Source of the DNA: Cytophagaceae bacterium
GTDB taxonomy: Bacteria > Bacteroidota > Bacteroidia > Cytophagales > Spirosomataceae
Reading direction: 5' to 3'
Assembly (NCBI GenBank): GCA_027491195.1
Contig: JAIXWQ010000009.1
Location: 310,001 to 374,000 of the forward strand
DNA length: 64,000 nt
The translations under genes were made by a program, and so were the position numbers. Below, in pieces: positions 1 to 64,000 of this stretch (positions are counted from its first letter, which is position 1; every line of letters begins with the position of its first letter). Under the pieces are notes generated by a model. The model made no database searches. It was not told the DNA's origin and saw only the letters and a program-made list of their open reading frames with translations.

Positions 1-1
1 G

Positions 2-262
2 TCCGCGAACATTTTTACGACGGTTTCGGATATGTTTCCCAAACACGCCGTTTCCTCTGTCGTGGGGATTGGTGGCCTCGCGGGTTCGCTAGGTGGTGTG
101 ATTTTCCCCTATATTATCGGGGTGGTTTTGGATGCTTACAAGGCAGACCAGGCTTTATCTGATGGATATAATATTATATTTGTGGCCTGCGGCTGCGCTT
201 ATTTATTTGCGTGGTTGCTCATTCATTTCATTTCTCCTAAAATGGAGATCGTTAAATCGTAG
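2..262 (+). CDS. MFS transporter, C-terminal fragment
   Basis: This is the last 86 codons of a major facilitator superfamily carrier; the gene begins before the window. The frame is open from base 2 and ends at TAG 260-262. Two hydrophobic segments are visible. The first, rich in Gly (VGIGGLAGSLGG), resembles the penultimate helices of the hexuronate/anion-cation symporter (ExuT/ACS) group, and a short basic tail (SPKMEIVKS) follows the last helix. The substrate cannot be told from this fragment. The next gene starts 4 bp downstream and encodes a sugar-hydrolase-like protein, so uptake of a sugar or sugar acid is a reasonable inference. Confidence 0.75.
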   Translation, partial: SANIFTTVSDMFPKHAVSSVVGIGGLAGSLGGVIFPYIIGVVLDAYKADQALSDGYNIIFVACGCAYLFAWLLIHFISPKMEIVKS

Positions 263-266
263 ATCG

Positions 267-1199
267 ATGAAAAAATTACTAATTGCTTTATTCGCTTTTA
301 CTAGCGGTGCATACGCTCAAGATCACCATCCATTAGAAGGCGCATGGGATTTAAACGTAGCTATGGAAAACCGCAATGGCGGGGTGTCTACCGCACCCTC
401 TTGGTTAGAAGTGCGTCATTCGGGTCATAAAACCCTGACTGGACGTTTTGTAGGGGATGGTGGTTCAGCCCGTCCTATTTCAGAGGTATTTTATAAAGAC
501 GGTCATATCTCCTTTAAAATCCCCCCTCAATGGGAGTTGACAGATGTTCAGATGAGCTTTGAGGGAGATTTGAAAGACGGGAAACTGTCAGGAACGATCA
601 CAAAACCAAACGGCAAAGCGATGGCTTTCACGGGTGTTCGTGCTCCGTCTTTATGGAGAGCTGCGGAACCTGTTTGGGACAAACCGATCACCTTATTCAA
701 CGGAAAAGACTTAACAGGTTGGAAAGCTTTAGGGCCTAAAAACCAATGGATCGCTGAGAACGGCGTGTTAAAAAGCCCAGCTTCTGGTGCGAATTTATGC
801 ACCGAACAAAAGTTCAACGACTTCAAATTACATATCGAATTCCGCTTGCCAGCAGGTAGTAATAGTGGCGTGTATTTACGCGGCCGTTACGAGGCACAAG
901 TGGAAGATAGTTTTGGAAAAGCGCCCTACAGCATTTATTTAGGCGGTATTTACGGATTTATCGATCCACTATTCCAAGCGGCTAAACCATCCGGCGAATG
1001 GCAGACCTACGACATTACCTTAGTAGGACGTAAAGTCTCCGTTACCTTAAATGGCCAAAAAGTCATCGTCGAACAAAACATCCCTGGTATCACAGGCGGC
1101 GCGATGGATAGCGACGAAGCAGCGCCGGGTCCTATCATGATGCAAGGCGACCACGGTCCGGTGGAGTACAGAAATATTATCATCACACCGGCGAAATAA
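267..1199 (+). CDS. DUF1080 (3-keto-disaccharide hydrolase-like) secreted protein
   Basis: The protein has 310 aa. The start at 267 was chosen because it opens a clean signal peptide (MKKLLIALFAFTSGAYAQ); the open frame extends upstream but overlaps the MFS gene. Residues about 20-125 form a small beta-rich domain. Residues about 130-310 form a DUF1080 concanavalin-like domain, with the family-typical ITLFNGKDLTGWK opening and the GSNSGVYLRGRYE segment. Some DUF1080 proteins are described as 3-keto-disaccharide hydrolases; activity here is inferred. It is probably exported to the periplasm or outer membrane. The stop codon overlaps the next ATG by one base, which suggests co-translation. Confidence 0.85.
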   Translation: MKKLLIALFAFTSGAYAQDHHPLEGAWDLNVAMENRNGGVSTAPSWLEVRHSGHKTLTGRFVGDGGSARPISEVFYKDGHISFKIPPQWELTDVQMSFEGDLKDGKLSGTITKPNGKAMAFTGVRAPSLWRAAEPVWDKPITLFNGKDLTGWKALGPKNQWIAENGVLKSPASGANLCTEQKFNDFKLHIEFRLPAGSNSGVYLRGRYEAQVEDSFGKAPYSIYLGGIYGFIDPLFQAAKPSGEWQTYDITLVGRKVSVTLNGQKVIVEQNIPGITGGAMDSDEAAPGPIMMQGDHGPVEYRNIIITPAK

Positions 1200-2443
1200 T
1201 GAAAAAATCTATTTTAACAGAAGATTGGACCGTTGTCCTTTTAGGCTTCCTAATCATCGGTCTAGCTTTGATTGGTATCAAAATTCCAAGCCCCTCTTTC
1301 GGCTGGGAGACAACCTCAGACTTAACTGAAAAAGTGCTCACGGCGGGTAACCTGGTGAAGCTCGCCCAGATTTTCGTTTTCACGTATGTAATCGCGTTAT
1401 TGGCGGCAAGTGTATTGGGCAAAAGTGTGGCAGGAACCGCGAAAGGTTTTCCGATTGTGTTTGTCCTTACTTCTCTGGCTTTAGTTTTAGCGGGCAATGC
1501 CTTCTTGAAAAACTGGAACCTAGAAGCGGTGATCTTTAGTTTATCGATCGGATTGTTGTTAAGCAATTTCTTCAGCTTGCCGGCCTGGTTAACGGAAACG
1601 CTTTCGACGGAATTGTTCGTGAAGATCGGTTTGATTTTATTGGGAACGAGCGTGATTTTCGGGGACATTTTGAAAGCTGGATCCCTTGGTTTAATTCAGG
1701 CGTTAATCGTTGTTATTTCGGTTTGGTACTTCGCTTTTTGGATTTCCAAAAAAATGGGCATCGACGAAGAATTCGCCATCATGATTTCCAGTGCGGTTTC
1801 TATTTGTGGAGTTTCGGCAGCGATTGCAACTTCTGGAGCGATTAAAGGAGATTCGAAAAAGCTTTCTTACGTCATTTCTATCGTCTTGATCACGGCGATT
1901 CCGATGATTATTTTTCTACCATTTATCGCTCAGGCCTTAGGTCTATCACAAGCGGTGACGGGTGCTTGGTTAGGCGGCACGATCGATACGACGGGGGCAG
2001 TCATTGCTTCTGGAACGATGGTAGGTGAGGAGGCCTTGAAGATTTCGACGATTGTGAAATTCTCCCAAAACGTACTTCTAGGATTCGCTGCCTTCGCGAT
2101 TTCGATCTATTGGACCTTGACCAATAACCAATCTTCGGCAGTGCAAGAGGCTAAGCCCACGGGGGCGATTATTTGGGAACGTTTCCCTAAGTTCGTGTTA
2201 GGTTTCATCGCAGCCTCGCTTCTTTTCTCGTTTGTGATTTCTTCAGAAACCATCGATTCGGTGAAAGGAGGATTCAAAGCCTTGCAGGGATTGTGGTTTG
2301 CTTTGGCCTTCACCAGCATCGGATTAGAAACGAAGTTTGCGGATCTTTTCTCCAAAGAAGGGAAGAGGCCACTCTACGCCTTTTTGATCGCGCAGCTGTT
2401 TAACGTGTTCGTAACCTTGCTGGTGGCGTATCTATTATTTTAG
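1199..2443 (+). CDS. YeiH-family putative sulfate exporter
   Basis: This is a 414-aa inner-membrane protein with about ten or eleven hydrophobic segments and no signal peptide. It matches the YeiH/UPF0324 family (Pfam Cons_hypoth698), often labelled putative sulfate exporter. Family-typical stretches include SSAVSICGVSAAIA in the middle and GAWLGGTIDTTGAV, followed by a TIVKFSQN segment. Transport of sulfate or a sulfonate is a database-level guess for this family. It follows the DUF1080 gene with a 1-bp overlap, so the two are likely in one transcript. After it come about 60 bp of AT-rich spacer. Confidence 0.88.
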   Translation: MKKSILTEDWTVVLLGFLIIGLALIGIKIPSPSFGWETTSDLTEKVLTAGNLVKLAQIFVFTYVIALLAASVLGKSVAGTAKGFPIVFVLTSLALVLAGNAFLKNWNLEAVIFSLSIGLLLSNFFSLPAWLTETLSTELFVKIGLILLGTSVIFGDILKAGSLGLIQALIVVISVWYFAFWISKKMGIDEEFAIMISSAVSICGVSAAIATSGAIKGDSKKLSYVISIVLITAIPMIIFLPFIAQALGLSQAVTGAWLGGTIDTTGAVIASGTMVGEEALKISTIVKFSQNVLLGFAAFAISIYWTLTNNQSSAVQEAKPTGAIIWERFPKFVLGFIAASLLFSFVISSETIDSVKGGFKALQGLWFALAFTSIGLETKFADLFSKEGKRPLYAFLIAQLFNVFVTLLVAYLLF

Positions 2444-2490
2444 AAAACGAAATAGAATATCTAGTCTATGGTTTTTATAGAATAATATGC

Positions 2491-2498
2491 TATTTTTG
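2491..2498 (+). promoter_or_regulatory. -7 box TATTTTTG before DUF2490 gene
   Basis: The box matches the Bacteroidota -7 consensus TAnnTTTG and ends only four bases before the ATG at 2503, so the transcript would be nearly leaderless. I see no convincing TTTG at the -33 position. Confidence 0.4.
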
Positions 2499-2502
2499 CC
2501 AA

Positions 2503-3210
2503 ATGAAGTATTTGTTTTTCTTTTTGTTCCCGCTCTTCGCCGTACAAGGTCAAAATCAAGTAGAGCATCAATCTCAAGTTTGGTATGGCTATTATTTGAC
2601 TATCCCTATGAATGCGAATTGGTATGTTCAGGGAGAGGTGCATACGCGACATTTCATAGATCCTTTCGTGCACCATCAAAATGCTTTCAGGGCACATGTG
2701 CATCGTACTATTGGGGAGAATTGGGATATTTCTGCTGGAGCGGCTCTCTTTTTGAATACCCCTAATGACTCGCGAGCCGCGGTTCGATTAGCCATTCCAG
2801 AATACCGGCCGCATTTGGATATAGCCTACAGGCATAAGTGGAGTGCAATTCGGATTGATCACCGTTTTCGATCGGAGATGCGTTTTAACCGAGAAACGAA
2901 CGTAAGCCGCACGGAACTTACAGATGGGGTTAACTTCAGTAATTACCGTCTTCGGTACCGAATTCAAGCCTTGTTTCCTTTTTTCAAGCAAATTCAGGGG
3001 AAAGTGAATACAGAAATTTTGTTAAACACTGGTCAAGAAAATCCAGCAAATACCTTGGATCAACATCGAATGTTTGCTGGATTGAGTATTCCTATTCGTT
3101 CGAATTTAACACTCGATGTGGGTTATTTACACGCCTTCCAACAGCGCTCGAATTTGAACTATTACGACCGAAGCATTTTAAGTTTAATGCTGAATCACCG
3201 GCTTCCTTAA
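2503..3210 (+). CDS. DUF2490 outer-membrane beta-barrel protein
   Basis: The protein has 235 aa, with a short signal peptide (MKYLFFFLFPLFAVQGQ) and then a pattern of alternating beta strands. It fits DUF2490, a Bacteroidota family of predicted outer-membrane barrels of unknown function; the QVWYGYYLTIPMNANWYVQGE opening region and the closing barrel strand (SILSLMLNHRLP) are typical. The ATG at 2503 was chosen because it gives the signal peptide directly. The gene converges on the GNAT gene with a 4-bp overlap of the two 3' ends (3207-3210). Confidence 0.8.
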   Translation: MKYLFFFLFPLFAVQGQNQVEHQSQVWYGYYLTIPMNANWYVQGEVHTRHFIDPFVHHQNAFRAHVHRTIGENWDISAGAALFLNTPNDSRAAVRLAIPEYRPHLDIAYRHKWSAIRIDHRFRSEMRFNRETNVSRTELTDGVNFSNYRLRYRIQALFPFFKQIQGKVNTEILLNTGQENPANTLDQHRMFAGLSIPIRSNLTLDVGYLHAFQQRSNLNYYDRSILSLMLNHRLP

Positions 3211-3764
3211 ATAGCTTTTTTTTGCCAATCCCATAACACGATATTCCAGCCTATGCCTCCATAATCCAAGGTATCGATGACATGAAAACCGCGTTTTTGG
3301 TGTGCTTTTAAAGATCGGTGATTCGCTTGTGCAACGTCCGTGACACAATAGGTGTATTGATTTGCGTAATGATCGCGGAAACCACCGTAGAGTTTTTGGA
3401 CTAAATCCTGACCTCGATACTCTTTCGAAACACAAAGCTGAGCCACAATCGCATAATTTTCAATTGGTTTGCTTTCGAATTGGCAGCGTTCAATATTCTC
3501 CACTAAATCCGCTAATAGGTCATGGTGTCGGGCAGTTTCTGGTAGAGCCACTAGGCTATAACCCACCACCTTTTCCCCATCCTTCGCGATGATGCCCGGA
3601 CTTGTCATGTGAAGTAATTCTAAAAAAGGGAGATCATATTCCGCCATCAAAAACCCTTGCGATTCCGCCTCATCTGCTGAAATATTTTTCCGTAAATTGG
3701 CCTGCTGTAAGGCTAAAACGCCTTCGAGCTCAGCCTGGTTTGTCACTAATTTTATCTCTACCAT
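3207..3764 (-). CDS. GNAT family N-acetyltransferase
   Basis: This is a 185-aa cytoplasmic acetyltransferase. The GNAT acetyl-CoA site (motif A) is seen as QLCVSKEYRGQDLVQKLY, followed by an FRDHYA helix and the usual late motif (NHRSLKAHQKRGFHV), which resembles the N-x-x-x-x-x-x-Y/H-x-x-x-G-F pattern of the family. The acceptor is unknown. The gene lies 5 bp downstream of the DUF1593 gene on the same strand, so both may be read from the pentapeptide gene's promoter. Confidence 0.85.
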   Translation of the reverse strand: MVEIKLVTNQAELEGVLALQQANLRKNISADEAESQGFLMAEYDLPFLELLHMTSPGIIAKDGEKVVGYSLVALPETARHHDLLADLVENIERCQFESKPIENYAIVAQLCVSKEYRGQDLVQKLYGGFRDHYANQYTYCVTDVAQANHRSLKAHQKRGFHVIDTLDYGGIGWNIVLWDWQKKAI

Positions 3765-3769
3765 AGTAA

Positions 3770-5251
3770 TTAGATTAGTGTAATAACAACGCGTCTGTAC
3801 CTCGTCAATGCTGGCGAACCCGTATCTGTTCCTTCTACCACGACGTGGAATGTGTCGCCTATTTTAGCGTTTGCTGGTATTTTCACGGTGATGCGGCCAT
3901 CCGAAAGTGTCGCCTCCGCTTTCCCGGATCCCGCTTCCGAATAGGGCCAAACTTTTAGATTAACATGCTGGCCATCTGGATCTCTCGAGGTCACCTGCAG
4001 CGTAAGGATCGCACCCGCTTTTGCGTTCACATTCATCCCTTCTTTCACGGTAATCTGCGGCGCGTGATTTGCCTCTTCGAACGATTTTACACACCAGTCT
4101 GCGCGTGCGGCAAAGTCTTCTTGCGCGGCGATTAACCAACGGGTTTGGGAATAAGAAATATCTAATTTTCCTGTCTCTGGATTGAAATCAGCGGCCTTTT
4201 CGTTGTCTTCGAATCGGTAGGGATTTCCCTCGGCTATAGCGAAACGGCCTCCCCAACCACCAAATGATGGGTTGTTCAAGTTATTCAAACCTACATCCAC
4301 GAGGTGCAAGAAAGCGGGAGAATCTCCCTCCGAAATAAAATCGTAAGGGCTGAACGAACCCCACTGGGCATTCTTTAACTTGCTAGGATCACCGTGAATG
4401 TGCTCGTCGTCGCCGGCTTGTTTTTGGCCATCTCCGTACGAATAATACATCTTCAACAGAGGTCCGTGATTTTGAATTATCTTCGGTCCCATGTAGGCTC
4501 CCTCGAAATAGGGCTGTGTCGCTTTTGGCATAATACGCTTCCAGGGATACGCAAAACTCCCAAACTGGTGCGCATTATAAAACACCCGAATCTGTGGCCA
4601 ATGTCCAGCAATGTAATTTTTCAAGGTTGCATCCTGATCCATCACGGTGTAGATGATGGCCTTTTTAGAGATTTTGTCTTTCAATGTCTCCCAGCCGGGC
4701 TTGTTTGCATACTCCTCTTCGATCGACTTCAAAGCTCTCGCAATCGTATTTGTCCCACCCCAAGCCTGTAAATAAATGGGTTCCGGATTATTGTCTAATA
4801 GTTTCATTTTTATCCACTCTGAACCCTCCGTCACCTGCTCCATCTCACCTTCAAAATCGATATTCCCCACCTTAACTAAACTAGTTAAATAGGCAGGAGC
4901 TGGGTAGTTTTTATCATGCAAAATCAAGTTCGGATGTACCTGAGCATAGGCCTTCAATAAGTCTTGAATCCAGTTTACGCCAGGCCAGCGAAGATCGGTT
5001 TTAGGGCCATACATCGTCCGCGTCATCTCCATTTCGGATGTGAATTTTGTCCCTTTCCCATCGCCTTTGTAATGCCACATCGAACTCGAATACACCAAAC
5101 CCTCTAACTGGTATTCGTTCGAATATAAGAGCATTCGTATGAAGGTGTCCACGTCATCGATTTCGCCGTCAGTCGTGACGATGGTTCTTGGAAGGTGCCC
5201 TTTCGCGAACAACGAGGCGCTCACCAGAAGTAGGAATAAGATTTTTTTCAT
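3770..5251 (-). CDS. DUF1593 (Sde182-like, nucleoside-hydrolase fold) secreted protein
   Basis: The protein has 493 aa. The ATG at 5251 opens a signal peptide (MKKILFLLLVSASLFAKG); the longer open frame would run into the upstream gene. The N-terminal part (TIVTTDGEIDDVDTFIRMLL) carries the Asp-rich loop of nucleoside-hydrolase-like proteins. The region fits DUF1593, first noted in the cellulose-binding protein Sde182 of Saccharophagus. The C-terminal about 100 residues look like an Ig-like/cadherin-like beta domain. It probably acts on an extracellular glycan or glycoside; substrate unknown. It sits 13 bp after the pentapeptide gene and 5 bp before the GNAT gene. Confidence 0.82.
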   Translation of the reverse strand: MKKILFLLLVSASLFAKGHLPRTIVTTDGEIDDVDTFIRMLLYSNEYQLEGLVYSSSMWHYKGDGKGTKFTSEMEMTRTMYGPKTDLRWPGVNWIQDLLKAYAQVHPNLILHDKNYPAPAYLTSLVKVGNIDFEGEMEQVTEGSEWIKMKLLDNNPEPIYLQAWGGTNTIARALKSIEEEYANKPGWETLKDKISKKAIIYTVMDQDATLKNYIAGHWPQIRVFYNAHQFGSFAYPWKRIMPKATQPYFEGAYMGPKIIQNHGPLLKMYYSYGDGQKQAGDDEHIHGDPSKLKNAQWGSFSPYDFISEGDSPAFLHLVDVGLNNLNNPSFGGWGGRFAIAEGNPYRFEDNEKAADFNPETGKLDISYSQTRWLIAAQEDFAARADWCVKSFEEANHAPQITVKEGMNVNAKAGAILTLQVTSRDPDGQHVNLKVWPYSEAGSGKAEATLSDGRITVKIPANAKIGDTFHVVVEGTDTGSPALTRYRRVVITLI

Positions 5252-5264
5252 TTTAGGATACATC

Positions 5265-5825
5265 TTAGGAAATATGTATGTCAAAACCCTGCAGCAAACC
5301 CGCCAAACCATCCTGCGAAAACTTCGCTTTTTTGATTTGATTTAGGCTCGGATGAATGACGTAATTGAAGGCGCTGCGGAAGTCTGCTTTGCTTACATTG
5401 GACTGGTCAAAAAGGGCGCCAGCCAGATCGCAATCATCGAAGGTAGCCTCTGAGAAATCAGCTTCGGTGAAGTCCACTTCGTGCAAAGAACAACCAGAGA
5501 ACTTCGTTTTTTTGCCTTTGATTTGATAGAAAGAAGACAGATTCAACACGCAGGTATCGAAGCTTACTTCGAATAAAAAAGGATTACAGGCTTCGAACCG
5601 AAGGCCCTGCATTTTGCAGTCTTTGAAGTGGACTTTTTGCAAGGCCGCGCCGCTGAGTTTAACCAGACTTAGATTGCAAGACTCAAACGTGCAGTCCACA
5701 AATTGGAAGTTTTTGAAATCCTCCGATTCAAATTGGCAGTTTTTGAAAACGCAATGTTCATATTCGCCGATGGCGAGGGTGCTTTCTTTTTCGAATTTTT
5801 GGTCGACGATATACGGCTTTTCCAT
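5265..5825 (-). CDS. pentapeptide-repeat protein
   Basis: This 186-aa protein is built of A(D/N)LXX-like pentapeptide units with Phe or Leu at the centre and many Cys (for example CVFKNCQFESEDF, VDCTFESCNLS, EADFSEATFDDCDLAGALF). The units run from about residue 20 to 155 and should form a right-handed quadrilateral beta helix. Length and Cys-rich units resemble the Qnr/McbG-like group. A role in gyrase protection is possible but cannot be concluded from repeats alone. There is no signal peptide, so it is cytoplasmic. It is the first gene of a three-gene minus-strand run. Confidence 0.85.
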   Translation of the reverse strand: MEKPYIVDQKFEKESTLAIGEYEHCVFKNCQFESEDFKNFQFVDCTFESCNLSLVKLSGAALQKVHFKDCKMQGLRFEACNPFLFEVSFDTCVLNLSSFYQIKGKKTKFSGCSLHEVDFTEADFSEATFDDCDLAGALFDQSNVSKADFRSAFNYVIHPSLNQIKKAKFSQDGLAGLLQGFDIHIS

Positions 5826-5874
5826 GCCGCAAATTAGGGATTTTTCCTTATTTTGCTCCTTCTAAACCATTCCG

Positions 5875-6981
5875 ATGAAAAAACTATTCCTTCTACTCGC
5901 TCTCAGCACTACACTTTTCGCGCAACAAAAAATCGATTTAGGCACCTTGAAAGGGGGAGGCTATCAAGTTTTGATGCCCGCTAAATGGAATAAAAAACTG
6001 GTGATGTATGCACACGGCTACCAATTTATGGGGACTCCAGCGGCGAGTGCGAATGCAGGATTAGATAAAAAATTGCAGGTTATTTTAGACCGTGGCTTTG
6101 CGGTGGCGGCCTCGGATTATCCGATTCAAGGATTTGCGATGCCAGAAGGAGTGGATGCGACGGAGGAATTACGTCAGGCTTTTGTGAAAAAGATGGGTCA
6201 ACCGGACTCCACCTTTATGATGGGTCACTCGATGGGTGGAGGAATTACGTTTGCGACGTTGGAGAATTTTGGCCAACATTATAATGGTGGATTACCTTTA
6301 TGTCCACTCTCCTCCCGTCCGTATTTACAGTGCAGAAAAGAGTTCGATATGTATGCCACGATGAATGGATTGTTCCCGGGAATTGTGCCTTCTTTGAAAG
6401 ATATTTTTGACATCAACAGCTCCGTTGGATTTGTATCTTTTGCTACAGCAGGCCAAAGAATGGGAGAGATCAAAAAGGCTTTATTACAAAAAGACTCCGT
6501 TTTAGCAGTAGCTTTTGCAAAGCGTTTCGACCTGAAATTAGATGACCTTCCCGGCGCTCTGTTTTTTAACCAAAACGTTTTACGTGACATTGCACTCAAG
6601 CTAAAAGGCAATCCTTTTGATAATACGGAAACGCTTTATACGGGCTTCCCAGATAACTTGAAAGTGAATGCGCTCGCAGAACGTTTACCAGCCACACAAG
6701 ATCAGGCGAAGCTTTTTGCGCGCTATGATCGCACCGGAAAAATCGACAAGCCAGTCGTATTAATGCACACGATTTATGATCAATTAATTCCCGTTTCGTA
6801 TGCGGTGACGAACATCGAAAATATGATTCATGCGCAAGGACGCGACCAATTCTTTGCGGTGAAATACACGAACGGACAGGCGCATTGCCAGTTCACGGAT
6901 GAGCAAACGGCGAAAGCTTTTGATGCGATGCGGAACTTTGTGAAGACGGGTAAAAAGCCGGCGATTGAGTTTTTGCCTTAG
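5875..6981 (+). CDS. secreted alpha/beta hydrolase
   Basis: The protein has 368 aa, with signal peptide MKKLFLLLALSTTLFA followed by an alpha/beta-hydrolase fold. The nucleophile elbow is GHSMGG with Ser119. An oxyanion-side HGY motif lies near residue 47. Late residues fit the rest of the triad: Asp in HTIYDQLIPV and His in GQAHCQF. Substrate is unknown; an esterase, peptidase or tannase-like role is possible. It is divergent from the pentapeptide gene and is followed after 53 bp by the GH97 gene, so a carbohydrate-ester substrate is conceivable. Confidence 0.8.
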   Translation: MKKLFLLLALSTTLFAQQKIDLGTLKGGGYQVLMPAKWNKKLVMYAHGYQFMGTPAASANAGLDKKLQVILDRGFAVAASDYPIQGFAMPEGVDATEELRQAFVKKMGQPDSTFMMGHSMGGGITFATLENFGQHYNGGLPLCPLSSRPYLQCRKEFDMYATMNGLFPGIVPSLKDIFDINSSVGFVSFATAGQRMGEIKKALLQKDSVLAVAFAKRFDLKLDDLPGALFFNQNVLRDIALKLKGNPFDNTETLYTGFPDNLKVNALAERLPATQDQAKLFARYDRTGKIDKPVVLMHTIYDQLIPVSYAVTNIENMIHAQGRDQFFAVKYTNGQAHCQFTDEQTAKAFDAMRNFVKTGKKPAIEFLP

Positions 6982-7022
6982 GCAATCTTTCCTTAGACTC
7001 ATCGTTTAACGTAAGATTTTCG

Positions 7023-7030
7023 TAATTTTG
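7023..7030 (+). promoter_or_regulatory. -7 box TAATTTTG before GH97 gene
   Basis: The box is a perfect TAnnTTTG match ending four bases before the ATG at 7035, which predicts a leaderless or nearly leaderless mRNA. No good -33 TTTG is seen at the expected spacing. Confidence 0.45.
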
Positions 7031-7034
7031 CGCC

Positions 7035-9086
7035 ATGAACAAAACCCTTCTTCTCCTACTTTTGAGCGTCTCTGTATTCGCCCAAAAATCGTTTAAGATT
7101 GCATCCCCTTCTGATCAGATTTCTATCCAGCTGACGCAAGGAGTGGATAGAGCGGTAAAATACCAGGTTTTTTATAAGGCCAAAGAAGTCATTTCGGCCT
7201 CGGACCTAGGATTTACCTTGAAAAAGCCCGCTCTAGAGTTGCGTAAATTCCAGGTGTTGGGCGTAGATTCTACGACCTATGACGGGACCTGGAAACCGGT
7301 GTGGGGAGAGGTAAAAGAGATTCGAAATAACTACAAAGAATTAACGTTGCACTTGAAGGAATCGGGGGTATTACTCGATGTCATTTTCCGCGTTTTCGAC
7401 GATGGAATCGGCTTCCGTTATTTCTTCCCGGCGCAGGATAATTTCAAACATTTTATCGTCGATAACGAGTGGTCGTCTTTCACCATGACGGGAGATCATA
7501 ATGCGTTTTGGATTCCCGGGGATTACGATACGAATGAGTATACCTACCAAAGAACTAAAATCTCCGAAATCGACGCCCTCGCCGCAGCGGCAAAAGAAAA
7601 GGACATCGCGGTGACTTCCTTGATTGGCAAAAACTTTGTTCAAACTCCCCTGATGTTAAAGTCAGCGGACGGAATTTACATTAACGTCCATGAAGCGGCA
7701 TTGGTGAATTATCCGGCCATGCATTTGAAGCAAGAAGGCTTCGAATTTACTTCGGCACTCGTACCTGATGCCGTGGGAAATAAGGCCTATGCGCAAGCGC
7801 CATTTAATACTCCCTGGAGAACGATTGTGATCTCGAATAAGGCAGAACAGATTTTGGCCTCCAAAATAATTCTGAACTTAAACGAGCCTTCAAAAATCAA
7901 AGATTCCACCTGGATCAAGCCCCAAAAATTCATGGGCATGTGGTGGGAAATGCACGTAGGCAAAGCGAACTGGCCACTAGCCGGCGGCAAGCACGGAGCA
8001 AACACCGAAAACGTAAAACGCTACATCGACTTCGCGGGCAAACACGGATTCGACGGCGTTTTAGTGGAAGGCTGGAATCAGGGCTGGGAAGATTGGTTTG
8101 GTAATTGGAAAGAAGAAGTCTTCGATTTCGTGACTCCATACCCGGATTACCAGATCGATACGCTGACAAAATATGCTGCCTCCAAAGGCTTGAAGCTCAT
8201 CATGCACCACGAAACCTCGAGTTCCGTAACGAACTACGAACGTAGAATGGATGCCGCTTACCAATACATGGTAGACAAAGGAATCAACACCGTGAAGACA
8301 GGTTATGTAGGAAAAATCATCCCGCGCGGCGAACACCACGACTCCCAATGGATGGTCAACCACTACAACCGCGTCGCTGAAAAAGCAGCGAATTATCACC
8401 TGATGGTCGACTCCCATGAGTCCGTGCATCCTACCGGTTTACACCGCACCTATCCTAACTGGATGGCCGCCGAAGCTGCCCGCGGATCTGAATTTAACAA
8501 TGCGCCCACACTCGGAATTAATGCGGAACACACGACCATTTTACCTTTCACTCGTTTGATGGGCGGCCCTATGGACTATACCCCGGGCCTTTTCCACATG
8601 AACTTGAATCAATTTGATTCAACTAGAACGACGAAGGTGCGCTCGACTTTAGCGAAGCAATTAGCGCTTTATGTGACCATCTATAGCCCGCTACAAATGG
8701 CGGCTGACTTACCCGAAAACTACGAACCTCGTTTAGATGCCTTCCAATTCATCAAAGATGTGGCAGTCGACTGGGACGACACGAAAATTATCTCGGCGGA
8801 ACCGGGCGAATTCGTGACCATCGCTCGCAAGGCAAAGGGGAAAGACAACTGGTTTATCGGTTCCATCACCAATGCCACAGCCCGCAACATGTCCTTCGAC
8901 ATGGACTTTTTAGATCCGGATAAAACCTACGAAGCAATGCTCTACCGCGATGCGGATGACGCTGATTTTGAGAAAAATCCAGAGGCCTATGTCGTGGAAA
9001 AACGCTTAGTGACAGCGAAGTCAAAAATGACTTTCCGCTTGCAACGTGGAGGCGGATGTGCCATCAGCTTAAGACGCTTAAATTAA
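7035..9086 (+). CDS. glycoside hydrolase family 97 protein
   Basis: The protein has 683 aa and a signal peptide (MNKTLLLLLLSVSVFA). GH97 enzymes have an N-terminal beta-sandwich, a central (beta/alpha)8 barrel and a C-terminal beta domain, and the length fits. The barrel shows FDGVLVEGWNQGWEDWFG and the family hallmark HPTGLHRTYPNWMAAEAARG. The residue after His in VDSHES is Glu462. In GH97, Glu at this level is typical of the inverting (SusB-like, alpha-glucosidase) branch and Asp of the retaining alpha-galactosidase branch, so inverting is the tentative call. Likely periplasmic. The AlkB-like gene follows after one base. Confidence 0.92.
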   Translation: MNKTLLLLLLSVSVFAQKSFKIASPSDQISIQLTQGVDRAVKYQVFYKAKEVISASDLGFTLKKPALELRKFQVLGVDSTTYDGTWKPVWGEVKEIRNNYKELTLHLKESGVLLDVIFRVFDDGIGFRYFFPAQDNFKHFIVDNEWSSFTMTGDHNAFWIPGDYDTNEYTYQRTKISEIDALAAAAKEKDIAVTSLIGKNFVQTPLMLKSADGIYINVHEAALVNYPAMHLKQEGFEFTSALVPDAVGNKAYAQAPFNTPWRTIVISNKAEQILASKIILNLNEPSKIKDSTWIKPQKFMGMWWEMHVGKANWPLAGGKHGANTENVKRYIDFAGKHGFDGVLVEGWNQGWEDWFGNWKEEVFDFVTPYPDYQIDTLTKYAASKGLKLIMHHETSSSVTNYERRMDAAYQYMVDKGINTVKTGYVGKIIPRGEHHDSQWMVNHYNRVAEKAANYHLMVDSHESVHPTGLHRTYPNWMAAEAARGSEFNNAPTLGINAEHTTILPFTRLMGGPMDYTPGLFHMNLNQFDSTRTTKVRSTLAKQLALYVTIYSPLQMAADLPENYEPRLDAFQFIKDVAVDWDDTKIISAEPGEFVTIARKAKGKDNWFIGSITNATARNMSFDMDFLDPDKTYEAMLYRDADDADFEKNPEAYVVEKRLVTAKSKMTFRLQRGGGCAISLRRLN

Positions 9087-9087
9087 C

Positions 9088-9708
9088 ATGGAGCTATTTG
9101 ATTTCCCTTCTGATCCTTCTGTAAACCTGCTTCCAGGTGAAGGGATCGTGAATTATTATGGGAAATTGATGTCTGAGTCAGAAGCCACTACGATGGCACA
9201 AGCCCTGCTAGATCGCATCGAGTGGCGAAACGACGAAGCAGTCATTTACGGCAAACGCATCATCACGAAACGCAAGGTAGCTTGGTACGGTGAAGAAGCT
9301 TTTTCGTATACCTATTCGAACACAACGAAGACTGCCTTACCTTGGACACCTGAACTACTGTTTTTGAAAAACCTCGCCGAAAAACACTCTGGAGAAACCT
9401 ATAATTCCTGTCTTTTAAACCTGTACCACGACGGCTCCGAAGGCATGGCTTGGCACAGCGACGGCGAGAAAGATCTTCGAAAAAATGGAGCGATTGCCTC
9501 GCTTAGTTTTGGCGCAGAACGTAAATTCTGCTTCAAGCACAAGAAATCCGGAGAAAAAATCGACGTCTTTTTAGAAGCGGGAAGCCTACTCGTGATGAAA
9601 GGCGAAACCCAAACCCACTGGTTACACCGCTTGCCTCCCACCACAAAGGTGCATCAACCCAGAATCAATTTGACTTTCAGAACGATCGTCACAACCAGCG
9701 CTACATAA
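9088..9708 (+). CDS. AlkB-like 2-oxoglutarate/Fe(II) dioxygenase
   Basis: This 206-aa protein belongs to the AlkB family, which oxidatively removes alkyl groups from nucleic-acid bases. The iron ligands are the His and Asp of MAWHSDGEKDL plus the later His in QTHWLHRLP. The 2-oxoglutarate-binding pattern RxNxTFR is seen as RINLTFR near the C-terminus, which confirms that the frame is real up to its last 15 codons. It resembles the eukaryotic ALKBH2/3-like bacterial group. The 3' end overlaps the convergent acyltransferase gene by 55 bp. Confidence 0.9.
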   Translation: MELFDFPSDPSVNLLPGEGIVNYYGKLMSESEATTMAQALLDRIEWRNDEAVIYGKRIITKRKVAWYGEEAFSYTYSNTTKTALPWTPELLFLKNLAEKHSGETYNSCLLNLYHDGSEGMAWHSDGEKDLRKNGAIASLSFGAERKFCFKHKKSGEKIDVFLEAGSLLVMKGETQTHWLHRLPPTTKVHQPRINLTFRTIVTTSAT

Positions 9709-10496
9709 ACCGGGAAAGTGAAAAGCAAAAGGGCAAAAAGCACCGAGTCAAAAAAAACGGAGTCCTTCGTTTTCGCCGCTGCAAAAGCCCGAACGGGTAA
9801 ATAATAAGGCAGGGCAAAATAATACAAGAACCCTTTAGCGAACCCGGGATGCTCCGGCACTTTGATCAGGCGCTCCATCTTCTCAAAAACAACCGCATTA
9901 AATCGAACTCGATCCGTCGCCTCGACGATGGGTGTGGGCCACGATAAGTTTTCGAACGCCAGGTGAATTCCCTTTCCAAAAGCCGTAAAACTTGAATACC
10001 CAATCCCCGCAATCTGAACAATCGGGAATATTCCTTCTGCATGCGCGCTTTCCAAAATTCGGCTTGCCCCTTTTTTAAAGGGCTGTAATTCGTGGGTGTT
10101 TAGGCAGATTCCTTCGATGAAAATCAGTACAATTCCGTCGTTGCGGAGGCATTCTACCGCCTTTTGAAAGGTGCTGGCATTTAGATGCAGGTGCTCTTTT
10201 CCTTCTCTTTGGCGAAATACCGGAAGCATATTTAATTGCCTTAACAAGAACCCGAAAACCGGATTTCTAAACACGTCGCCTCGCGCTAAATAATTAATTT
10301 TTCGAGGATAAAGTGCACCGATAATGACGGCGTCTAAAAACGAATCTGGATGATTCACCACTAATAAAACCGGACCTTTCGTGTTCATCAATTCCGCATT
10401 TTTCACCACGATGGACGGGCAATAGATGCGCAGCGCGAATCGAACGAATATTTTTAGGAGAAAGATCAAGTAATTCTTTAATTTTAGTGCTCGCAA
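9654..10496 (-). CDS. PlsC-type 1-acyl-glycerol-3-phosphate acyltransferase-like
   Basis: This 280-aa membrane-associated acyltransferase has an N-terminal hydrophobic segment. Its catalytic box reads NHPDSFLDA, in which the His-to-Asp spacing is five residues (HX5D), as in the SCT1/GPT2-like and many Bacteroidota members, instead of HX4D. The second box is IFIEGICLN, in place of the usual FPEGTRS. A pair of C-terminal hydrophobic segments lies beyond residue 220. It probably acylates a lysophospholipid or related lipid. The last 55 bp overlap the convergent AlkB-like gene. The start faces the next gene across only 17 bp. Confidence 0.8.
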   Translation of the reverse strand: MRALKLKNYLIFLLKIFVRFALRIYCPSIVVKNAELMNTKGPVLLVVNHPDSFLDAVIIGALYPRKINYLARGDVFRNPVFGFLLRQLNMLPVFRQREGKEHLHLNASTFQKAVECLRNDGIVLIFIEGICLNTHELQPFKKGASRILESAHAEGIFPIVQIAGIGYSSFTAFGKGIHLAFENLSWPTPIVEATDRVRFNAVVFEKMERLIKVPEHPGFAKGFLYYFALPYYLPVRAFAAAKTKDSVFFDSVLFALLLFTFPVYVALVVTIVLKVKLILG

Positions 10497-10513
10497 GGTT
10501 TAAAAATTTTCGC

Positions 10514-11368
10514 ATGCAAGCAAGTTTTCTATCCGTGGTTTTAATGCCCATTGCCCTCGCCATCATCATGACTGGTCTGGGATTATCGCTAACGATCGCG
10601 GATTTCAAACGCGTGTATGAATACCCGAAAGCGGTTATAGTGGGCTTAGGCACCCAAATGATTCTGCTTCCTCTCATCTGCTATTTTATTGCCACCGGTT
10701 TGCATTTACCGGCTGAATTAGCGGTCGGATTAATGCTGTTAGCCGCCGCTCCAGGAGGGCCATCTGCGAACTTGTACTCGCACATCGCGAAAGGGGATGT
10801 TGCCTTAAATGTCACCCTCACGGCCTTAAACAGTATTTTATCGGTCATTTCTATCGCCTTCATCGTGAACCTTTCCATGAAACTTTTATTGCAGCAAGAC
10901 GCCTACGTTCCCTTGCAGTTTTCGAAGGTATTAGAGGTTTGTCTAATCGTGATTTTGCCCGTGTCGGTCGGCATGTTGATCCGGAAAAAGGCGCCTGAAT
11001 TTGCTGCACGGCTCGAGTCTCCGGTGAAAATTCTCTCCGCTATTTTCCTTGCCTTGATTATCGTTTTAGCGGGTTGGAAGGAGCGAGATCACTTGATGGT
11101 AGATATTCAAACTGTCGGTTTAGCTTGTCTTTTATTTAATGTGGCCTGTCTGTCGATCGGGTATTTTCTGCCGCGCTTATTGAATTTGGAGAAGAAGCAG
11201 GCGATCGCAATCGGGATGGAAATAGGCATTCACAATGGCTCTTTGGCCATTTTTATTGCGCTGAATGTGATCGGGAATGGAACGATGACGATTCCGGCTG
11301 TGGTCTACAGTATCGTGATGTTTATAACGGCGGCGATTTTTGGGTGGCTGGTGAACCTGCGCAACTAA
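10514..11368 (+). CDS. bile acid:sodium symporter family (BASS) transporter
   Basis: This is a 284-aa carrier with about nine hydrophobic segments. The BASS/SBF family signature is seen in AAAPGGPSANLYSHIAKGD, and the late crossing helix in GMEIGIHNGSLAI. I start it at the ATG at 10514 (MQASFL), because an upstream in-frame ATG at 10487 would overlap the divergent acyltransferase gene. Many bacterial members carry organic anions or pantoate-like acids; bile acids are unlikely in this setting. There is no clear operon partner. Confidence 0.87.
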   Translation: MQASFLSVVLMPIALAIIMTGLGLSLTIADFKRVYEYPKAVIVGLGTQMILLPLICYFIATGLHLPAELAVGLMLLAAAPGGPSANLYSHIAKGDVALNVTLTALNSILSVISIAFIVNLSMKLLLQQDAYVPLQFSKVLEVCLIVILPVSVGMLIRKKAPEFAARLESPVKILSAIFLALIIVLAGWKERDHLMVDIQTVGLACLLFNVACLSIGYFLPRLLNLEKKQAIAIGMEIGIHNGSLAIFIALNVIGNGTMTIPAVVYSIVMFITAAIFGWLVNLRN

Positions 11369-11378
11369 ACGAGCATAA

Positions 11379-11624
11379 CTAATCCGCAGACTCGGCACTA
11401 GCCCTTTTCTTTTCAATCTTCTTGATATTCCAAATATACAGCGTCTCCACCTTCGCTCTCGCCCACGGCGTTTTGCGCAAGAAAGTCAAACTGGATTTGA
11501 TGCTCGGATCACTCGCAAAGCAATTAATGCGAATCTTTTTCGCCATCTCCTCCCAGCCTAATAGATCGACTAGGTCGGTTAATATTTTCTCTAATGTGAC
11601 GCCGTGTAGTGGATCGTTGCTCAT
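11379..11624 (-). CDS. VF530 family (DUF2132) protein
   Basis: This small 81-aa protein begins [19 protein letters not shown] and contains [13 protein letters not shown] and [17 protein letters not shown], the pattern of the VF530/DUF2132 family. A member from Vibrio fischeri has a solved fold and was proposed to bind DNA; the role is not established. It is the last gene of the kdsC operon and overlaps the preceding gene by 4 bp. The basic C-terminal tail is ordinary for the family. Confidence 0.88.
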
Positions 11625-12142
11625 GAGGAAGGATTAGAAAACCAAGACGCATATTCCACATAATTATAGGCGGTGCGTTTGAAAACTTCGGCCGCGTCTG
11701 GGCTCACATCTTTTAAATATTTCGCAGGATTTCCTGCATAAATCGTTCCTGCTGGAACGCGGGTTCCCTGCGTGACAATGGCTCCGGCAGCAATAATGCT
11801 CCCTTCTTCTATGTAGGCATTGTCCATCACGATGGCCCCCATTCCGATGAGCACATTATCTTCGATAGTGCATCCATGTACGATCGCATTGTGAGCGATG
11901 GATACGTAATTGCCGATGGAAGTGACGGTTTTTTGGTAGGTACAATGTACCACGGCGCCGTCTTGAATATTGGAATAATCGCCGATGCGGATGGAGTTTA
12001 CATCGCCGCGAACGACCGCATTGAACCAAATGGTGCAATGTTTTCCGGTCTGCACATCGCCTACTACGGTGGCATTAGGAGCCACCCAATTGTCTTCTCC
12101 GAAGGAAGGGGAAACCCCTTTTACTGGTAAGATTAGGCCCAT
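11621..12142 (-). CDS. gamma-carbonic-anhydrase-like hexapeptide-repeat protein
   Basis: The protein has 173 aa and forms a left-handed beta helix of hexapeptide repeats (for example [36 protein letters not shown]). The His ligands of the gamma-class carbonic anhydrase zinc site are in place: [13 protein letters not shown]. The family (YrdA/CaiE/PaaY-like) holds zinc or iron, and carbonic anhydrase activity is proven in only some members. It overlaps kdsC by 10 bp and the VF530 gene by 4 bp, so all three are translationally coupled. Cytoplasmic. Confidence 0.88.
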
Positions 12143-12642
12143 TTTCCTTGTAGTTTAAGCACTTTTTTTTTTTTTTTTTTTACCGCGCCACGACCCCCAT
12201 TGAAGGGCGAAACGTATTTTACGACCTGGTGCAATTCGGGAATCGCATCGGCCGGACAGGTACTTAAAATATCCGGTCTTGACATGATTTTTAGATCTGC
12301 CATGTCGTCGCCCATGTAGAGGATTTCGTTTTCTTTAACGCCTAATTTAGGCAATAACTCCAGGTAGGTTTCTAATTTATCTTTGCCGCCTAGCCCGAAA
12401 TAGATGTGTTGAAACTTCAGGTTTTCTAAGCGTTTTTTGACTCCCGCATGACTTCCGCCGGTAATTACACACATCGTATAATTTGCCTCGCGCGCCTTTT
12501 CTAGTGCATAGCCATCGCGGATGTAGAAAGTGCGGAAATGTTCGCCCGTTTCGAGCACGTGTACATTGCCGTCCGTCATGACGCCGTCGATGTCAAAAAT
12601 GAAGACTTTTATATCGCTGAATAGGGAAAGTACGTTAGACAT
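12133..12642 (-). CDS. kdsC: KdsC-like 3-deoxy-D-manno-octulosonate 8-phosphate phosphatase
   Basis: This 169-aa HAD phosphatase (subclass C0, no cap) should dephosphorylate KDO-8-P for lipopolysaccharide core synthesis. Motif I is FIFDIDGVMTDG, motif II is VITGG, and motif III/IV is YMGDDMADL. The C-terminal tail, which in KdsC reaches into the neighbouring subunit, starts normally (SPFNGGRGAV) and ends normally (VLKLQGKW). Between them six lysines are encoded by a 19-base homopolymer (12163-12181), where relatives usually carry a mixed-sequence helix. The tract is either a real slippage-prone site or an assembly error. The gene overlaps the next one by 10 bp. Confidence 0.85.
   Translation of the reverse strand: MSNVLSLFSDIKVFIFDIDGVMTDGNVHVLETGEHFRTFYIRDGYALEKAREANYTMCVITGGSHAGVKKRLENLKFQHIYFGLGGKDKLETYLELLPKLGVKENEILYMGDDMADLKIMSRPDILSTCPADAIPELHQVVKYVSPFNGGRGAVKKKKKKVLKLQGKWA
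12163..12181. repeat. 19-base homopolymer inside kdsC
   Basis: There are nineteen T on the plus strand, read as A on the coding strand. The tract gives six consecutive Lys codons near the C-terminus of kdsC. A change of one or two bases would shift the frame across the coupled kdsC/gamma-carbonic-anhydrase junction. No other run near this length was seen in the window. Confidence 0.95.
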
Positions 12643-12694
12643 AGGGAGTATTTTGACCCAAATATCTGAATATTTTATGTATTTTTATCCCTTT

Positions 12695-15600
12695 ATGAAG
12701 AATACGTCGTCCCTATTTCGTGTCCTCTTTTTTCTGTTGGCTCTGTCTTTCAGCCTTTCCGCCCAAAAAATTCAGGTGGGACCTTATTCTTTACGGGTGA
12801 ACGGGACGCAACAGGAAAAAAATCACTGGGGTCCGTCTGAGGTTACCTACCGTGTCGCGAATGACAGTCTGGTTTTCCAGGTATCCGAATTTCTTTGGGA
12901 TGAAAAAACGAAAACGGCGCAAGCAAAAGGCGGCGAAATCCCCGGAGAGAAATTAGGGCACAAGAACGCGCGAATTCAGCTGGCTGCGATGCAATTCGAA
13001 CCGGCGAATGGCACATTGCGGATCATTTCGGCGGATTGGATTGAAGGCGATCAAACCAAAAACGGGGAGGGTTCCCTCACACTCAGAAAAAAAGACAAGT
13101 ATTTCAGTTTCGAATTTAGGGGCTCAGAGCCCACGACTTTTACAGGGGAAGCCTGGACAGCGGAAGGTGCACCTTATTTCAAGGATTTGCGTAAAGGACT
13201 GCGTAATGGCGTCCTGCGTTTTGGTAATCTAGGCGCGATGTCTGCTCCTTTGATTGCGTTTCTGCCGGATTCCACGATTCTAGTGCCCACGGGAAGGTGG
13301 ACGAGCCTTTTGAGTGAATCAGATTCGTTATGGCGGACGGAATTAACGGGCCAGTGGTATCCAAAGAGCCAAACTTTTCATTTTAAGAAACTACCCGGCG
13401 CCAGCAACCGCGCCTTGTTTGAGGATACTTTCCACGAGATGCGGATGTCGGTGGATTTAGGCGTCTTGCGGGTGAGGGAAAAACGCATTGATTTTTACCA
13501 AATTTCGGGCCGCAATCAAGTGCCCGCCTGGCTAGAATCGAAGGATTATTATAACGGCGGTCGCATCCAAGATTTGCAAGGGATGTTAACCTATAGCCCT
13601 ATGCGCATTCTCTACCGCTATTTAGTGGAGAATAAAGCCCAAAGCGCAACCATCGGCGACCTCGCCGTTTTAGTGAATCGCAAGCCGGAGCAACTAATTG
13701 CGGGTTTCCAATCCTTCGTGGAAGCGGGCTATATGCAAGTGGAGGGCGACGTTTACTCGTTCACGAATCAGGGCAAGCATTACGCGCGGGTGGCCTATGA
13801 GAAAAAGGATTTCGACACGTTTTATGCGGCTTCGATGGGCGATCGTTTGGACGCTGATTCGGCGTCGATCAGCCTGGATTTAGTCGACAAGAAATTGCGC
13901 ATCAGGGGGATTCAGCAGGTGATGATTTCGGATTCTTTGAAGGCAGAATTCATTCCTTACGATGAGGCTTTGACCTTCCAAAAAGGCCGCGATTTCAATT
14001 TCCCTGGCGAAATCAAGATTGGGGATTACCGTTTCCGTGGCCCCGATTTTGCCTTTAAATTCAACGATTTTACGGCGCAATTTTCGAAAATTGATTCGAT
14101 CACGTTCATTCCCAAAGGGCAATCCAAAGAGTTTGGAGGGCAATTCAGGTATGAATCTGGCTCCTTGATTCTAAGCGAACCGGGGAACAAATCGGGACGT
14201 TTTGGGGTGGCAGAATACCCTAAATTAATCATCCCTAAAGGCATGACCGCCCATTTCGACGAGTCCTGGCGCGCAAACGGAGTGTACGATACCACGCATT
14301 ATTTTAAAGTGCCTAGCATTACCCTAGATAGCTTAACGCAGAAGGCGCCCATTTTCGTGGGCAGCTTTCACTCGAAGGGACTTTTGCCAGTATTTACGAC
14401 ACAATTAGTATTGAAGCCGGACCAAAGTTTTGGCTTTACCTACCTCCCTAAAACACCACTTAAAATCTACCAAAACAGAGCGACCCTAACGACCACCGCT
14501 CCCATCGAAATGGACAAAAAAGGCTTGCACACCGCAGGCAACTTTTCCATCGAGGGTTTTCAATCGAGCACAAAGGAATCCTTCCTGTATCCAGATTCCT
14601 TAATCAGTATCGGTCTAGGCGGGAAACTAGGAGAGATGGCGAATAAAAAAGGACCTATCGCCACGCTGCCCGCACACCGCTTTGCTTGGTTGCCTCGCGA
14701 AGATTCCCTCGCGATTTATCCGGAGAAAAACTCCTTCGCCCTGTATGCAAATCAATTGCAATTAGAGGGGCCGGTGTGGATGCACAAAAAGCAGGTTTTC
14801 GGGAAAGGGGAGATTACATTGGGCGATGGCAAGCTGAAGTCCGAGCTTTTTTATTTCCAGCCAGCCACCTGGAAATCGAAGGAGGCAAGTCTGGCGATAG
14901 GGCTTAAAAAACCCGTTTTCCAAGCAGAAAAAATAGCCATTGAGGCCGCGCCAGGAGCCGTGAACCTCAACTTCAAACCGGTCGAGGAGTCGCCAGCGAA
15001 ACTACCTATCCAAAATTACACCACGACCTATTCAGGGGCGGTTTGGGAACAAAAAAACCAGAAAATCAAACTGACTAAGCCGGAATTAAGCTCGCTAGAT
15101 TCTGCCTCGAAAGCGGCCCCCATCGTAGCTAAGGCCGGTATATTAGACCAGGTTTCGGAGGTATTATCACTGGAAGGCGTAAAGGAAATTGAAATCGGTC
15201 CAGCCACCGTATATCCGGCAAAAGGACTGCTGGCGATCGCTAAAGGCGGACAATTCAAATCACTTACCGGGGCGAGGGCGACGGTGAATGGCCACGTTTT
15301 GGCAAACATCAACACCATCACCGCAAACGCACAGAAATTTACGGGAACGGCGAACTACCTGCTGCCCGTCGAAGGAAGCGACTCGCTGGTCATCCCCATG
15401 AAAAACTTCGACTTTCTGCCCGAAGGAATTCGCGCGGAGGCACGTTATATCGAAAAAACACCGCTAAAATTAACGGCCCATCAGGAATTCAAAGGCGACG
15501 TCTATTTCTTATCAGAGAAACCAAGTCTTGAATTCAAAGGCTCGATTCGCCCTTTATTAGGCACATTGAAGTTCAAAACTGCCTGGATCCCCTTTGCAAA

Positions 15601-16630
15601 TTCGAAAGGAATCGTGGTGAACGACGAGTTGAAAGACGAATTAGGTCGCTCCGTTACCGCCGGTATTTTCGTGAATGCGGATAACAAATTATACCCCTCT
15701 TTCTTAGGTCCGATGTCGAACGAAGACGATCCCGTTTTATTCAAAGCCGCGGGCGAAGTGACGGAGGCATCCGAAGTGTACAGCATCAAAAATGCGGAAT
15801 CTCAGATGCATTTATCGATTCCGAAAAAGCGAGTGGAAACGGACGGGATGGTCCAATTATTTACGGGGAATAAGCTGGTGAGGTCTTTTGGCAAGATTTC
15901 GATGTCCCTAGATACGCTGATTCCACGCATTGAATCCTGGTTAAGTTTGCAGTTCCAAGTACCGGTTCCTATCCTGGCGAAAATGGGCGATCGCATTGTC
16001 CGCTACAACTTAGACGAAGGTTTGCTGACGGCAGCGGCGGATGAGCCGGCTGATCGAGATGAATACTTGAAACGAGTAGAGCCGATTTTAGGGAAAAAGA
16101 TTCCAGAAACAACGAAGGCGCGGATGGATCGCGAGCATTTGGCTTTGGACAAAGTGGATCCAGACTTCGCCTCCATGATTAACTTCTCCTCCATTAAATG
16201 GGCCTGGTCGCCTAATTTGAGTGCTTTTTACTCGATCGGCGACTTGCCATTAATCAATGTGGGGCCGGTGGATGTGAATGCGACGGTGAAGGGTTTTATG
16301 GAGGTTATTAAGAAGCCTTCCAAAGAAGAGTTTTACGGCTATTGGGAATTATCCGAAGATCTTTGGTATTATTTCGCTTATTTTGAGGGCGAATTAGGGG
16401 TCTATTCCTCCGATAATGCGTTCCTTGCTACCGTTCGAGAGTCGATGAAGACACAGAAGAAAGGCGGTATCAAGGTAGTGGAGGCAGCTGCCGAAGAAAA
16501 GAATGCCTTTGTAAAACGCTTCAATGCGTATTATACACCACTTATTCCGGTGAAGAAGGCGCCAGTGAAAAAAGAACCAGTAAAGACAAAACCAGCCAAG
16601 AAAGGCAAAGAAAAGAGCGGTGGATTTTAA
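12695..16630 (+). CDS. large secreted protein of unknown function (1311 aa)
   Basis: I do not recognise a named family. The ATG at 12695 opens a good signal peptide (KNTSSLFRVLFFLLALSFSLSAQ); the open frame runs further upstream but overlaps kdsC on the other strand. Most of the chain is beta-rich, with repeated short strands and turns, as in large periplasmic or surface scaffolds. Around residues 300-350 a helical stretch (MRILYRYLVENK, VNRKPEQLIAGFQSFVEAG) resembles a winged-helix-like insert. The end is a Lys/Pro-rich tail (VKKAPVKKEPVKTKPAKK). It overlaps the acyltransferase gene by 11 bp and leads a four-gene coupled operon. Confidence 0.8.
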   Translation: MKNTSSLFRVLFFLLALSFSLSAQKIQVGPYSLRVNGTQQEKNHWGPSEVTYRVANDSLVFQVSEFLWDEKTKTAQAKGGEIPGEKLGHKNARIQLAAMQFEPANGTLRIISADWIEGDQTKNGEGSLTLRKKDKYFSFEFRGSEPTTFTGEAWTAEGAPYFKDLRKGLRNGVLRFGNLGAMSAPLIAFLPDSTILVPTGRWTSLLSESDSLWRTELTGQWYPKSQTFHFKKLPGASNRALFEDTFHEMRMSVDLGVLRVREKRIDFYQISGRNQVPAWLESKDYYNGGRIQDLQGMLTYSPMRILYRYLVENKAQSATIGDLAVLVNRKPEQLIAGFQSFVEAGYMQVEGDVYSFTNQGKHYARVAYEKKDFDTFYAASMGDRLDADSASISLDLVDKKLRIRGIQQVMISDSLKAEFIPYDEALTFQKGRDFNFPGEIKIGDYRFRGPDFAFKFNDFTAQFSKIDSITFIPKGQSKEFGGQFRYESGSLILSEPGNKSGRFGVAEYPKLIIPKGMTAHFDESWRANGVYDTTHYFKVPSITLDSLTQKAPIFVGSFHSKGLLPVFTTQLVLKPDQSFGFTYLPKTPLKIYQNRATLTTTAPIEMDKKGLHTAGNFSIEGFQSSTKESFLYPDSLISIGLGGKLGEMANKKGPIATLPAHRFAWLPREDSLAIYPEKNSFALYANQLQLEGPVWMHKKQVFGKGEITLGDGKLKSELFYFQPATWKSKEASLAIGLKKPVFQAEKIAIEAAPGAVNLNFKPVEESPAKLPIQNYTTTYSGAVWEQKNQKIKLTKPELSSLDSASKAAPIVAKAGILDQVSEVLSLEGVKEIEIGPATVYPAKGLLAIAKGGQFKSLTGARATVNGHVLANINTITANAQKFTGTANYLLPVEGSDSLVIPMKNFDFLPEGIRAEARYIEKTPLKLTAHQEFKGDVYFLSEKPSLEFKGSIRPLLGTLKFKTAWIPFANSKGIVVNDELKDELGRSVTAGIFVNADNKLYPSFLGPMSNEDDPVLFKAAGEVTEASEVYSIKNAESQMHLSIPKKRVETDGMVQLFTGNKLVRSFGKISMSLDTLIPRIESWLSLQFQVPVPILAKMGDRIVRYNLDEGLLTAAADEPADRDEYLKRVEPILGKKIPETTKARMDREHLALDKVDPDFASMINFSSIKWAWSPNLSAFYSIGDLPLINVGPVDVNATVKGFMEVIKKPSKEEFYGYWELSEDLWYYFAYFEGELGVYSSDNAFLATVRESMKTQKKGGIKVVEAAAEEKNAFVKRFNAYYTPLIPVKKAPVKKEPVKTKPAKKGKEKSGGF

Positions 16631-17420
16631 GAGTATAACTTTTTTAAAGAATTTTTTTGATTGCCTAGACCGCTGGGGTCTGGTGCGTCGCGATCCGTTT
16701 GGGAATCCGATCGGGATGAAACGCATTATCGTATTCATTTTAGGCTGGTTAACCTTTGCACGACTAAGTATTTACAATAAAACGGAAATTAAAGGCACCG
16801 AAAAAATTAAAGATTTGCCTCGTGAAGGCGTCTTATTCCTGTCAAATCACCAAACCTATTTCATGGACGTGATTTGCCTCTACCACATCTTTTTCTCTGT
16901 GAAATGGCGGATAAATAATAGCATCCGCTTCCCTTTCTACTTATTAGCACCTCGTTCTCGCCTATTTTATGTGGCGGCCACGGAAACAATGAAAGAAGAT
17001 GGTTTTCTGCCTCGTGTCTTCTCCTTAGCGGGTGCCATATTAGTGAATCGTTCTTGGCGTGCACACGGTCAGGACGTGAAACGTGAAGTGGATTTAGAAG
17101 CACAAACGAAAGTAGGAAAGGGCTTGAAATTCGGTTGGGTTATTAGTTTTCCACAAGGAACCACGCGTGCTTTTGCTCCCATCCGTAAAGGAACGGCGCA
17201 CTTGATTAAAGCGGAAAACCCTATTGTGGTCCCTGTCCAAATCAACGGCTTCAGACGCGCTTTTGACAAGAAAGGCTTCTTTTTGAAGAAACGCAACACG
17301 ACCCTTAGCGTAGAATTCAAGGACCCGATTCGCTTTAAAGAATCGGACACCATCGAAGAAATTTTACAGCGAATTTCGGACGAAACCGGCATTCCGATGG
17401 TTGATACAAATGCTCAGTAA
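16620..17420 (+). CDS. PlsC-type lysophospholipid acyltransferase
   Basis: This 266-aa protein carries the acyltransferase box as LSNHQTYFMDV (His and Asp spaced by five, HX5D) and the second box as FPQGTTRAF, where Gln replaces the usual Glu of FPEGTR. A later VPVQINGF segment corresponds to motif IV. It probably acts at the inner membrane on a lysolipid. It overlaps the preceding 1311-aa gene by 11 bp and recO by 11 bp, so expression is coupled. The 1311-aa neighbour may be an envelope partner; that is inference. Confidence 0.85.
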   Translation: MDFKSITFLKNFFDCLDRWGLVRRDPFGNPIGMKRIIVFILGWLTFARLSIYNKTEIKGTEKIKDLPREGVLFLSNHQTYFMDVICLYHIFFSVKWRINNSIRFPFYLLAPRSRLFYVAATETMKEDGFLPRVFSLAGAILVNRSWRAHGQDVKREVDLEAQTKVGKGLKFGWVISFPQGTTRAFAPIRKGTAHLIKAENPIVVPVQINGFRRAFDKKGFFLKKRNTTLSVEFKDPIRFKESDTIEEILQRISDETGIPMVDTNAQ

Positions 17421-18087
17421 AACACAAGGCATCGTTATTTCGTACATGCGGTACCGGGAAACCTCGATACTGGTAAATGTCTACACATCGGAATTTGGCA
17501 TTTGTTCTTACATCGAAAATGGGGTACGTTCTGCCAAAGCCAAGCACAAAATGGCCCTCTTCCAGCCGCTTACACAGCTTGACTTAGAGGTCTACCACAA
17601 ACCAGGAAAGGGCTTGCACCGCATCTCAGAGGCCAAATGTTCCTTTCCTTACCAAGCCATTCCCTTCGACATCGCGAAGTCTTCACTAGCACTTTTCCTC
17701 TCTGAAGTATTAAGCAAAGTCTTGAAAGAAGAAGAGGCGAACCCCGTACTATTTGAATTTTTATCCCAATCCTTGCAATATTTAGACCGGGCCTCCGAAC
17801 ACTTTGAGAACTTCCATTTGCAGTTCCTTTGGCAGCTCGCGTCCTTTTTGGGCTTCGGCGCTAGTACCTCCGCTGAATTTTACCAGCAACTAAAGGCCGC
17901 CGGCTGCATCGTTCCTACCTTCCAAGGATTGGATGCCTTGATTCAGGCTGATTATGGACATCCCATCGTGCTGCATCGGGCGGAGCGCAAAGAATTATTG
18001 GCGGGCATGCTAAATTATTACCAATTGCACATGGAAAATTTCGGAGAGATTCGTTCCTTGCAGATCCTACAAGAAGTTTTAGCCTAA
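17410..18087 (+). CDS. recO: DNA repair protein RecO
   Basis: The protein has 225 aa and is a RecO-type recombination mediator that helps RecR load RecA on SSB-coated DNA. The N-terminal OB fold shows the typical opening KTQGIVISYMRYRETSILVNVYT, and an all-alpha C-terminal part follows. The family's zinc-binding Cys cluster is not obvious here. I start it at the ATG at 17410 because the first codon of the longer frame, at 17401, is TTG. It overlaps the acyltransferase gene by 11 bp, and its stop shares one base with the ATG of the M61 gene. Confidence 0.88.
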   Translation: MLSKTQGIVISYMRYRETSILVNVYTSEFGICSYIENGVRSAKAKHKMALFQPLTQLDLEVYHKPGKGLHRISEAKCSFPYQAIPFDIAKSSLALFLSEVLSKVLKEEEANPVLFEFLSQSLQYLDRASEHFENFHLQFLWQLASFLGFGASTSAEFYQQLKAAGCIVPTFQGLDALIQADYGHPIVLHRAERKELLAGMLNYYQLHMENFGEIRSLQILQEVLA

Positions 18088-19439
18088 TGCCTAATCTGTA
18101 TTCCCTGAAACCCTCGGCAACGCCGAATTATTTAGACATCACTTTTCAGTTTAGCCCTCGCAAACCGGGCAAACAAGTGATACAGCTGCCCATTTGGCGT
18201 CCAGGCCGTTACCAGGCACAAAACTTCGCGAAAAACATTCCCGTTTTAAAGGCCTTCAGTGGAGGCACGCCCATTGCAATAAACAAAACAGCCTCGTCTA
18301 CTTGGGAACTAGAGGCATCCGAACCAGTTGAAATTCACTATAGCTATTACGCAAATCAACCAGATGCGGGCGGCTCTGTGGTCGAGGAGGATTTGCTTTA
18401 CATCAATTTCATTAACTGTCTTCTGTACGTAAAAGGCCGCGAAAATGAGCGCTGCGAAATCCAGATCGAAAAACCAGTTGGCTGGAAAAGCGTTTGCACG
18501 TTCAAAAATGGAGGCAAATACCGCGAGCTCGTGGACTCTCCTTACATCGCCGCACCAGCCATTTTTCAACATAAATGGAAATGCAATGGCGTGAAATTCG
18601 CCATCGATGTGGTGGGATCGCGCCAGGCTTTGACGAAGAAATTAACGGACGCTTACGAGAAATTCACCCAAACCCAGCTAGACTGGATGGGCCATTTCCC
18701 CGTCAAAGAATACCATTATATGCTTTGGGTTTGTCCTAAGCCCTATTACCACGGGGTGGAGCACACAAAATCGACGATGATGGTGATGGGGCCGCCTGAC
18801 CGCGATGCCTATGAAGACTTGATCGGCTTAGGTTCGCATGAATTATTCCACGTCTGGAACATAGCCACGATTCGCCCGAAGGAATTATTTCCCTATGCCT
18901 ATCACCAGGAAATCCCGTTTTCGACAGGTTGGGTAGTAGAAGGTATCACGACCTATTTAGGGGATTGGTTCCTGTATGAGTCGGGTGTTTGGACGAAGCA
19001 AGAATACCTCGCAGGACTTTTAGGGAATTTGAAATTGCATTTTGAACGGGATGGCCAGGCACAGCAATCGCTCGAAGAAAGTTCGATTGATTTATGGCTC
19101 GATGGCTATGGGACAAGTCTGCCGAACAAGCGAGTTTCTATTTATTACAAAGGGGCGGTGGTGGCCTTGGCTTTGGACCTAAAATTGCAGGCGAAAAACG
19201 GCAAATCATTAAAAGACGTGATGCGTCAAATGAACGTGGAATTCGGTCAGCTGAAAAAGGGTTACACGAAGGAGGACTTCATCCGCATTTGCGAAAAAGT
19301 CTATGGGGATTCCTTGCAGGATTTCTTCCGAGACTATGTCGAAAAATCAACCGATATAATTACAGATTTACAGGAGATTCTTGCAAAATTAGGACTGAAA
19401 TTCGAGTACGATCCAGAAAAAGGCTGGACACTGCACTAA
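18087..19439 (+). CDS. M61 family metallopeptidase, short form
   Basis: This 450-aa peptidase belongs to the M61 (glycyl aminopeptidase) family. The zinc motif is SHELFHVWN (HExxH), followed by the typical RPKELFP stretch, and GWVVEGITTYLGDW supplies the third ligand Glu. The N-terminal beta domain is complete. Full-length members commonly carry a PDZ domain after the catalytic part; here the chain stops soon after the catalytic domain, so the PDZ is absent. There is no signal peptide. It is the last gene of the operon begun by the 1311-aa gene. Confidence 0.88.
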   Translation: MPNLYSLKPSATPNYLDITFQFSPRKPGKQVIQLPIWRPGRYQAQNFAKNIPVLKAFSGGTPIAINKTASSTWELEASEPVEIHYSYYANQPDAGGSVVEEDLLYINFINCLLYVKGRENERCEIQIEKPVGWKSVCTFKNGGKYRELVDSPYIAAPAIFQHKWKCNGVKFAIDVVGSRQALTKKLTDAYEKFTQTQLDWMGHFPVKEYHYMLWVCPKPYYHGVEHTKSTMMVMGPPDRDAYEDLIGLGSHELFHVWNIATIRPKELFPYAYHQEIPFSTGWVVEGITTYLGDWFLYESGVWTKQEYLAGLLGNLKLHFERDGQAQQSLEESSIDLWLDGYGTSLPNKRVSIYYKGAVVALALDLKLQAKNGKSLKDVMRQMNVEFGQLKKGYTKEDFIRICEKVYGDSLQDFFRDYVEKSTDIITDLQEILAKLGLKFEYDPEKGWTLH

Positions 19440-19534
19440 AATGCGCAATGAAAAGGCGTGTATTGTCTTTTCAGTAGATATTTTGTCTTTTAGGTATCTA
19501 CTAATTTTCCTCAGAGTTTAGGAATTTTACCGTA

Positions 19535-19870
19535 ATGAAAGATTTCCCTACTTTAATTCGAAAGGCTCGATTAGACAAAGGCTACAGCCAGGACTACGTT
19601 TCCACTGAAATAGGTATCACTTTATCCGCTTATTCAAAAATTGAAAGAGGCCTGACAGACCCTTCCTTGAGTCGAATGAAGCAAATCGCAGGGGTTCTGG
19701 AAGTAGATTTATCGGTACTTTTCAGACCTAAAAACTACCCCCATTTCTCTGGTGTTGCCGATCCAGGTGGTGCCACCACCCCCGTTTCTCGCTACGAATT
19801 TGAAGCTTATGTAGGTTTAGTTCGTGACCTCCAAGAGCAATTGCGCGATTTAAACGATCGCCTCCTTTAA
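19535..19870 (+). CDS. XRE-family helix-turn-helix regulator
   Basis: The protein has 111 aa. An N-terminal HTH_3 domain (residues about 5-62) shows KARLDKGYSQDYVSTEIGIT as the DNA-binding region, then SAYSKIERGLTDPSLSRM and the usual LEVDLSVLF end. The C-terminal 35 residues (FEAYVGLVRDLQEQLRDLN) look like a short coiled coil for dimerisation. It stands alone, 95 bp after the M61 gene and 62 bp before hemB. The target is unknown; autoregulation or control of a neighbour is possible. Confidence 0.85.
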   Translation: MKDFPTLIRKARLDKGYSQDYVSTEIGITLSAYSKIERGLTDPSLSRMKQIAGVLEVDLSVLFRPKNYPHFSGVADPGGATTPVSRYEFEAYVGLVRDLQEQLRDLNDRLL

Positions 19871-19932
19871 TCCCCGTTTTCCATTGCGGAATCAGGGCTT
19901 ATGCCTAAATTGCAGGTTCAAAATCAATTCCT

Positions 19933-20904
19933 ATGTTGAATAGACCGCGTCGTAACCGTTCCACTGCCGCTATCCGCACGATGGTGGAGGAAAATCGCCT
20001 TTCGGTGAAGGATTTACTCTTCCCTCTTTTTGTGATGGATGGTACTGCTACGAAAACTGAAATCAAGTCGATGCCAGGCATTTACCGCTACACGACTGAT
20101 TTATTGTTGAAAGAAATCGAGGAGTGTTTGAACCTAGGAATTACTTCTTATGCCCTTTTCCCTCAGGTTGCTGAGGAGCGCAAGGATTCGCTAGCGACGG
20201 AATCCCATCGCCAAGGCAGTCTATATTTAGAGGCTATTCATGCCGTGACGAGTCGTTTTCCAGAGATTTCGATGTTAACGGACGTGGCGATGGACCCTTA
20301 CAGTTCAGACGGACATGATGGGATCGTGAAGAATGGCGAGATTTTGAATGACGAGACTTTAGAGGTGTTGGCCAAAATGGCCGTAGCACAAGCCCAGGCA
20401 GGATCTAAACTGATTGGTCCATCGGATATGATGGATGGCCGCGTGGGTTATTTACGCGAATCACTAGACGATGCTGGTTTCACGAATGTGGGTATCATGG
20501 CCTACAGCGCGAAATACGCGTCAGCCTTTTACGGACCGTTCCGTGATGCGTTAGAGTCTGCGCCTAAATTTGGCGATAAAAAGACCTACCAGATGAACCC
20601 CGCAAACAGCCGCGAAGCCCTTCGCGAGGCAGAATTAGATGAATTAGAAGGAGCAGATTTCTTGATGGTTAAGCCGGCTTTGGCCTACTTAGACATCATT
20701 TCTTTACTCCGCGACAATACCAATTTACCGATCGCCGCCTACAACGTTTCTGGCGAATATGCGATGGTCAAAGCAGCCGCTGCAAACGGCTGGATCGATG
20801 GCGAAAAAGCGATGTTAGAAAGCTTGCTTTCAATGAAACGCGCCGGAGCCCAGGTGATTTTGACCTATTTTGCCAAAGAATTTGCCCAATTAAAAATAAA
20901 GTAA
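19933..20904 (+). CDS. hemB: porphobilinogen synthase
   Basis: This 323-aa enzyme joins two 5-aminolevulinate molecules into porphobilinogen in tetrapyrrole synthesis. The two active-site lysines are in MAYSAKYASAFYGPF and LMVKPALAYLDI. SDMMDGRVG and the metal/allosteric-site region (LTDVAMDPYSSDGHDG) are also present. That last region has Asp/Ser where zinc-type enzymes carry a Cys cluster, which points to a magnesium-type enzyme; this is inference from the pattern. purM follows after one base. Confidence 0.95.
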   Translation: MLNRPRRNRSTAAIRTMVEENRLSVKDLLFPLFVMDGTATKTEIKSMPGIYRYTTDLLLKEIEECLNLGITSYALFPQVAEERKDSLATESHRQGSLYLEAIHAVTSRFPEISMLTDVAMDPYSSDGHDGIVKNGEILNDETLEVLAKMAVAQAQAGSKLIGPSDMMDGRVGYLRESLDDAGFTNVGIMAYSAKYASAFYGPFRDALESAPKFGDKKTYQMNPANSREALREAELDELEGADFLMVKPALAYLDIISLLRDNTNLPIAAYNVSGEYAMVKAAAANGWIDGEKAMLESLLSMKRAGAQVILTYFAKEFAQLKIK

Positions 20905-20905
20905 A

Positions 20906-22075
20906 ATGTCGTCAGACCGTTATATGCAACGAGGCGTTTCTGCCTCGAAAGAAGATGTTCACAAAGCCATTGCGAACTTAGACAAAGGCCTATTTCCGCA
21001 GGCATTCTGTAAAATCTCCCCAGATATCTTGGGAGGCGATGCAGACTATTGCAACATCATGCATGCGGATGGGGCGGGGACGAAATCGTCTTTGGCCTAC
21101 CTATACTGGAAAGAAACGGGTGACATCTCCGTGTGGCGCGGCATCGCACAAGATGCGGTCGTGATGAACACAGACGACTTAATCTGTGTAGGAGCCACCG
21201 ACCAAATGTTGCTATCTAGCACCATCGGTCGCAATAAAAACTTGATCCCAGGCGAGGTCATCGCCGAAATCATCAACGGCACGGAAGAAGTTCTACAAAT
21301 GTTACGCGATAACGGCATCGGCATCTATTCGACCGGTGGTGAAACGGCAGACGTAGGCGACTTAGTGCGCACGATCATCGTGGACAGCACGGTTATCGGC
21401 CGTATGAAGCGTTCAGACGTGATCTCCAACGGAAACATCCAAGCAGGCGATGTAATCATCGGTTTAGCTTCAGATGGCCAAGCGAATTACGAGAAGACTT
21501 ATAACGGCGGAATGGGTAGCAATGGCTTGACCTCCGCTCGCCATGACGTTTTAGGTAAATACCTAGCAACAAAATACCCTGAGTCTTTCGATCCATCGGT
21601 TCCGTCGGATTTAGTGTATTCTGGTTCTCGCAACTTAACTGAAGCGGTTCCTGGAACCCCTTTAAATGTAGGCCAATTAATTCTTTCCCCTACGCGTACC
21701 TACGCGCCAGTGGTGAAGGCTTTATTGACTGAATTACGTCCTCATTTGCACGGAATGGTGCATTGTTCGGGTGGTGCGCAGACGAAAGTGATGCATTTTG
21801 TGAACAACGTCCACGTGATTAAAGACAATTTATTCCCGATTCCTCCGCTGTTTGATTTGATCCAAAAAGAAAGCGGAACCAGCTTCAAAGAGATGTACCA
21901 AGTATTCAACATGGGCCATCGTTTAGAAGTCTATGCGAATCCAGCACACGCAGATGAAATCATCCGTATTTCTCAGTCCTTTGGTATTCCAGCCCAAATC
22001 GTGGGTCGCGTAGAGGCCTCTGCGACTAAGAAGCTGACCATCAGCAGTGAATACGGAGAATTTATTTATGAATAG
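20906..22075 (+). CDS. purM: phosphoribosylformylglycinamidine cyclo-ligase (AIR synthase)
   Basis: This 389-aa enzyme closes FGAM to AIR with ATP in purine synthesis. The PurM/AIRS fold is seen in the Gly-rich and Asp-rich N-terminal half (HADGAGTKSSLAY, MNTDDLICVGA, GGETADVGD) and in the C-terminal half (VHCSGGAQTKVMHF, FNMGHRLEVY). At 389 aa it is longer than the 345-aa Escherichia coli enzyme, as in other Bacteroidota. It is one base after hemB, so the two are probably one transcript. Confidence 0.92.
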   Translation: MSSDRYMQRGVSASKEDVHKAIANLDKGLFPQAFCKISPDILGGDADYCNIMHADGAGTKSSLAYLYWKETGDISVWRGIAQDAVVMNTDDLICVGATDQMLLSSTIGRNKNLIPGEVIAEIINGTEEVLQMLRDNGIGIYSTGGETADVGDLVRTIIVDSTVIGRMKRSDVISNGNIQAGDVIIGLASDGQANYEKTYNGGMGSNGLTSARHDVLGKYLATKYPESFDPSVPSDLVYSGSRNLTEAVPGTPLNVGQLILSPTRTYAPVVKALLTELRPHLHGMVHCSGGAQTKVMHFVNNVHVIKDNLFPIPPLFDLIQKESGTSFKEMYQVFNMGHRLEVYANPAHADEIIRISQSFGIPAQIVGRVEASATKKLTISSEYGEFIYE

Positions 22076-22077
22076 TG

Positions 22078-22109
22078 TTTGCTATTAAGCGAATTAATTT
22101 TTAGATTTG
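22078..22109 (+). promoter_or_regulatory. promoter for rplU-rpmA
   Basis: A -33 TTTG (22078-22081) and a -7 box TAGATTTG (22102-22109) are separated by 20 bases, which matches the Bacteroidota consensus spacing. The predicted start leaves a leader of about 80 bases before rplU, long enough for regulation. A self-complementary CTTTTAAAAG lies in it, but I cannot assign it to a known leader. Confidence 0.65.
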
Positions 22110-22195
22110 CACCCCCATTTAAAAGGCTTTTAAAAGTTTTTCATTTGTCTTGAATTACTAGCCTCGTGGGATTGTTTCACTTAAATACAGTAAAA

Positions 22196-22510
22196 ATGTA
22201 CGCAATCGTAGAAATTGCCGGGCAGCAATTTAAAGTAGAAAAAGACCGTTCTGTATACACTCACCGTTTAGCGGGAGCAGAAGGCGCTGCACTGGTTATC
22301 GACAAGGTATTACTTGTTGACAATGACGGAAAGATTTCCGTAGGAGCTCCCACAGTAGCTGGAGCCACTGTTACAGCTAAAATTGTTGCACACGTTCGTG
22401 GCGAGAAAGTTTTAGTTTTCAAGAAAAAGCGTAGAAAGACCTATCAAAAAATGAATGGTCACCGTCAAGATTTGACAAAAGTATTGATTGAATCAATCAA
22501 CGTAAAATAA
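22196..22510 (+). CDS. rplU: 50S ribosomal protein L21
   Basis: This 104-aa ribosomal protein binds 23S rRNA together with L20. The start at 22196 (MYAIVEIAGQQFKVEKD) matches the family; a further ATG upstream would add ten unrelated residues. The C-terminal RNA-binding motif is KKRRKTYQKMNGHRQ. It is co-transcribed with rpmA, 45 bp downstream, in the usual order. Confidence 0.97.
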   Translation: MYAIVEIAGQQFKVEKDRSVYTHRLAGAEGAALVIDKVLLVDNDGKISVGAPTVAGATVTAKIVAHVRGEKVLVFKKKRRKTYQKMNGHRQDLTKVLIESINVK

Positions 22511-22555
22511 GTCTTAAACTAAGCGATTCTTCGGAACGCATAAATAAATAATACC

Positions 22556-22996
22556 ATGGCACATAAGAAAGGCGCCGGATCATCCAAAAACGGTCGCGAA
22601 TCACATTCAAAACGATTAGGCGTTAAGTTATTTGGAGGTCAAGCAATCATTGCAGGAAATATCATCGTTCGTCAACGTGGTACTGCTCACAATCCTGGCT
22701 TAAACGTAGGAATCGGAAAAGATCACACATTGTTCGCTTTGACGGATGGTGTTGTTAAGTTCCAAAAAGGTTTCAAAGGACGTTCATTCGTTCACGTTTT
22801 ACCTATCTCAGCTGACGCAACTCCAGCAGATGCACCAGCAAAAGCTCCTGCTAAGAAAGCAGCTCCAGCTCCAGTAGCTGAGGCAGCAGTAGAAGCAGCA
22901 GCAGAGGCTCCTGCTAAGAAAGCTCCTGCAAAGAAAGCAGCAGCTCCAGCAGCAGAGAAAAAAGCACCAGCGAAGAAAGCAGCTAAGGCTGAGTAA
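22556..22996 (+). CDS. rpmA: 50S ribosomal protein L27 with Ala/Lys/Pro tail
   Basis: The first about 85 residues are a normal L27 ([20 protein letters not shown] start, [10 protein letters not shown] centre, GRSFVHVLP end). The N-terminal tail of L27 reaches toward the peptidyl-transferase centre. About 55 extra residues follow, made almost only of Ala, Lys, Pro and Glu in PAKKA-like units. Standard L27 ends near residue 85-90. The tail resembles histone-H1-like or nucleoid tails and would be disordered; its role is unknown. A clear terminator follows 24 bp later. Confidence 0.96.
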
Positions 22997-23019
22997 TTTC
23001 CCTCGCTTATAAAGAAAGA

Positions 23020-23046
23020 CCTGGCATGCAAATGCCGGGTTTTTTT
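23020..23046 (+). terminator. intrinsic terminator after rpmA
   Basis: The stem CCTGGCAT pairs with ATGCCGGG (one G-T pair) around a GCAA loop, followed by seven T. Confidence 0.9.
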
Positions 23047-23070
23047 GTTTTTTGGAAACCAAATAGGCCG

Positions 23071-23078
23071 TACCTTTG
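23071..23078 (+). promoter_or_regulatory. -7 box TACCTTTG before the Nfu gene
   Basis: This is a TAnnTTTG match 24 bases before the ATG at 23103. Possible -33 TTTG words upstream are 16 or 23 bases away, neither ideal. Confidence 0.45.
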
Positions 23079-23102
23079 TTCCATCTTTTAAATACCCACC
23101 TC

Positions 23103-23696
23103 ATGAACAATACGACAACTATCCATATTTACACTGAATCGACCCCTAATCCACATTCCATGAAGTTCGTCTTCAATATGGAATTATTGCCGGAGGGAAT
23201 GTCATTCGATTACACCCAACCCGCAGACGGATTAACGAAAGAGAAAAACTCTCCTTTAGCCGTAGCCCTATTTGGATTTGATTTCGTTTCCCGCGTGTTC
23301 ATCACCAACAACTTCATCACTTTAACGAAAACCGAGTCAGTGGCTTGGGAAGATGAATTGTTCGGAATCAAAACTTACTTAAAGAAATATTTCGAAGAGA
23401 AACGTCCCGTTTTCTCTCTACCAGAAGCGACGATTGCAGATGATCAATCATCAGATACACCTGCCATCAAGCAAATCAAGCAAGCCTTAGACGAATATGT
23501 TCGTCCAGCCGTAGAATCCGATGGTGGTGCGATCACGTTCCACTCGTTTGACGAAGCATCTGGCCAAGTAAAAGTATTATTGCAAGGTTCTTGCTCTGGC
23601 TGTCCATCATCTACTATGACTTTAAAGCAAGGTATCGAGGCGCTATTAACGCGCATGGTGCCGGGTGTGAAGGAAGTGGTGGCGGAAGGGGTTTAA
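23103..23696 (+). CDS. Nfu-type iron-sulfur scaffold protein
   Basis: The protein has 197 aa. Residues about 5-90 form an Nfu N-terminal domain (TESTPNPHSMKFVFN is the family opening). Residues about 120-195 form a NifU C-terminal domain with the cluster-binding pair Cys-x-x-Cys in GSCSGCPSSTMTLK. Such proteins carry and deliver [4Fe-4S] clusters. The ATG at 23103 was chosen because the Nfu_N domain starts right after it. The stop codon lies inside a perfect 11-bp hairpin, and a heptamer repeat follows. Confidence 0.93.
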   Translation: MNNTTTIHIYTESTPNPHSMKFVFNMELLPEGMSFDYTQPADGLTKEKNSPLAVALFGFDFVSRVFITNNFITLTKTESVAWEDELFGIKTYLKKYFEEKRPVFSLPEATIADDQSSDTPAIKQIKQALDEYVRPAVESDGGAITFHSFDEASGQVKVLLQGSCSGCPSSTMTLKQGIEALLTRMVPGVKEVVAEGV

Positions 23697-23717
23697 AATT
23701 TCCGAAGGAAATTTTAA
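23693..23717. repeat. perfect 11-bp hairpin with GAA loop at the Nfu stop codon
   Basis: TTAAAATTTCC, loop GAA, then GGAAATTTTAA. The stop codon TAA (23694-23696) is part of the stem. There is no T tract, so it is not a standard terminator. It directly abuts the heptamer repeat at 23717. Confidence 0.9.
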
Positions 23718-23801
23718 GAGTAGAGAGTATAGACAAGAGAGTATAGATTATAGAGTAGAGGTTTTTTTTATCTCTTCTCTATACTCTCTAATCTCTACTC
23801 T
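23717..23801. repeat. inverted pair of 7-bp tandem repeats (AGAGTAG type)
   Basis: Left arm 23717-23758 is six heptamers: AGAGTAG, AGAGTAT, AGACAAG, AGAGTAT, AGATTAT, AGAGTAG. Right arm 23774-23801 is four heptamers on the other strand (CTTCTCT, ATACTCT, CTAATCT, CTACTCT). The two arms can pair over most of their length. The same unit occurs at 40555, 51013 and 55462. Confidence 0.85.
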
Positions 23802-23812
23802 TTTTTTCTTTT

Positions 23813-23961
23813 AAAGAATAGAGCATAAAGCACAAAGAATAAAGTTGGATTAAAAAAAGGGACCGAGGTCCCTTTTTTTATGTATTCAGAAATGATTTAA
23901 ACATTTCACGAAGGTTATCGCCGCAGGCGATGCCATCTTTATTCTTTGTGCTTTATTCTTT
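23813..23961. repeat. heptamer-armed hairpin element, copy A
   Basis: Left arm 23813-23847 has five heptamers (AAAGAAT, AGAGCAT, AAAGCAC, AAAGAAT, AAAGTTG). Right arm 23934-23961 has four inverted heptamers and reaches the stop codon of the HAD gene. Read on the minus strand the core has an ATCGCC/GGCGAT hairpin with a 3-base loop (23917-23931), nine bases, then GAAATGTTT (23899-23907). A terminator-like hairpin sits inside it. Confidence 0.85.
23852..23879. terminator. bidirectional intrinsic terminator between Nfu and HAD genes
   Basis: The stem GGGACC/GGTCCC is flanked by seven A and seven T, so it can act on both strands. It serves the two convergent genes and lies inside element copy A. 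Confidence 0.88.
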
Positions 23962-24640
23962 ACAAATAATTTAAAACATCCCGCAATTCAATTACCTCCC
24001 TAAAATTCGCATGCTCCACCTTGTGCGAAACCACTTCGTGGGCCCAAGTCGTGTGGTAAGGAACGTGAATTCCGTGTCCACCCACAGCGAGTACGGGAAG
24101 AATATCTGATTTTAATGAATTGCCTATCATCGTGAAATGGGCAGAATCCACATCCAGGTGTTTGATCAATTTTAAATAATCGCTTTCCTGCTTATCCGAC
24201 ATAATTTCGATGTGGTGGAAATATTGTTCCAATCCAGATTTAGCTAGTTTGCGTTGTTGGTCCAACAGGTCGCCTTTGGTGGCTACCACTAAGCGGTATT
24301 TCCCTTGAAGGGCTTTCAATACTTCTTCTACACCAGGAAGAATTTCGATGTCACGCTCTAATAACTCTTTGCCTAAATTCAGAATCTTTTCGATTCCATC
24401 CAGGCCCATCGTGCCACCCGATACTTGAATCGCCGTTTCGACCATGGAAAGCATGAAGCCTTTGACGCCATAACCATACAATGCAAGATTGTTCATCTCG
24501 ACTTTGAATAATTCCTGACCGGTCGTGTGGGATGGCAAATAGTCCTCTAAAAGCGCACAGAATTTATCTTCTGTCTCTCTGAAATACGGCTCGTTTACCC
24601 AAAGGGTGTCGTCAGCGTCGAATGCGATTACGTGGTTCAT
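23960..24640 (-). CDS. HAD-superfamily hydrolase
   Basis: The protein has 226 aa. Motif I is IAFDADDTLWVNEP, with the two catalytic Asp. Motif II is VVATKGD, and the late motif is FTMIGNSLKSDILPV. An inserted alpha-helical cap (residues about 20-90) marks subclass I. It resembles phosphoglycolate-phosphatase/YjjG-like proteins, but the substrate is unknown. Its stop codon is the last base triplet of a heptamer repeat arm, and its start is 12 bp from another arm, so the gene is bracketed by repeat elements on both sides. Confidence 0.85.
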   Translation of the reverse strand: MNHVIAFDADDTLWVNEPYFRETEDKFCALLEDYLPSHTTGQELFKVEMNNLALYGYGVKGFMLSMVETAIQVSGGTMGLDGIEKILNLGKELLERDIEILPGVEEVLKALQGKYRLVVATKGDLLDQQRKLAKSGLEQYFHHIEIMSDKQESDYLKLIKHLDVDSAHFTMIGNSLKSDILPVLAVGGHGIHVPYHTTWAHEVVSHKVEHANFREVIELRDVLNYL

Positions 24641-24651
24641 ATCGCGAAATT

Positions 24652-24800
24652 AAATAATAAAGCACAAAGCATAAAGTATAAAGTTCGTGTCGCCACAGGC
24701 GACGCGTATATGAAATGTTTTTGTACCATATTTCCTAAAACACAAAAATGGGGCCGAAGCCCCATTTTTAACCATCATTATTCTTTGTGCTTTAAATTTT
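24652..24800. repeat. heptamer-armed hairpin element, copy B
   Basis: Left arm 24652-24686 has five heptamers (AAATAAT, AAAGCAC, AAAGCAT, AAAGTAT, AAAGTTC). The hairpin GTCGCC, loop ACA, GGCGAC lies at 24689-24703. Eight bases later comes GAAATGTTT (24712-24720). A terminator sits at 24744-24769, and the right arm at 24773-24800 has inverted heptamers. The element fills the spacer between the tpiA 3' end and the HAD gene start. Confidence 0.85.
24744..24769 (-). terminator. intrinsic terminator after tpiA
   Basis: A perfect 11-bp stem AAAAATGGGGC/GCCCCATTTTT with a CGAA loop. On the minus strand it ends in five T, as needed for tpiA. Confidence 0.88.
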
Positions 24801-24820
24801 AAAGTGTCTCGCTTTGAAAT

Positions 24821-25582
24821 TTAGTAGCTCGTTGCTATCGTAATAAAATCAGCCGCCACTAACGAAGCGCCACCGATTAAACCACCGTCAACGTCTGGGC
24901 AAGCGAATAATTCTTTTGCGTTTTTCGCGTTGCAGCTTCCGCCGTATAGGATAGAGATGCTGTCGGCTACGCTTTGGCCATATTGTTTAGCAATGTGTGC
25001 GCGTAAATAAGCATGCATTTCTTGAGCTTGATCTGAAGAAGCAGTTAAGCCTGTTCCGATAGCCCAAATAGGTTCGTAAGCGATCACCACTTTAGCGAAA
25101 TCTTCTGCAGAAAGGTGGAATAAGCTTTCGGTTAATTGTTGTGCCACGTGGCCTAAGAAATCTGCGCCTTCGCGAGTTTCTAAGCTTTCGCCGCAGCAAA
25201 ATAAAGGAGTTAAGCCGTTAGCTAAAGCAGCGTCTGTTTTAGCGGCTAATTGTTCGTTCGTTTCAGCGAAGTATTGACGACGCTCTGAGTGTCCTAAGAT
25301 TACATATTGTACGCCGGCAGATGCTAACATAGCAGCGGAAATCTCGCCGGTGTAAGCGCCTGAAGCTTTTTCGTGGCAGTTTTGGGCTGCGACAGCTAAG
25401 TTTGGAATGCCTTCAATTACTTGATTAACACCCGTTAAATACAAAGCAGGTGTCGACATAATCACCTGAACATCAGCGGAAACGCTAGACTTCACTAATT
25501 CTGCTACTTCCGTAGCCAAAACGAATGCCTCTTGCGCCGTTTTGTTCATTTTCCAGTTACCTGCAACAATTTTTTTTCTCAT
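24821..25582 (-). CDS. tpiA: triose-phosphate isomerase
   Basis: This 253-aa (beta/alpha)8 enzyme interconverts dihydroxyacetone phosphate and glyceraldehyde 3-phosphate. The catalytic residues are visible: Lys13 region (AGNWKMNKT), His in VILGHSERRQYF, and Glu in VIAYEPIWAIGTG. The C-terminal phosphate-binding loop is ILYGGSCNAKNA and GGLIGGASL. It appears to be a single-gene transcript that ends in the terminator at 24744. Confidence 0.97.
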   Translation of the reverse strand: MRKKIVAGNWKMNKTAQEAFVLATEVAELVKSSVSADVQVIMSTPALYLTGVNQVIEGIPNLAVAAQNCHEKASGAYTGEISAAMLASAGVQYVILGHSERRQYFAETNEQLAAKTDAALANGLTPLFCCGESLETREGADFLGHVAQQLTESLFHLSAEDFAKVVIAYEPIWAIGTGLTASSDQAQEMHAYLRAHIAKQYGQSVADSISILYGGSCNAKNAKELFACPDVDGGLIGGASLVAADFITIATSY

Positions 25583-25717
25583 ACGTTCATCATTTAAGCC
25601 TTAAAATTACGAATGCTTTCGGTGGAATGAAAATTAGCACGAAAAATTAGCCCGGATATTTCTGAACATTCCCACAATTAGCGTATTTTCACACCTTATA
25701 TGAACGTTAACCTTGCT

Positions 25718-28700
25718 ATGAAAAAAATCAGCACCGGCCTCCTTCTTTTACTTTTCCCTTTCCTCTCTTTTTCACAGGATTTATTTCCGCATTCCCAACA
25801 AAAATGGGTCGATTCGGTATTCAATTCGCTGAGTGTGGATGAGAAAATTGGTCAAATGCTGATGCCGCGGGGAAATGTGGCGGATACCTACGATACGACT
25901 CGTTTGTATTCGATCGTGAAGGACTACCACGTGGGAGGTTTTGTTCTTTTTAAAGGACATCCGGTGAAGCAGGCGGTACTAGTAAATGAATTGCAGCGCC
26001 GGACAAGAGTGCCCCTGTTTATCGGGATGGATTTAGAGTGGGGTTTAGCGATGCGTTTGGATTCGACGTTCCGTTTTCCTTACCAAATGACTTTAGGCGC
26101 GATGCAAGGAAATACGGCCTTGATCGAGAAGATGGGCCTACAAATAGGGGAGCAATGCCGCAGAATGGGCGTGCATATTAATTATGCGCCGGTGGCGGAT
26201 GTGAATAATAATCCGGCGAATCCGGTGATTAACTTTAGGTCTTTTGGGGAGAATCGGGAGGATGTGACGGCGAAGGCTTTGGCCTATATGAAAGGGCTTC
26301 AAAAGGCTGGAATCATTACTTCTGCGAAACATTTTCCAGGTCATGGGGACACCGGAGTGGATTCTCACTTTGATATTCCGGTCTTGAATCACTCGCGTTC
26401 GCGCTTGGATAGTTTGGAATTATTTCCCTATAAAGAGCTAATAGCCAATGGCTTACAAGGTGTAATGGTGGCGCATTTGAATTTGCCAGCATTGGATACT
26501 ACAGCTTCCTTAGCATCGACGCTTTCAAAACCGATTGTTACGGGATTATTGCGGGATGAGTTGAAGTTTAAGGGCCTCGTTTTCACGGATGCGATGGATA
26601 TGAAGGGGGCGACGAAAATGTTCCCGGAAGGCACGGCAAACGTGAAGGCGATTCTAGCTGGAAATGATATTTTGGAGACCTTTGTGGATGTTCCAGCGGC
26701 TTTTGAGGCGATTAAAAAGGCATTAACGAATGGCGAAATTTCGCAAGAAGATATTGATCAGCGTGTGAAGCGTATTTTGAATGCCAAAGCCTGGGCAGGT
26801 CTCGCCCACTATTCGCCTATCGTAGTGGAGAACTTGATTAAGGATTTGAACCCAATTAAATCAGAGGTCTTGAACCGCGAATTTGCCGAGAAAACGATCA
26901 CGTTAATTAAGAATCCAGGCGAGCTAGTTCCTATTAAAGCCTTAGATAAAACACGCATCGCAACTCTGGCGATCGGGAAACCTTCTTATGGGTCTGCCTT
27001 CCCTACGGAGTTCCAAAAAATGGCCAACAACTACGTCGAAATGCCTCATTTCTATTTAGACGAAACGAGTGCAGATTCCACGATTACGCGCATTGAAAAT
27101 ACCTTAAAAACCTATGATGTGGTCTTGATGGGAATTCACAGCATTTCCATCCGTCCAGCGAACAATTACAGTTTGAAGCCGGCGATTAAGAATTTAGTGA
27201 ACCGCTTTACATCGCCTAAAACGGTGGCGATTCATTTCGCGAACGTGAATACACTAACGCAATTCGATAGCTTGAAGAATGCGGGGGCCTTAATGACTGC
27301 TTACCAAGATGGTATTTCACAGCAGGAAGCGGCGGCGGAAATTGTTTTTGGGGCGATTCCGGCGACTGGTAAATTACCCGTGAGTTTGAATGGAACCTAT
27401 AAGCAAGGGATGGGTCTAACGACTACTTCTTTAGCGCGTTTGCAATACAATTTATTGCCAGAGGCGGTGGGGATTTCGTCTGACTATTTGAATGCAAAAG
27501 TGGATTCGATGGCGAAATTAGCGATCGCGGTGAAGGGTGCTCCGGGTGTGGTGGTGTTGATTGCCAAAGAAGGGAAGGTCATTTACCACAAAGCTTTTGG
27601 CAACCAGATCTACGAAACAACCGTTCCATTAAAGACGTCAGATATCTTCGATTTGGCCTCTATTACCAAAATTTCAACCTCCGTTCCGGCCCTAATGAAA
27701 TGGCAGGATGAGGGTAAATTTTCCTTGAAAACGACGATGGGACAACTGGTTCCCTCGTTTGCGAAATCAAATAAAACGGGACTTTTATACGAAGATGTGC
27801 TAACGCACCAAGCGCGCTTAAAGGCATGGATTCCGTTCTGGATGGACTACGTGGACAGCACGGATATGATTTTCCACAGCAAGAAATTCCAGGAAAAATT
27901 CACACAAGATGATGTGAAGTACAAATATGTGGAACGTTTCTTGAGCCCAGCATCTGGCGAGGCGCGTTTGAAGAAAAATATCACCGACCAAAAGTCCATG
28001 TGGAAAGAATACGTGGACATCACAAAAGATGTGACGCGTTGGAAGCCATTCACGTTGTCTTATGCGCAATCTGAGGAATATCCGACGCAAGTGGCGCCTA
28101 CTTTATGGGCACACAAAACCATGAAAGAGCGGATTATGACGGCGATTAAGGAGAGTCCTTTGCGCGAGAAAAAGGAGTATGTGTATTCGGATTTATCCTA
28201 CTATTTATTGCCTTCGGAATCGCCACGCATGACGGGAAAACCTTGGACAGATTTCTTATCGGATACGTTTTACAAGCCTTTAGGGGCGTCGACTTTGGCC
28301 TATCAAGCAGAAAAACATTTCCCTCTATCACGTATCGTGCCATCGGAATACGATTCGCTTTTCCGCAAGACCTTGATTCACGGAAAGGTGCATGATGAAG
28401 GCGCGGCTCTTTTAGATGGTATTTCGGGCCACGCGGGCTTATTCGGGAATGCGAATGACTTAGCGAAATTGATGCAGATGTACCTGCAAAAAGGATACTA
28501 TGGCGGCCAGCAATTCATCCAAGAATCGACGATTAAGCAATGGACTTCTTATCCATTTAGTGCGTCTGAAAATGCGCGTCGCGGGGTAGGTTTTGACAAG
28601 GTGGATCGCAATAAAGCGGGTATTTCGGCGGCGGCTTCGGCGAGCGCGGAGAGTTTTGGGCATTCTGGATTTACGGGAACCTATACTTGGGTGGATCCAG

Positions 28701-28831
28701 CTCAGGATTTAGTGTATGTGTTTTTATCGAACCGAGTGTATCCGACGCGTAATAATTCCAAAATCTCAGACATGAATATCCGCACCGGAATTAACGAAGT
28801 CATTTATCAAGCCATTAAAAAAGGAAACTAA
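25718..28831 (+). CDS. GH3 beta-N-acetylhexosaminidase fused to a serine hydrolase
   Basis: The protein has 1037 aa. The start is chosen at 25718, where a signal peptide begins (MKKISTGLLLLLFPFLSFSQ); an in-frame ATG at 25700 is possible. Residues about 25-570 form a GH3 domain of NagZ type, with KHFPGHGDTGVDSHFD and the nucleophile in VFTDAMDM. Residues about 590-1037 form a class C beta-lactamase/penicillin-binding-protein-like domain, with SITK, YSDLSYY and HSGFTGT in the three usual positions. The fusion is common in Bacteroidota and fits periplasmic muropeptide recycling. The next gene follows after one base. Confidence 0.93.
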   Translation: MKKISTGLLLLLFPFLSFSQDLFPHSQQKWVDSVFNSLSVDEKIGQMLMPRGNVADTYDTTRLYSIVKDYHVGGFVLFKGHPVKQAVLVNELQRRTRVPLFIGMDLEWGLAMRLDSTFRFPYQMTLGAMQGNTALIEKMGLQIGEQCRRMGVHINYAPVADVNNNPANPVINFRSFGENREDVTAKALAYMKGLQKAGIITSAKHFPGHGDTGVDSHFDIPVLNHSRSRLDSLELFPYKELIANGLQGVMVAHLNLPALDTTASLASTLSKPIVTGLLRDELKFKGLVFTDAMDMKGATKMFPEGTANVKAILAGNDILETFVDVPAAFEAIKKALTNGEISQEDIDQRVKRILNAKAWAGLAHYSPIVVENLIKDLNPIKSEVLNREFAEKTITLIKNPGELVPIKALDKTRIATLAIGKPSYGSAFPTEFQKMANNYVEMPHFYLDETSADSTITRIENTLKTYDVVLMGIHSISIRPANNYSLKPAIKNLVNRFTSPKTVAIHFANVNTLTQFDSLKNAGALMTAYQDGISQQEAAAEIVFGAIPATGKLPVSLNGTYKQGMGLTTTSLARLQYNLLPEAVGISSDYLNAKVDSMAKLAIAVKGAPGVVVLIAKEGKVIYHKAFGNQIYETTVPLKTSDIFDLASITKISTSVPALMKWQDEGKFSLKTTMGQLVPSFAKSNKTGLLYEDVLTHQARLKAWIPFWMDYVDSTDMIFHSKKFQEKFTQDDVKYKYVERFLSPASGEARLKKNITDQKSMWKEYVDITKDVTRWKPFTLSYAQSEEYPTQVAPTLWAHKTMKERIMTAIKESPLREKKEYVYSDLSYYLLPSESPRMTGKPWTDFLSDTFYKPLGASTLAYQAEKHFPLSRIVPSEYDSLFRKTLIHGKVHDEGAALLDGISGHAGLFGNANDLAKLMQMYLQKGYYGGQQFIQESTIKQWTSYPFSASENARRGVGFDKVDRNKAGISAAASASAESFGHSGFTGTYTWVDPAQDLVYVFLSNRVYPTRNNSKISDMNIRTGINEVIYQAIKKGN

Positions 28832-28832
28832 T

Positions 28833-29723
28833 ATGCGCATATTAATCACGGGAGGTACAGGTTTTGTGGGGGCAGCTCTGAAGCAATTTTTGCTTACTCA
28901 GGGCCATGAGGTCGTGATTTTATCTCGCTCTGGAGGCGATTTCCAATGGGATGTTTCCTATGGTTATATCGATCCAGCGGCCTTCACTGGCGTCGATGCA
29001 ATCGTGCATTTAGCTGGTGCTGGCATTGCAGACGAACGTTGGTCAGCAGCGCGCAAAAGAGAATTAGTGAATAGCCGCGTGCGTAGCACCGCGGTTTTAT
29101 ACCAAGCATTATCCACCATTCCACATTCCATTAAAACAGTTGTCTCGGCATCTGCTATCGGCTTTTATGGGGCAGATACGGGTGAATCGGAGTGTGTCGA
29201 AACCTCGCCGGTGGGACTTGATTTTTTAGCGGATTGTACCAAACAGTGGGAAGAGGCAGTCGACCAAATCGCTACTTTAGGCATTCGTCTCGCCAAAGTC
29301 CGCATCGGCTTAGTGATGGGTGCAGAGGGTGGTATTTTTCCCGTGATTTCGAAACCAATTCGTTGGGGTCTTGGCGCTAATCTAGGTTCCGGAAAGCAAT
29401 GGCAATCTTGGATTCATATGACCGACCTTTTGAGAATTTTTAACGAGTTATTGATAAATCCTGCCTTGTCTGGCGTCTATAATGGAGTGGCTCCCGAGCC
29501 GATTCGGGCGGGTGAAATGAATAAACAAATTGCGTCCGCTTTGCGTAAACCCTTCTTTTTGCCTTCCATCCCAGGCTTTTTACTCCGCCTCGTTTTAGGC
29601 GAAATGGCCTGTTTAGTGCTGGGCGGTAGCCGCGTGTCTTCGGCGAAAATAGAAAAAGACGCGGCCTTTTCCTTTACCTTTGTTCGCTTCGAGGAAGCAT
29701 TAAAAGAAATTCTACATGTCTAA
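28833..29723 (+). CDS. TIGR01777 family SDR epimerase
   Basis: This 296-aa extended short-chain dehydrogenase/reductase-like protein (SDR39U1, YfcH group) has a nucleotide-binding loop MRILITGGTGFVGAAL and the ASAIGFYG motif with the family Tyr. The C-terminal domain (DUF1731-like) begins near residue 230. The substrate is unknown in the family as a whole. It overlaps the LOG-family gene by 8 bp and is one base after the GH3 gene. Confidence 0.9.
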   Translation: MRILITGGTGFVGAALKQFLLTQGHEVVILSRSGGDFQWDVSYGYIDPAAFTGVDAIVHLAGAGIADERWSAARKRELVNSRVRSTAVLYQALSTIPHSIKTVVSASAIGFYGADTGESECVETSPVGLDFLADCTKQWEEAVDQIATLGIRLAKVRIGLVMGAEGGIFPVISKPIRWGLGANLGSGKQWQSWIHMTDLLRIFNELLINPALSGVYNGVAPEPIRAGEMNKQIASALRKPFFLPSIPGFLLRLVLGEMACLVLGGSRVSSAKIEKDAAFSFTFVRFEEALKEILHV

Positions 29724-30297
29724 AAAAATATTGATTTATTGCGGGTCTTCTAGAGGCCACAATCCGGTATATGCGGAGCAAGTGGTAAAATTAGCTCAGG
29801 CCTTGCATGCCCATGGATGCCAGGTGATTTTTGGCGCTGGAAGCGTGGGTTTGATGGGTGTTTTAGCCGATGAATTTTTGCGTTTAGGTGGTCACGCGAT
29901 CGGTGTGATTCCTCAATTTATGGAACCTTGGGAAGTGAAGCACAAGGGCTTGCCGGAATTACATGTAACGGATACGATGCACACGCGCAAGGCCTTGATG
30001 GCTGATATGGCGGATGGGGTGATTGCGATGCCGGGAGGTTTTGGGACTTTGGACGAATTATTCGAAATCCTTACCTGGAAGCAATTAGACTTACATGAGA
30101 TGCCTGTTTCGGTGTTTAATATCAACGGCTATTTCGACCATCAATTGAAGCAAATCCAGCACATGGTGGATGAAGGTTTCTTGAAGCAACCGAATATGGA
30201 TGCCCTGCAAGTGGAGTCCGATCCAGAGAAATTAGCGGATTGGATGATGGCCTATGAGCCGGAGAAAATGGAGAAAAAGTGGATTTACGTGGGATGA
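29716..30297 (+). CDS. LOG family (TIGR00730) protein
   Basis: This 193-aa Rossmann-fold protein has the hallmark PGGFGTLDELFE and an early CGSSRG loop. Family members hydrolyse cytokinin riboside 5'-monophosphates or AMP-like nucleotides to free base and ribose 5-phosphate (LOG activity). Substrate here is unproven. It overlaps the epimerase gene by 8 bp and the OmpA-family gene by 4 bp (ATGA). Confidence 0.92.
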   Translation: MSKKILIYCGSSRGHNPVYAEQVVKLAQALHAHGCQVIFGAGSVGLMGVLADEFLRLGGHAIGVIPQFMEPWEVKHKGLPELHVTDTMHTRKALMADMADGVIAMPGGFGTLDELFEILTWKQLDLHEMPVSVFNINGYFDHQLKQIQHMVDEGFLKQPNMDALQVESDPEKLADWMMAYEPEKMEKKWIYVG

Positions 30298-31976
30298 GAA
30301 AAACCTTGTTCTTCTTGTTGATGTCTGTTTGTCTGATGGCACAGAAGACCCCAGAAAATTTGGGGTCAGCTGTGAATTCGGAGTATTCAGAATTAAATCC
30401 GGTGATTTCACCGGATGGAAGAACGCTGTATTTTGGACGTAAAAGTCATCCGGCTAATCGCTATGGGGTGAAAGGCTCAGAGACGATCTCGGGCTCACAG
30501 GATATTTGGTTCTCCGAAAAAGTAGGGGATACTTGGAGCACCGCTCGTCGTCTATCCGAAGTATTAAACCGCGATCAATACAACACCATTTTATCGATTT
30601 CCCCTGATGGCCAAACCATCCTCTTAAAAGGCGCCTACGTAAACGGCACCTATGAAACGCGGGGTTTCTCGATTTCCAATAAAACGACTGCCGGCTGGAC
30701 GGTTCCCGTTAAAATTGAAATACCGGGTTATGAGCAAATGAGCAAAGGCAAAAACGAATATGGGTATTTAACCATGGACGGGAAGGCTTTGCTACTTGCC
30801 TTCGCTCGCAAGAAAAACAGCGAAGACGACGATTTATATGTGAGTTTTTTTGAGGAGGGCCGCTGGACGCGTCCTTTGGATTTAGGCGAAACCATTAACA
30901 CGAAATATTCCGAGACGACGCCATTCCTTTCCGCAGATGGTAAAACACTTTATTTCTCTTCGGATCGTCCAGGAGGGCAAGGAAGCCAAGATATTTACCT
31001 CACTCGTCGGCTAGATGACACTTGGCAAAACTGGCGCAAGCCCCAAAACTTAGGCTCACCCATCAACACGGAAGAATACGATGCCTATTATTCTATCGCT
31101 GCGAAAGGGGATTATGCCTATTTTATGTCGGGGAAGGGGTCGCTGGGGAAGAAGGATATATTTCGACTTTCAGTCGAGTCGCCTACGGCCGGCGATGCCG
31201 GCGGAGTCTTAGTCAATGAGTCGCCGGGAGGTCCCGGCTCAGTCAAAGAGTCCGGAGGGAAAATCGGCAATGCGCCTTCAGACGTAGCTTTAGGTGAGAG
31301 TCGGTTTGGGAATTCATCCACTCGTTCGGTGACCTCGCAAGAGTCCGATCCGGTGGTTTTATTATCGGGGACGGTATTGAATCAGCAGACCGGAAAGGTG
31401 CCTGAGGACGCTTCGGTGACCTATGAGGATTTGTCTACGGGCAAGGTAGTAGGCCAAGCGAAGCCAGATCCGAATACGGGTAAGTATAAATTAGTTCTGC
31501 CGTTTGGTAAGAATTATGGTATTACGGCGAAGGCCAAAGGTTTCATCCCTGCTTCCACGAACTTGGATTTAAGCACCATGAAGGGGCGCTATCTAGAATT
31601 AGATGACCGCGATCTGTCGATGGTTCCATTAGTGAAAGGAAACACGGCGACGATTAATAATCTCTTCTTCGATCTGGGGAAGGCCACGTTGAAACCGGAA
31701 TCTGGACCTGAATTGAAGCGTATTTTACAGGTGATGACGGAGAACAAGTCACTTGTGATCGAGATTAGTGGTCATACGGATAATACCGGTTCAGATGAAA
31801 TCAACGATAAATTATCTCTAGAGCGGGCAAATGCGGTGAAAGAGAACTTATTAAAAGGAGGCATTGATACGTCTCGAATTCGGACCAAAGGATATGGTAA
31901 GTCTAAACCGAAAGCGGATAACTCGACAGAGGAGGGACGCCAAATCAACCGCCGCGTAGAAATTGAAATCTTATAA
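30294..31976 (+). CDS. OmpA-family protein with PD40 repeats
   Basis: The protein has 560 aa. The ATG at 30294 overlaps the upstream stop and opens a signal peptide (RKTLFFLLMSVCLMAQ). Residues about 20-290 carry WD40-like PD40 repeats (NPVISPDGRTLYFGR, TPFLSADGKTLYFSSDRPGG). A linker follows at about 293-345, then a carboxypeptidase-regulatory-like beta domain at about 360-445. An OmpA C-terminal peptidoglycan-binding domain (SGHTDNTGSDEIN, GYGKSKPKADN) covers about 450-560. The linker contains GC-rich palindromic repeats in the DNA (31180-31262). Confidence 0.93.
   Translation: MRKTLFFLLMSVCLMAQKTPENLGSAVNSEYSELNPVISPDGRTLYFGRKSHPANRYGVKGSETISGSQDIWFSEKVGDTWSTARRLSEVLNRDQYNTILSISPDGQTILLKGAYVNGTYETRGFSISNKTTAGWTVPVKIEIPGYEQMSKGKNEYGYLTMDGKALLLAFARKKNSEDDDLYVSFFEEGRWTRPLDLGETINTKYSETTPFLSADGKTLYFSSDRPGGQGSQDIYLTRRLDDTWQNWRKPQNLGSPINTEEYDAYYSIAAKGDYAYFMSGKGSLGKKDIFRLSVESPTAGDAGGVLVNESPGGPGSVKESGGKIGNAPSDVALGESRFGNSSTRSVTSQESDPVVLLSGTVLNQQTGKVPEDASVTYEDLSTGKVVGQAKPDPNTGKYKLVLPFGKNYGITAKAKGFIPASTNLDLSTMKGRYLELDDRDLSMVPLVKGNTATINNLFFDLGKATLKPESGPELKRILQVMTENKSLVIEISGHTDNTGSDEINDKLSLERANAVKENLLKGGIDTSRIRTKGYGKSKPKADNSTEEGRQINRRVEIEIL
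31180..31262. repeat. GC-rich short palindromes inside the OmpA-family gene
   Basis: GCCGGC, loop GAT, GCCGGC lies at 31188-31202; GCCGGGA/TCCCGGC around GG lies at 31223-31238. The words AGTC/GAGTC recur between them. The stretch is in frame and encodes a Gly/Ser/Pro linker between the PD40 and C-terminal parts. The hairpin style and GACT words resemble the intergenic array at 55563-55667. Confidence 0.7.
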
Positions 31977-31977
31977 T

Positions 31978-33714
31978 ATGGAGCCCAAAAAGAATTGGAA
32001 ATACGTGCCCGCACCGCCGGCCGCAGAGGTAGAGGCGTTAGGGGAGGCTTTGGGACTTAAGAACTCCTATTTTTTATCCTTATTAGTCTCTCGCGGGATC
32101 AAGACCTTCGACCAAGTCAAGGATTTCATGGTACCAGAGGTCAATCAACTGCACGATCCATTCCTGATGAAGGACATGGACAAAGCGGTGGAACGCTTAG
32201 GTCTCGCGTTAGAATCCGGGGAGAAAATCTTGATTTATGGTGATTATGACGTGGATGGAACCACTGCAGTTACTTTAGTCTATAGTTATCTAGCCGGCAT
32301 TTTAGGAGCGGATTGCGACTATTACATTCCAGATCGCTATGCGGAAGGCTATGGCGTTTCGCAGGCGGGCATTCAGTATGCAAAAGACAATGACTATACC
32401 TTGATCATCTCCCTCGACTGCGGCATCAAGGCACACGATCGCGTTGCTTGGTGCAATGAAAATGGAATTGATTTCATCATCTGTGATCACCACTTACCCG
32501 AAGCGACGATCCCAGATGCGGTCGCGGTTTTAGACCCGAAGCGCAAGGATTGCCCTTATCCATTCAAAGAATTAACGGGTGCCGGAGTAGGTTTCAAATT
32601 AATGATGGCCTTTGCCATCGCAAACGATTTAGAACTCGATCCACTGTGGGAATCGATGGATTTATTAGCCTGCAGTATTGCGGCTGATATTGTGCCGATG
32701 AATGGAGAGAACCGGGTGTTAGCCTTTTTTGGTTTAGCTAAATTAGGCTCTAATCCGTGTCCAGGCTTGGGTTATTTATTGAAGAAGGCGAAGAAAAAAG
32801 CGCCTATTCAGATCTCCGATATTGTCTTCTCGATTTCACCCATTATCAATGCGGCGGGACGGATGGACCATGCGCATGGAGCCGTGAAATTGATGCTGGC
32901 TGCAGATGATCAAGAAGCGGAGGCTTTAGCGGAAGCCGTGATTCAGCAGAATCTGGATCGCAGAGTAGTGGAGAAGGAGATTGTTGGACAGGCTTTGGCG
33001 ATGTTTGAAGGGAATGAGTTCTTGCTTTCAGCCCGCAGTACGGTCTTGTTTAATTCGGGCTGGCACAAAGGAGTGGTGGGAATTGTGGCGAGTAAAATCC
33101 AAGATCAGTATTTTAGACCGACCATTATTTTAACGGAATCCCATGGTCAATTAGTGGGTTCAGCTCGCTCAGTACGCGGTTTTGATGTACACCATGCGCT
33201 AGAGGAGTGTGCTGATTTATTAGAGCAATTCGGGGGCCATACGCATGCGGCTGGGTTGCATCTGAAGCCGGAAAATTTACAGGCCTTTATTGAAAAGTTT
33301 GAGCGCATTGCGCAAGAAGGTTTAGCGAATATCTCGCCGAAAGCGGATTTGCCGGTAGACTTACAGATTCCTTTAGAGGCCTTGAGTTTGTCGTTTTATG
33401 ACAAGCTATTAGTTCGTTTGTCTCCGTATGGGCCGGGAAATATGTTGCCCAATTTTGTTTCGGGGCCGGTTTTTGTGACCAAAAGTCCTTTCGTGATGAA
33501 AGAGGAGCACTTGAAAATCTATGTAGGATCGACGCCGGATGAGCGGGGGTTAGAGGTCGTGGGTTTTGGGATGAAAGCAGATTTTTATGATGGTTTATGT
33601 GCCGCATATGAGCAGCGATTACCGATTCAGCTGGTGTATCACTTAGAAGTTAATGAATATCTAGGTAATCGAACTTTGCAATTACGGGCATTAGATTTTG
33701 CATCATTTAATTAA
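31978..33714 (+). CDS. recJ: single-stranded-DNA-specific exonuclease RecJ
   Basis: This 578-aa 5'-3' exonuclease is of the DHH family, used in recombination and mismatch repair. The catalytic Asp motif is LIYGDYDVDGTTA (residues about 86-97), and DHH is in FIICDHHLPEA (residues about 163-165). DHHA1 is seen in NSGWHKGVVGIVASK and GGHTHAAGLHL. The ATG at 31978, two bases after the upstream stop, was preferred to an in-frame ATG further upstream. It closes the operon started by the GH3 gene. Confidence 0.95.
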   Translation: MEPKKNWKYVPAPPAAEVEALGEALGLKNSYFLSLLVSRGIKTFDQVKDFMVPEVNQLHDPFLMKDMDKAVERLGLALESGEKILIYGDYDVDGTTAVTLVYSYLAGILGADCDYYIPDRYAEGYGVSQAGIQYAKDNDYTLIISLDCGIKAHDRVAWCNENGIDFIICDHHLPEATIPDAVAVLDPKRKDCPYPFKELTGAGVGFKLMMAFAIANDLELDPLWESMDLLACSIAADIVPMNGENRVLAFFGLAKLGSNPCPGLGYLLKKAKKKAPIQISDIVFSISPIINAAGRMDHAHGAVKLMLAADDQEAEALAEAVIQQNLDRRVVEKEIVGQALAMFEGNEFLLSARSTVLFNSGWHKGVVGIVASKIQDQYFRPTIILTESHGQLVGSARSVRGFDVHHALEECADLLEQFGGHTHAAGLHLKPENLQAFIEKFERIAQEGLANISPKADLPVDLQIPLEALSLSFYDKLLVRLSPYGPGNMLPNFVSGPVFVTKSPFVMKEEHLKIYVGSTPDERGLEVVGFGMKADFYDGLCAAYEQRLPIQLVYHLEVNEYLGNRTLQLRALDFASFN

Positions 33715-33751
33715 ATAGTATAAATTTACCCATAACCAAAAAAACTAGTGT

Positions 33752-34117
33752 ATGAAAAAAGTACTCGATTTATTGCCTTCAGTTCTTGTAGGAGCCTTAT
33801 TTCTTTTCGGAGGATTGAACTTCTTCTTTAATTTCGTAGCACAGCCACCTATCCCTGGTGATCCAGGTGTTTACATGGGAATCATGATGTCATCTGGCAT
33901 GATGACGGTAGTAAAAGTATTAGAAGTAATCGGTGGAGCCTTGATTTTATTCCCAGGCAAGAGAGCCTTAGGTCTAACGATTTTAGCGCCTATTACGGTT
34001 AATATCTTATTATTTGAACTTTGCTTAGCGCATGCACCTAGCGTAGGAGTTGCATTGACCGTATTGTCAGCAATTATTGCTTACCAAGAAAAAGATAAAT
34101 TCAAGGCTTTATTGTAA
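33752..34117 (+). CDS. DoxX-like small membrane protein
   Basis: The protein has 121 aa, with four hydrophobic helices and the DoxX-like order. The first is followed by FFFNFVAQPP, the second begins MMTVVKVLEVIGGALIL, and the third is PITVNILLFELCL. Family function is poorly defined; membrane redox or small-molecule roles have been suggested. It is a short monocistronic gene. Its 3' end overlaps that of the convergent thrC by 9 bp. Confidence 0.8.
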   Translation: MKKVLDLLPSVLVGALFLFGGLNFFFNFVAQPPIPGDPGVYMGIMMSSGMMTVVKVLEVIGGALILFPGKRALGLTILAPITVNILLFELCLAHAPSVGVALTVLSAIIAYQEKDKFKALL

Positions 34118-35413
34118 TAAATAAACCTTGAATCCTTCAAAGTCCGTCCCCATCGGGATGGACTTTTTTGTTTTATCTAGAAGCTCTGCCAAACGCGCAG
34201 GAACAGGTACCGAAACACCCAAAGTCCCCTCCACCGTAGGCAAGAATTTCGCATAATGTGCTGTCGATAAGACGATTCCCGTTACATCACCCGGATATTC
34301 TGCTTTGTATTGTTGCAAGCCATCATATCCCACTGCCGTATGCGGACACATCACGTATCCAGTGCGGGCATACACGTCAGACATGATTTCCTGCGTTTTC
34401 TGATCGTTCGTAAAATAGCCCTTCACGGTTTCGCGAACGTTTGACCATTCATCCCCCGCTAGCAAACGCATGCGAATGAAGTTGGATGGGCTACCTACGT
34501 CCATCGCATTCGATAAGGTTTCGACAGAAGCTACTGGCTTATATTCTCCAGAACGCAAATAGTCGGCTACCGGGTGGTTTTCATTACAGGACGCAACAAA
34601 TGCCTGAACGGGTAAGCCCATTTTAAAGGCCATTAATCCAGCACTAAGATTGCCAAAATTCCCAGAGGGCACACTAAATACGATAGGGGCATTTAATCCC
34701 TTCTTTTTCGCTTGCGCATAGGCCGCGAAGTAGTAGAACGACTGAGGAATTAAGCGGGAAATATTGATGGAATTCGCAGAAGCTAGATCGAAAGCCGAAC
34801 GTAATTCGTCGTCGAGGAAGGCTTGCTTGACCAGTCTTTGGCAATCATCAAAAGTACCATCTATCTCTAGCGCGGTCACATTTCCACCCAAGGTCGTCAA
34901 TTGCTTTTCCTGAATATCAGACACCTTGCCGGTCGGATATAAAATCGTCACGCTGATGCCCGGCGTATTGTAAAAGCCTTGCGCAACGGCTCCACCTGTG
35001 TCACCTGAAGTGGCCACTAAAATACGGATCTCGCGTTTTGATTTAAGTAGATAATGCGACATGATGGCCGCCATAAAACGCGCACCAAAGTCCTTAAAGG
35101 CCATCGATGGCCCGTGGAATAATTCTAAAACCTCCACTCCCGGCTCCAAGGATACGATAGGCGCCTCGAAGGTCATCGATTGTTCGATGATTTGCTTTAT
35201 TTCCGCAGAGCTTAAGCTATCCCCCAGTAAATTCTCACAAACCGCGATCGCAATTTCTGGCAAGCTGCGGTCTTGGATCGTTTCGAAAAACGAAGCCGGT
35301 AAAGATTTAATGTCCGTAGGCATATATAAGCCATTATCCGGGGGAAGACCGCGGAAAATAGCCTCTTCTAGGCTTACATTGGGACTTTTGTGTTCGGTGC
35401 TATATAAAATCAT
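34109..35413 (-). CDS. thrC: threonine synthase
   Basis: This 434-aa PLP enzyme converts O-phosphohomoserine to threonine. The PLP lysine is Lys107 in LFHGPSMAFKDFG. The phosphate cup is SGDTGGAV, and the N-terminal YSTEHKSPNVSLEEAIFRGL is typical of the long yeast/Escherichia coli-type branch. Together these make the ordinary function much more likely than the related cysteate synthase. It is the last gene of a four-gene minus-strand operon and overlaps comB by 4 bp. Confidence 0.95.
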   Translation of the reverse strand: MILYSTEHKSPNVSLEEAIFRGLPPDNGLYMPTDIKSLPASFFETIQDRSLPEIAIAVCENLLGDSLSSAEIKQIIEQSMTFEAPIVSLEPGVEVLELFHGPSMAFKDFGARFMAAIMSHYLLKSKREIRILVATSGDTGGAVAQGFYNTPGISVTILYPTGKVSDIQEKQLTTLGGNVTALEIDGTFDDCQRLVKQAFLDDELRSAFDLASANSINISRLIPQSFYYFAAYAQAKKKGLNAPIVFSVPSGNFGNLSAGLMAFKMGLPVQAFVASCNENHPVADYLRSGEYKPVASVETLSNAMDVGSPSNFIRMRLLAGDEWSNVRETVKGYFTNDQKTQEIMSDVYARTGYVMCPHTAVGYDGLQQYKAEYPGDVTGIVLSTAHYAKFLPTVEGTLGVSVPVPARLAELLDKTKKSIPMGTDFEGFKVYLLQ

Positions 35414-36114
35414 ACTAATCGTAGGGCATCTCCCTCCAGTTTTGGAAGGACAGAATACCGATCAAATTCAAGGCAAAATGCGATATCTTTTTCGATGCCC
35501 AGGCCGAGTAAACGATTCACGTGAGAGGAATTTTTTACAGCCGTTAATAGGTCATTCGAAGCTACATTGTATTGTTTCCAGGCCATTAAAGCCGCATCAT
35601 CCGCCACCTCATACTCACCCGTTAAGGCATCAATTAAGGCTCCAGCGAAAAGGGTATCTTCTAAATTCGGTTTACCTTTCCAGCCTGCGCAAACGACTAA
35701 AGCGTTTCCGTTCCACTCTTTTAAAGCGGAGGCTATTCGGGAAATGTTTAAAAAGGCGCCCACATAGACCGCAGGAGCGGTGCTCGAACGGCGAATGGCA
35801 ACGGTACCGTTAGTCGTAGTCACGCAAATTTTCGCCCCCTTTACTTTCTCTACTTGATAGGAGAAAGGAGAATTATCGAAGTCAAAACCTGCGGGGGTAA
35901 TCCCGTTGCGTTCTGCCGCCGTCAAATAACCTCGAGCGCCGTATTCCTGGCAAAGTTCGACTTCTTCTACCGGCACAATCTCCGCAGCACCGCTAGCAAA
36001 AGCGGTCACCATGCAAGAGGTCGCTCTGAAAATATCCACCACAACCACCGCTACGGCCGATAAATCATATAAATGGATCAAGTCCGGCGATAAACAGACG
36101 TCGATTTTCTTCAT
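35410..36114 (-). CDS. comB: 2-phosphosulfolactate phosphatase family protein
   Basis: The protein has 234 aa and belongs to the ComB family (KIDVCLSP opening, VVVVDIFRATSCMVTAF, KICVTTTNGT, VVCAGW). In archaea ComB makes sulfolactate for coenzyme M. Many bacteria that do not make coenzyme M also carry it, with an unknown or sulfonate-related role. In Cytophagales, which can make sulfonolipids, a link to sulfonate metabolism is possible but not shown. It sits between gcvT (1-bp gap) and thrC (4-bp overlap). Confidence 0.88.
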   Translation of the reverse strand: MKKIDVCLSPDLIHLYDLSAVAVVVVDIFRATSCMVTAFASGAAEIVPVEEVELCQEYGARGYLTAAERNGITPAGFDFDNSPFSYQVEKVKGAKICVTTTNGTVAIRRSSTAPAVYVGAFLNISRIASALKEWNGNALVVCAGWKGKPNLEDTLFAGALIDALTGEYEVADDAALMAWKQYNVASNDLLTAVKNSSHVNRLLGLGIEKDIAFCLEFDRYSVLPKLEGDALRLV

Positions 36115-36115
36115 T

Positions 36116-37201
36116 TTATAAGAATGGTAATTTAACGATTTCGGCTTTCACCGCTTTGTCGCGGATCGAAATAAAGATTTCAGATCCCACGTGTTTTGTG
36201 CTCACGTAACCCATACCGATTCCTTTGGAAAGGGATGGAGATTGAGTTCCAGAAGTCACTTCACCAATTGTCTCGCCCGCTGCATTTAAAATCGGGTAGT
36301 GTTGACGAGGGATTCCGCGATCGATCATTTCGAAACCGACTAATTTTTTCGAAGGACCGTTCGCCTTGATCGCAGCGTGGTGGTCTTTCATGATGAAATC
36401 CTTGTTGAACGAGGTGATCCAGCCTAAGCCAGCCTCGATCGGAGACGTCGTATCATCGATGTCGTGACCGTACAAGCAATAGCCTTTCTCTGTGCGAAGT
36501 GTGTCGCGCGCGCCTAATCCGATAGGTTTGATATCGAATTCTGCACCTGCCTCGAAAATTGCATTCCACATAGCTAAGGCATTCTCGTTTTTCACGTAGA
36601 TCTCGAATCCGCCGGCGCCTGTGTAACCTGTATTTGAGATGATAATGTCGGAGAATCCAGCCATTTCACCTATTTTGAAGGTATAATACGGCATGTCCGC
36701 TAGCGTAACAGACGTTAATTTTTGTAGTGCCAAAATCGCCTTAGGCCCCTGTACCGCCAATAAACTATATTCGTCACTGAGATTCACCATCTCCACCCCG
36801 AAGGTATTATGCGAAGAAATCCAGTTCCAATCTTTCTCAATATTCGACGCATTCACGACCAAGATGTATTCTTTCTCGTTCACACGGTAGACTAACAAGT
36901 CATCCACGATACCACCCTCCGCATTCGGGAAACAGCTATACTGCACCTTTCCGTCCACTAATTTAGAGGCGTCGTTCGAAGTCACGTATTGAATGAAATC
37001 TAAAACGCGATCTCCTTTTAGGAAGAATTCACCCATGTGACTCACGTCAAAAACACCTACCGAATTGCGCACAGCTAAGTGCTCTTCGATCAAGTTTGTG
37101 TACAATACGGGCATGTTAAAGCCAGCAAAGGGCACCATTTTAGCGCCTAGAGATACGTGAAGGTCATTTAAATGAACCTGTTGCAATTGTGTTTCTTCCA
37201 T
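36116..37201 (-). CDS. gcvT: glycine cleavage system T protein
   Basis: This 361-aa aminomethyltransferase passes the methylene group of glycine to tetrahydrofolate. The family opening [20 protein letters not shown] is present, as are [10 protein letters not shown], the folate-site region ([13 protein letters not shown]) and [18 protein letters not shown]. The other gcv genes are not in the window. No glycine riboswitch is expected here, because the gene is internal to the operon: the M28 gene lies 3 bp upstream and comB one base downstream. Confidence 0.96.
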
Positions 37202-37204
37202 GGA

Positions 37205-38200
37205 TTATTCTCGGTATAGAACCTGTAAAAGTGTTTGACCCACCGCCTTGAGGGTCGTCTTGTCGATGTTTGCTAAATTATCTGCATGCGTATGGTGAAA
37301 GCTGCCAAACTCAAAGCCGCCATTCACTGCCCGCAAATCAATCATATCAATCATTTGAATCTTTGCGATCTCATTCACCGCCGTGTGATCATCCGATATC
37401 CCGAAGGCATCCTGATCCACAAATAAATTACCATACCCTAAATCCGCCGCCGTCGCCCAAACCGAGCGAACAATCCCCGGAGCATATTGCATCGAAGTTC
37501 CTTCATGCGGGAACATCGCGCCTATTCCCCCTACCATATCTAATAAGATGCCGTAGTAAGGACGGTAATTCGCAGGGACTAAATTCGCGGCCCAGTGCTG
37601 AGAACCTAAGGCCCAGCTGTTGGGTTTGTGCTCTCCCGCATAATCTTCCGGTTCCCCGTGATCTTCTAAATCGAACAAAACGATGTCTACGCCCACGGCA
37701 GGCTTATTCTTGGTTTCGTGTAGATTGCGTGCTATTTCTAACAGGACGCCCACGCCACTTGCGCCATCATTTGCCGCATCAATCGGCTCATTCTTGCGAA
37801 TAGAGTCTTTATCCGCGATACTTCTGGCATCCCAGTGAGAGGATAATAAAATGCGTTTGGCGATCGCTGGTTGAAATTGAGCGATGATATTCGTGCCTTG
37901 TAATTTCTTGCCGTCGTAGCGAAAAGCCGTAAAAGGCTGCTCTGTCACGGTCCAGCCGTAAGACTTTAATTTGGCCACTAAAAACTTCAGGGTATTTTGA
38001 CTTGCCTCAGAACCCGGCACGCGGGGCCCGAATTGCACTTGTTTCTCGATAAAAGCATAAGCTGAATCCGCCTTGAAATCTGGCGTCTCTACGATGTTCA
38101 CCTCCGTAGCTGGTACCTCCGCCGCTGGCTTCCAAACAAAGTAAGCGCCGGTGAGGGCGAAAACGAGCAGTAAAAAGAGCGCAATGCGGGAACGGTTCAT
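37205..38200 (-). CDS. M28 family zinc peptidase / glutaminyl-cyclase-like
   Basis: The protein has 331 aa. It starts with an uncleaved-looking hydrophobic anchor (SRIALFLLLVFALTGAYFVW), so it is probably tethered in the periplasm. Zinc-site regions of the M28 family are visible: LSSHWDARS, NDGASGVGVLLEIA, FDLEDHGEPEDY, DDHTAV and FHHTHAD. The SHWDAR and FHHTHAD forms are close to the glutaminyl-peptide cyclotransferase branch of M28. It is the first gene of the gcvT-comB-thrC operon, though no pathway link is obvious. Confidence 0.88.
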   Translation of the reverse strand: MNRSRIALFLLLVFALTGAYFVWKPAAEVPATEVNIVETPDFKADSAYAFIEKQVQFGPRVPGSEASQNTLKFLVAKLKSYGWTVTEQPFTAFRYDGKKLQGTNIIAQFQPAIAKRILLSSHWDARSIADKDSIRKNEPIDAANDGASGVGVLLEIARNLHETKNKPAVGVDIVLFDLEDHGEPEDYAGEHKPNSWALGSQHWAANLVPANYRPYYGILLDMVGGIGAMFPHEGTSMQYAPGIVRSVWATAADLGYGNLFVDQDAFGISDDHTAVNEIAKIQMIDMIDLRAVNGGFEFGSFHHTHADNLANIDKTTLKAVGQTLLQVLYRE

Positions 38201-38223
38201 CTGAAATGGCTGAAAAACAAGCT

Positions 38224-38231
38224 CAAAGATA
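38224..38231 (-). promoter_or_regulatory. -7 box TATCTTTG for the M28-gcvT-comB-thrC operon
   Basis: Read on the minus strand, TATCTTTG ends 23 bases before the ATG at 38200. The match to TAnnTTTG is exact; the -33 box is unclear. Confidence 0.45.
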
Positions 38232-38304
38232 GCAATACAATGCCGAATTAGGAATTAAGAAATCAATAATGTGTACCTTGCGGGATAATTAGAATTGAAA
38301 TACC

Positions 38305-40560
38305 ATGGCTTCCCCTAAGGAACTGAAATTTTTGAGCGGCTTGAAGGCTGAGATTTTGGAGTTTTTTGAATTGAACGATTACCGTTCGTATTCACTGAAC
38401 CAATTACACAAAGCTTTTGCCATTCGCGATCGCAAGACGAAGGAGATTTATTCGGATTTAGTCGCGAAATTGATTGCAGAAAACCGCTTGATTAAGAATG
38501 AGGAGGGAAACGTGCGTTTTGACAACGAATCTTTCCAGGTAACGGGTCGCGTAGATCACGTGAATGCGCGTTTTGCCTTTGTGATTCCGGAGGATGGAGC
38601 GAAGGATATTTGGGTGGCGACAGGGGATTTGAATAATGCCAAAGACGGAGACAAAGTCATCGTCCAAGCCCGCAGACCTTCAGAAAAGAGAAAAAATGAC
38701 CGTCCGGAAGGAGAGGTCGTACAGATATTGGAACGTCGTTCCGCAGAATTAGTCGGTGTCATTCAGGTAACTCCACACTATTCCTTTTTAATCCCAGATT
38801 CGAAGAAAATCTACGAAGATGTCTACTTGCCGAAGTTCGAAATCAAGGACGCAAAGCACTTAGACAAAGTTATCGTCGAAGTTACACGCTGGGGTTCTGA
38901 CGGAAAAAAAGCCGAAGGCCGCGTTACGAAAGTCCTCGGAAAAGCCGGAGAGAACGACACCGAAATGCACTCGATTTTAGCCGAGTACGGTTTACCTTAC
39001 GACTTCCCAGAAGAAGTAGAAAAGGCCGCTGCCTCGATCTTAGTGCAGATTCCTGCTACTGAAATCAAGAAGCGCAAGGACATGCGCAACGTCTTAACTT
39101 TCACCATCGACCCGATCGATGCAAAGGATTTTGACGATGCGATTTCTTACCAAAAACTAAAGAACGGCAACACCGAAATCGGTGTCCACATAGCTGACGT
39201 TTCTCACTATGTGAAACCAGGATCGGTACTCGATATCGAAGCCTACAAGCGTGCTACCTCGGTTTACCTGGTGGATCGCGTGGTTCCCATGTTGCCAGAA
39301 AAGCTATCAAACGGACTTTGCTCCCTTCGTCCCAACGAAGATAAATTAACCTTTTCCGCCGTTTTCGAATTAGATGCGAACGACACCATTGTGAAAGAAT
39401 GGTTTGGCCGCACGGTCATTCATTCTGACCGCCGTTTTGCTTACGAGCAGGCACAAGAGTTGATTGAAAATGATTCAGACGATGCCTTAGTGCCGGTCAT
39501 TAGGGATTTGAACCGCATTGCCCAAATTTATAGAGCACGCCGTTTCGAACACGGTTCTGTGAACTTTGAAACAGCTGAAGTCCGCTTCGAACTAGACGAA
39601 GATGGAAAGCCAATCGGGGTATACCCTCGTATTCGCAAGGATGCGCATAAGTTGATTGAGGAGTTCATGCTTTTGGCAAATAAAAGAGTCGCGGAATTCG
39701 TCTTCAACAAGAAAAAGGACGAGCCTAAAAACACGATGGTGTACCGTATTCACGAAGCACCAGACCCGGAAAAATTGCAGGTATTCTCGTCCTTCGCGAA
39801 GAAATTCGGCTACCAAGTTACGACAGACCCGCAACACGTCAGCAAGTCATTCAATGCCTTGATGGAGAACATCGAAGGCAAAGGCGAAGAGCACGTTTTG
39901 CAGAGTTTAGCGGTTCGTACGATGTCCAAAGCCCGTTACAGCACCGATCCTGTCGGTCACTTCGGCTTGGCATTTCCGTTCTACTCGCACTTCACAAGTC
40001 CGATTCGCCGTTACCCAGACGTGATGACGCATCGCTTGTTGCAGCATTATTTAGACGGCGGCACTCCAGCCGAACGCGCACCTTTAGAAATTCAATGTAA
40101 GCACAGCTCTGATCGCGAAAAACTGGCATCTGATGCAGAACGCGCTTCCATCAAATACAAGCAGGTGGAATACATGAGCTTGCACGAGCCTCAAGTTTTC
40201 GATGGTATCATCACCGGCGTAACCGAATTCGGTATTTTCGTCGAAATCGGAGATACGTCTTGCGAAGGCCTTGTTCGAATGGTCGACTTGAATGACGACT
40301 TCTATGATTTAGATAAAAACAATTACCGCATCGTGGGTAAATCAAATGGACGTGTCTTCACTTTTGGAGATAAAGTTCAAGTGAAAGTCCGCGACACGAA
40401 CTTAGCAAAACGCACCATCGACCTCGAATTAGTGGGTATGCGTTCTGGCCTAGTAGGTAAATTCGCGAACAACCGTTCACGTAAGAGAGAGGCTCCGAGA
40501 GGTGGAAGAGTGATTCCGAAGGGGAAGGAGAGAGGAAGACGTACGGGAGGTAGGAGATAA
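38305..40560 (+). CDS. rnr: ribonuclease R
   Basis: This 751-aa 3'-5' exoribonuclease is of the RNB family. An N-terminal helix-turn-helix-like domain is followed by cold-shock domains. The RNB catalytic core has the Asp cluster in FTIDPIDAKDFDDAISY, and an S1 domain (FDGIITGVTEFGIFVEIG) follows near residue 635. The tail is strongly basic (RKREAPRGGRVIPKGK), as in other RNase R proteins, and helps with structured RNA. Its last codons and stop form the beginning of a 7-bp tandem repeat at 40555. Confidence 0.96.
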   Translation: MASPKELKFLSGLKAEILEFFELNDYRSYSLNQLHKAFAIRDRKTKEIYSDLVAKLIAENRLIKNEEGNVRFDNESFQVTGRVDHVNARFAFVIPEDGAKDIWVATGDLNNAKDGDKVIVQARRPSEKRKNDRPEGEVVQILERRSAELVGVIQVTPHYSFLIPDSKKIYEDVYLPKFEIKDAKHLDKVIVEVTRWGSDGKKAEGRVTKVLGKAGENDTEMHSILAEYGLPYDFPEEVEKAAASILVQIPATEIKKRKDMRNVLTFTIDPIDAKDFDDAISYQKLKNGNTEIGVHIADVSHYVKPGSVLDIEAYKRATSVYLVDRVVPMLPEKLSNGLCSLRPNEDKLTFSAVFELDANDTIVKEWFGRTVIHSDRRFAYEQAQELIENDSDDALVPVIRDLNRIAQIYRARRFEHGSVNFETAEVRFELDEDGKPIGVYPRIRKDAHKLIEEFMLLANKRVAEFVFNKKKDEPKNTMVYRIHEAPDPEKLQVFSSFAKKFGYQVTTDPQHVSKSFNALMENIEGKGEEHVLQSLAVRTMSKARYSTDPVGHFGLAFPFYSHFTSPIRRYPDVMTHRLLQHYLDGGTPAERAPLEIQCKHSSDREKLASDAERASIKYKQVEYMSLHEPQVFDGIITGVTEFGIFVEIGDTSCEGLVRMVDLNDDFYDLDKNNYRIVGKSNGRVFTFGDKVQVKVRDTNLAKRTIDLELVGMRSGLVGKFANNRSRKREAPRGGRVIPKGKERGRRTGGRR

Positions 40561-40596
40561 GAGATAAGAGATTATAGAGTATAGATTAGAGAGTAT
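40555..40596 (+). repeat. 7-bp tandem repeat (AGATAAG/AGAGTAT type) over the rnr stop
   Basis: Six heptamers in phase: AGATAAG, AGATAAG, AGATTAT, AGAGTAT, AGATTAG, AGAGTAT. The rnr stop codon (40558-40560) lies in the first unit. It marks the downstream edge of the defence island, and the mirror copy at 51013-51054 marks the other edge. Confidence 0.85.
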
Positions 40597-40606
40597 AGAT
40601 GTGGTA

Positions 40607-40640
40607 TTAAAAAAGGCTTCAGAATTGAAGCCTTTTTTAA
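40607..40640. terminator. bidirectional terminator between rnr and hsdR
   Basis: TTAAAAAAGGCTTC pairs with GAAGCCTTTTTTAA around AGAATT. T runs occur on both strands, so it serves the two convergent genes. Confidence 0.92.
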
Positions 40641-40651
40641 TAGAATCAGTA

Positions 40652-40686
40652 AACACTTGAGGTTCCAATTTGGAACCTCAAGTGTT
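40652..40686. repeat. perfect 16-bp hairpin with ATT loop at the hsdR 3' end
   Basis: AACACTTGAGGTTCCA, loop ATT, TGGAACCTCAAGTGTT. It ends one base before the hsdR stop triplet (40688-40690). There is no T tract. It could be a boundary scar, a recombination site or an mRNA-stabilising hairpin. Confidence 0.9.
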
Positions 40687-40687
40687 G

Positions 40688-43600
40688 TTAGGCATTTAAT
40701 CTTTGGTAAACCTTTTTCAACATATATCCTTTTACTAAACCTCCAAAATCTTTATCATCCATCATTTTTCCAAAGATGTCTTGGTTTTGCTCCATTCGGC
40801 TGATTAGTTTATCCATAAACACGTCATCGAATCCGAATTTGAAGTTCTCAATAGGATTATTTTTTGCCTGTTCTATTAGCTTTTGATCAAGGACCATATC
40901 CTCTTCAATTTGATCAAAGAATAATTTATCCGCGGTGTTAAATTCTGTTTGGAATTTCTTGTTTAGTACCTCGATGATTTCAGATAAATTTGCTTCATCT
41001 TCTTTGGATAAACGTAAACCAGCATCTCCTCCACCTCTTAATTCATAGACACTTTGGTTTTCCATTACGATACTATGGTCAGCGATTTTTTGCAAACGGT
41101 AATATTCTAAAGATACTTCATCGCCAAGCTTAAACTTATCATTTTGAGCAGTCCGCGGTAATTTTTTGTACAGAAATCTCGTGTAGGTAAATAGTTTCTC
41201 CAAGTCGACGTCAGAAAAAGGCATGATCTGAGTTAGAAAGGAATATGTCCTATTGAAACTTTGCAATGTGTTCTTAAAGTCCTCTTGAGTAACTTCGGTA
41301 CCCACGGTATTTTTATCAGAATTTTCTTCTGGCAATTGCTTAAATCGCTCAACTGCCGGATCTATGAAGGCATTCAATTTTCCTTGGTCAGAAATAGTCA
41401 ATGACTTAGCTGACTTAAAGTAAAGGTTGCAGAAGTTATTCACTTCTGACTCCCAGATCACTTTAGCTTTCTCGATCGCTGCTTTTAAGTCATATAAATA
41501 ATTCGGATCTGAATTTTCTTGAATTGAAGTCAGTTCATAATAGGGTTGAAACGACTCTAGAATTTCATCTGTTTCATTTGCAAAGTCTAACACAAATGTG
41601 TCATCTTTACCTGCACACATTCGATTTAATCTTGATAAAGTTTGAACCGCTTTTACTCCGGATAATTTTTTATCCACATACATGGTATGTAAAAGAGGCT
41701 GGTCAAAACCTGTTTGGTATTTGTCTGCTACTAAAAGCAACTGATATCCGTCTGAAGCAAATTTTCTAGGTAGTTCTTTTTCTGAAAAACCATTTAGTTC
41801 TACTTCTGTGACTCCTTCAGGAGCATTTGCATAAATTACTTTTCCGGAAAAAGCGACGATGGTTTTCACATCTTGATACCCCTTTTCTTTAATGTATTTA
41901 TCAAACTCTTCTTTATATCTTACCGCGTGTAATCGTGAACTTGAAACGACCATTGCTTTTGCTTTGCCACCAATTTTCTTCGATACGATTTGGCGAAAGT
42001 GTTCCACCATTACTTCTGTTTTCTGCGCTAAATTATGTGGATGCAATGACATGAAACGACCAATGGCGCGCGCTGCTTTTTTTCGATTAACCTTCGGGTC
42101 TTCTTCTATCTCTTTTGATAACTTGAAGTACGTTTTGTAGGTAGTATAGTTTTTCAATACGTCGAGAATAAAGCCTTCTTCGATGGCTTGCTTCATTGAG
42201 TATAAATGAAATGGTTGAGGCTTGCCGTTGGCGCCTTTTGTTCCAAAAACTTCAATTGTTTTAGGTTTTGGTGTCGCAGTGAAAGCGAAAAAACTCAAGT
42301 TAGTTTGCTTTCCTCTAGCTAACATGGATTTTCTGATTTCATCCTCTGCGTCTTCTTCTAAACCAGTATACGCTTCGTCCTTTTCCGCATCCTCTAACGA
42401 TTTTGCAGATAAAACCTCTTTCATTTTTTTGGTTGCTTCACCCCCTTGAGAACTATGTGCTTCATCTATAATGACGGCATATTTTCTTGCTGGAATTTCA
42501 CCAATCTTATCCAGAATAAAAGGGAACTTTTGAAGGGTGGTAATGATGATATTTGAACCTGTTGAAATAGCTGTGGCTAGTTGTGTCGAATCCTTATCAA
42601 TTTTTTGAACGACACCGTCTTTGTGTTCAAACTGAAAAATGGTTTGTTGCAATTGAGAGTCTAAAACCTTACGGTCTGTAATGACAATTACGGAATCGAA
42701 AATTCTATTATTGGAATCGTCGTGTAAGCTCGATAGCCGGTAAGATAACCAAGCAATCGAGTTTGATTTTCCTGAACCAGCTGAATGTTGAATCAAGTAA
42801 TTATGACCAGCTCCATTAAGTCTTGCGTCAGAAGTCACTTTACGGACAACTTGCATTTGATGGAAACGCGGAAAAATAATCGCCTCCTTCTTCTTTTTGA
42901 CACCATTTAATTCAAATTCTTCGACACTTAGATGAAGAAATTTGCCAATGATATCGATAAAGCTATCTCGGGCCCACACTTGCTCCCACAAATACGAGGT
43001 TCGGTATCCAGTAGGATTTGGCGGGTTGCCGGCGCCATTTTGATAACCTAAATTGAAGGGCAAATAGCGTGTTTTTTTACCGTCCAACTTCGTTGTCATA
43101 AATGCCTCGTCCGTATCTACTGCAAAATGAACAAGCGCTCTTTTTTTGAATTGGAAGATGGGCTCGCTAGGTTCTCGATCATATACGTATTGCTTTTTCG
43201 CATTTTCCACCGTTTGACCTGAAAACTGATTTTTGAGTTCAATCGTTGCGATGGGCAATCCATTTAAAGAAAGAACCATATCCAAGGAGTTCTTGCCATC
43301 ACGTTCATAATAGAGCTGCCTTGTAACCGATAAGTGATTCGTCTTATATTGTGCCTCTGCTTCTGGGTTCAATGAACTTTCAGGCTTAAAATAAGCCATA
43401 TAGAATTTTACGCCATAATCTGTAAAGCCCTTGCGGATAACATCAAGGGCTCCTCTTAAATCAATCTCTTTAACAAGGCGAAGAATTACTTTTTTCTCTG
43501 CCTCGTCCTTATGAATGGATTCAATTTTTGCCCAAGCTTTCGGCTGTGATAGTTTTAAAAAGTCAGTGATATACAAAGGGAATAATCCTTGTTTTACATC

Positions 43601-43699
43601 AAAATCAGAAGAATTTCCTTTCACGTAACCACCTTGCTCTAGTAAGGATGCTTCGATTGCTTGTTCAAAAGTTAATTCAGTATGGATTCCTTTCGCCAT
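40688..43699 (-). CDS. hsdR: type I restriction enzyme R subunit
   Basis: This 1003-aa motor/nuclease subunit cuts DNA after ATP-driven translocation. The PD-(D/E)xK nuclease has Asp140, Glu154 and Lys156 (SLDMVLSLNG, ATIELKN). Walker A is HSAGSGKS (305-312), the DEAH box is at 412-415, and FFAFTATPKPKTIE is motif III. A helicase second RecA-like domain and a long alpha-helical C-terminus, which binds the methylase, follow. It is the last gene of the island. It is separated from its M and S partners by three other genes and lies 70 bp after the AlbA_2 gene. Confidence 0.96.
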   Translation of the reverse strand: MAKGIHTELTFEQAIEASLLEQGGYVKGNSSDFDVKQGLFPLYITDFLKLSQPKAWAKIESIHKDEAEKKVILRLVKEIDLRGALDVIRKGFTDYGVKFYMAYFKPESSLNPEAEAQYKTNHLSVTRQLYYERDGKNSLDMVLSLNGLPIATIELKNQFSGQTVENAKKQYVYDREPSEPIFQFKKRALVHFAVDTDEAFMTTKLDGKKTRYLPFNLGYQNGAGNPPNPTGYRTSYLWEQVWARDSFIDIIGKFLHLSVEEFELNGVKKKKEAIIFPRFHQMQVVRKVTSDARLNGAGHNYLIQHSAGSGKSNSIAWLSYRLSSLHDDSNNRIFDSVIVITDRKVLDSQLQQTIFQFEHKDGVVQKIDKDSTQLATAISTGSNIIITTLQKFPFILDKIGEIPARKYAVIIDEAHSSQGGEATKKMKEVLSAKSLEDAEKDEAYTGLEEDAEDEIRKSMLARGKQTNLSFFAFTATPKPKTIEVFGTKGANGKPQPFHLYSMKQAIEEGFILDVLKNYTTYKTYFKLSKEIEEDPKVNRKKAARAIGRFMSLHPHNLAQKTEVMVEHFRQIVSKKIGGKAKAMVVSSSRLHAVRYKEEFDKYIKEKGYQDVKTIVAFSGKVIYANAPEGVTEVELNGFSEKELPRKFASDGYQLLLVADKYQTGFDQPLLHTMYVDKKLSGVKAVQTLSRLNRMCAGKDDTFVLDFANETDEILESFQPYYELTSIQENSDPNYLYDLKAAIEKAKVIWESEVNNFCNLYFKSAKSLTISDQGKLNAFIDPAVERFKQLPEENSDKNTVGTEVTQEDFKNTLQSFNRTYSFLTQIMPFSDVDLEKLFTYTRFLYKKLPRTAQNDKFKLGDEVSLEYYRLQKIADHSIVMENQSVYELRGGGDAGLRLSKEDEANLSEIIEVLNKKFQTEFNTADKLFFDQIEEDMVLDQKLIEQAKNNPIENFKFGFDDVFMDKLISRMEQNQDIFGKMMDDKDFGGLVKGYMLKKVYQRLNA

Positions 43700-43728
43700 A
43701 ATTTTATATAAAAGTAGATGTTTAACTA

Positions 43729-43750
43729 AAAGTTCATCTAAAGTTCATCT
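43729..43750. repeat. 11-bp direct repeat upstream of hsdR
   Basis: AAAGTTCATCT occurs twice head to tail, with a degenerate third word (AAGTCAACT) next to it. It lies in the 70-bp spacer before hsdR and could be a regulator site or simple tandem duplication. Confidence 0.7.
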
Positions 43751-43769
43751 AAGTCAACTCGCTTTTTAG

Positions 43770-45440
43770 TTATACTTTCTCCCATTTAGGATACCTCGTA
43801 GTGCCTTTATTTACAATAGTTTTATCCTTTTTCGACATGGAATAAATTATATTACGGACTTTGTTTTGTCTTTTATCTTTATCTAAAATTTTAGGAAGTA
43901 TATCTAAAATTAGTGTATCAATATCAGTTTTGGAAGCTACTTTATATTTGTCCAAATACTCTAAAACCAATTGCTTATAATGCTCATCCTTTAAGCCCCT
44001 TAGTTTAATATAGGTTGATTTTTCCTGAGCAGCATCTGCAATTTTTAAGGACAAATGCAGGTTCGGTTTACGTCCTTCTATTAGGCCAAGTGCTTTAAGT
44101 TTTTTTATTTCATCATCACTGATAGGCAAGTTTTTTTGAACCCGATCTAATAAAACAACCGTTTTTAAATCTAGATCCGTTTTGCTCATTAGTAATCTGG
44201 TATAATTCTCATCCCAAATTCTCCCCGCAATCTTAACAGCTACTTTATGCGGACTTGAAAGGTCAAAGTCAGGCATAGGAAAAAAACGTTCTTGTTGCTT
44301 TAAGAACATTCGCCTGATCCCACTACCAATTGTATCAATCATATTAAGATTGACCATGGCGTCTGCTAAAAATTGATTGCGGTAATATTCTTGCGGCGCA
44401 TCTTGCTCAATTACTCTTTCAACGCTTTGTGGAATAAAATCCCCAAGATTTGTGAATAATAATTCATCTGGTTTTTCCACGACAGTAATGCGACCTTGTA
44501 AACTGTAATCTTGATGCGCAATACAATTATGAAGCGCTTCACGAATCACAAACGCATCATACATTTTAATTTCGATTGGAAAAAGAGAGTCGTTTTTGAG
44601 GTAACGATAAGTCAAATTTCTAATTCTATTAAATACCTCTGATGAGTTTAATAGAAAGGGTATCCCAAAATGCTCGTAATCTTTTTCAACATTATGTTCG
44701 TCTTTTAAAATCCAAGAAATTTTAGCGACGGACGGACCCAGTAAAAAGGATGACTCTTCTTTGCCTAATAAAAGCAAAGCTGTATTTGTTATTTGGCCTC
44801 TTAATGTAATTTTAGCCTTATTAAGAAATGTAATTGTATCCCAAGTATCGCATTCATTCGCTTTTCTAGGATTTTTCTCTTTGTATTCAATGCGGGCCTT
44901 AGCTATTGCTTCCGGATCTAAATCGTCCAAAGTTGCAGTAGGCACAATTTGTGCTGACCAATCTTCATTTGTATTTATTTGCTCTTTAAGTATGGCATCT
45001 TGACGTTCTTTTTTCAGTTCCGTTAAACTGTCCTCAATACGCTGCCACGCTTTTGAATGCGCATAAACAATAAGGCGAGGTAAATGCTTAGGAATATGAA
45101 ATACCCAAACGGTTTTATTTGAATCACTAGTTTTTAGCTCTTCAACATATAATTTTTCTGAATTGATGTTGGTACACTTTTCAACAATTTTAAGCTTTAT
45201 ATTCTTAGCAGTATAATTATTATATTCTTCAATTCCACAGATTTCACCCGACTTGTCTTTAATTCCAATGATTAAATGACCTCCCTCCATATTAGCAATT
45301 GCTGAGATGTAGGAAATAATATCATCACTAGCATTACCGCCAAAAGAATGTTTCAGCGACTTGAATTCTTTCCATTCACAAGCCTCGTTTTCTTGCGGGT
45401 ATTTATCAAGTAGAAGTTTTTTCAGTTCCTGTTCGGTCAT
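43770..45440 (-). CDS. AlbA_2 / ATPase (RecG-related, Schlafen-like) protein in defence island
   Basis: The protein has 556 aa. Residues about 15-135 form an AlbA_2 (Schlafen AlbA-like) DNA/RNA-binding domain (EWKEFKS, ISAIANMEGGHLIIGIKD). Residues about 290-400 form a HATPase_c_4-like domain (REALHNCIAHQDY at 300-312, then LLFTNLGDF and TIGSGIRRMF). A winged-helix-like C-terminus ends the chain. This is the COG2865 arrangement, often annotated as a RecG-related helicase or transcriptional regulator. Proteins of this type are frequent beside restriction systems, and the role there is not settled. It follows the DUF262 gene after 49 bp. Confidence 0.85.
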   Translation of the reverse strand: MTEQELKKLLLDKYPQENEACEWKEFKSLKHSFGGNASDDIISYISAIANMEGGHLIIGIKDKSGEICGIEEYNNYTAKNIKLKIVEKCTNINSEKLYVEELKTSDSNKTVWVFHIPKHLPRLIVYAHSKAWQRIEDSLTELKKERQDAILKEQINTNEDWSAQIVPTATLDDLDPEAIAKARIEYKEKNPRKANECDTWDTITFLNKAKITLRGQITNTALLLLGKEESSFLLGPSVAKISWILKDEHNVEKDYEHFGIPFLLNSSEVFNRIRNLTYRYLKNDSLFPIEIKMYDAFVIREALHNCIAHQDYSLQGRITVVEKPDELLFTNLGDFIPQSVERVIEQDAPQEYYRNQFLADAMVNLNMIDTIGSGIRRMFLKQQERFFPMPDFDLSSPHKVAVKIAGRIWDENYTRLLMSKTDLDLKTVVLLDRVQKNLPISDDEIKKLKALGLIEGRKPNLHLSLKIADAAQEKSTYIKLRGLKDEHYKQLVLEYLDKYKVASKTDIDTLILDILPKILDKDKRQNKVRNIIYSMSKKDKTIVNKGTTRYPKWEKV

Positions 45441-45489
45441 TTTAATGATTCATTAAAATATTTAGTTCTATTAGTTAAATAATTGTCGG

Positions 45490-47313
45490 CTATGTTAAAT
45501 AGCTTTTCAAATTCTCAACATTCCAAATTACCTTGGAAATCTCTAGGTATAGCTTTTGCCGTTCTTTGATTGATTCTTTAGTGAAATCGGTATTTGGCTT
45601 AAAATTCAGCTTATAGTTCGCTACAAATCGTAAAAAATTGGGATTGTTTTCGTAGCAATTTTCATTTAATGATGAGGCTAACAAATTTTGTCCAAAATAT
45701 TTTGGGAGCTTTTTTGCATAAGTAGTATCATTTAGGCTCCTATTTATATCTTGAGGCAAAAGAACTAGATCGCCTAGCATATTTCTTGTTCTTTGGAATT
45801 CCTCTTCTGATTCAAACTCTTCGGAATACCTATCATAGTGGTCCACCCAAATATGTTCAATATCATATGGATTTTTAATGTTTCGATTTACATAAACATC
45901 AAATTTAGTATCTCTCCCACTCTGAGATTCTACAAAATGTGTTATTCTAGCAAGTTGATGAAGCATGTATCGTTTAGTCCATCCACTCAAATGGAATTGT
46001 TCGATGCCGCCTAAGTTAAACTCCATAATTGTGATTTCCTCACTCAAAATCTCAACTAATTCTTCAGCATCTTTTCGCCTAATTTTCTTTGCAAGCATAA
46101 ACATTGTATACGTCATCGCCGAGTAATCCAATGTTTTAAAATTAAAGATTCTAATTGAAATATATTGATCTAAAAAGCAAGAAACTATTTTAAGTTTAGC
46201 ATTTATAATATCTTTTGTGTCATTTTTATCCAGGCTGGCTAATAGTAACAAGGGTTGCAGTGTAAAATTCCTGTCTGCATTATAAAAAATGTATTCAAAC
46301 CCTTCTGTCAACTTCGTCGAATATTCAGATATTCTGATGTATGTATTTGAAAATAGAATAAATTCTTTTTGAACTAAGTCGCTATAATCAACAGATTTTT
46401 TTAATCCAATCGTATTAGCATTCTCCCGAAGCCATTTATGAAAAGCTGTTCCTATGATATCAAAATCCCCAGGAGTGGCGTTCTTTTTCCTTTCACGAAT
46501 TGTTTCCCCGTACTGTGATCTCAACCAAGTTTTGATGCAATCGCTTTCTTGTTCTTTACCTAATGCTTTTAGGTCAAGCATTTTAGCTTTCCACAATTCA
46601 TTAGCCTTAAGTCGATTATCATTTTCCGCTATTTCTGACAATAAATAACCCTTTAGCATCTCCGTAGCGGTAAGACTAAGACCGCGATCATTCATAGAGA
46701 CAAATATTTTGTGTGCGTCTTGTTCAGTTTGTGCAACAATTTTTATGAATTGAACGTTATCAATAAGCCAATCTTTAAAAAATGGTAACGCTTCCTCTGG
46801 AACGGCATCAATCATTAATTCGATTATGTCATTATATCTATGCCAAATATTTTGAACACTTTCGGGATGACCTTCTGGCTCGAAAACTTCGTCATTAATA
46901 ATTGCTTCTAGGCACTTTGTGCGTTCTTCAACATTAATATTGAAAGTTGTTTTGCCATATTTTTGAGAATAAATCAAGTTTAATATTTCCGCCTTATCAT
47001 TAGCGTCTTGAAGATGCTTTGTAATGAAGAGAAGAACCAAGCTTAAAGATGTAAGCCTTTGTTGTCCATCTATAATTGCATTTTCATCTTCTGTTAAAAC
47101 CACTGAACCCATAAAATAATGCCCATACTTCTCTACCTCATTACGTTCATGTGTTTCAGAATAATATTCTAGAAATTCTCCGGTTAAATCCTCAATCAAT
47201 TCTTCAATTTGTTTTCGCTGCCATTGATATTCCCTTTGATAATAATGGATACTGTATTTAACCCCAGTAAAAAGCTCTCTTATACTTTTAGGTGCGCCGA
47301 GTATTTTTTTCAT
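45490..47313 (-). CDS. DUF262/DUF1524 (GmrSD-like) restriction protein
   Basis: This 607-aa single-chain protein joins the two domains of GmrS and GmrD, the type IV enzyme that cuts modified phage DNA. The N-terminal DUF262 (ParB-like NTPase fold) has YYQREYQWQ and the hallmark IIDGQQRLTSL (DGQQR at 82-86), then RGLSLTATEMLKGYLL. The C-terminal DUF1524 is an HNH-type nuclease with the His in DIEHIWVDH near residue 492 and the LGDLVLLPQDINRSLND segment. Target modification is unknown. It lies 17 bp after the 187-aa gene. Confidence 0.88.
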   Translation of the reverse strand: MKKILGAPKSIRELFTGVKYSIHYYQREYQWQRKQIEELIEDLTGEFLEYYSETHERNEVEKYGHYFMGSVVLTEDENAIIDGQQRLTSLSLVLLFITKHLQDANDKAEILNLIYSQKYGKTTFNINVEERTKCLEAIINDEVFEPEGHPESVQNIWHRYNDIIELMIDAVPEEALPFFKDWLIDNVQFIKIVAQTEQDAHKIFVSMNDRGLSLTATEMLKGYLLSEIAENDNRLKANELWKAKMLDLKALGKEQESDCIKTWLRSQYGETIRERKKNATPGDFDIIGTAFHKWLRENANTIGLKKSVDYSDLVQKEFILFSNTYIRISEYSTKLTEGFEYIFYNADRNFTLQPLLLLASLDKNDTKDIINAKLKIVSCFLDQYISIRIFNFKTLDYSAMTYTMFMLAKKIRRKDAEELVEILSEEITIMEFNLGGIEQFHLSGWTKRYMLHQLARITHFVESQSGRDTKFDVYVNRNIKNPYDIEHIWVDHYDRYSEEFESEEEFQRTRNMLGDLVLLPQDINRSLNDTTYAKKLPKYFGQNLLASSLNENCYENNPNFLRFVANYKLNFKPNTDFTKESIKERQKLYLEISKVIWNVENLKSYLT

Positions 47314-47330
47314 TTTAAAATTTTCTAATC

Positions 47331-47894
47331 CTACAGATGGAGCAAAATTTGCTCATAAATTTTTGGGTTGGTTAATAAAGTGGCTAAAATGTTTGATGCA
47401 ATATCTGCACCAAATGATTTTATTTTATCAAAAAACGATTTCTTCTTTTCTTCTTGAGATTCATTTGAATCAATAATAGCCTTCAATTCTTTTATTTGAC
47501 TCCCCTTTAATTCGTCTTTTATTATTTCAATTAGTATATCTAGATTTATTGAAATACTTGTAGTTTGAAATTGAGTATTTTGTTGACTGATGTTTAAGTT
47601 GACATTCGGCGTGTTAGGGTTAGAAGTAACTGGTAAGCCAAGGTTGCCTAGGTCTTCAATTAAGCCTTTAATTAATTCAGTTGCTTCTCTTATCGCGTTT
47701 GCAGTTCTGTCTGAATAAGAAAAACAATTGATATTCTTTAGGGCTGAATAGCTGTTATGATCCGCTCCATATATATGGCCTAGGGTTTGCAATGTTTTAA
47801 TTTTCCATTCATTGAACCTTTGTGGATCACGAATATTCGTTAACTCTTCAAATCTCTTTTGAAGCGTATTAATAGCATTTTCAGTAGTAATCAT
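47331..47894 (-). CDS. unrecognised 187-aa protein in type I RM operon
   Basis: I do not recognise the family. Residues 1-90 are mostly alpha-helical (INTLQKRFEELTN, ATELIKGLIEDLGNLG). An Asn/Gln/Thr-rich low-complexity stretch follows at about 95-115 (NVNLNISQQNTQFQ). The C-terminal 70 residues have an acidic/Lys helix pair (ELKGSQIKELKAIIDS) and end in an amphipathic to hydrophobic helix (FGADIASNILATLLTN). There is no signal peptide. The gene starts one base after hsdS and lies before the GmrSD-like gene, so it is co-expressed with both. It may be an accessory or toxic effector; this is inference from position. Confidence 0.8.
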   Translation of the reverse strand: MITTENAINTLQKRFEELTNIRDPQRFNEWKIKTLQTLGHIYGADHNSYSALKNINCFSYSDRTANAIREATELIKGLIEDLGNLGLPVTSNPNTPNVNLNISQQNTQFQTTSISINLDILIEIIKDELKGSQIKELKAIIDSNESQEEKKKSFFDKIKSFGADIASNILATLLTNPKIYEQILLHL

Positions 47895-47895
47895 A

Positions 47896-49089
47896 TCAAT
47901 TCAATTTTTCATCCCTTACATCCAACTTACCTGTAACTACTTCGCTGATTAAGGCAACTTTATATTCAATCAGTAATTGAATTTCTTCTTTGGTTTTGTC
48001 AATAATATTTTGAAGTCTAATCTCTTCCTTTTCAATTTTCAAAATGATTTGTTCTTGTTCTTTTAGCGTACCAAATGGAATCATAAAATTCTGAAACATT
48101 GGGCGTCTTAAAGAATCAACAGTTGATTTCGCAGAAAGCTTCATTACCTCTTTGCCGAAATTCTCTTTCAGATAATAAAATAAGTATTTGCCTAAAACAA
48201 ACTGAAAATTAGACAACATATAAACTCTTTGATGAAAATCGAATCTACCATTAACATAATGCCATACTTTGCAAACGCCAACGCCATCGCCAGCAGTTAA
48301 AATTGCTTCACCATCAAACGAATAAGATGAAATTCTTTCAATAGTTTGAGATCGAACATAGAAAGGATATAATCCATTGTCTTCCCTATTCTCTGTATCT
48401 TTTCCACCAGTAGTTATATCACACAAGAACCTCATCCTTTTTACCTCCCAATGCTCAGGAATCTCCCCTAACCATTCAATCCCCGAATCTTTCATTGGAA
48501 CATTTGGATCGAGACCTTTGGTAACGGCTTGGGTGATGACCGAAACTCGTTCTTCTTCTAGTAATTGAATCAAAGACTCTTTCTTGGCAATTAAGTTGTC
48601 AATTTTAGTTGTTTTGTGATCTAGGTAGTTTGCCAATGAAACTTGTTCATCAAAAGATTTCGGAATTGCAAACTTAATTTCATTTAAGTGACCTTGGGTC
48701 ATACTTGGAATAGCCGAGCCATATTTATAGAGTTCAAAGTTTATCGTTGTACACAAATAATAAAACAACCTGACTGAAAATCCCTTATGGATTTTCGTGT
48801 AATATGACGTGTCAACTGTCCAAAATGGCACTTCTACGTATTGTGGCTTATCAATCGTCCCTTTTCTACCAAGAAGAACTGACGGTTTGTCAAAAAGGTA
48901 TGAATTTGCTTTGCCAAAAATACCCCCACTACCATATATTGGATAAATTCCGTCTTCATCTAAAACTGCTTTTTGGTCTTGACCATTACAAATTTTAGAT
49001 ATAAATTTTATTTTTTTGACATCCCAATTAGTTGGAATCTCCCCAATCCATTCAATCCCCGAATTTTTATAGCTATCGTATTTCTTCAT
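47896..49089 (-). CDS. hsdS: type I restriction enzyme S subunit
   Basis: This 397-aa specificity subunit has two target-recognition domains, each introduced by the same conserved element (GIEWIGEIPTNWDVKKI near residue 12, and GIEWLGEIPEHWEVKRM near residue 205). The helical spacers between and after the TRDs (LIAKKESLIQLLEEER and the final EIQLLIEYKVALISEV) set the gap in the bipartite site. The exact target cannot be read. It starts 3 bp after hsdM. I see only one hsdS and no inverted TRD cassette. Confidence 0.95.
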   Translation of the reverse strand: MKKYDSYKNSGIEWIGEIPTNWDVKKIKFISKICNGQDQKAVLDEDGIYPIYGSGGIFGKANSYLFDKPSVLLGRKGTIDKPQYVEVPFWTVDTSYYTKIHKGFSVRLFYYLCTTINFELYKYGSAIPSMTQGHLNEIKFAIPKSFDEQVSLANYLDHKTTKIDNLIAKKESLIQLLEEERVSVITQAVTKGLDPNVPMKDSGIEWLGEIPEHWEVKRMRFLCDITTGGKDTENREDNGLYPFYVRSQTIERISSYSFDGEAILTAGDGVGVCKVWHYVNGRFDFHQRVYMLSNFQFVLGKYLFYYLKENFGKEVMKLSAKSTVDSLRRPMFQNFMIPFGTLKEQEQIILKIEKEEIRLQNIIDKTKEEIQLLIEYKVALISEVVTGKLDVRDEKLN

Positions 49090-49092
49090 ATG

Positions 49093-50811
49093 TTATCCGA
49101 TAACTTGTTTTAGCAAACCATCAGTCTCTTGCTCTAATGCTAAAATATCAGCACGAATTTCCTCCAACGAACGAAGTGGCTTATACTGATAGAAGTATTT
49201 GGTGAAATTAATTTCATAGCCGATTGCCGTTTTACTTTCATCAATCCAGGCATCAGGAACATGAGGTAAAACCTCCTTTTTCATATATTCTTGAATGTCC
49301 ATCAACAACGGAATGTTTTCAGTGTCCCGCAAGGATGAATCTGGTTTAGGGGCTCCTTTTTTGTCTTTCAAAATCTCGCCTTTCTCATTTCTTTCAGGTC
49401 TCTCCACGGTAACTTTAGAGTAGCCAAAAGCTTTGTTCTCATAGACTTTGGAAAACTCTCCTTCGATGAACTCCCCATAGATTCGGGTGATTTCTGCAAT
49501 ATGATTATCCGACAATTCATTTCGTTTGTCGCCTAATGATTTACTCATCTTTTTGAAGAAATCAACGCCATTAATTAGCTGAACTTTCCCCTTGCGATTC
49601 ACTGGCTTGTGATTAGATATGACCCAGATATAGGTGGAAATACCGGTATTGTAAAACAGCTGATTTGGAAGGGCTATGACTGCTTCTAATAAATCATTTT
49701 CAATGATCCATTGTCGAATGCTGCTTTCATTCTTTGTTTTGCTTGGGGATCCAGAAAATAGGGGAGAGCCGTTAAAAACAATAGCAAGACGTGAACCCTC
49801 TGGCTTCATCTTAGACATTAAATGCAACAAGAATAAAAATGAACCGTCACTTACAGAGGGCAATCCTGCTCCAAATCTACCTCCATGGCCAAGGGATTCG
49901 TGCTCTTCTTTGACTTTCTTACCAAACTTCTCCCACTTCACACCAAATGGGGGATTTGTAATCAGGTAATCGAATTTCTCGTGCGATAATTGATCCTCTG
50001 AGATGCTATTGCCTTTCTTGATGTTGGATGCATTTTGTCCTTTGATCAATAAATCCGATTTGCAAATGGCGTAAGACTCAGGATTTAATTCTTGACCAAA
50101 TACCTCTAAGCGGGCGTCTGGATTCAACTCATGTAAATATTCCTCTGCGACAGAAAGCATTCCACCTGTGCCAGCACAACAATCATAGATAGTTTTAGTA
50201 ATTCCCTTTTTGGTTAAAATATCCCGGTCATTTAGGAACAAAATATTAACCATCAATTTAATAACCTCTCTTGGAGTAAAATGCTCCCCGGCGGTTTCAT
50301 TCGATATTTCAGCAAATTTCCGAATAAGCTCTTCAAACATGTACCCCATTTCCATGCTTGAAATTCGATCAGGGTGAAGATCAACTTCTTGGAATCGTTT
50401 AACAACCATGAACAATAGATTTGCCTCATCCATTTTGTTGATTTGATTCTCAAATTCAAATTGTTCGATGATTTCACGAGCATCCTCTGAAAAACCGTTA
50501 ATATAATTGCGAAGATTTGCTGCGATATTGTTGGGATCAGCAATAAGCTTATCAAAATCGAAAAGACTCTTATTGTGAAATTTCAATCCGGCAGTTTTAT
50601 TTAATATCGGATCAACATTTTCAACATTCGTGGTTTTGAGGTGATCGTATTTTTTTAAAACATCCTCCTTTGTGCTTTGAAGCACACAATCCAAACGTCT
50701 AATTACGGTTAATGGTAGTATGATTTTACCGTAATCACTTTGCTTATAATCACCACGAAGTAGATCGGCAATAGACCAAATAAAACTGGCTGATTCTTTA
50801 ACGTTTTTCAT
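49093..50811 (-). CDS. hsdM: type I restriction-modification methylase M subunit
   Basis: This 572-aa N6-adenine methyltransferase has an N-terminal helical domain (residues 1-150). Its SAM-binding motif I is YDCCAGTGGML (209-219), the preceding GEHFTPREV is typical of HsdM, and the catalytic NPPF is at 286-289. It is the first gene of the island on the minus strand and lies 3 bp before hsdS. With HsdS and HsdR it forms the host-protecting and restricting complex. The upstream 170 bp is AT-rich and must hold the island's promoter. Confidence 0.96.
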   Translation of the reverse strand: MKNVKESASFIWSIADLLRGDYKQSDYGKIILPLTVIRRLDCVLQSTKEDVLKKYDHLKTTNVENVDPILNKTAGLKFHNKSLFDFDKLIADPNNIAANLRNYINGFSEDAREIIEQFEFENQINKMDEANLLFMVVKRFQEVDLHPDRISSMEMGYMFEELIRKFAEISNETAGEHFTPREVIKLMVNILFLNDRDILTKKGITKTIYDCCAGTGGMLSVAEEYLHELNPDARLEVFGQELNPESYAICKSDLLIKGQNASNIKKGNSISEDQLSHEKFDYLITNPPFGVKWEKFGKKVKEEHESLGHGGRFGAGLPSVSDGSFLFLLHLMSKMKPEGSRLAIVFNGSPLFSGSPSKTKNESSIRQWIIENDLLEAVIALPNQLFYNTGISTYIWVISNHKPVNRKGKVQLINGVDFFKKMSKSLGDKRNELSDNHIAEITRIYGEFIEGEFSKVYENKAFGYSKVTVERPERNEKGEILKDKKGAPKPDSSLRDTENIPLLMDIQEYMKKEVLPHVPDAWIDESKTAIGYEINFTKYFYQYKPLRSLEEIRADILALEQETDGLLKQVIG

Positions 50812-50982
50812 TGACTAATAAATTCGTTTTTCAGGGTACAATTGATTACAAAATAGCGAAAAAATCAACAAGAAATAGAATCCTTAAATCAATAAAACAA
50901 GGAATTCTATAACAGCAGCATCCTATTGCCTTTAAATAAATATTTTGTCGTAATTAAATCCCTTTTGGCATTTCTCCTACAC
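50812..50982 (-). other. AT-rich spacer upstream of hsdM
   Basis: There is no open frame. It should contain the promoter of the hsdM-hsdR island, but I cannot pick a convincing -33/-7 pair; on the minus strand a TATTTTG word lies about 50 bases upstream of hsdM, one base short of TAnnTTTG. Confidence 0.5.
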
Positions 50983-51012
50983 AAAAAAGAGGCCCCCTTT
51001 CGGAAGCCTCTT
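50983..51012 (-). terminator. intrinsic terminator after the aldo/keto reductase gene
   Basis: AAGAGGC and GCCTCTT enclose a 12-base loop, with a T run on the minus strand. It follows the heptamer repeat that abuts the reductase stop codon. Confidence 0.88.
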
Positions 51013-51054
51013 ACAATCTCTACTCTATAATCTCTTATCTATACTCTCTACTCT
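51013..51054 (-). repeat. 7-bp tandem repeat (AGAGTAG type) at the aldo/keto reductase stop
   Basis: On the minus strand, from the stop codon outward: AGAGTAG, AGAGTAT, AGATAAG, AGATTAT, AGAGTAG, AGATTGT, six heptamers in phase. The stop codon (51054-51056) is continuous with the repeat. It is the mirror partner of the 40555 repeat around the defence island. Confidence 0.85.
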
Positions 51055-51947
51055 TAGTCCAGCACCGCAGGTGCCGGACGACTCGTATTATACAACTCAT
51101 ACCAATCCTGGTGGTCCATCTCGATATCGAATGCGTCCACGATGTTTTGGATCCGGTTTTCTTCGAGTGTTCCGATTAAAGGCAAGGCCCCTAATTTGAT
51201 TAACCAAGCGACAGCTACTGATTCGATATTGCTATCGTATTTCGCTGCCATTTCGTTCAATTTCTTGCGCAATTTCAAGGCTTGCTCGTCTGTTCCGTGT
51301 TCGATGCGACCGCCAGCTAGTGGTGAAACCGCTAAAGGGCGCATGTATTTTTGCTTGATGTAATCGACGATCCCATTATCTAATGCGCTTGTGTTCAACA
51401 AGTTCAAGTCGATGTGGTTCGATACGACTGGGATGTTCAAGAAAGAAACCAATAATTGGTGTTGGTAAACCGAGAAGTTCGAAACACCGATGTTTTTTAC
51501 TTTTCCGGAGCTCTTTAGTTTTTCTAACGCAACTGCTGTCGTTTCGATATCTGAAAGCGGATCCAATTGGTCTAATAAAAAGACGTCAAGGTAATCCGTG
51601 TGCAAATTGCGAAGTGAGTTCTCTACGGAAGCCGTGATGTGGGCAGCAGATGTATTTACGTGAGCGACACGGATATCTGGTCTCGCAGGGGAAGGGATGT
51701 TTACTCCACATTTGGAGAACAACACAATGTCGGAACGCTGGATGGATTTCTTTGCCAAAAGCTCGCCAAAGCTCTTCTCCGCCGTATATTGACCATAACG
51801 ATCCGAATGATCAAAGGTATTAATGCCCTTCTCTAAGCAGAAATGAACAATTTCGTCCATCTTCTTGTCTTCTTTTTCCCAACGCCAGAATCCGTAGATG
51901 GCTGGTGAAACTTTAGGACCTGCGTCACTTAAATACACTTTTTTCAT
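51054..51947 (-). CDS. aldo/keto reductase
   Basis: This 297-aa NADPH-dependent reductase has the (beta/alpha)8 fold. The catalytic Asp/Tyr region is INTFDHSDRYGQYTAEKSFG, Lys is in VLFSKCG, and the His region is YLDVFLLDQLDP, where Gln-Leu stands in place of the usual HW/HR. That change is found in the YdhF-type subgroup, which this protein resembles overall. The late SNFSVYQHQLL segment also fits. Substrate is unknown. It overlaps the GmhB-like gene by 4 bp. Confidence 0.9.
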   Translation of the reverse strand: MKKVYLSDAGPKVSPAIYGFWRWEKEDKKMDEIVHFCLEKGINTFDHSDRYGQYTAEKSFGELLAKKSIQRSDIVLFSKCGVNIPSPARPDIRVAHVNTSAAHITASVENSLRNLHTDYLDVFLLDQLDPLSDIETTAVALEKLKSSGKVKNIGVSNFSVYQHQLLVSFLNIPVVSNHIDLNLLNTSALDNGIVDYIKQKYMRPLAVSPLAGGRIEHGTDEQALKLRKKLNEMAAKYDSNIESVAVAWLIKLGALPLIGTLEENRIQNIVDAFDIEMDHQDWYELYNTSRPAPAVLD

Positions 51948-52453
51948 GCGACTATAATTTTTGATGCGGCTAACAAATTGTCCACTAAATGCGTGGCTTT
52001 GGTTTCAGTTCCAGCTGGGGCTAAGCGAATGGTGCGTAAGCCTGCGCGTGTTCCTGCGGTAATATCTCGTTCATGATCGCCGATCATCCAAGAAGCGTCC
52101 ATGTCAATATCGTATTTCGCTGCCGCTTTCTCGATCATTAATGATCCAGGTTTGCGGGTCAACGAATGACTATCAAAGTTTTCGTGGTAAGGGCAAAAAT
52201 AGATGTCATCTAATTTTACGCCGGTCCCTTCTTGGATCGCATCGTGAATTAAATACACGTCTTCGCGTTTATAAACGCCTTTTGCGATACCACTTTGGTT
52301 CGTAATAATAATCAACAAATAGCCCGCGTCCTTTAAGGCCTGTAAACCTTCTTTGACCCCTTCTGGAATCACAAAATGGCCCAAATGGTACACGTAATCT
52401 ACTCTGTCAACATTTAGAACGCCATCGCGATCTAAAAAAATACACTTATTCAT
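51944..52453 (-). CDS. HAD-IIIA phosphatase, GmhB-like
   Basis: The protein has 169 aa and resembles D-glycero-D-manno-heptose 1,7-bisphosphate phosphatase, an LPS core enzyme. Motif I is IFLDRDGVLNVD, motif II is IITNQSGIAKG, and the late motif is WMIGDHERDITAG. The GmhB zinc loop usually holds several Cys; here it reads CPYHENFDSHSLTRKPG, with only one Cys, so zinc binding is doubtful. A different HAD substrate is possible. It lies 10 bp after the 145-aa membrane protein gene and overlaps the next gene by 4 bp. Confidence 0.82.
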   Translation of the reverse strand: MNKCIFLDRDGVLNVDRVDYVYHLGHFVIPEGVKEGLQALKDAGYLLIIITNQSGIAKGVYKREDVYLIHDAIQEGTGVKLDDIYFCPYHENFDSHSLTRKPGSLMIEKAAAKYDIDMDASWMIGDHERDITAGTRAGLRTIRLAPAGTETKATHLVDNLLAASKIIVA

Positions 52454-52463
52454 TCAATACGAG

Positions 52464-52901
52464 TTAGGCAAATAAGGCCGCTAAACGGCTCCAAGGAATA
52501 CGGCTTAAAATCAATACAAGGCCTAAACCATTCAATAACCACATATTTTTAAACTTCGCGGCATCGGTGATGGCTTTCTTGTTTTTGGCATTAACCACCG
52601 TTGCTAAAACGATCGCAATAATGTTAACTGTAACGTGCTCTACTAAGATTAAACGAGTCGCTGAATCTTTCATCGCAGCACCAAAATCAGCAAAAGCAGC
52701 TGTCGTAATCGGGCTAAGCGCAAGGTAAAGTACTAAACCGACTAACAATTGAGTGTGCAAAGAAATCATGTAGAACAAGCCTACTTTGCGATCTGATTCG
52801 CCAAAAGTTTTGCCTGTTAAACCTTTGTAGATGGATAAAATTCCTAGTGCTAACACGACTAGAAACAAGACCGAGTGAATGGTAACGAATGTTGAATACA
52901 T
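52464..52901 (-). CDS. four-helix membrane protein of unknown function
   Basis: The protein has 145 aa with four hydrophobic helices (for example HSVLFLVVLALGILSIY, HTQLLVGLVLYLAL, VNIIAIVLATVV). Two or three His lie near helix ends, at positions where a b-type cytochrome would ligate heme, but this is weak evidence. It begins the minus-strand operon with the GmhB-like and aldo/keto reductase genes. It is divergent from the DUF983 gene, with two promoter boxes in the spacer. Confidence 0.75.
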   Translation of the reverse strand: MYSTFVTIHSVLFLVVLALGILSIYKGLTGKTFGESDRKVGLFYMISLHTQLLVGLVLYLALSPITTAAFADFGAAMKDSATRLILVEHVTVNIIAIVLATVVNAKNKKAITDAAKFKNMWLLNGLGLVLILSRIPWSRLAALFA

Positions 52902-52921
52902 AAGAGTGTGTTTAATTTTAG

Positions 52922-52929
52922 CAAAGATA
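52922..52929 (-). promoter_or_regulatory. -7 box TATCTTTG for the membrane protein-GmhB-reductase operon
   Basis: Exact TAnnTTTG on the minus strand, 20 bases before the ATG at 52901. The -33 box is not clear. Confidence 0.45.
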
Positions 52930-52981
52930 CGAAAAGACGTCGTAACGTGACCTTTGTTACGTTTAATCGTCTAATTTTCTT

Positions 52982-52989
52982 TACCTTTG
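52982..52989 (+). promoter_or_regulatory. -7 box TACCTTTG for the DUF983-lptF-eamA operon
   Basis: Exact TAnnTTTG on the plus strand, 20 bases before the ATG at 53010. A TTTG at 52953 is 25 bases away, longer than usual. Confidence 0.45.
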
Positions 52990-53009
52990 GGCATATATTA
53001 CCTGATTCT

Positions 53010-53408
53010 ATGTCAAATCCAAGTAAACTAACGGCGATGGTTAACGCCCGTTGTCCTCACTGTCACGATGGACGTTTGTTCAAATACAAATGGTGGAATG
53101 TTTTTAATTTTGCCCAAATGCACGAACACTGCCCCTCTTGCGATGTGCGCTACGAAGTAGAACCAGGTTTTTTCTACGGTGCGATGTACATTTCTTATGC
53201 CTTCACGGTAGGCATCATGTTAGTGGGCGGGATTTTGGTCTTTAATTTCTTAAACGACCCTCCTGCGATGGGTTATATCGTTCCTATCACGTCGGTTTCA
53301 TTGTTAGCCGTGCCCTTTAATTTTAGGACGGCTCGGGTATTATTTATACATTGGTTTTCTGGTTTAAAATACGACCCTAGCGCTGCTGCTAAGCATGAAA
53401 ATTCTTGA
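53010..53408 (+). CDS. DUF983 membrane protein
   Basis: The protein has 132 aa. The ATG at 53010 follows a promoter box by 20 bp; a longer frame runs upstream but would lie over the promoter. Two Cys pairs near the N-terminus (ARCPHCHDGRLF and CPSCDVRYE) look like a zinc-ribbon knuckle, and two hydrophobic helices follow. This is the DUF983 pattern, of unknown function in Bacteroidota and Proteobacteria. The 3' end overlaps the LptF/G gene by 14 bp. Confidence 0.85.
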   Translation: MSNPSKLTAMVNARCPHCHDGRLFKYKWWNVFNFAQMHEHCPSCDVRYEVEPGFFYGAMYISYAFTVGIMLVGGILVFNFLNDPPAMGYIVPITSVSLLAVPFNFRTARVLFIHWFSGLKYDPSAAAKHENS

Positions 53409-54465
53409 TTATTACATTTTAAAGAAATTTCTGAAGACTTACGTTTTCGCCGTTTTCATCATTGTACTTATCGTGATGGTGATCGATTATACGGAGAAAA
53501 TTGACGATTTTATTCGCAAGCAGGCCCCTATTCGTGAAATTCTTTTTGACTATTATCTGAATTTTATCCCTTATTGGGCCTCTTATATTAGTCCTTTAAT
53601 GGTCTTTATTGCCACTGTTTTCTTCACAGCAAACCTCGCAGCAAAGACGGAAATTATTGCGATTTTGAGTTCCGGAGTGAGTTTTACGCGCTTAATGCGT
53701 CCCTACCTAATCGGATCCGGAATCTTAGCCATTGGTACGTTTATCATGATTGGTTGGATAGTGCCAAATGCCAATAAAATACGGGTTCCCTTCGAACACA
53801 AATACATCAATAACACCTACTATTTCGATAAGCGCGATGTGCACATTAAGATTGCGCCGGATGTGTATGCCTACCTTGAAACCTACGATAATACGACGAA
53901 TACGGGCTATCGCTTCAGTTTAGAGCGCATCGTGGGCACCGAGATTCAGGAGAAATTGATGTCGGATCGCATCACCTGGGACTCGACCTCGAAGAAGTGG
54001 ACGATACACGATTACCGCATTCGGACGGCTGGAGCGACCTCCCTAAAGTTTGGGGCGAAGATCGATACGACCCTGAATTTATTTCCCAAAGACTTCGAAA
54101 ACAAGCACTTACTCCACGAAACGTTCACCCTTCCAGAACTAAATCGCCACATTGCCTTAGTGGAATCTCGCGGTGCAGATGGAATCGAGGTCTTTCAAAT
54201 CGAAAAATACCTCCGTTTTGCTAATCCTTTCTCGGTCATGATTTTGACGATTATCGGCTTCTTGGTTTCCGCACGGAAAGCGCGTGGAGGAGTAGGATTC
54301 CAGATTGCATTAGGCTTTAGTTTGGCCTTTATTTATATCCTCTTCTTTATGATGAGCAAGGGGATTGCGGAAGGTGGCGGGATGCCTCCGTTGTTAGCGG
54401 TTTGGCTACCTAATATCGTGTTCTCCGCCGTAGGAGTGGGTCTTTACTATACCATTCCGCGCTAA
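53395..54465 (+). CDS. LptF/LptG (YjgP/YjgQ) family permease
   Basis: The protein has 356 aa. Three helices at the N-terminus (KFLKTYVFAVFIIVLIVMVI), a periplasmic beta-jellyroll of about 160 residues, and three helices at the C-terminus give the LptF/G topology. It is part of the inner-membrane ABC complex that moves lipopolysaccharide to the outer membrane. The paralogue and LptB are elsewhere. Whether this copy is LptF or LptG cannot be settled. It overlaps DUF983 by 14 bp and is followed by eamA after 2 bp. Confidence 0.9.
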   Translation: MKILDYYILKKFLKTYVFAVFIIVLIVMVIDYTEKIDDFIRKQAPIREILFDYYLNFIPYWASYISPLMVFIATVFFTANLAAKTEIIAILSSGVSFTRLMRPYLIGSGILAIGTFIMIGWIVPNANKIRVPFEHKYINNTYYFDKRDVHIKIAPDVYAYLETYDNTTNTGYRFSLERIVGTEIQEKLMSDRITWDSTSKKWTIHDYRIRTAGATSLKFGAKIDTTLNLFPKDFENKHLLHETFTLPELNRHIALVESRGADGIEVFQIEKYLRFANPFSVMILTIIGFLVSARKARGGVGFQIALGFSLAFIYILFFMMSKGIAEGGGMPPLLAVWLPNIVFSAVGVGLYYTIPR

Positions 54466-54467
54466 AA

Positions 54468-55349
54468 ATGAGACAGGCTCCTAGGCTTCTCGACTATTTC
54501 AAGATTCACTTTATTGTGGTTTTATACGCGTTCACCGCTATTTTAGGGAACGCCACCCAGGCGAATACGCTAACGATTGTTTTCTTTCGCTGCGTCATTG
54601 CGGCGGCTGGTCTCGGTTTGATACTAGCTGCGGCTAAAAAGTCGTTTCGGGTGCCTACCTCTGTACTTAAAATCTGGTTGTTAAATGGGGCCTTTGTCGC
54701 CTTGCATTGGCTGCTGTTTTTTGGGGCCGCCAAAGTCTCTACGGTCGCGATGTGCCTCGCAGGTCTTTCCACCCAAACTTTTTGGACCTCCATTCTAGAA
54801 CCCATCGCTCAGAAAAAGCCTATCGCGAAGATCGAAGTCTTTCTGGGAATTCTGGTGGTGATTGCCTTAGGCATCATTTTCTCCGTCGAACCAGGTCAGT
54901 GGATTGGTTTGGTCATGGGTATTGGGGCCGGATTTTTCGGTGCTCTTTTCTCGGTGATTAATGGAAATTATACGCACACCCACGACCCTAAATTGATTAC
55001 CGTTTATGAGATGCTCGCGGCGGGTTTTATCACCGGGGCTGTCTGGTTATCCGGATTGTTAGGAGGCTCGCCGGGCTTTGTTCCAATCGGCCTGGATTGG
55101 CTCTGGATTGGTATTTTGGCCGTCGTTTGCACCGTTTACGCTTACACCGAGACCATCCATTTGTACAAGGTTTTCTCCGTCTTTTCGATCAATCTCGTGA
55201 TCACACTCGAACCCGTTTACGGAATTCTGTTAGCCGTTTTTATTTTTGGCCAAAAAGAAGTCATGCAACCCGCCTTCTACTGGGGAACGAGTCTGCTGGT
55301 GCTGACGGTGATGGCGCATCCGTTCTTGTCGCGGACTAAGAAAGAATAA
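54468..55349 (+). CDS. EamA/DMT family transporter
   Basis: This 293-aa inner-membrane protein has ten hydrophobic helices arranged as two EamA repeats of five. The first repeat has KIHFIVVLYAFTAILGNATQ and AKVSTVAMCLAGLSTQTFW, and the second has FSVFSINLVITLEPVYGILL. It is a drug/metabolite transporter superfamily member; the substrate is unknown. The last codons and the stop (AAAGAATAA) form the first AAAGNNN heptamer of element copy C. Confidence 0.88.
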   Translation: MRQAPRLLDYFKIHFIVVLYAFTAILGNATQANTLTIVFFRCVIAAAGLGLILAAAKKSFRVPTSVLKIWLLNGAFVALHWLLFFGAAKVSTVAMCLAGLSTQTFWTSILEPIAQKKPIAKIEVFLGILVVIALGIIFSVEPGQWIGLVMGIGAGFFGALFSVINGNYTHTHDPKLITVYEMLAAGFITGAVWLSGLLGGSPGFVPIGLDWLWIGILAVVCTVYAYTETIHLYKVFSVFSINLVITLEPVYGILLAVFIFGQKEVMQPAFYWGTSLLVLTVMAHPFLSRTKKE

Positions 55350-55461
55350 AGCACAAAGCACAAAGAATAAAGTAGGACTCCCCTGCGGGGATGAGTATTT
55401 GAAATGTTTCTTGTACGTTTCGCGAAGCGAATCCAACTTTATTCTTTGTGCTTTATTCTTT
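55341..55461. repeat. heptamer-armed hairpin element, copy C (best copy)
   Basis: The left arm 55341-55375 is AAAGAAT, AAAGCAC, AAAGCAC, AAAGAAT, AAAGTAG. The hairpin TCCCC, loop TGC, GGGGA is at 55379-55391. Nine bases later comes GAAATGTTT (55401-55409). A second hairpin, TTCGC, loop GAA, GCGAA, is at 55419-55431. The right arm 55434-55461 is four inverted heptamers. The EamA stop codon is in the left arm. Confidence 0.88.
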
Positions 55462-55496
55462 AAGCTCTCTACTCTCTACTCTATTATCTCTACTCT
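55462..55496 (-). repeat. 7-bp tandem repeat (AGAGTAG type), minus orientation
   Basis: Five heptamers directly joined to element copy C (AAGCTCT, CTACTCT, CTACTCT, ATTATCT, CTACTCT on the plus strand). No minus-strand gene ends here, unlike the other copies. Confidence 0.8.
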
Positions 55497-55562
55497 GAAT
55501 CAGGACAGCCGGGTAGATTTCTTCGATTATTTCTTTTATATTTAGCTGTTAAACTGAATTCT

Positions 55563-55667
55563 CCGGACTAAGTGACGTAGTCACGACTAAGTCCGAAGGA
55601 CGACTAAACGACAAAGTCGTGACTAGTCTAGCTGCGAAGCAGCGATGACCTCGCGACTTCGTCGCGA
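55563..55667. repeat. array of five short hairpins with 3-base loops
   Basis: GTGAC(GTA)GTCAC at 55572-55584, GTCC(GAA)GGAC at 55591-55601, ACGAC(AAA)GTCGT at 55608-55620, GCTGC(GAA)GCAGC at 55631-55643, TCGCGAC(TTC)GTCGCGA at 55651-55667. It lies in the 332-bp gene-free stretch 55350-55681 just upstream of the isomerase gene and contains no open frame. GAAATGAC directly follows the last stem, partly like the GAAATGTTT core. Confidence 0.85.
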
Positions 55668-55681
55668 AATGACCTAAACCT

Positions 55682-56509
55682 ATGAATCCAATCGCCATGA
55701 ATCTGCTCGTTTACGGGCCAGATATGAATGATACCGTGTTGTCTGAGCTTTCTTTCATACAGGAGGTCGGGTATCAAGGCGTTGAAATTCCAGTATTTAA
55801 TACCGATTTAGCGCATTGGTCTGCTTGGAAAAAGGAGGTCGATCGTTTGGGATTGCAACCATTCGCTTGTGCGATTGCGGGGCCTGCGGAGAATTTGATA
55901 TCTCCAGATCCAGCCGTTAGAGCGGCGGGGATTGCGTATTTGAAAGAAGCGGTGGATGTGGCAGCTTATTTAGGAGCACCTTATTTATCGGGCCCTTTTC
56001 ATTCAGCCTTAGGTGTTTTTACGGGGGCCAAAGCCACCCAACAAGAAATCGACTGGTCCATCGCCGGCATTCGGGAGGTAGCGGATCACGCAGCCACGAA
56101 AAACATCACCCTTTGTTTAGAATATTTAAACCGTTTCGAGAGCTATTTGGTCTCCTGTGCGGATGAATTATATGCCCTAGTCGAGCAGATTAATCACCCC
56201 TCTGTGGAGATTATGTTCGACACTTTTCATGCAAATATCGAGGAAGTGAGTACCGCGGATGCCATTCGTCGAATTGCGAAAAAGACCCCACACATTCAGC
56301 TGTCTGAAAGTACGCGGGGGATTTTGGGGGAAGGACAGGTGAACTGGCCGTCTGTTTTGCAGGCGATTAAGGAAGTAAATTATGGCGGCTGGTTAGTCGT
56401 GGAGGCCTTTAGCGAGAAATTGCCGGCGGCCCATATTTGGCGAAAAATGTTTAATTCAGAGCGCGAGCTCGTTGATAAATCCTTCAGATTTATCCATGGT
56501 AAATGGTAA
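55682..56509 (+). CDS. sugar phosphate isomerase/epimerase (AP-endonuclease-2-like)
   Basis: This 275-aa (beta/alpha)8 protein is of the xylose-isomerase-like family. Metal-site motifs are seen as LCLEYLNRFES, EIMFDTFHANIEE, HIQLSES and the late LVVEAFSEK. Many members act as sugar 3-epimerases or isomerases in oxidised-sugar pathways. It is followed after 38 bp by a Gfo/Idh/MocA oxidoreductase, which supports such a pathway. The end of the gene is a 7-bp tandem repeat (GGTAAAT type) that includes the stop codon. Confidence 0.9.
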   Translation: MNPIAMNLLVYGPDMNDTVLSELSFIQEVGYQGVEIPVFNTDLAHWSAWKKEVDRLGLQPFACAIAGPAENLISPDPAVRAAGIAYLKEAVDVAAYLGAPYLSGPFHSALGVFTGAKATQQEIDWSIAGIREVADHAATKNITLCLEYLNRFESYLVSCADELYALVEQINHPSVEIMFDTFHANIEEVSTADAIRRIAKKTPHIQLSESTRGILGEGQVNWPSVLQAIKEVNYGGWLVVEAFSEKLPAAHIWRKMFNSERELVDKSFRFIHGKW

Positions 56510-56525
56510 GTGGTGAATGGTAAAT
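56498..56525 (+). repeat. 7-bp tandem repeat GGTAAAT over the isomerase stop codon
   Basis: Four heptamers in phase: GGTAAAT, GGTAAGT, GGTGAAT, GGTAAAT. The stop codon is within the second unit. It has the same period and position as the AGAGTAG and AAAGNNN repeats but a different unit. Confidence 0.85.
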
Positions 56526-56547
56526 GAATGTTGAAATCTTTTAAACT

Positions 56548-57660
56548 ATGAAAAAATATAACGTTGCAATTGTTGGACTTGGCTTTGGTGCTGAGTTTAT
56601 CCCGATTTATTTGAAACACCCTTTGGCAAATATGTATGCGATCTGCCAAAGAAACGAAGACAAACTCAACTCCATCGGGGATGCCTATGGGATCGAGACG
56701 CGCTACACGGATTTTGAGAAGCTAATCCAAGACCCCAATGTAGACGTCGTTCACATCAATTCGCCGATTCACTTGCACGCGGAACAAACGCTGAAAGCTT
56801 TGAATGCAGGCAAACACGTGGCTTGTACGGTTCCGATGGCGACGACCGTGGAAGAATGTAAGGCGATCGTGGAGGCGAGCAAGCGCATGGGCAAAAAATA
56901 CATGATGATGGAGACGGTGGTCTATGCCCGCGAGTTCTTGTACATCAAAGAATTATACGAAAAAGGCGAGTTGGGCAAGATTCAATTCTTGAAAGCATCC
57001 CACCAACAAGATATGGATGGATGGCCGGATTATTGGCCAGGATTGCCTCCGATGCACTATGCGACACACTGCGTAGGTCCGGTTGCGGGCTTATTGCGTT
57101 TAGAAGCGGAATATGTTTCTTGCTTCGGATCGGGAACGATTCGCGAGGAGTTAATCCAACATTATAATTCGCCATTTGCGGTAGAGTCAGCGCACATTAA
57201 GTTCCGTGATTCGGATTTGAGCGCGATGGTGTATCGTTCTTTATTTGATGTGGCACGTCAATACCGCGAGAGTTTTGAGGTCTATGGATCGAAGAAATCG
57301 GTGGAATGGCCTTTAATTGAAGGCGAAGAATTAGTGGTGCATACGGCCAAAAAACCGGAGCCTGAGATTCCATCTAAGGTGCCTACACCGGATTTCGCAC
57401 ATTATTTACCCGAAGAAATCCAACGCTTCACGACAAAAGGCGTGTATGATGAGGACGAGAATACCCACCTTTCCTTTACGCAAGGCGGAGGCCACGGAGG
57501 TTCACACCCACATTTAGTAAATGAGTTTTTACAAGCTTTGGCAGCAGATCGCGATCCATTCCCGAATGCACCTCAGTCTGCAAACTGGACTTCGGTGGGG
57601 ATTTTAGCTCACGAATCAGCGCTACAAGGCGGAAAAATTATTGAAATACCTAAATTCTAG
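56548..57660 (+). CDS. Gfo/Idh/MocA family oxidoreductase
   Basis: This 370-aa NAD(P)-dependent oxidoreductase has a Rossmann N-terminus (NVAIVGLGFGAEFI) and the family motif near residue 90 (GKHVACTVPMA, where the usual catalytic E-K-P is replaced by T-V-P). The C-terminal domain follows. The missing Lys of EKP is notable, because that Lys is usually catalytic; related secreted and non-classical members also lack it. Likely a sugar oxidation or isomerisation step with the upstream isomerase. The ThuA fusion gene follows after 3 bp. Confidence 0.88.
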   Translation: MKKYNVAIVGLGFGAEFIPIYLKHPLANMYAICQRNEDKLNSIGDAYGIETRYTDFEKLIQDPNVDVVHINSPIHLHAEQTLKALNAGKHVACTVPMATTVEECKAIVEASKRMGKKYMMMETVVYAREFLYIKELYEKGELGKIQFLKASHQQDMDGWPDYWPGLPPMHYATHCVGPVAGLLRLEAEYVSCFGSGTIREELIQHYNSPFAVESAHIKFRDSDLSAMVYRSLFDVARQYRESFEVYGSKKSVEWPLIEGEELVVHTAKKPEPEIPSKVPTPDFAHYLPEEIQRFTTKGVYDEDENTHLSFTQGGGHGGSHPHLVNEFLQALAADRDPFPNAPQSANWTSVGILAHESALQGGKIIEIPKF

Positions 57661-57663
57661 ACG

Positions 57664-60600
57664 ATGCGTTTTCTCTTATTTGCTGCGGCATTCTTGTTTC
57701 AATTCTCGGTTTCTGCCGCTCCTGGCAGACGTTTGGAATTATTATTCTTAGGCGATAAAGGCCATCATAAGCCATTCGACCGCTATCCTGCGCTTCAATC
57801 TGCGGTGGGAATAAAAGGGATGAACATCACCTACACGGAATCCTTGAAGGATTTGAATGAGGCATATTTGAACAAATTCGACGCCTTGGTGATCTATGCA
57901 AACCACGATTCGATCGCGGCGCCACAGGAAAAAGCTTTGTTAAACTATGTGGCTTCGGGTCACGGGTTGGTGGCGATTCACTGTGCCTCGTTCAACTTTC
58001 GCAATTCGAAAGAATTTGTGAAGATGGTGGGCGGGCAGTTTTGGCGTCATGGGATGGATTCAATACGCGTGAAAAACGAGGCGAACACCTATGTAAAAAT
58101 TAAGACGGTAGACGAGACCTATTTGCACAGCCAATTACAGCCGGATAACCAGATTTGGCAATCTAGAATCCTGGGACCAGAACAAGCGAAAGACAAACCG
58201 GGTGCGACGACTGAGCCCTACACCTGGACAAGAACCTACGGAAAAGGAAACGTATTCTATACGGCTTATGGCCATGACGAGCACACGTGGGAAACGGAAG
58301 GCTTCCAAGATTTAGTGACGCAAGGTATCCTACACGCGGTAGGGGCAGAAAAGAGAGCTTTGTTAACCGCATTAAATCTTCCGGTGTTGAAATACCGCGA
58401 GGCGAAATTGCCTAACTACGAGAAACGTGAGGGCGCTCAATTGCAGCAATTACCTTTAAGTCCAGAGGAATCAGTGAAGTTTATTCAAGTGCCTGTGGAC
58501 TTCAATTTGCAGGTTTTTGCATCAGAACCGAACGTGATGCACCCCATCGCGATGGCGTGGGATGAGCGCGGACGTTTGTACGTATTGATCACGAAAGACT
58601 ATCCAAACGAGCGTAAAGAAACCGGTGGTAGCGATTACATCTTATTGTGTGAAGACACGAATAACGATGGCAAAGCGGATAAGTTCACGAAATGGGCGGA
58701 TGGCTTGAGCATTCCTACGGGTATGGTTTTTGCGAACGGCGGTTTAATCATTTCGCAGGCGCCGCATATGATCTTGTTGAAAGATACGAATGGTGACGAT
58801 AAGGCGGATGAGAAGAAGATTTTGTTCACCGGTTTTGGGACAGGTGATACACACGCAGGACCTTCGAACTTACATTATGGATTCGATAACTGGATTTGGG
58901 GTTGCGTAGGTTATTCAGGTTATAAGGGCAAAGTGGGAGCGGATTCGCTTCAATTTGCACAAGCTTTCTTCCGCTTTAAGCCGGATGGTTCGAAGATGGA
59001 GCACATGACGACGACTTCGAATAATACTTGGGGTTTTGACTTCAACGAGGCGGGCGATGTGTTCGGTTCAACTGCGAATAACGCGCACGGCTGGTATATG
59101 GCCATTCCGCATCGCAATATTTGGCATGCACCTATGACCTTGAATGGGTCTAAAAATACAGATACGCACAAGGACATGCGGACGATCACGAAGAAAGTGC
59201 GTCAGGTGGATGTTTTTGGCGGATTTACTGCGGCGGCTGGGCATAATTTCTATTCCGCACGTTCCTTCCCGAAAGAATATTGGAACCAAATTGCCTTCGT
59301 TTCAGAGCCTACAGGTCACGTGATTCACCAAAATCGCCAAGTCCCTACAGGTTCAGATTTCAATGACAAGGAGGCCTTTAACTTCCTTGCAGGAGCTGAC
59401 GAATGGATTTCGCCCGTGTTTGCGCAGGTGGGTCCGGATGGAGCTGTTTGGGTAGCGGACTGGTATTCCTACATCATCCAGCACAACCCGGTGCCGCAAG
59501 GATTTAAGAACGGTGGCGGAAATGCCTATGATACGGATTTACGTGATTTTACCCACGGTCGTATTTACCGCGTGGGGTATAACAAAGCGCCAGCCTATAC
59601 TCCGGTTTCATTGAAAACGCCGGCGGAATGTATCGCAGCTTTAAGCAATTCAAATTTGTTCTGGCGTTTGAACGCGCAGCGTTTATTAGTGGAACGCGGA
59701 AATAAGGATGTCGTTCCGGCATTAGTAGCCTTAATAGGTTCTGCCAAAACCGATGAAATCGGTCTCGCTCCCGGCGCAATTCACGCCCTACGTACCTTAG
59801 AAGGTTTAGGCGTATTGCCAATGGACGTTCTAGCACGTGCGATGAAGCATTCATCTGCGGCAGTGCGTAAGCAAGCGGTGCAAGTTTTGCCTCGCACGGC
59901 GGCTTCGGCGAAATTGATTTTGGACCAAAAAATGCTCAACGACAAAGATTCCCTAGTCGTTTTACATTCCATCTTAGCCTTAATCGAAAGCCCAACATCG
60001 CCAGCCGTAGAAGCGGCGATGGCGCGCAAAATCGCAGTTTCGGCGAAAACCACAGACCGCTGGATCCCTGATGCTTTAGCAGCTTACGTAATGGCCGGTG
60101 GCCCTGCACGTCGTGCCACATTCATCGCAAAACAAGGTGCAAAATCAGGCGCAGTTGTTGCTGAGAAATTAGCGAAAGAGGCAAAAAATCCATCGACTAC
60201 TGGTACCGAATCAGGCCTAGACTTAGTCGTGGAAGAAGTCCAAATCAAAGGCGGAAACTTCCGTTTACGTGAAGGCGCTAGCTTCGTAATCCGCGTGAAA
60301 AACAGAGGAGATAAAGCTTTACCAAAAGGCACACCACTTCCTTTAACTGTCAAAATCGAAGGTATGGGTCGTCGTACCGATTTGGAATCCTATACCTTCA
60401 CCGATGGTGCCGCTCCGGGCGAAACCGTTTCAGTGGTGAAAAACAACAACGGTCCTTGGACTGGAAACCTAGGTTGGACAGCTGACGAAGCGGGTAATTA
60501 TGTGATGGAGATCAACCTAGACACCAAAGCGGTTTTAGGCGAATCAAATCGCACTAACAACACGTTCAGACAACCGATCGTTGTTACATTGCCAGCTGAT

Positions 60601-61269
60601 TTAGGTTCGTATATCGTGGAGAAAACCTTCCGCGGCATGACCTCAGATGACTCCGCTAACGACATCGTTGCTTTATTGCGCTCGATCAAACAAGTGGCTA
60701 GTCCTACGATGGGCGCTGCCTTGAAAGGGGCCTCTGCAACTTGGAATGCGAAACGTGCCGCTGATTTATCAGCTGACAATGTGGACTTCTTGAAAGGCTT
60801 AGGCAAGCAATTACGTCCGCAAGATGTGGAGGCATATGAGCGCTTGGCGGGACTTTGGAAAGTAGAAATACCTTCAGCTGAAGTGAAAGGGGTAGTCGTG
60901 AAACGCACGATTATGACGATCAAAGAGGCGATGAAATACAGCCCAGCCGAATTCACCGTACCAGCTGGTGCGACAGTTGAATTGATCTTCGAAAACGTCG
61001 ATGCGATGCAACACAACTGGGTTTTAGGCACATTAGGTAGCCAAGAAAAAATCGGTTTAGCCGCAGACAAAATGATCACCGCAGCCGATGGCGCAGCGAA
61101 AAACTACATCCCTGCGATGCCAGAAGTGTTAGCTTACACACCATTAGTGGAATCCGATGGCCGTGTGAAAGTGGTCTTCAAAGCACCAAGCGTTCCAGGC
61201 AATTATCCGTTCTTGTGTACCTTCCCAGGGCACTGGAGGATTATGAATGGCATTATGAAAGTTGAATAA
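57664..61269 (+). CDS. ThuA / PVC-type dehydrogenase / HEAT / CARDB / cupredoxin fusion
   Basis: The protein has 1201 aa and a signal peptide (MRFLLFAAAFLFQFSVSA). Domains in order: ThuA-like (about 22-235, LELLFLGDKGHHK and GHGLVAIHCASF); a six-bladed beta-propeller of the membrane-bound dehydrogenase type (about 265-660); HEAT-like helices (about 665-800); a CARDB-like adhesion domain (about 850-980); and a C-terminal cupredoxin (about 1075-1201). The cupredoxin has an intact type-1 copper site: His in MQHNWVLG and Cys/His/Met in CTFPGHWRIM. There is no CXXCH heme motif. A secreted sugar oxidase delivering electrons to copper is the best inference. The gene ends in a 23-bp hairpin. Confidence 0.88.
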   Translation: MRFLLFAAAFLFQFSVSAAPGRRLELLFLGDKGHHKPFDRYPALQSAVGIKGMNITYTESLKDLNEAYLNKFDALVIYANHDSIAAPQEKALLNYVASGHGLVAIHCASFNFRNSKEFVKMVGGQFWRHGMDSIRVKNEANTYVKIKTVDETYLHSQLQPDNQIWQSRILGPEQAKDKPGATTEPYTWTRTYGKGNVFYTAYGHDEHTWETEGFQDLVTQGILHAVGAEKRALLTALNLPVLKYREAKLPNYEKREGAQLQQLPLSPEESVKFIQVPVDFNLQVFASEPNVMHPIAMAWDERGRLYVLITKDYPNERKETGGSDYILLCEDTNNDGKADKFTKWADGLSIPTGMVFANGGLIISQAPHMILLKDTNGDDKADEKKILFTGFGTGDTHAGPSNLHYGFDNWIWGCVGYSGYKGKVGADSLQFAQAFFRFKPDGSKMEHMTTTSNNTWGFDFNEAGDVFGSTANNAHGWYMAIPHRNIWHAPMTLNGSKNTDTHKDMRTITKKVRQVDVFGGFTAAAGHNFYSARSFPKEYWNQIAFVSEPTGHVIHQNRQVPTGSDFNDKEAFNFLAGADEWISPVFAQVGPDGAVWVADWYSYIIQHNPVPQGFKNGGGNAYDTDLRDFTHGRIYRVGYNKAPAYTPVSLKTPAECIAALSNSNLFWRLNAQRLLVERGNKDVVPALVALIGSAKTDEIGLAPGAIHALRTLEGLGVLPMDVLARAMKHSSAAVRKQAVQVLPRTAASAKLILDQKMLNDKDSLVVLHSILALIESPTSPAVEAAMARKIAVSAKTTDRWIPDALAAYVMAGGPARRATFIAKQGAKSGAVVAEKLAKEAKNPSTTGTESGLDLVVEEVQIKGGNFRLREGASFVIRVKNRGDKALPKGTPLPLTVKIEGMGRRTDLESYTFTDGAAPGETVSVVKNNNGPWTGNLGWTADEAGNYVMEINLDTKAVLGESNRTNNTFRQPIVVTLPADLGSYIVEKTFRGMTSDDSANDIVALLRSIKQVASPTMGAALKGASATWNAKRAADLSADNVDFLKGLGKQLRPQDVEAYERLAGLWKVEIPSAEVKGVVVKRTIMTIKEAMKYSPAEFTVPAGATVELIFENVDAMQHNWVLGTLGSQEKIGLAADKMITAADGAAKNYIPAMPEVLAYTPLVESDGRVKVVFKAPSVPGNYPFLCTFPGHWRIMNGIMKVE

Positions 61270-61299
61270 TGCGGAGCATTATTCAACTTTCATAATGCT
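61249..61299. repeat. 23-bp perfect hairpin over the 1201-aa gene stop codon
   Basis: Bases 61250-61272 pair perfectly with 61276-61298 around GGA, with a G-T pair outside. The left arm is the last codons plus the TAA stop. There is no T tract, so it is not a standard terminator. It looks like the gene's end has been copied in inverse orientation across a 3-base loop. Confidence 0.92.
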
Positions 61300-61300
61300 C

Positions 61301-61435
61301 AAAGCACAAAGAACAAAGCAAAAAGAATAAAGTAGGATGTTGCTTCGCAACGATTCGTGAAATGTTTTTGACAAAGTCCGGACGACGACGAAATTCAATC
61401 AATATCTATTCTTTGTGCTTTATTCTTTGTGCTTT
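61301..61435. repeat. heptamer-armed hairpin element, copy D
   Basis: The left arm 61301-61335 is AAAGCAC, AAAGAAC, AAAGCAA, AAAGAAT, AAAGTAG. The hairpin GTTGC, loop TTC, GCAAC is at 61339-61351. Seven bases later comes GAAATGTTT (61359-61367). The right arm 61408-61435 is four inverted heptamers and ends six bases before the tgt promoter box. Confidence 0.87.
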
Positions 61436-61440
61436 ATATT

Positions 61441-61448
61441 TAGCTTTG
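61441..61448 (+). promoter_or_regulatory. -7 box TAGCTTTG before tgt
   Basis: Exact TAnnTTTG ending four bases before the tgt ATG, so the mRNA would be nearly leaderless. TTTG words at 61412 and 61426 sit inside the repeat arm at non-ideal spacing. Confidence 0.45.
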
Positions 61449-61452
61449 CGCT

Positions 61453-62586
61453 ATGAAATTCTCAATTAGCCACACGGATCCTAGCTCGAAAGCGCGCGCA
61501 GGGGAAATTACGACAGATCACGGGACGATTCAAACGCCCATTTTTATGCCGGTAGGTACTGCGGGAACCGTGAAAGGAGTGCATATTTCAGAATTAACAG
61601 ATCCGATTAAAGCCCAAATCATCCTGGGAAATACCTACCACTTGTACCTTCGTCCAGGTCTAGAGGTGATTGAAAAGGCGGGTGGATTACACAAATTCAA
61701 TGGCTGGCAAGGACCTATTTTAACTGATTCGGGAGGGTACCAAGTGTATTCTTTGGCAGGAACCGGAAGAAAAATCCAAGAAGAGGGCGTCAAATTCAAA
61801 TCACACGTAGACGGAAGTGTTCATTATTTCACGCCGGAAGGGGTGATGGATATTCAGCGGACGATCGGGGCGGATATTATCATGGCTTTTGACGAATGTA
61901 CACCGTATCCATGTACTTACGAATATGCGCGTAAATCGATGGATATGACGCACCGTTGGTTAGATCGTTGCATCAAACGTTTTGACGAAACGGATCCAAA
62001 ATATGGATATAATCAGACCTTGTTCCCGATTGTACAGGGAAGCGTTTACTCCGATTTGCGTAAAGTATCAGCGGAATATATTGCCTCCAAAGGCGCTTTC
62101 GGTAACGCCATCGGTGGTTTATCCGTGGGCGAGCCAGTCGAAGATATGTATGCAATGGCGGATGAGGTGACGGATATTTTGCCCAAAGACAAGCCTCGCT
62201 ACCTGATGGGCGTGGGAACGCCTGCAAATATTTTGGAAGGTATAGCGCTCGGAATTGATATGTTCGATTGCGTGATGCCTACTAGAAATGCGCGGAATGG
62301 GATGATTTTTACGACGCAGGGAATTATCAATATCAAGAATAAGAAATGGGAGTCGGACTTTTCGGTTATCGATCCACATTTTGTGAATGACGTTCACGGT
62401 CAATATACTAAATCCTACCTACGCCATCTCGTTCGTTGCGAGGAGATGCTAGGCGCGATGATCGCGAGTGTGTGTAATCTTCGTTTCTATCTGTGGATGG
62501 TGGGCGAAGCACGCAAAGAGATTCAAGCGGGCACATTTACGGCTTGGAAGAATCGTATGATTCCACAATTCATGCATCGCCTGTAA
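61453..62586 (+). CDS. tgt: tRNA-guanine transglycosylase
   Basis: This 377-aa TIM-barrel enzyme inserts the queuine precursor preQ1 at position 34 of tRNAs with a GUN anticodon. Active-site and preQ1 motifs are seen: MPVGTAGTVKG, TDSGGYQVYSL, GGLSVGEPVEDMY and MPTRNARNG. The zinc-binding CXCXXC near the end, which holds the tRNA in classical enzymes, is not present: that place reads PHFVNDVHGQYTKSYL, and the later zinc His is a Cys (ASVCNLRFY). The protein is probably a zinc-free variant. Promoter box 4 bp upstream. Confidence 0.93.
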   Translation: MKFSISHTDPSSKARAGEITTDHGTIQTPIFMPVGTAGTVKGVHISELTDPIKAQIILGNTYHLYLRPGLEVIEKAGGLHKFNGWQGPILTDSGGYQVYSLAGTGRKIQEEGVKFKSHVDGSVHYFTPEGVMDIQRTIGADIIMAFDECTPYPCTYEYARKSMDMTHRWLDRCIKRFDETDPKYGYNQTLFPIVQGSVYSDLRKVSAEYIASKGAFGNAIGGLSVGEPVEDMYAMADEVTDILPKDKPRYLMGVGTPANILEGIALGIDMFDCVMPTRNARNGMIFTTQGIINIKNKKWESDFSVIDPHFVNDVHGQYTKSYLRHLVRCEEMLGAMIASVCNLRFYLWMVGEARKEIQAGTFTAWKNRMIPQFMHRL

Positions 62587-62632
62587 TTTTTAGGTATTTC
62601 GCGCGACGAGGAAAACGCCGCGCGAATCAGTA

Positions 62633-63103
62633 TCAAGGAATAGGCAATACCTTACTTTCTTTGAAAGAAGACAAGATCACCATCGTCGAAGTGGCAGCCA
62701 CTTCTTCGATTTCGTTAATTTTTTCGAGCATTAATTTCTGGTAAGTCGAAATATCTTTCGAAATAATTTTCAACATAAAATCGCCAGAACCCGTTACGTG
62801 GTGGCACTCGATTACCTCTGGAATTTGATTGATTTGCTTCACAAAAGACTCCGTCACTTGCTTCTTGTGACCCGTTAAAGTGACCGTCACAAAAGTACTC
62901 ACACCAAGACCTACTTTTTCTCTATTCACCTGAGCGTGATAGCTTTGGATAATCCCTAAGGTTTCTAATTTCTTTACGCGTTCCAAAGTAGGAGCGGGAG
63001 AAAGACCAATTTCTTTCGATAATTGGGCGTTCGTGATCTTCGCGTTTTGCTGAAGTATCTCTAGTAATTTGTGATCAGTTTGGTCGAGTTTATTGATGCT
63101 CAT
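62633..63103 (-). CDS. Lrp/AsnC family transcriptional regulator
   Basis: The protein has 156 aa. The N-terminal helix-turn-helix is seen in LDQTDHKLLEILQQNAKITN and LSPAPTLERVKKLETLGIIQ, and the C-terminal RAM/ligand-sensing domain in VTGSGDFMLKIISKD. It is a dimeric regulator, probably of amino-acid genes; the ligand is unknown. Gene and tgt converge, with 46 bp between the stops. The divergent side carries the tRNA promoter. Confidence 0.92.
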   Translation of the reverse strand: MSINKLDQTDHKLLEILQQNAKITNAQLSKEIGLSPAPTLERVKKLETLGIIQSYHAQVNREKVGLGVSTFVTVTLTGHKKQVTESFVKQINQIPEVIECHHVTGSGDFMLKIISKDISTYQKLMLEKINEIEEVAATSTMVILSSFKESKVLPIP

Positions 63104-63158
63104 ATTTTTTTCGAAAGCATAAATTTAGAGAATATTTTTACTAAAATTTGATTTCGAC

Positions 63159-63189
63159 TTGCATAATTCAATAGGAGGGCTTATTTTTG
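63159..63189 (+). promoter_or_regulatory. tRNA operon promoter
   Basis: A -33 CTTG (63159-63162) and a -7 TATTTTTG (63182-63189) are separated by 19 bases. The predicted start is about 10 bases before the tRNA-Gly gene. Confidence 0.65.
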
Positions 63190-63201
63190 CATCCACAAAA
63201 C

Positions 63202-63274
63202 GCGAAAGTAGCTCAGCTGGTAGAGCGCGACCTTGCCAAGGTCGAGGTCGCGGGTTCGAACCCCGTCTTTCGCT
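63202..63274 (+). tRNA. tRNA-Gly (GCC)
   Basis: 73 nt. The acceptor stem GCGAAAG/CTTTCGC, D arm GCTC/GAGC, anticodon stem CGACC/GGTCG with loop TTGCCAA, and T arm GCGGG/CCCGT with TTCGAAC all fold. The discriminator base is T, and CCA is not encoded. Confidence 0.97.
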
Positions 63275-63281
63275 CAAAACG

Positions 63282-63303
63282 AAAAAGCACCATCGGTGCT
63301 TTT
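63282..63303 (+). terminator. hairpin with T run between the two tRNAs
   Basis: AAAAGCACC, loop ATC, GGTGCTTTT. It looks like an intrinsic terminator or attenuator between tRNA-Gly and tRNA-Leu, which may give partial read-through or a processing site. Confidence 0.7.
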
Positions 63304-63317
63304 AGTTTTACTAGGAC

Positions 63318-63403
63318 GCTTGGGTGGTGGAACTGGTAGACACGCGGGACTTAAAATCCCGTGAGCCGTAACGCTCGTGTGGGTTCGATTCCCATCCCAA
63401 GTA
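63318..63403 (+). tRNA. tRNA-Leu (UAA)
   Basis: 86 nt, with acceptor stem GCTTGGG/CCCAAGT (one G-T pair), anticodon stem CGGGA/TCCCG with loop CTTAAAA, and a long class II variable arm (TGAGCCGTAACGCTCG). CCA is not encoded. Confidence 0.96.
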
Positions 63404-63418
63404 CAATTCAAGCGTCTG

Positions 63419-63447
63419 AAAAAGCCTTCCTTCTGGAAGGCTTTTTT
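63419..63447 (+). terminator. intrinsic terminator after tRNA-Leu
   Basis: AAAAAGCCTTCC, loop TTCT, GGAAGGCTTTTTT: a strong stem with a T run. Confidence 0.92.
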
Positions 63448-63511
63448 GTTATCCACCGGATAGCTAGTTTAGGATTTTTCGTTAACTTTCCGCTAACTAA
63501 CTGTTCTAATT

Positions 63512-64000
63512 GTGATTCCGGCTATTTGTCTTATCGGTTTTTTAAGCTCCTTGTTGCTATTAAACTATGCAGACAAGGTGAACCCAGCAAATCGCTATCT
63601 AGCCTATCACTTTTTCTTAAATGCACTCTTTGGGATTGCCCATTGGGCCTCTGTAGTCTCTGATTCTGATACACTTAGAGCGATCTTCACGGTTCACTAT
63701 TTTCCCATTTATTTATTAAATACACCGTTTTTGTATTTTTATGTGAGAGCAGTGTTGACAGATCGAATCCATATTAATGGCTGGGATTACATTCACTTTT
63801 TGCCTTCCGTGCTCATCTTATTCAATATCGTTCCTTACTCCCTATTATCTTGGCCCGAAAAGTTGCAATTTGCGGTACGCTTACATTTTGATTCTGGATT
63901 GATCCACCAAGTGTATTTCCCTTTTGTTTCGTTTAATTTTTATTTTTTCTTTCGGTCTGTTCTGTCTTTGGCCTATATCATTTATGCAGCGAAAATTCTT
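63512..64000 (+). CDS. membrane protein with GTG start, truncated by window (AraC-family N-terminus?)
   Basis: The frame is open from a stop at 63494 to the window end, but it has no early ATG. The best start is GTG at 63512, and 163 codons are seen. The translation begins VIPAICLIGFLSSLLLLNY and has several hydrophobic helices with aromatic residues between them (WDYIHFLPSVLILFNIVPY). This matches the membrane N-terminal half of Bacteroidota AraC-type regulators, whose DNA-binding domain would lie beyond the window. That identity is inference. It is the first gene after the tRNA terminator. Confidence 0.65.
   Translation, partial: MIPAICLIGFLSSLLLLNYADKVNPANRYLAYHFFLNALFGIAHWASVVSDSDTLRAIFTVHYFPIYLLNTPFLYFYVRAVLTDRIHINGWDYIHFLPSVLILFNIVPYSLLSWPEKLQFAVRLHFDSGLIHQVYFPFVSFNFYFFFRSVLSLAYIIYAAKIL

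Follow-up and report, generated by a model that had tools for sequence, protein, structure and literature searches.

The window (the whole 64,000-nucleotide stretch of DNA that was analysed; GC content 44%) carries kdsC and a gamma-carbonic-anhydrase-like ORF on its minus strand, and the second of these begins within the last kdsC codons (Table 1). The 169-aa kdsC ORF scored 119.1 bits against the NCBIfam model TIGR01670 (YrbI/KdsC), above the cut-off of 106.95, and was matched by KdsC chains from the PDB. Its score against the equivalog NF007019 was 126, below the cut-off of 208. The best NCBIfam model for the neighboring ORF was NF050158, with 153.5 bits under a cut-off of 250. The original prediction placed a 19-base homopolymer in the 3′ part of kdsC, and this was borne out: a T19 run with C and A as flanking bases occupies exactly positions 12163–12181 of the forward strand. 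In the kdsC sense, this A19 tract is translated in frame. The KdsC tail has been said to contribute to activity in the oligomer; our literature search on this tail returned nothing on its role.

Table 1. Coordinates of the kdsC locus (window numbering) and of further long A-tracts (contig numbering)
Feature	Position	Strand	Remarks
A19 tract (kdsC sense strand)	12163–12181	−	ungapped against 12/12 related kdsC loci; most likely overwritten as an artefact over up to ~16 bases, with a natural A-run at its end
kdsC (3-deoxy-D-manno-octulosonate 8-phosphate phosphatase)	12133–12642	−	uninterrupted frame; the tract supplies six Lys codons
gamma-carbonic-anhydrase-like hexapeptide protein	11621–12142	−	context only; start overlaps the kdsC end
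kdsB (3-deoxy-manno-octulosonate cytidylyltransferase) tract	C5:148657–148673		near the gene end; reads as five lysines
recG tract	C10:144177–144193		inside the gene; reads as five lysines
G159 tracts	contigs C12, C23, C65, C69, C97, C106, C123, C176		loci within L130–L142, L223 and L224
G159 tracts, continued	contigs C190, C200, C202, C205, C215, C243, C245

Long A/T runs in the genome and their in-register alignment with relatives

Besides the kdsC tract, the longest A/T run in the window was 8 bases. The whole assembly (2,488,393 bases in 14 contigs, 98% complete) contains 171 runs that are exactly A8 and just seven that reach 10 bases or more, with lengths of 10, 10, 10, 11, 17, 17, and 19; no run of 12–16 bases was found in the whole-genome count. 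Those of at least 14 bases are the tracts of kdsC (19), kdsB (17), and recG (17), each within coding sequence, and the four remaining long runs sit outside conserved ORFs. Under a geometric tail, at most about 0.009 runs of at least 17 bases and 0.001 runs of at least 19 bases would be expected per genome. The kdsC run is thus far off the run-length distribution of this genome and beyond chance. The count of G/C runs of at least 8 bases gave no counterpart, as only a G9 and a G8 were found. All seven A/T runs of at least 10 bases read as T on the forward contig strand (P = 0.016), unlike the A8 runs, which are split evenly between the strands (88 and 83).

The deposited tracts were aligned with related loci base for base. 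All 26 alignments were ungapped through the tract (12/12 for kdsC, 7/7 for kdsB, and 7/7 for recG), with flanks 72–86% identical; the nearest relatives were chosen for these alignments, and some of the kdsC rows represent one genome that is present in two collections. At the positions of the tract, the relatives have bases other than A at 9–12 of 19 positions in kdsC, 4–6 of 17 in kdsB, and 7–8 of 17 in recG. The kdsC tract was found in none of the 29 other loci (30 kdsC loci were listed, including this one). In all 29, the tail after GGxGAV is mixed in sequence, as had been claimed for KdsC relatives, and it reads RDVIEK in the nearest ones. The corresponding KdsB site is EKIQK or EKILK in close relatives and EKIKK in more distant ones, and the RecG site is EESEK in close relatives, with the IEESE stretch overwritten in this genome. 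The motif filter applied to these two genes showed 10 of the 29 other kdsB loci and 8 of the 29 other recG loci. Therefore, the same anomaly recurs at three unrelated sites of one assembly and is missing in the relatives compared. Judging from these relatives, of which the nearest are ~82–86% identical in DNA, the organism's own DNA would carry ordinary codons at the tract. The constant length points to a base-wise error in the reads or the consensus rather than to an insertion.

A matching signature in other assemblies

Among 38 genomes of the genus, A/T runs of at least 14 bases were absent from 33. The genus is probably Aquirufa, because one of its genomes (G099) matches NZ_SEWZ01000002.1 (Aquirufa antheringensis 30S-ANTBAC) in position. 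Besides the three runs in the genome studied here (G000), five were found in G090, one in G153, one in G156 (an A15), and seventeen in G159. The A14 runs in G153 (position 995 of L128) and G159 (C106:847, L225) have matching flanks and lie beside a terminator-like stretch; these two look natural from their sequence context, in contrast to the tracts within genes.

Sixteen of the G159 runs are A16–A19 tracts, and the nine that were aligned overwrite normal codons in register. These nine, together with one tract of G090, were compared with G147, G141, G070, and G041. The alignment was ungapped in 29 of 30 rows, and the sole gapped row belonged to a distant relative at 71% identity. The replaced codons in G159 include those of UvrA after CPDC, of the end of glycerol kinase (GlpK), and of aspartokinase/homoserine dehydrogenase; an NCBIfam scan of eight fragments left five without a nameable match or with no match at all. 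A contig end is no more than ~120 bases away from four of the 17 tracts of G159 (P ~0.0015, calculated from rounded values of genome size and number of contigs). The G159 draft is fragmented (about 290 contigs) and 87% complete, so error is the natural reading of its tracts.

The five tracts of G090 are 16–18 bases long. One of them, an A17 at positions 990–1006 of L124 (G090:C3:49450–51450), lies in a 401-aa ORF and is an in-register coding overwrite relative to G041 and G070. Of the others, three (L123, L125, and L126) are in no long open frame, and that of L127 lies where an open frame ends. These four gave no row against the loci gathered as relatives of the other tracts. The G090 tracts may be mostly natural.

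The artefact-like tracts are 16–19 bases long, and their shape was compared at the 13 aligned sites (three in G000, nine in G159, and one in G090). The non-A bases of the nearest relatives span no more than 15 bases at 12 of these sites; at L135 they span 17. At 11 sites, the tract has a natural stretch of four or more A at its 3′ end, with the first L134 tract and L135 as the exceptions, whereas only 1.1% of random windows end in this way (P about 3e-20 for 11/13). Because the blocks are short and so many terminate in such a natural A stretch, the error is systematic.

In a survey of the phylum, runs of A16 or more were found in 49 of 392 genomes. In the 30 loci inspected, most tracts have only a short open frame around them or none. 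Two are at contig ends (L191 and L196), one is in a 166-aa frame (L201), and those of L192, L194, L202, L213, L214, and L219 are near the start of frames of 115–325 aa. The kdsC locus was the only one of the 30 with a recognised gene and conserved sequence on both sides of the tract, with relatives compared for kdsC alone. Long A-runs by themselves are thus not rare in the phylum, and kdsC stands out by having conserved codons overwritten.

Origin of the kdsC tract

Since two more genes of this genome and a second assembly from the genus show the same kind of overwrite, a processing error is the most likely origin. On these sequence comparisons, the kdsC run is very probably an in-register sequencing or assembly artefact of the draft genome and not a feature of kdsC. 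In the kdsC sense, a block of up to ~16 bases that directly precedes a natural A-run (on its 5′ side) would have been turned into A's in the consensus as deposited. Since such an overwrite keeps the length, the frame is preserved and six lysines are encoded. The tracts share with known consensus and assembly errors of draft genomes that they are assembly-specific and missing in close relatives, that the coding is otherwise normal, and that those of G159 are enriched at contig ends. They differ in that the in-register substitution covers a whole block, whereas homopolymer errors usually insert or delete one or two bases. Some observations speak against an artefact. The genome is a good one, with 98% completeness in 14 contigs, and single-read errors should have been outvoted. 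Moreover, two of the three tracts are in Kdo genes, which has a probability of ~2e-5 for a six-gene set named beforehand, although this set was chosen afterwards; the named G159 genes show no Kdo theme.

The original prediction offered an assembly artefact, a phase-variation switch on LPS, and a transcription-slippage site as the three options for the tract. The first is strongly supported by the in-register overwrites in three genes here and in nine aligned G159 tracts. The other two find no support: the three genes keep their reading frames, the tract is missing from every other kdsC listed, and its length in kdsC matches that of the replaced codons exactly. If the tract were a real contingency locus, slipped-strand changes in its length would act as an on/off control of KdsC and, via kdsB, of the Kdo pathway. 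Runs as long as A19 and A17, if real, would be prone to mutation, the Kdo genes kdsC and kdsB carry two of the three, and known phase-variable loci likewise have a homopolymer within a surface polysaccharide synthesis gene. However, slippage changes length and phase variation needs a variable or recurrent repeat, neither of which was seen in the alignments. The tract recurs in 0 of the 29 other kdsC loci listed, A14 runs are missing from 33 of the 38 genomes of the genus, and the tract length equals that of the replaced codons in 26/26 alignments of three genes, unlike the drifting, arbitrary length of a slippage-grown repeat. In further contrast to phase-variable loci, the third tract is in a DNA-repair helicase gene (recG), and the G159 set falls in unrelated housekeeping genes. 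The Kdo pathway supplies a lipopolysaccharide core sugar, and the switched gene would be the only kdsC match of this genome among the loci listed, which also argues against a switch. Phase variation is therefore highly improbable.

Equally improbable is a real poly-A tract with transcriptional slippage and mixed frames in the style of insect endosymbionts. Genes with poly-A tracts and slippage are known in Blochmannia and Buchnera, and these share with kdsC a long A-tract inside a protein gene. In the accessible part of that report, the tracts belong to small AT-biased genomes, arise by AT bias and indels, in some cases reach 12 bases, and are discussed for genes that are out of frame (PMC3017870). 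In contrast, the window has a GC content of 44%, the tracts are 17–19 bases long with nothing at 12–16, and kdsC, kdsB, and recG are all open and in frame as deposited, so that no frame would have to be restored by slippage. Frames and lengths are conserved here, and the kdsC tract is present in one genome only.

A further alternative is a real mutational process that preserves length. In some Aquirufa-like bacteria, such a process would turn up to ~16 bases 5′ of A-runs into A, including in Kdo synthesis genes. It would account for the kept length and the anchoring at natural A-runs at 11/13 sites, with the signature present in G000, G159, and a single gene of G090. On the other side, the signature is missing from 33 of 38 genus genomes, strikes residues that relatives keep (in UvrA, RecG, and KdsC), and is enriched at contig ends in G159. 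To our knowledge, no enzyme rewrites the bases 5′ of A-runs into A at constant length. We regard this process as very unlikely, if marginally less so than slippage of either kind.

With an artefact as the preferred reading, several steps are candidates for its cause. A block of no-calls converted to A would fit a ~16-base block anchored in an A-run, and so would a primer-like poly-A sequence at natural T-runs. Priming of this oligo(dA)-like kind may be the cause, as it accords with both the anchoring and the orientation of the blocks, but no such library step is known for this genome. A zeroed 32-bit word, which corresponds to 16 bases stored as 2-bit A, may also be the cause. It fits tract lengths of at least 16 and the short overwritten spans, but leaves the 11/13 endings on natural runs of at least four A unexplained, and the same holds for any random blanking of bases. 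A pile-up of poly-A reads under a mismatch corrector is unlikely, because some blocks are nearly without A in the nearest relatives (10 of the first 11 bases in UvrA are not A) and poly-A reads would not align there. In the accessible parts of three reports, isolates of the genus were sequenced as NovaSeq 2×150 reads and assembled with SPAdes (PMC10821818, PMC11861422, and PMC12528234). Our literature search found no publication that describes this exact error.

The error class is detectable in public draft genomes as A16–A19 tracts in conserved genes that are in register with relatives. As deposited, the UvrA, glycerol kinase, and aspartokinase/homoserine dehydrogenase sequences of G159 are unfit for use, and this assembly needs care. 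For the biology of the organism, reading the kdsC run as an artefact would prevent a false LPS phase-variation switch from entering the literature.

Follow-up and report, generated by a model that had tools for sequence, protein, structure and literature searches.

The spacer behind the open reading frame at 54468-55349 raises the question of whether the repeat found there is a selected nucleic acid structure, a mobile DNA element, or both. The first-pass annotation of the window, by which we mean the whole 64,000-nucleotide stretch analysed here, had described four copies of one intergenic design (23813-23961 in reverse, 24652-24800, 55341-55461 and 61301-61435; copies A, B, C and D, respectively), and had proposed either a selected structure or a non-autonomous mobile element. 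All four copies were present at these coordinates. The invariant motif GAAATGTTT occurred 6 times in the window compared with 1.5 expected, a count that none of 100 shuffles reached, and 4 of these 6 occurrences fell inside the four copies. Likewise, the pattern AAAGN3AAAGN3AAAG, with up to one mismatch allowed, gave 25 matches versus 1.2 expected. The host genome (G000), that of a freshwater bacterium, is an Aquirufa genome of 2.49 Mb from the A. antheringensis clade. The window corresponds to G000:C3:310001-374000, and the protein of the HAD gene between copies A and B is 92-94% identical to those of relatives (Aquirufa near A. antheringensis). Note that we use "dialect" for the type of 7-base word that makes up the arm arrays; the dialect of the window copies is AAAGHAY.

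In copy C, the left arm (55341-55372, plus strand; sequence and AAAG pattern count) consists of five AAAG units in exact 7-bp phase and overlaps the stop codon of the reading frame at 54468-55349. It is followed by the triloop hairpin TCCCC-TGC-GGGGA (55379-55391, plus strand), assigned by covariation and RNA folding, and by the conserved GAAATGTTT at the element centre (55401-55409, plus strand). RNA folding revealed a second hairpin, TTCGC-GAA-GCGAA (55419-55431, plus strand), which belongs to an inverted half-site and was absent from the first-pass annotation; the right arm lies at 55437-55461 on the minus strand. In all copies, arms were located by AAAG pattern counts, GAAATGTTT by motif counts and the first hairpin by covariation. 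Copy B has its left arm at 24652-24683 (plus strand, also in the site catalogue), 11 bp upstream of the start codon of the minus-strand HAD gene, then the hairpin GTCGCC-ACA-GGCGAC (24689-24703, plus strand), GAAATGTTT (24712-24720, plus strand), a terminator-like hairpin AAAAATGGGGC-CGAA-GCCCCATTTTT in the second slot (24744-24769, plus strand; sequence and RNA fold) and the right arm (24776-24800, minus strand). Copy D is composed of the left arm (61301-61332), the hairpin GTTGC-TTC-GCAAC (61339-61351) and GAAATGTTT (61359-61367), all on the plus strand, and the right arm (61407-61435, minus strand). In the reversed copy A, the arm at the HAD gene stop codon (23937-23961), the hairpin ATCGCC-TGC-GGCGAT (23917-23931) and GAAATGTTT (23899-23907), which pairs with CATTTC as a central hairpin in the RNA fold, are on the minus strand, and the second arm (23813-23844, plus strand) includes one AGAG unit. 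Between them, sequence and RNA folding show a bidirectional terminator-like hairpin, AAAAAAAGGGACC/GGTCCCTTTTTTT (23852-23879), and in relatives the same slot of the orthologous element carries a stem with altered sequence. Next to copy A lies an inverted array of the sister dialect AGAGTAD (23717-23801), recognised from sequence.

The window holds further repeats of related kinds. A triloop hairpin array at 55562-55672 has GACTAA/TTAGTC spacers, the dialect of a further PF05635 gene in the genome (L267; this family is introduced below), and a heptamer array at 56495-56535 is of the ATGGTRA dialect, whose corresponding PF05635 gene lies at G000:C6:70883. A one-sided AGAGTAD array is placed between a stop codon and an intrinsic terminator at about 51013-51053; the same site in the relative G001 has AAAGHAY and AGAGTAD arrays in tandem. 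Immediately before copy D, at 61250-61298, the 3' end of a gene is followed by its own perfect inverted copy (GCATTATGAAAGTTGAATAATGC GGA GCATTATTCAACTTTCATAATGC), with 23-bp arms and a 3-nt loop. Similar gene-end palindromes with 3-nt loops occur near 23694-23718 in the window and at L002, L007 and L009; fold-back DNA synthesis is a possible origin of this type.

Each half-element follows one order, namely 4-5 heptamers, WNGGNAT, a 5-6-bp stem with a 3-nt loop, 7-8 nt and GAAATGTTT. The second half is the inverse of the first, and its hairpin slot holds either a short GC stem or an A-tract/stem/T-tract hairpin, the second hairpins of copies A and B being terminator-like stems. The covariation first noticed in four stems was borne out across 24 half-sites, where 97% of cells were paired, 4 of the 6 stem pairs varied on both sides and 20 cells had changed on both sides (0 of 500 shuffles), supporting selection on the structure. 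The four copies had RNA fold z-scores of −5.5 to −11.4. The stretch once described as 35-75 variable bases does lie between GAAATGTTT and the inverted heptamers, but within it are the second hairpin and, for most copies, a GAAATG...CATTTC-like dyad at the centre. The element is therefore better regarded as two inverted half-sites with a cloverleaf-like fold in the single strand. Most arms had four or five units, as had been stated, and five was the mode. At the three free bases, left arms matched their own right arms no better than the arms of other elements (permutation p = 0.44); thus, the arms look like word arrays rather than a maintained perfect stem, and element-specific pairing between left and right arms was unsupported. 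The arms, rather than the hairpin, are the widely shared part, and they exist in many dialects.

The design is dispersed far beyond the window. The strict pattern of arm plus GAAATGTTT was found 9 times genome-wide and AAAGHAYAAAGHAYAAAG, that is AAAGHAY in threes, 174 times, with no matches for either reversed-pattern control. AAAGHAY arrays occupied about 54 sites, most of them in inverted pairs spaced by about 100-150 bp, confirming that the four window copies belong to a larger set. With a half-site model, the family was detected in 10 of the 38 Aquirufa genomes searched, and the remaining 28 gave no match. The elements are strongly biased toward gene ends and convergent spacers: 34 of 53 AAAGHAY sites lay between convergent genes, 16 between co-directional genes and 3 between divergent genes, while the convergent baseline was 7 of 52 (p = 2e-17), and the arm edge often overlapped a stop codon. 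In addition, A-tract/stem/T-tract hairpins resembling intrinsic terminators were present in 21 of 54 elements versus 10 of 400 random segments.

At one orthologous site in G001, CAAAG arms enclose a gene for a four-helix-bundle protein, and this led to a search for the family PF05635. PF05635/TIGR02436 is the four-helix-bundle family of the 23S-rRNA intervening-sequence protein (23S-IVP), with the Avd proteins of diversity-generating retroelements (DGRs) as relatives; to our knowledge, this common family has no known function beyond its name and its likeness to Avd. Between one and four PF05635 genes were present in each of 28 of the 38 Aquirufa genomes. In the window's own genome, a gene for a 117-aa protein (L020:1619-1972, about G000:C3:177015-177368) was identified by profile search (TIGR02436, E = 1e-24, 86.9 bits with a cut-off of 24; PF05635, E = 3.7e-22, 79.0 bits with a cut-off of 33.8), and it is enclosed by two complete AAAGHAY elements in direct orientation. 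An automatic test found period-7/14 arrays on both sides of 37 of 50 Aquirufa PF05635 loci. Of the remaining 13, 11 had AGTCC..GGACT or TAGTC..GACTA repeats (hairpin- or 14/15-bp-type) in opposite orientation on each side, and 2 were cut or masked. Nearly all 50 genes sit between inverted arrays of their own dialect.

Dialect and protein also vary together. On a tree of the 50 PF05635 proteins, the 13 dialects required 12 changes, the minimum possible, compared with a shuffled mean of 37.9, although the dialect labels were set by visual reading of the DNA flanks, and plain orthology accounts for part of the clustering. Each dialect has one protein clade, and sister proteins have similar words beside them. 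Moreover, one dialect reaches its highest abundance where its own PF05635 gene is present: CAAAGWBC was counted 108, 92, 80 and 41 times in the four genomes with a CAAAG-flanked gene, 4 and 1 times in the near-complete carriers G000 and G012, and 0-1 times in the 28 non-carriers. Note that four incomplete MAGs had 11-49 CAAAG matches with no CAAAG gene detected, and G001 has 44 AAAGHAY-type half-sites with no matching PF05635 gene, indicating that the coupling of dialect and gene is not strict. The hemE-engB (ysxC) spacer carries a PF05635 cassette in many Aquirufa species, with differing protein clades and dialects (L238-L253), and MAG G009 shows two cassette types there, perhaps strain variants. 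The upstream flanks of several Aquirufa PF05635 genes (L238, L258, L270 and L285-L287) have in common a TGATAA...TTATCA dyad, placed between the gene and its left array.

Orthologous spacers in two close relatives were usually still filled with arrays of other dialects, namely CAAAGTT/CAAAGAG in G001 and AGAGTAD or ATGGTRA in G012, or with TTAGTC arrays and triloop hairpins. At window positions 40545-40700, for example, the hairpin core is orthologous to that of G001, whose arm is of the AAAGHAY dialect, whereas the window arm is an AGAGTAD array (40545-40600, plus strand). Such swaps were seen at about 20 compared orthologous sites among closely related species, and the sister dialects AAAGHAY, AGAGTAD and CAAAGNN have the inner half-site in common; sister dialects repeatedly supplant each other at the same sites. 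Where the window has one element at the copy A site, G001 has two direct-repeat elements around a two-gene insert of about 2 kb (C2, about 253.6-255.9 kb; L177), as if the elements also served as places of gene gain. A different palindrome, AACCTTGACAGCGTTTGGAACGCTGTCAAGGTTAACGA, occupies the same two spacers in more distant Aquirufa (L069 and L070).

The pairing of PF05635 genes with arrays extends beyond Aquirufa. Of 296 Bacteroidota genomes sampled, 235 had PF05635, compared with 0 of 14 control genomes. Among the 30 best PF05635 loci from Bacteroidota, 11 had period-7 arrays on both sides and 19 on one side or both; the corresponding counts for 51 HAD-gene controls were 0 and 5. About one-third of the loci in this phylum-wide sample had no clear period-7 array on either side, and a few had period 8 or 16. 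For plasmid-borne genes, examined at 27 loci from Cyanobacteriota, Chloroflexota, Bacteroidota, Spirochaetota, Gemmatimonadota and Pseudomonadota, period-7 arrays were found on both sides at 20 loci and period 8 at 3, with no both-side arrays at the control periods 5, 6, 9 and 11; at the same threshold, no array was present in 100 kb of sequence taken from cyanobacterial plasmids at a distance from such a gene. Individual loci with period 8 or 16 in place of 7 include L338, L339, L344, L290, L306 and L309. Some cyanobacterial units lie between cas genes, that is cas2/cas1, cas6/cas4 and cas10/cmr3 (L318, L320, L335, L337 and L338). A search of phages with a PF05635 protein gave one weak match. 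Taken together, several independent tests show that PF05635 genes are coupled to inverted heptamer arrays.

Of three joined-flank searches for empty sites, two returned other spacers and the third gave one clean empty site. On a plasmid of Nostoc edaphicum, a 492-bp array-PF05635-array unit separates nrdB from nrdA, and at the matching position of a Calothrix NIES-4105 plasmid about 13 bp stand in its place, with both flanks aligned. The array-gene-array segment is thus present or absent as a unit, indicating that the arms delimit it. This filled/empty pair is a single, unpolarised case that fits insertion as well as precise deletion, and no target-site duplication was evident at it.

On this evidence, the four copies are probably dispersed, non-autonomous members of a PF05635-linked repeat class that has inverted arrays of 7-bp words as its ends. 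Both proposals of the first-pass annotation, structure and mobile element, thereby gain support, from the covariation, the roughly 54 sites, the restriction to one clade, the array-gene-array unit and the empty site, while the parallel it drew with REP elements fails, as described below. The reading we favour, with good though not full confidence, is a mobile repeat system in which the PF05635 protein recognises its own heptamer arms. Recognition of its own dialect is suggested by the co-variation of protein and word, by the five chains in each of the related PDB entries 2rld and 2gsc, the latter being the PF05635 protein XCC0516 of Xanthomonas campestris ATCC 33913, and by the modal five units; a role in spreading the elements is suggested by their dispersal, clade restriction and turnover, and by the empty site. 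In the mechanism we propose from sequence comparison, the protein would bind its dialect with roughly one heptamer to each subunit, which would account for five being the commonest number of units in an arm, and by this binding would help to copy or move the DNA bounded by the arrays. The chemistry would be left to host enzymes, since the gene-carrying unit has no recognisable gene for a nuclease, a transposase or a reverse transcriptase, and we know of no catalytic site in the PF05635 family. Copies may then survive at gene ends because their hairpins and A-rich/T-rich arms act as bidirectional terminators or as 3' end protection.

The main rival is a regulatory role. In this view the arrays work in RNA at 3' ends, either as bidirectional terminators or as 3' protectors of mRNA, PF05635 proteins are the RNA-binding regulators that recognise them, and the arrays beside a PF05635 gene serve its autoregulation. 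The convergent placement at stop codons, the 21 terminator-like hairpins, the covarying stems, and the five-chain entries and modal five units, which would suit a ring-like RNA binder, all agree with it. However, a regulon would have difficulty surviving dialect swaps at about 20 orthologous sites; PF05635 genes appear and vanish together with their arms, and arrays also flank plasmid PF05635 genes amid unrelated genes. We consider this account as a whole unlikely, although it deserves to be kept in mind, and both roles may hold. A clearly less probable account is that arrays arise by replication slippage and are targets into which PF05635 genes insert, rather than ends. Gene-free arrays at many sites are in line with it, slippage has been proposed for heptamers (PMC4692102), and MacGregor saw changes in 7-nt steps (PMC4679880). 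On the other hand, the empty nrdB-nrdA site has no array, dialect tracks protein clade even at the shared hemE-engB locus, and slippage leaves the inverted arms, the shared core and the same words at dozens of sites unexplained. Spread as REP/REPIN elements by a RAYT (Y1/HUH transposase), to which the paired inverted hairpins at gene ends and the GTAG string in copies C and D had pointed, can be set aside almost entirely, because Y1_Tnp (PF01797) was missing from every one of the 10 carrier genomes, G000 (98% complete) and G001 (99% complete) among them, though it was present in 12 of 28 non-carriers, and GTAG is the AAAG|TAGG arm junction, replaced by AAAGTTGG, AAAGATGG or AAAGATTG in half-sites that lack this junction.

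If a PF05635 protein indeed moves DNA while itself lacking a catalytic domain, repeats would have a new way of spreading; if its role is regulatory, PF05635 would be a word-specific RNA- or DNA-binding family that offers a natural specificity panel. Heptamer repeats in cyanobacteria, Xanthomonas, Beggiatoaceae and Bacteroidota lack an agreed origin, which the pairing could explain, and by joining them with PF05635, two open questions become a single testable system in which a protein family varies together with the adjacent DNA word. We found no earlier report linking PF05635 with heptamer repeats in the open-licence literature. The most general form of the proposal, for which we see about even chances, is that heptanucleotide repeats across bacteria (cyanobacterial STRRs, TAACTGA, GGGNATC and the Bacteroidota arrays) are the recognition ends of one widespread and so far overlooked mobile class run by PF05635, whose pentameric bundle would read about one word per subunit and spread its dialect without an encoded transposase.

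Among known systems, REPIN-RAYT is similar in its short, paired inverted, non-autonomous elements dispersed at gene ends, in its gene flanked by copies of its own repeat and in its lineage-specific repeat types. It differs in that the partner here is a four-helix-bundle PF05635 protein lacking an HUH/Y1 domain, a 7-bp array takes the place of the recognition-like part, a genus has many dialects, and the system occurs in at least six phyla. MITEs are likewise short non-autonomous units with inverted ends and high copy number, whereas the present elements have array ends, no clear target-site duplication at the one empty site and a partner without a transposase; no transposase-encoding element sharing the inverted ends was found, and the gene-carrying members encode PF05635 only. 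The 23S rRNA IVS is an insert bounded by inverted repeats that holds a PF05635 (S23 protein) gene and resembles our units in this respect, but the copies and PF05635 loci described here lie between protein genes and have heptamer arrays as ends. DGRs are related through Avd, to which PF05635 has been likened (PMC10053308), while RVT_1 is absent from the repeat-carrying G001, so that a resident reverse transcriptase was rejected as a necessary partner; neither a reverse transcriptase nor a Y1 transposase was found in every carrier. The arrays themselves resemble heptanucleotide repeats, which are known from Beggiatoaceae (TAACTGA), Cyanobacteria and some Bacteroidetes (PMC4679880), and as GGGNATC from Xanthomonas and Nostoc, with 70 inverted pairs in X. 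campestris (PMC4692102). AAAGHAY arrays share the STRR-like features of tandem 7-bp units, intergenic position and many loci, and both groups consist of degenerate 7-bp words in exact phase that are species-specific and partly arranged as inverted pairs. Whereas those two reports, in the parts consulted, describe arrays alone, the arrays reported here come with a partner gene, an inverted array-gene-array unit and a hairpin core.
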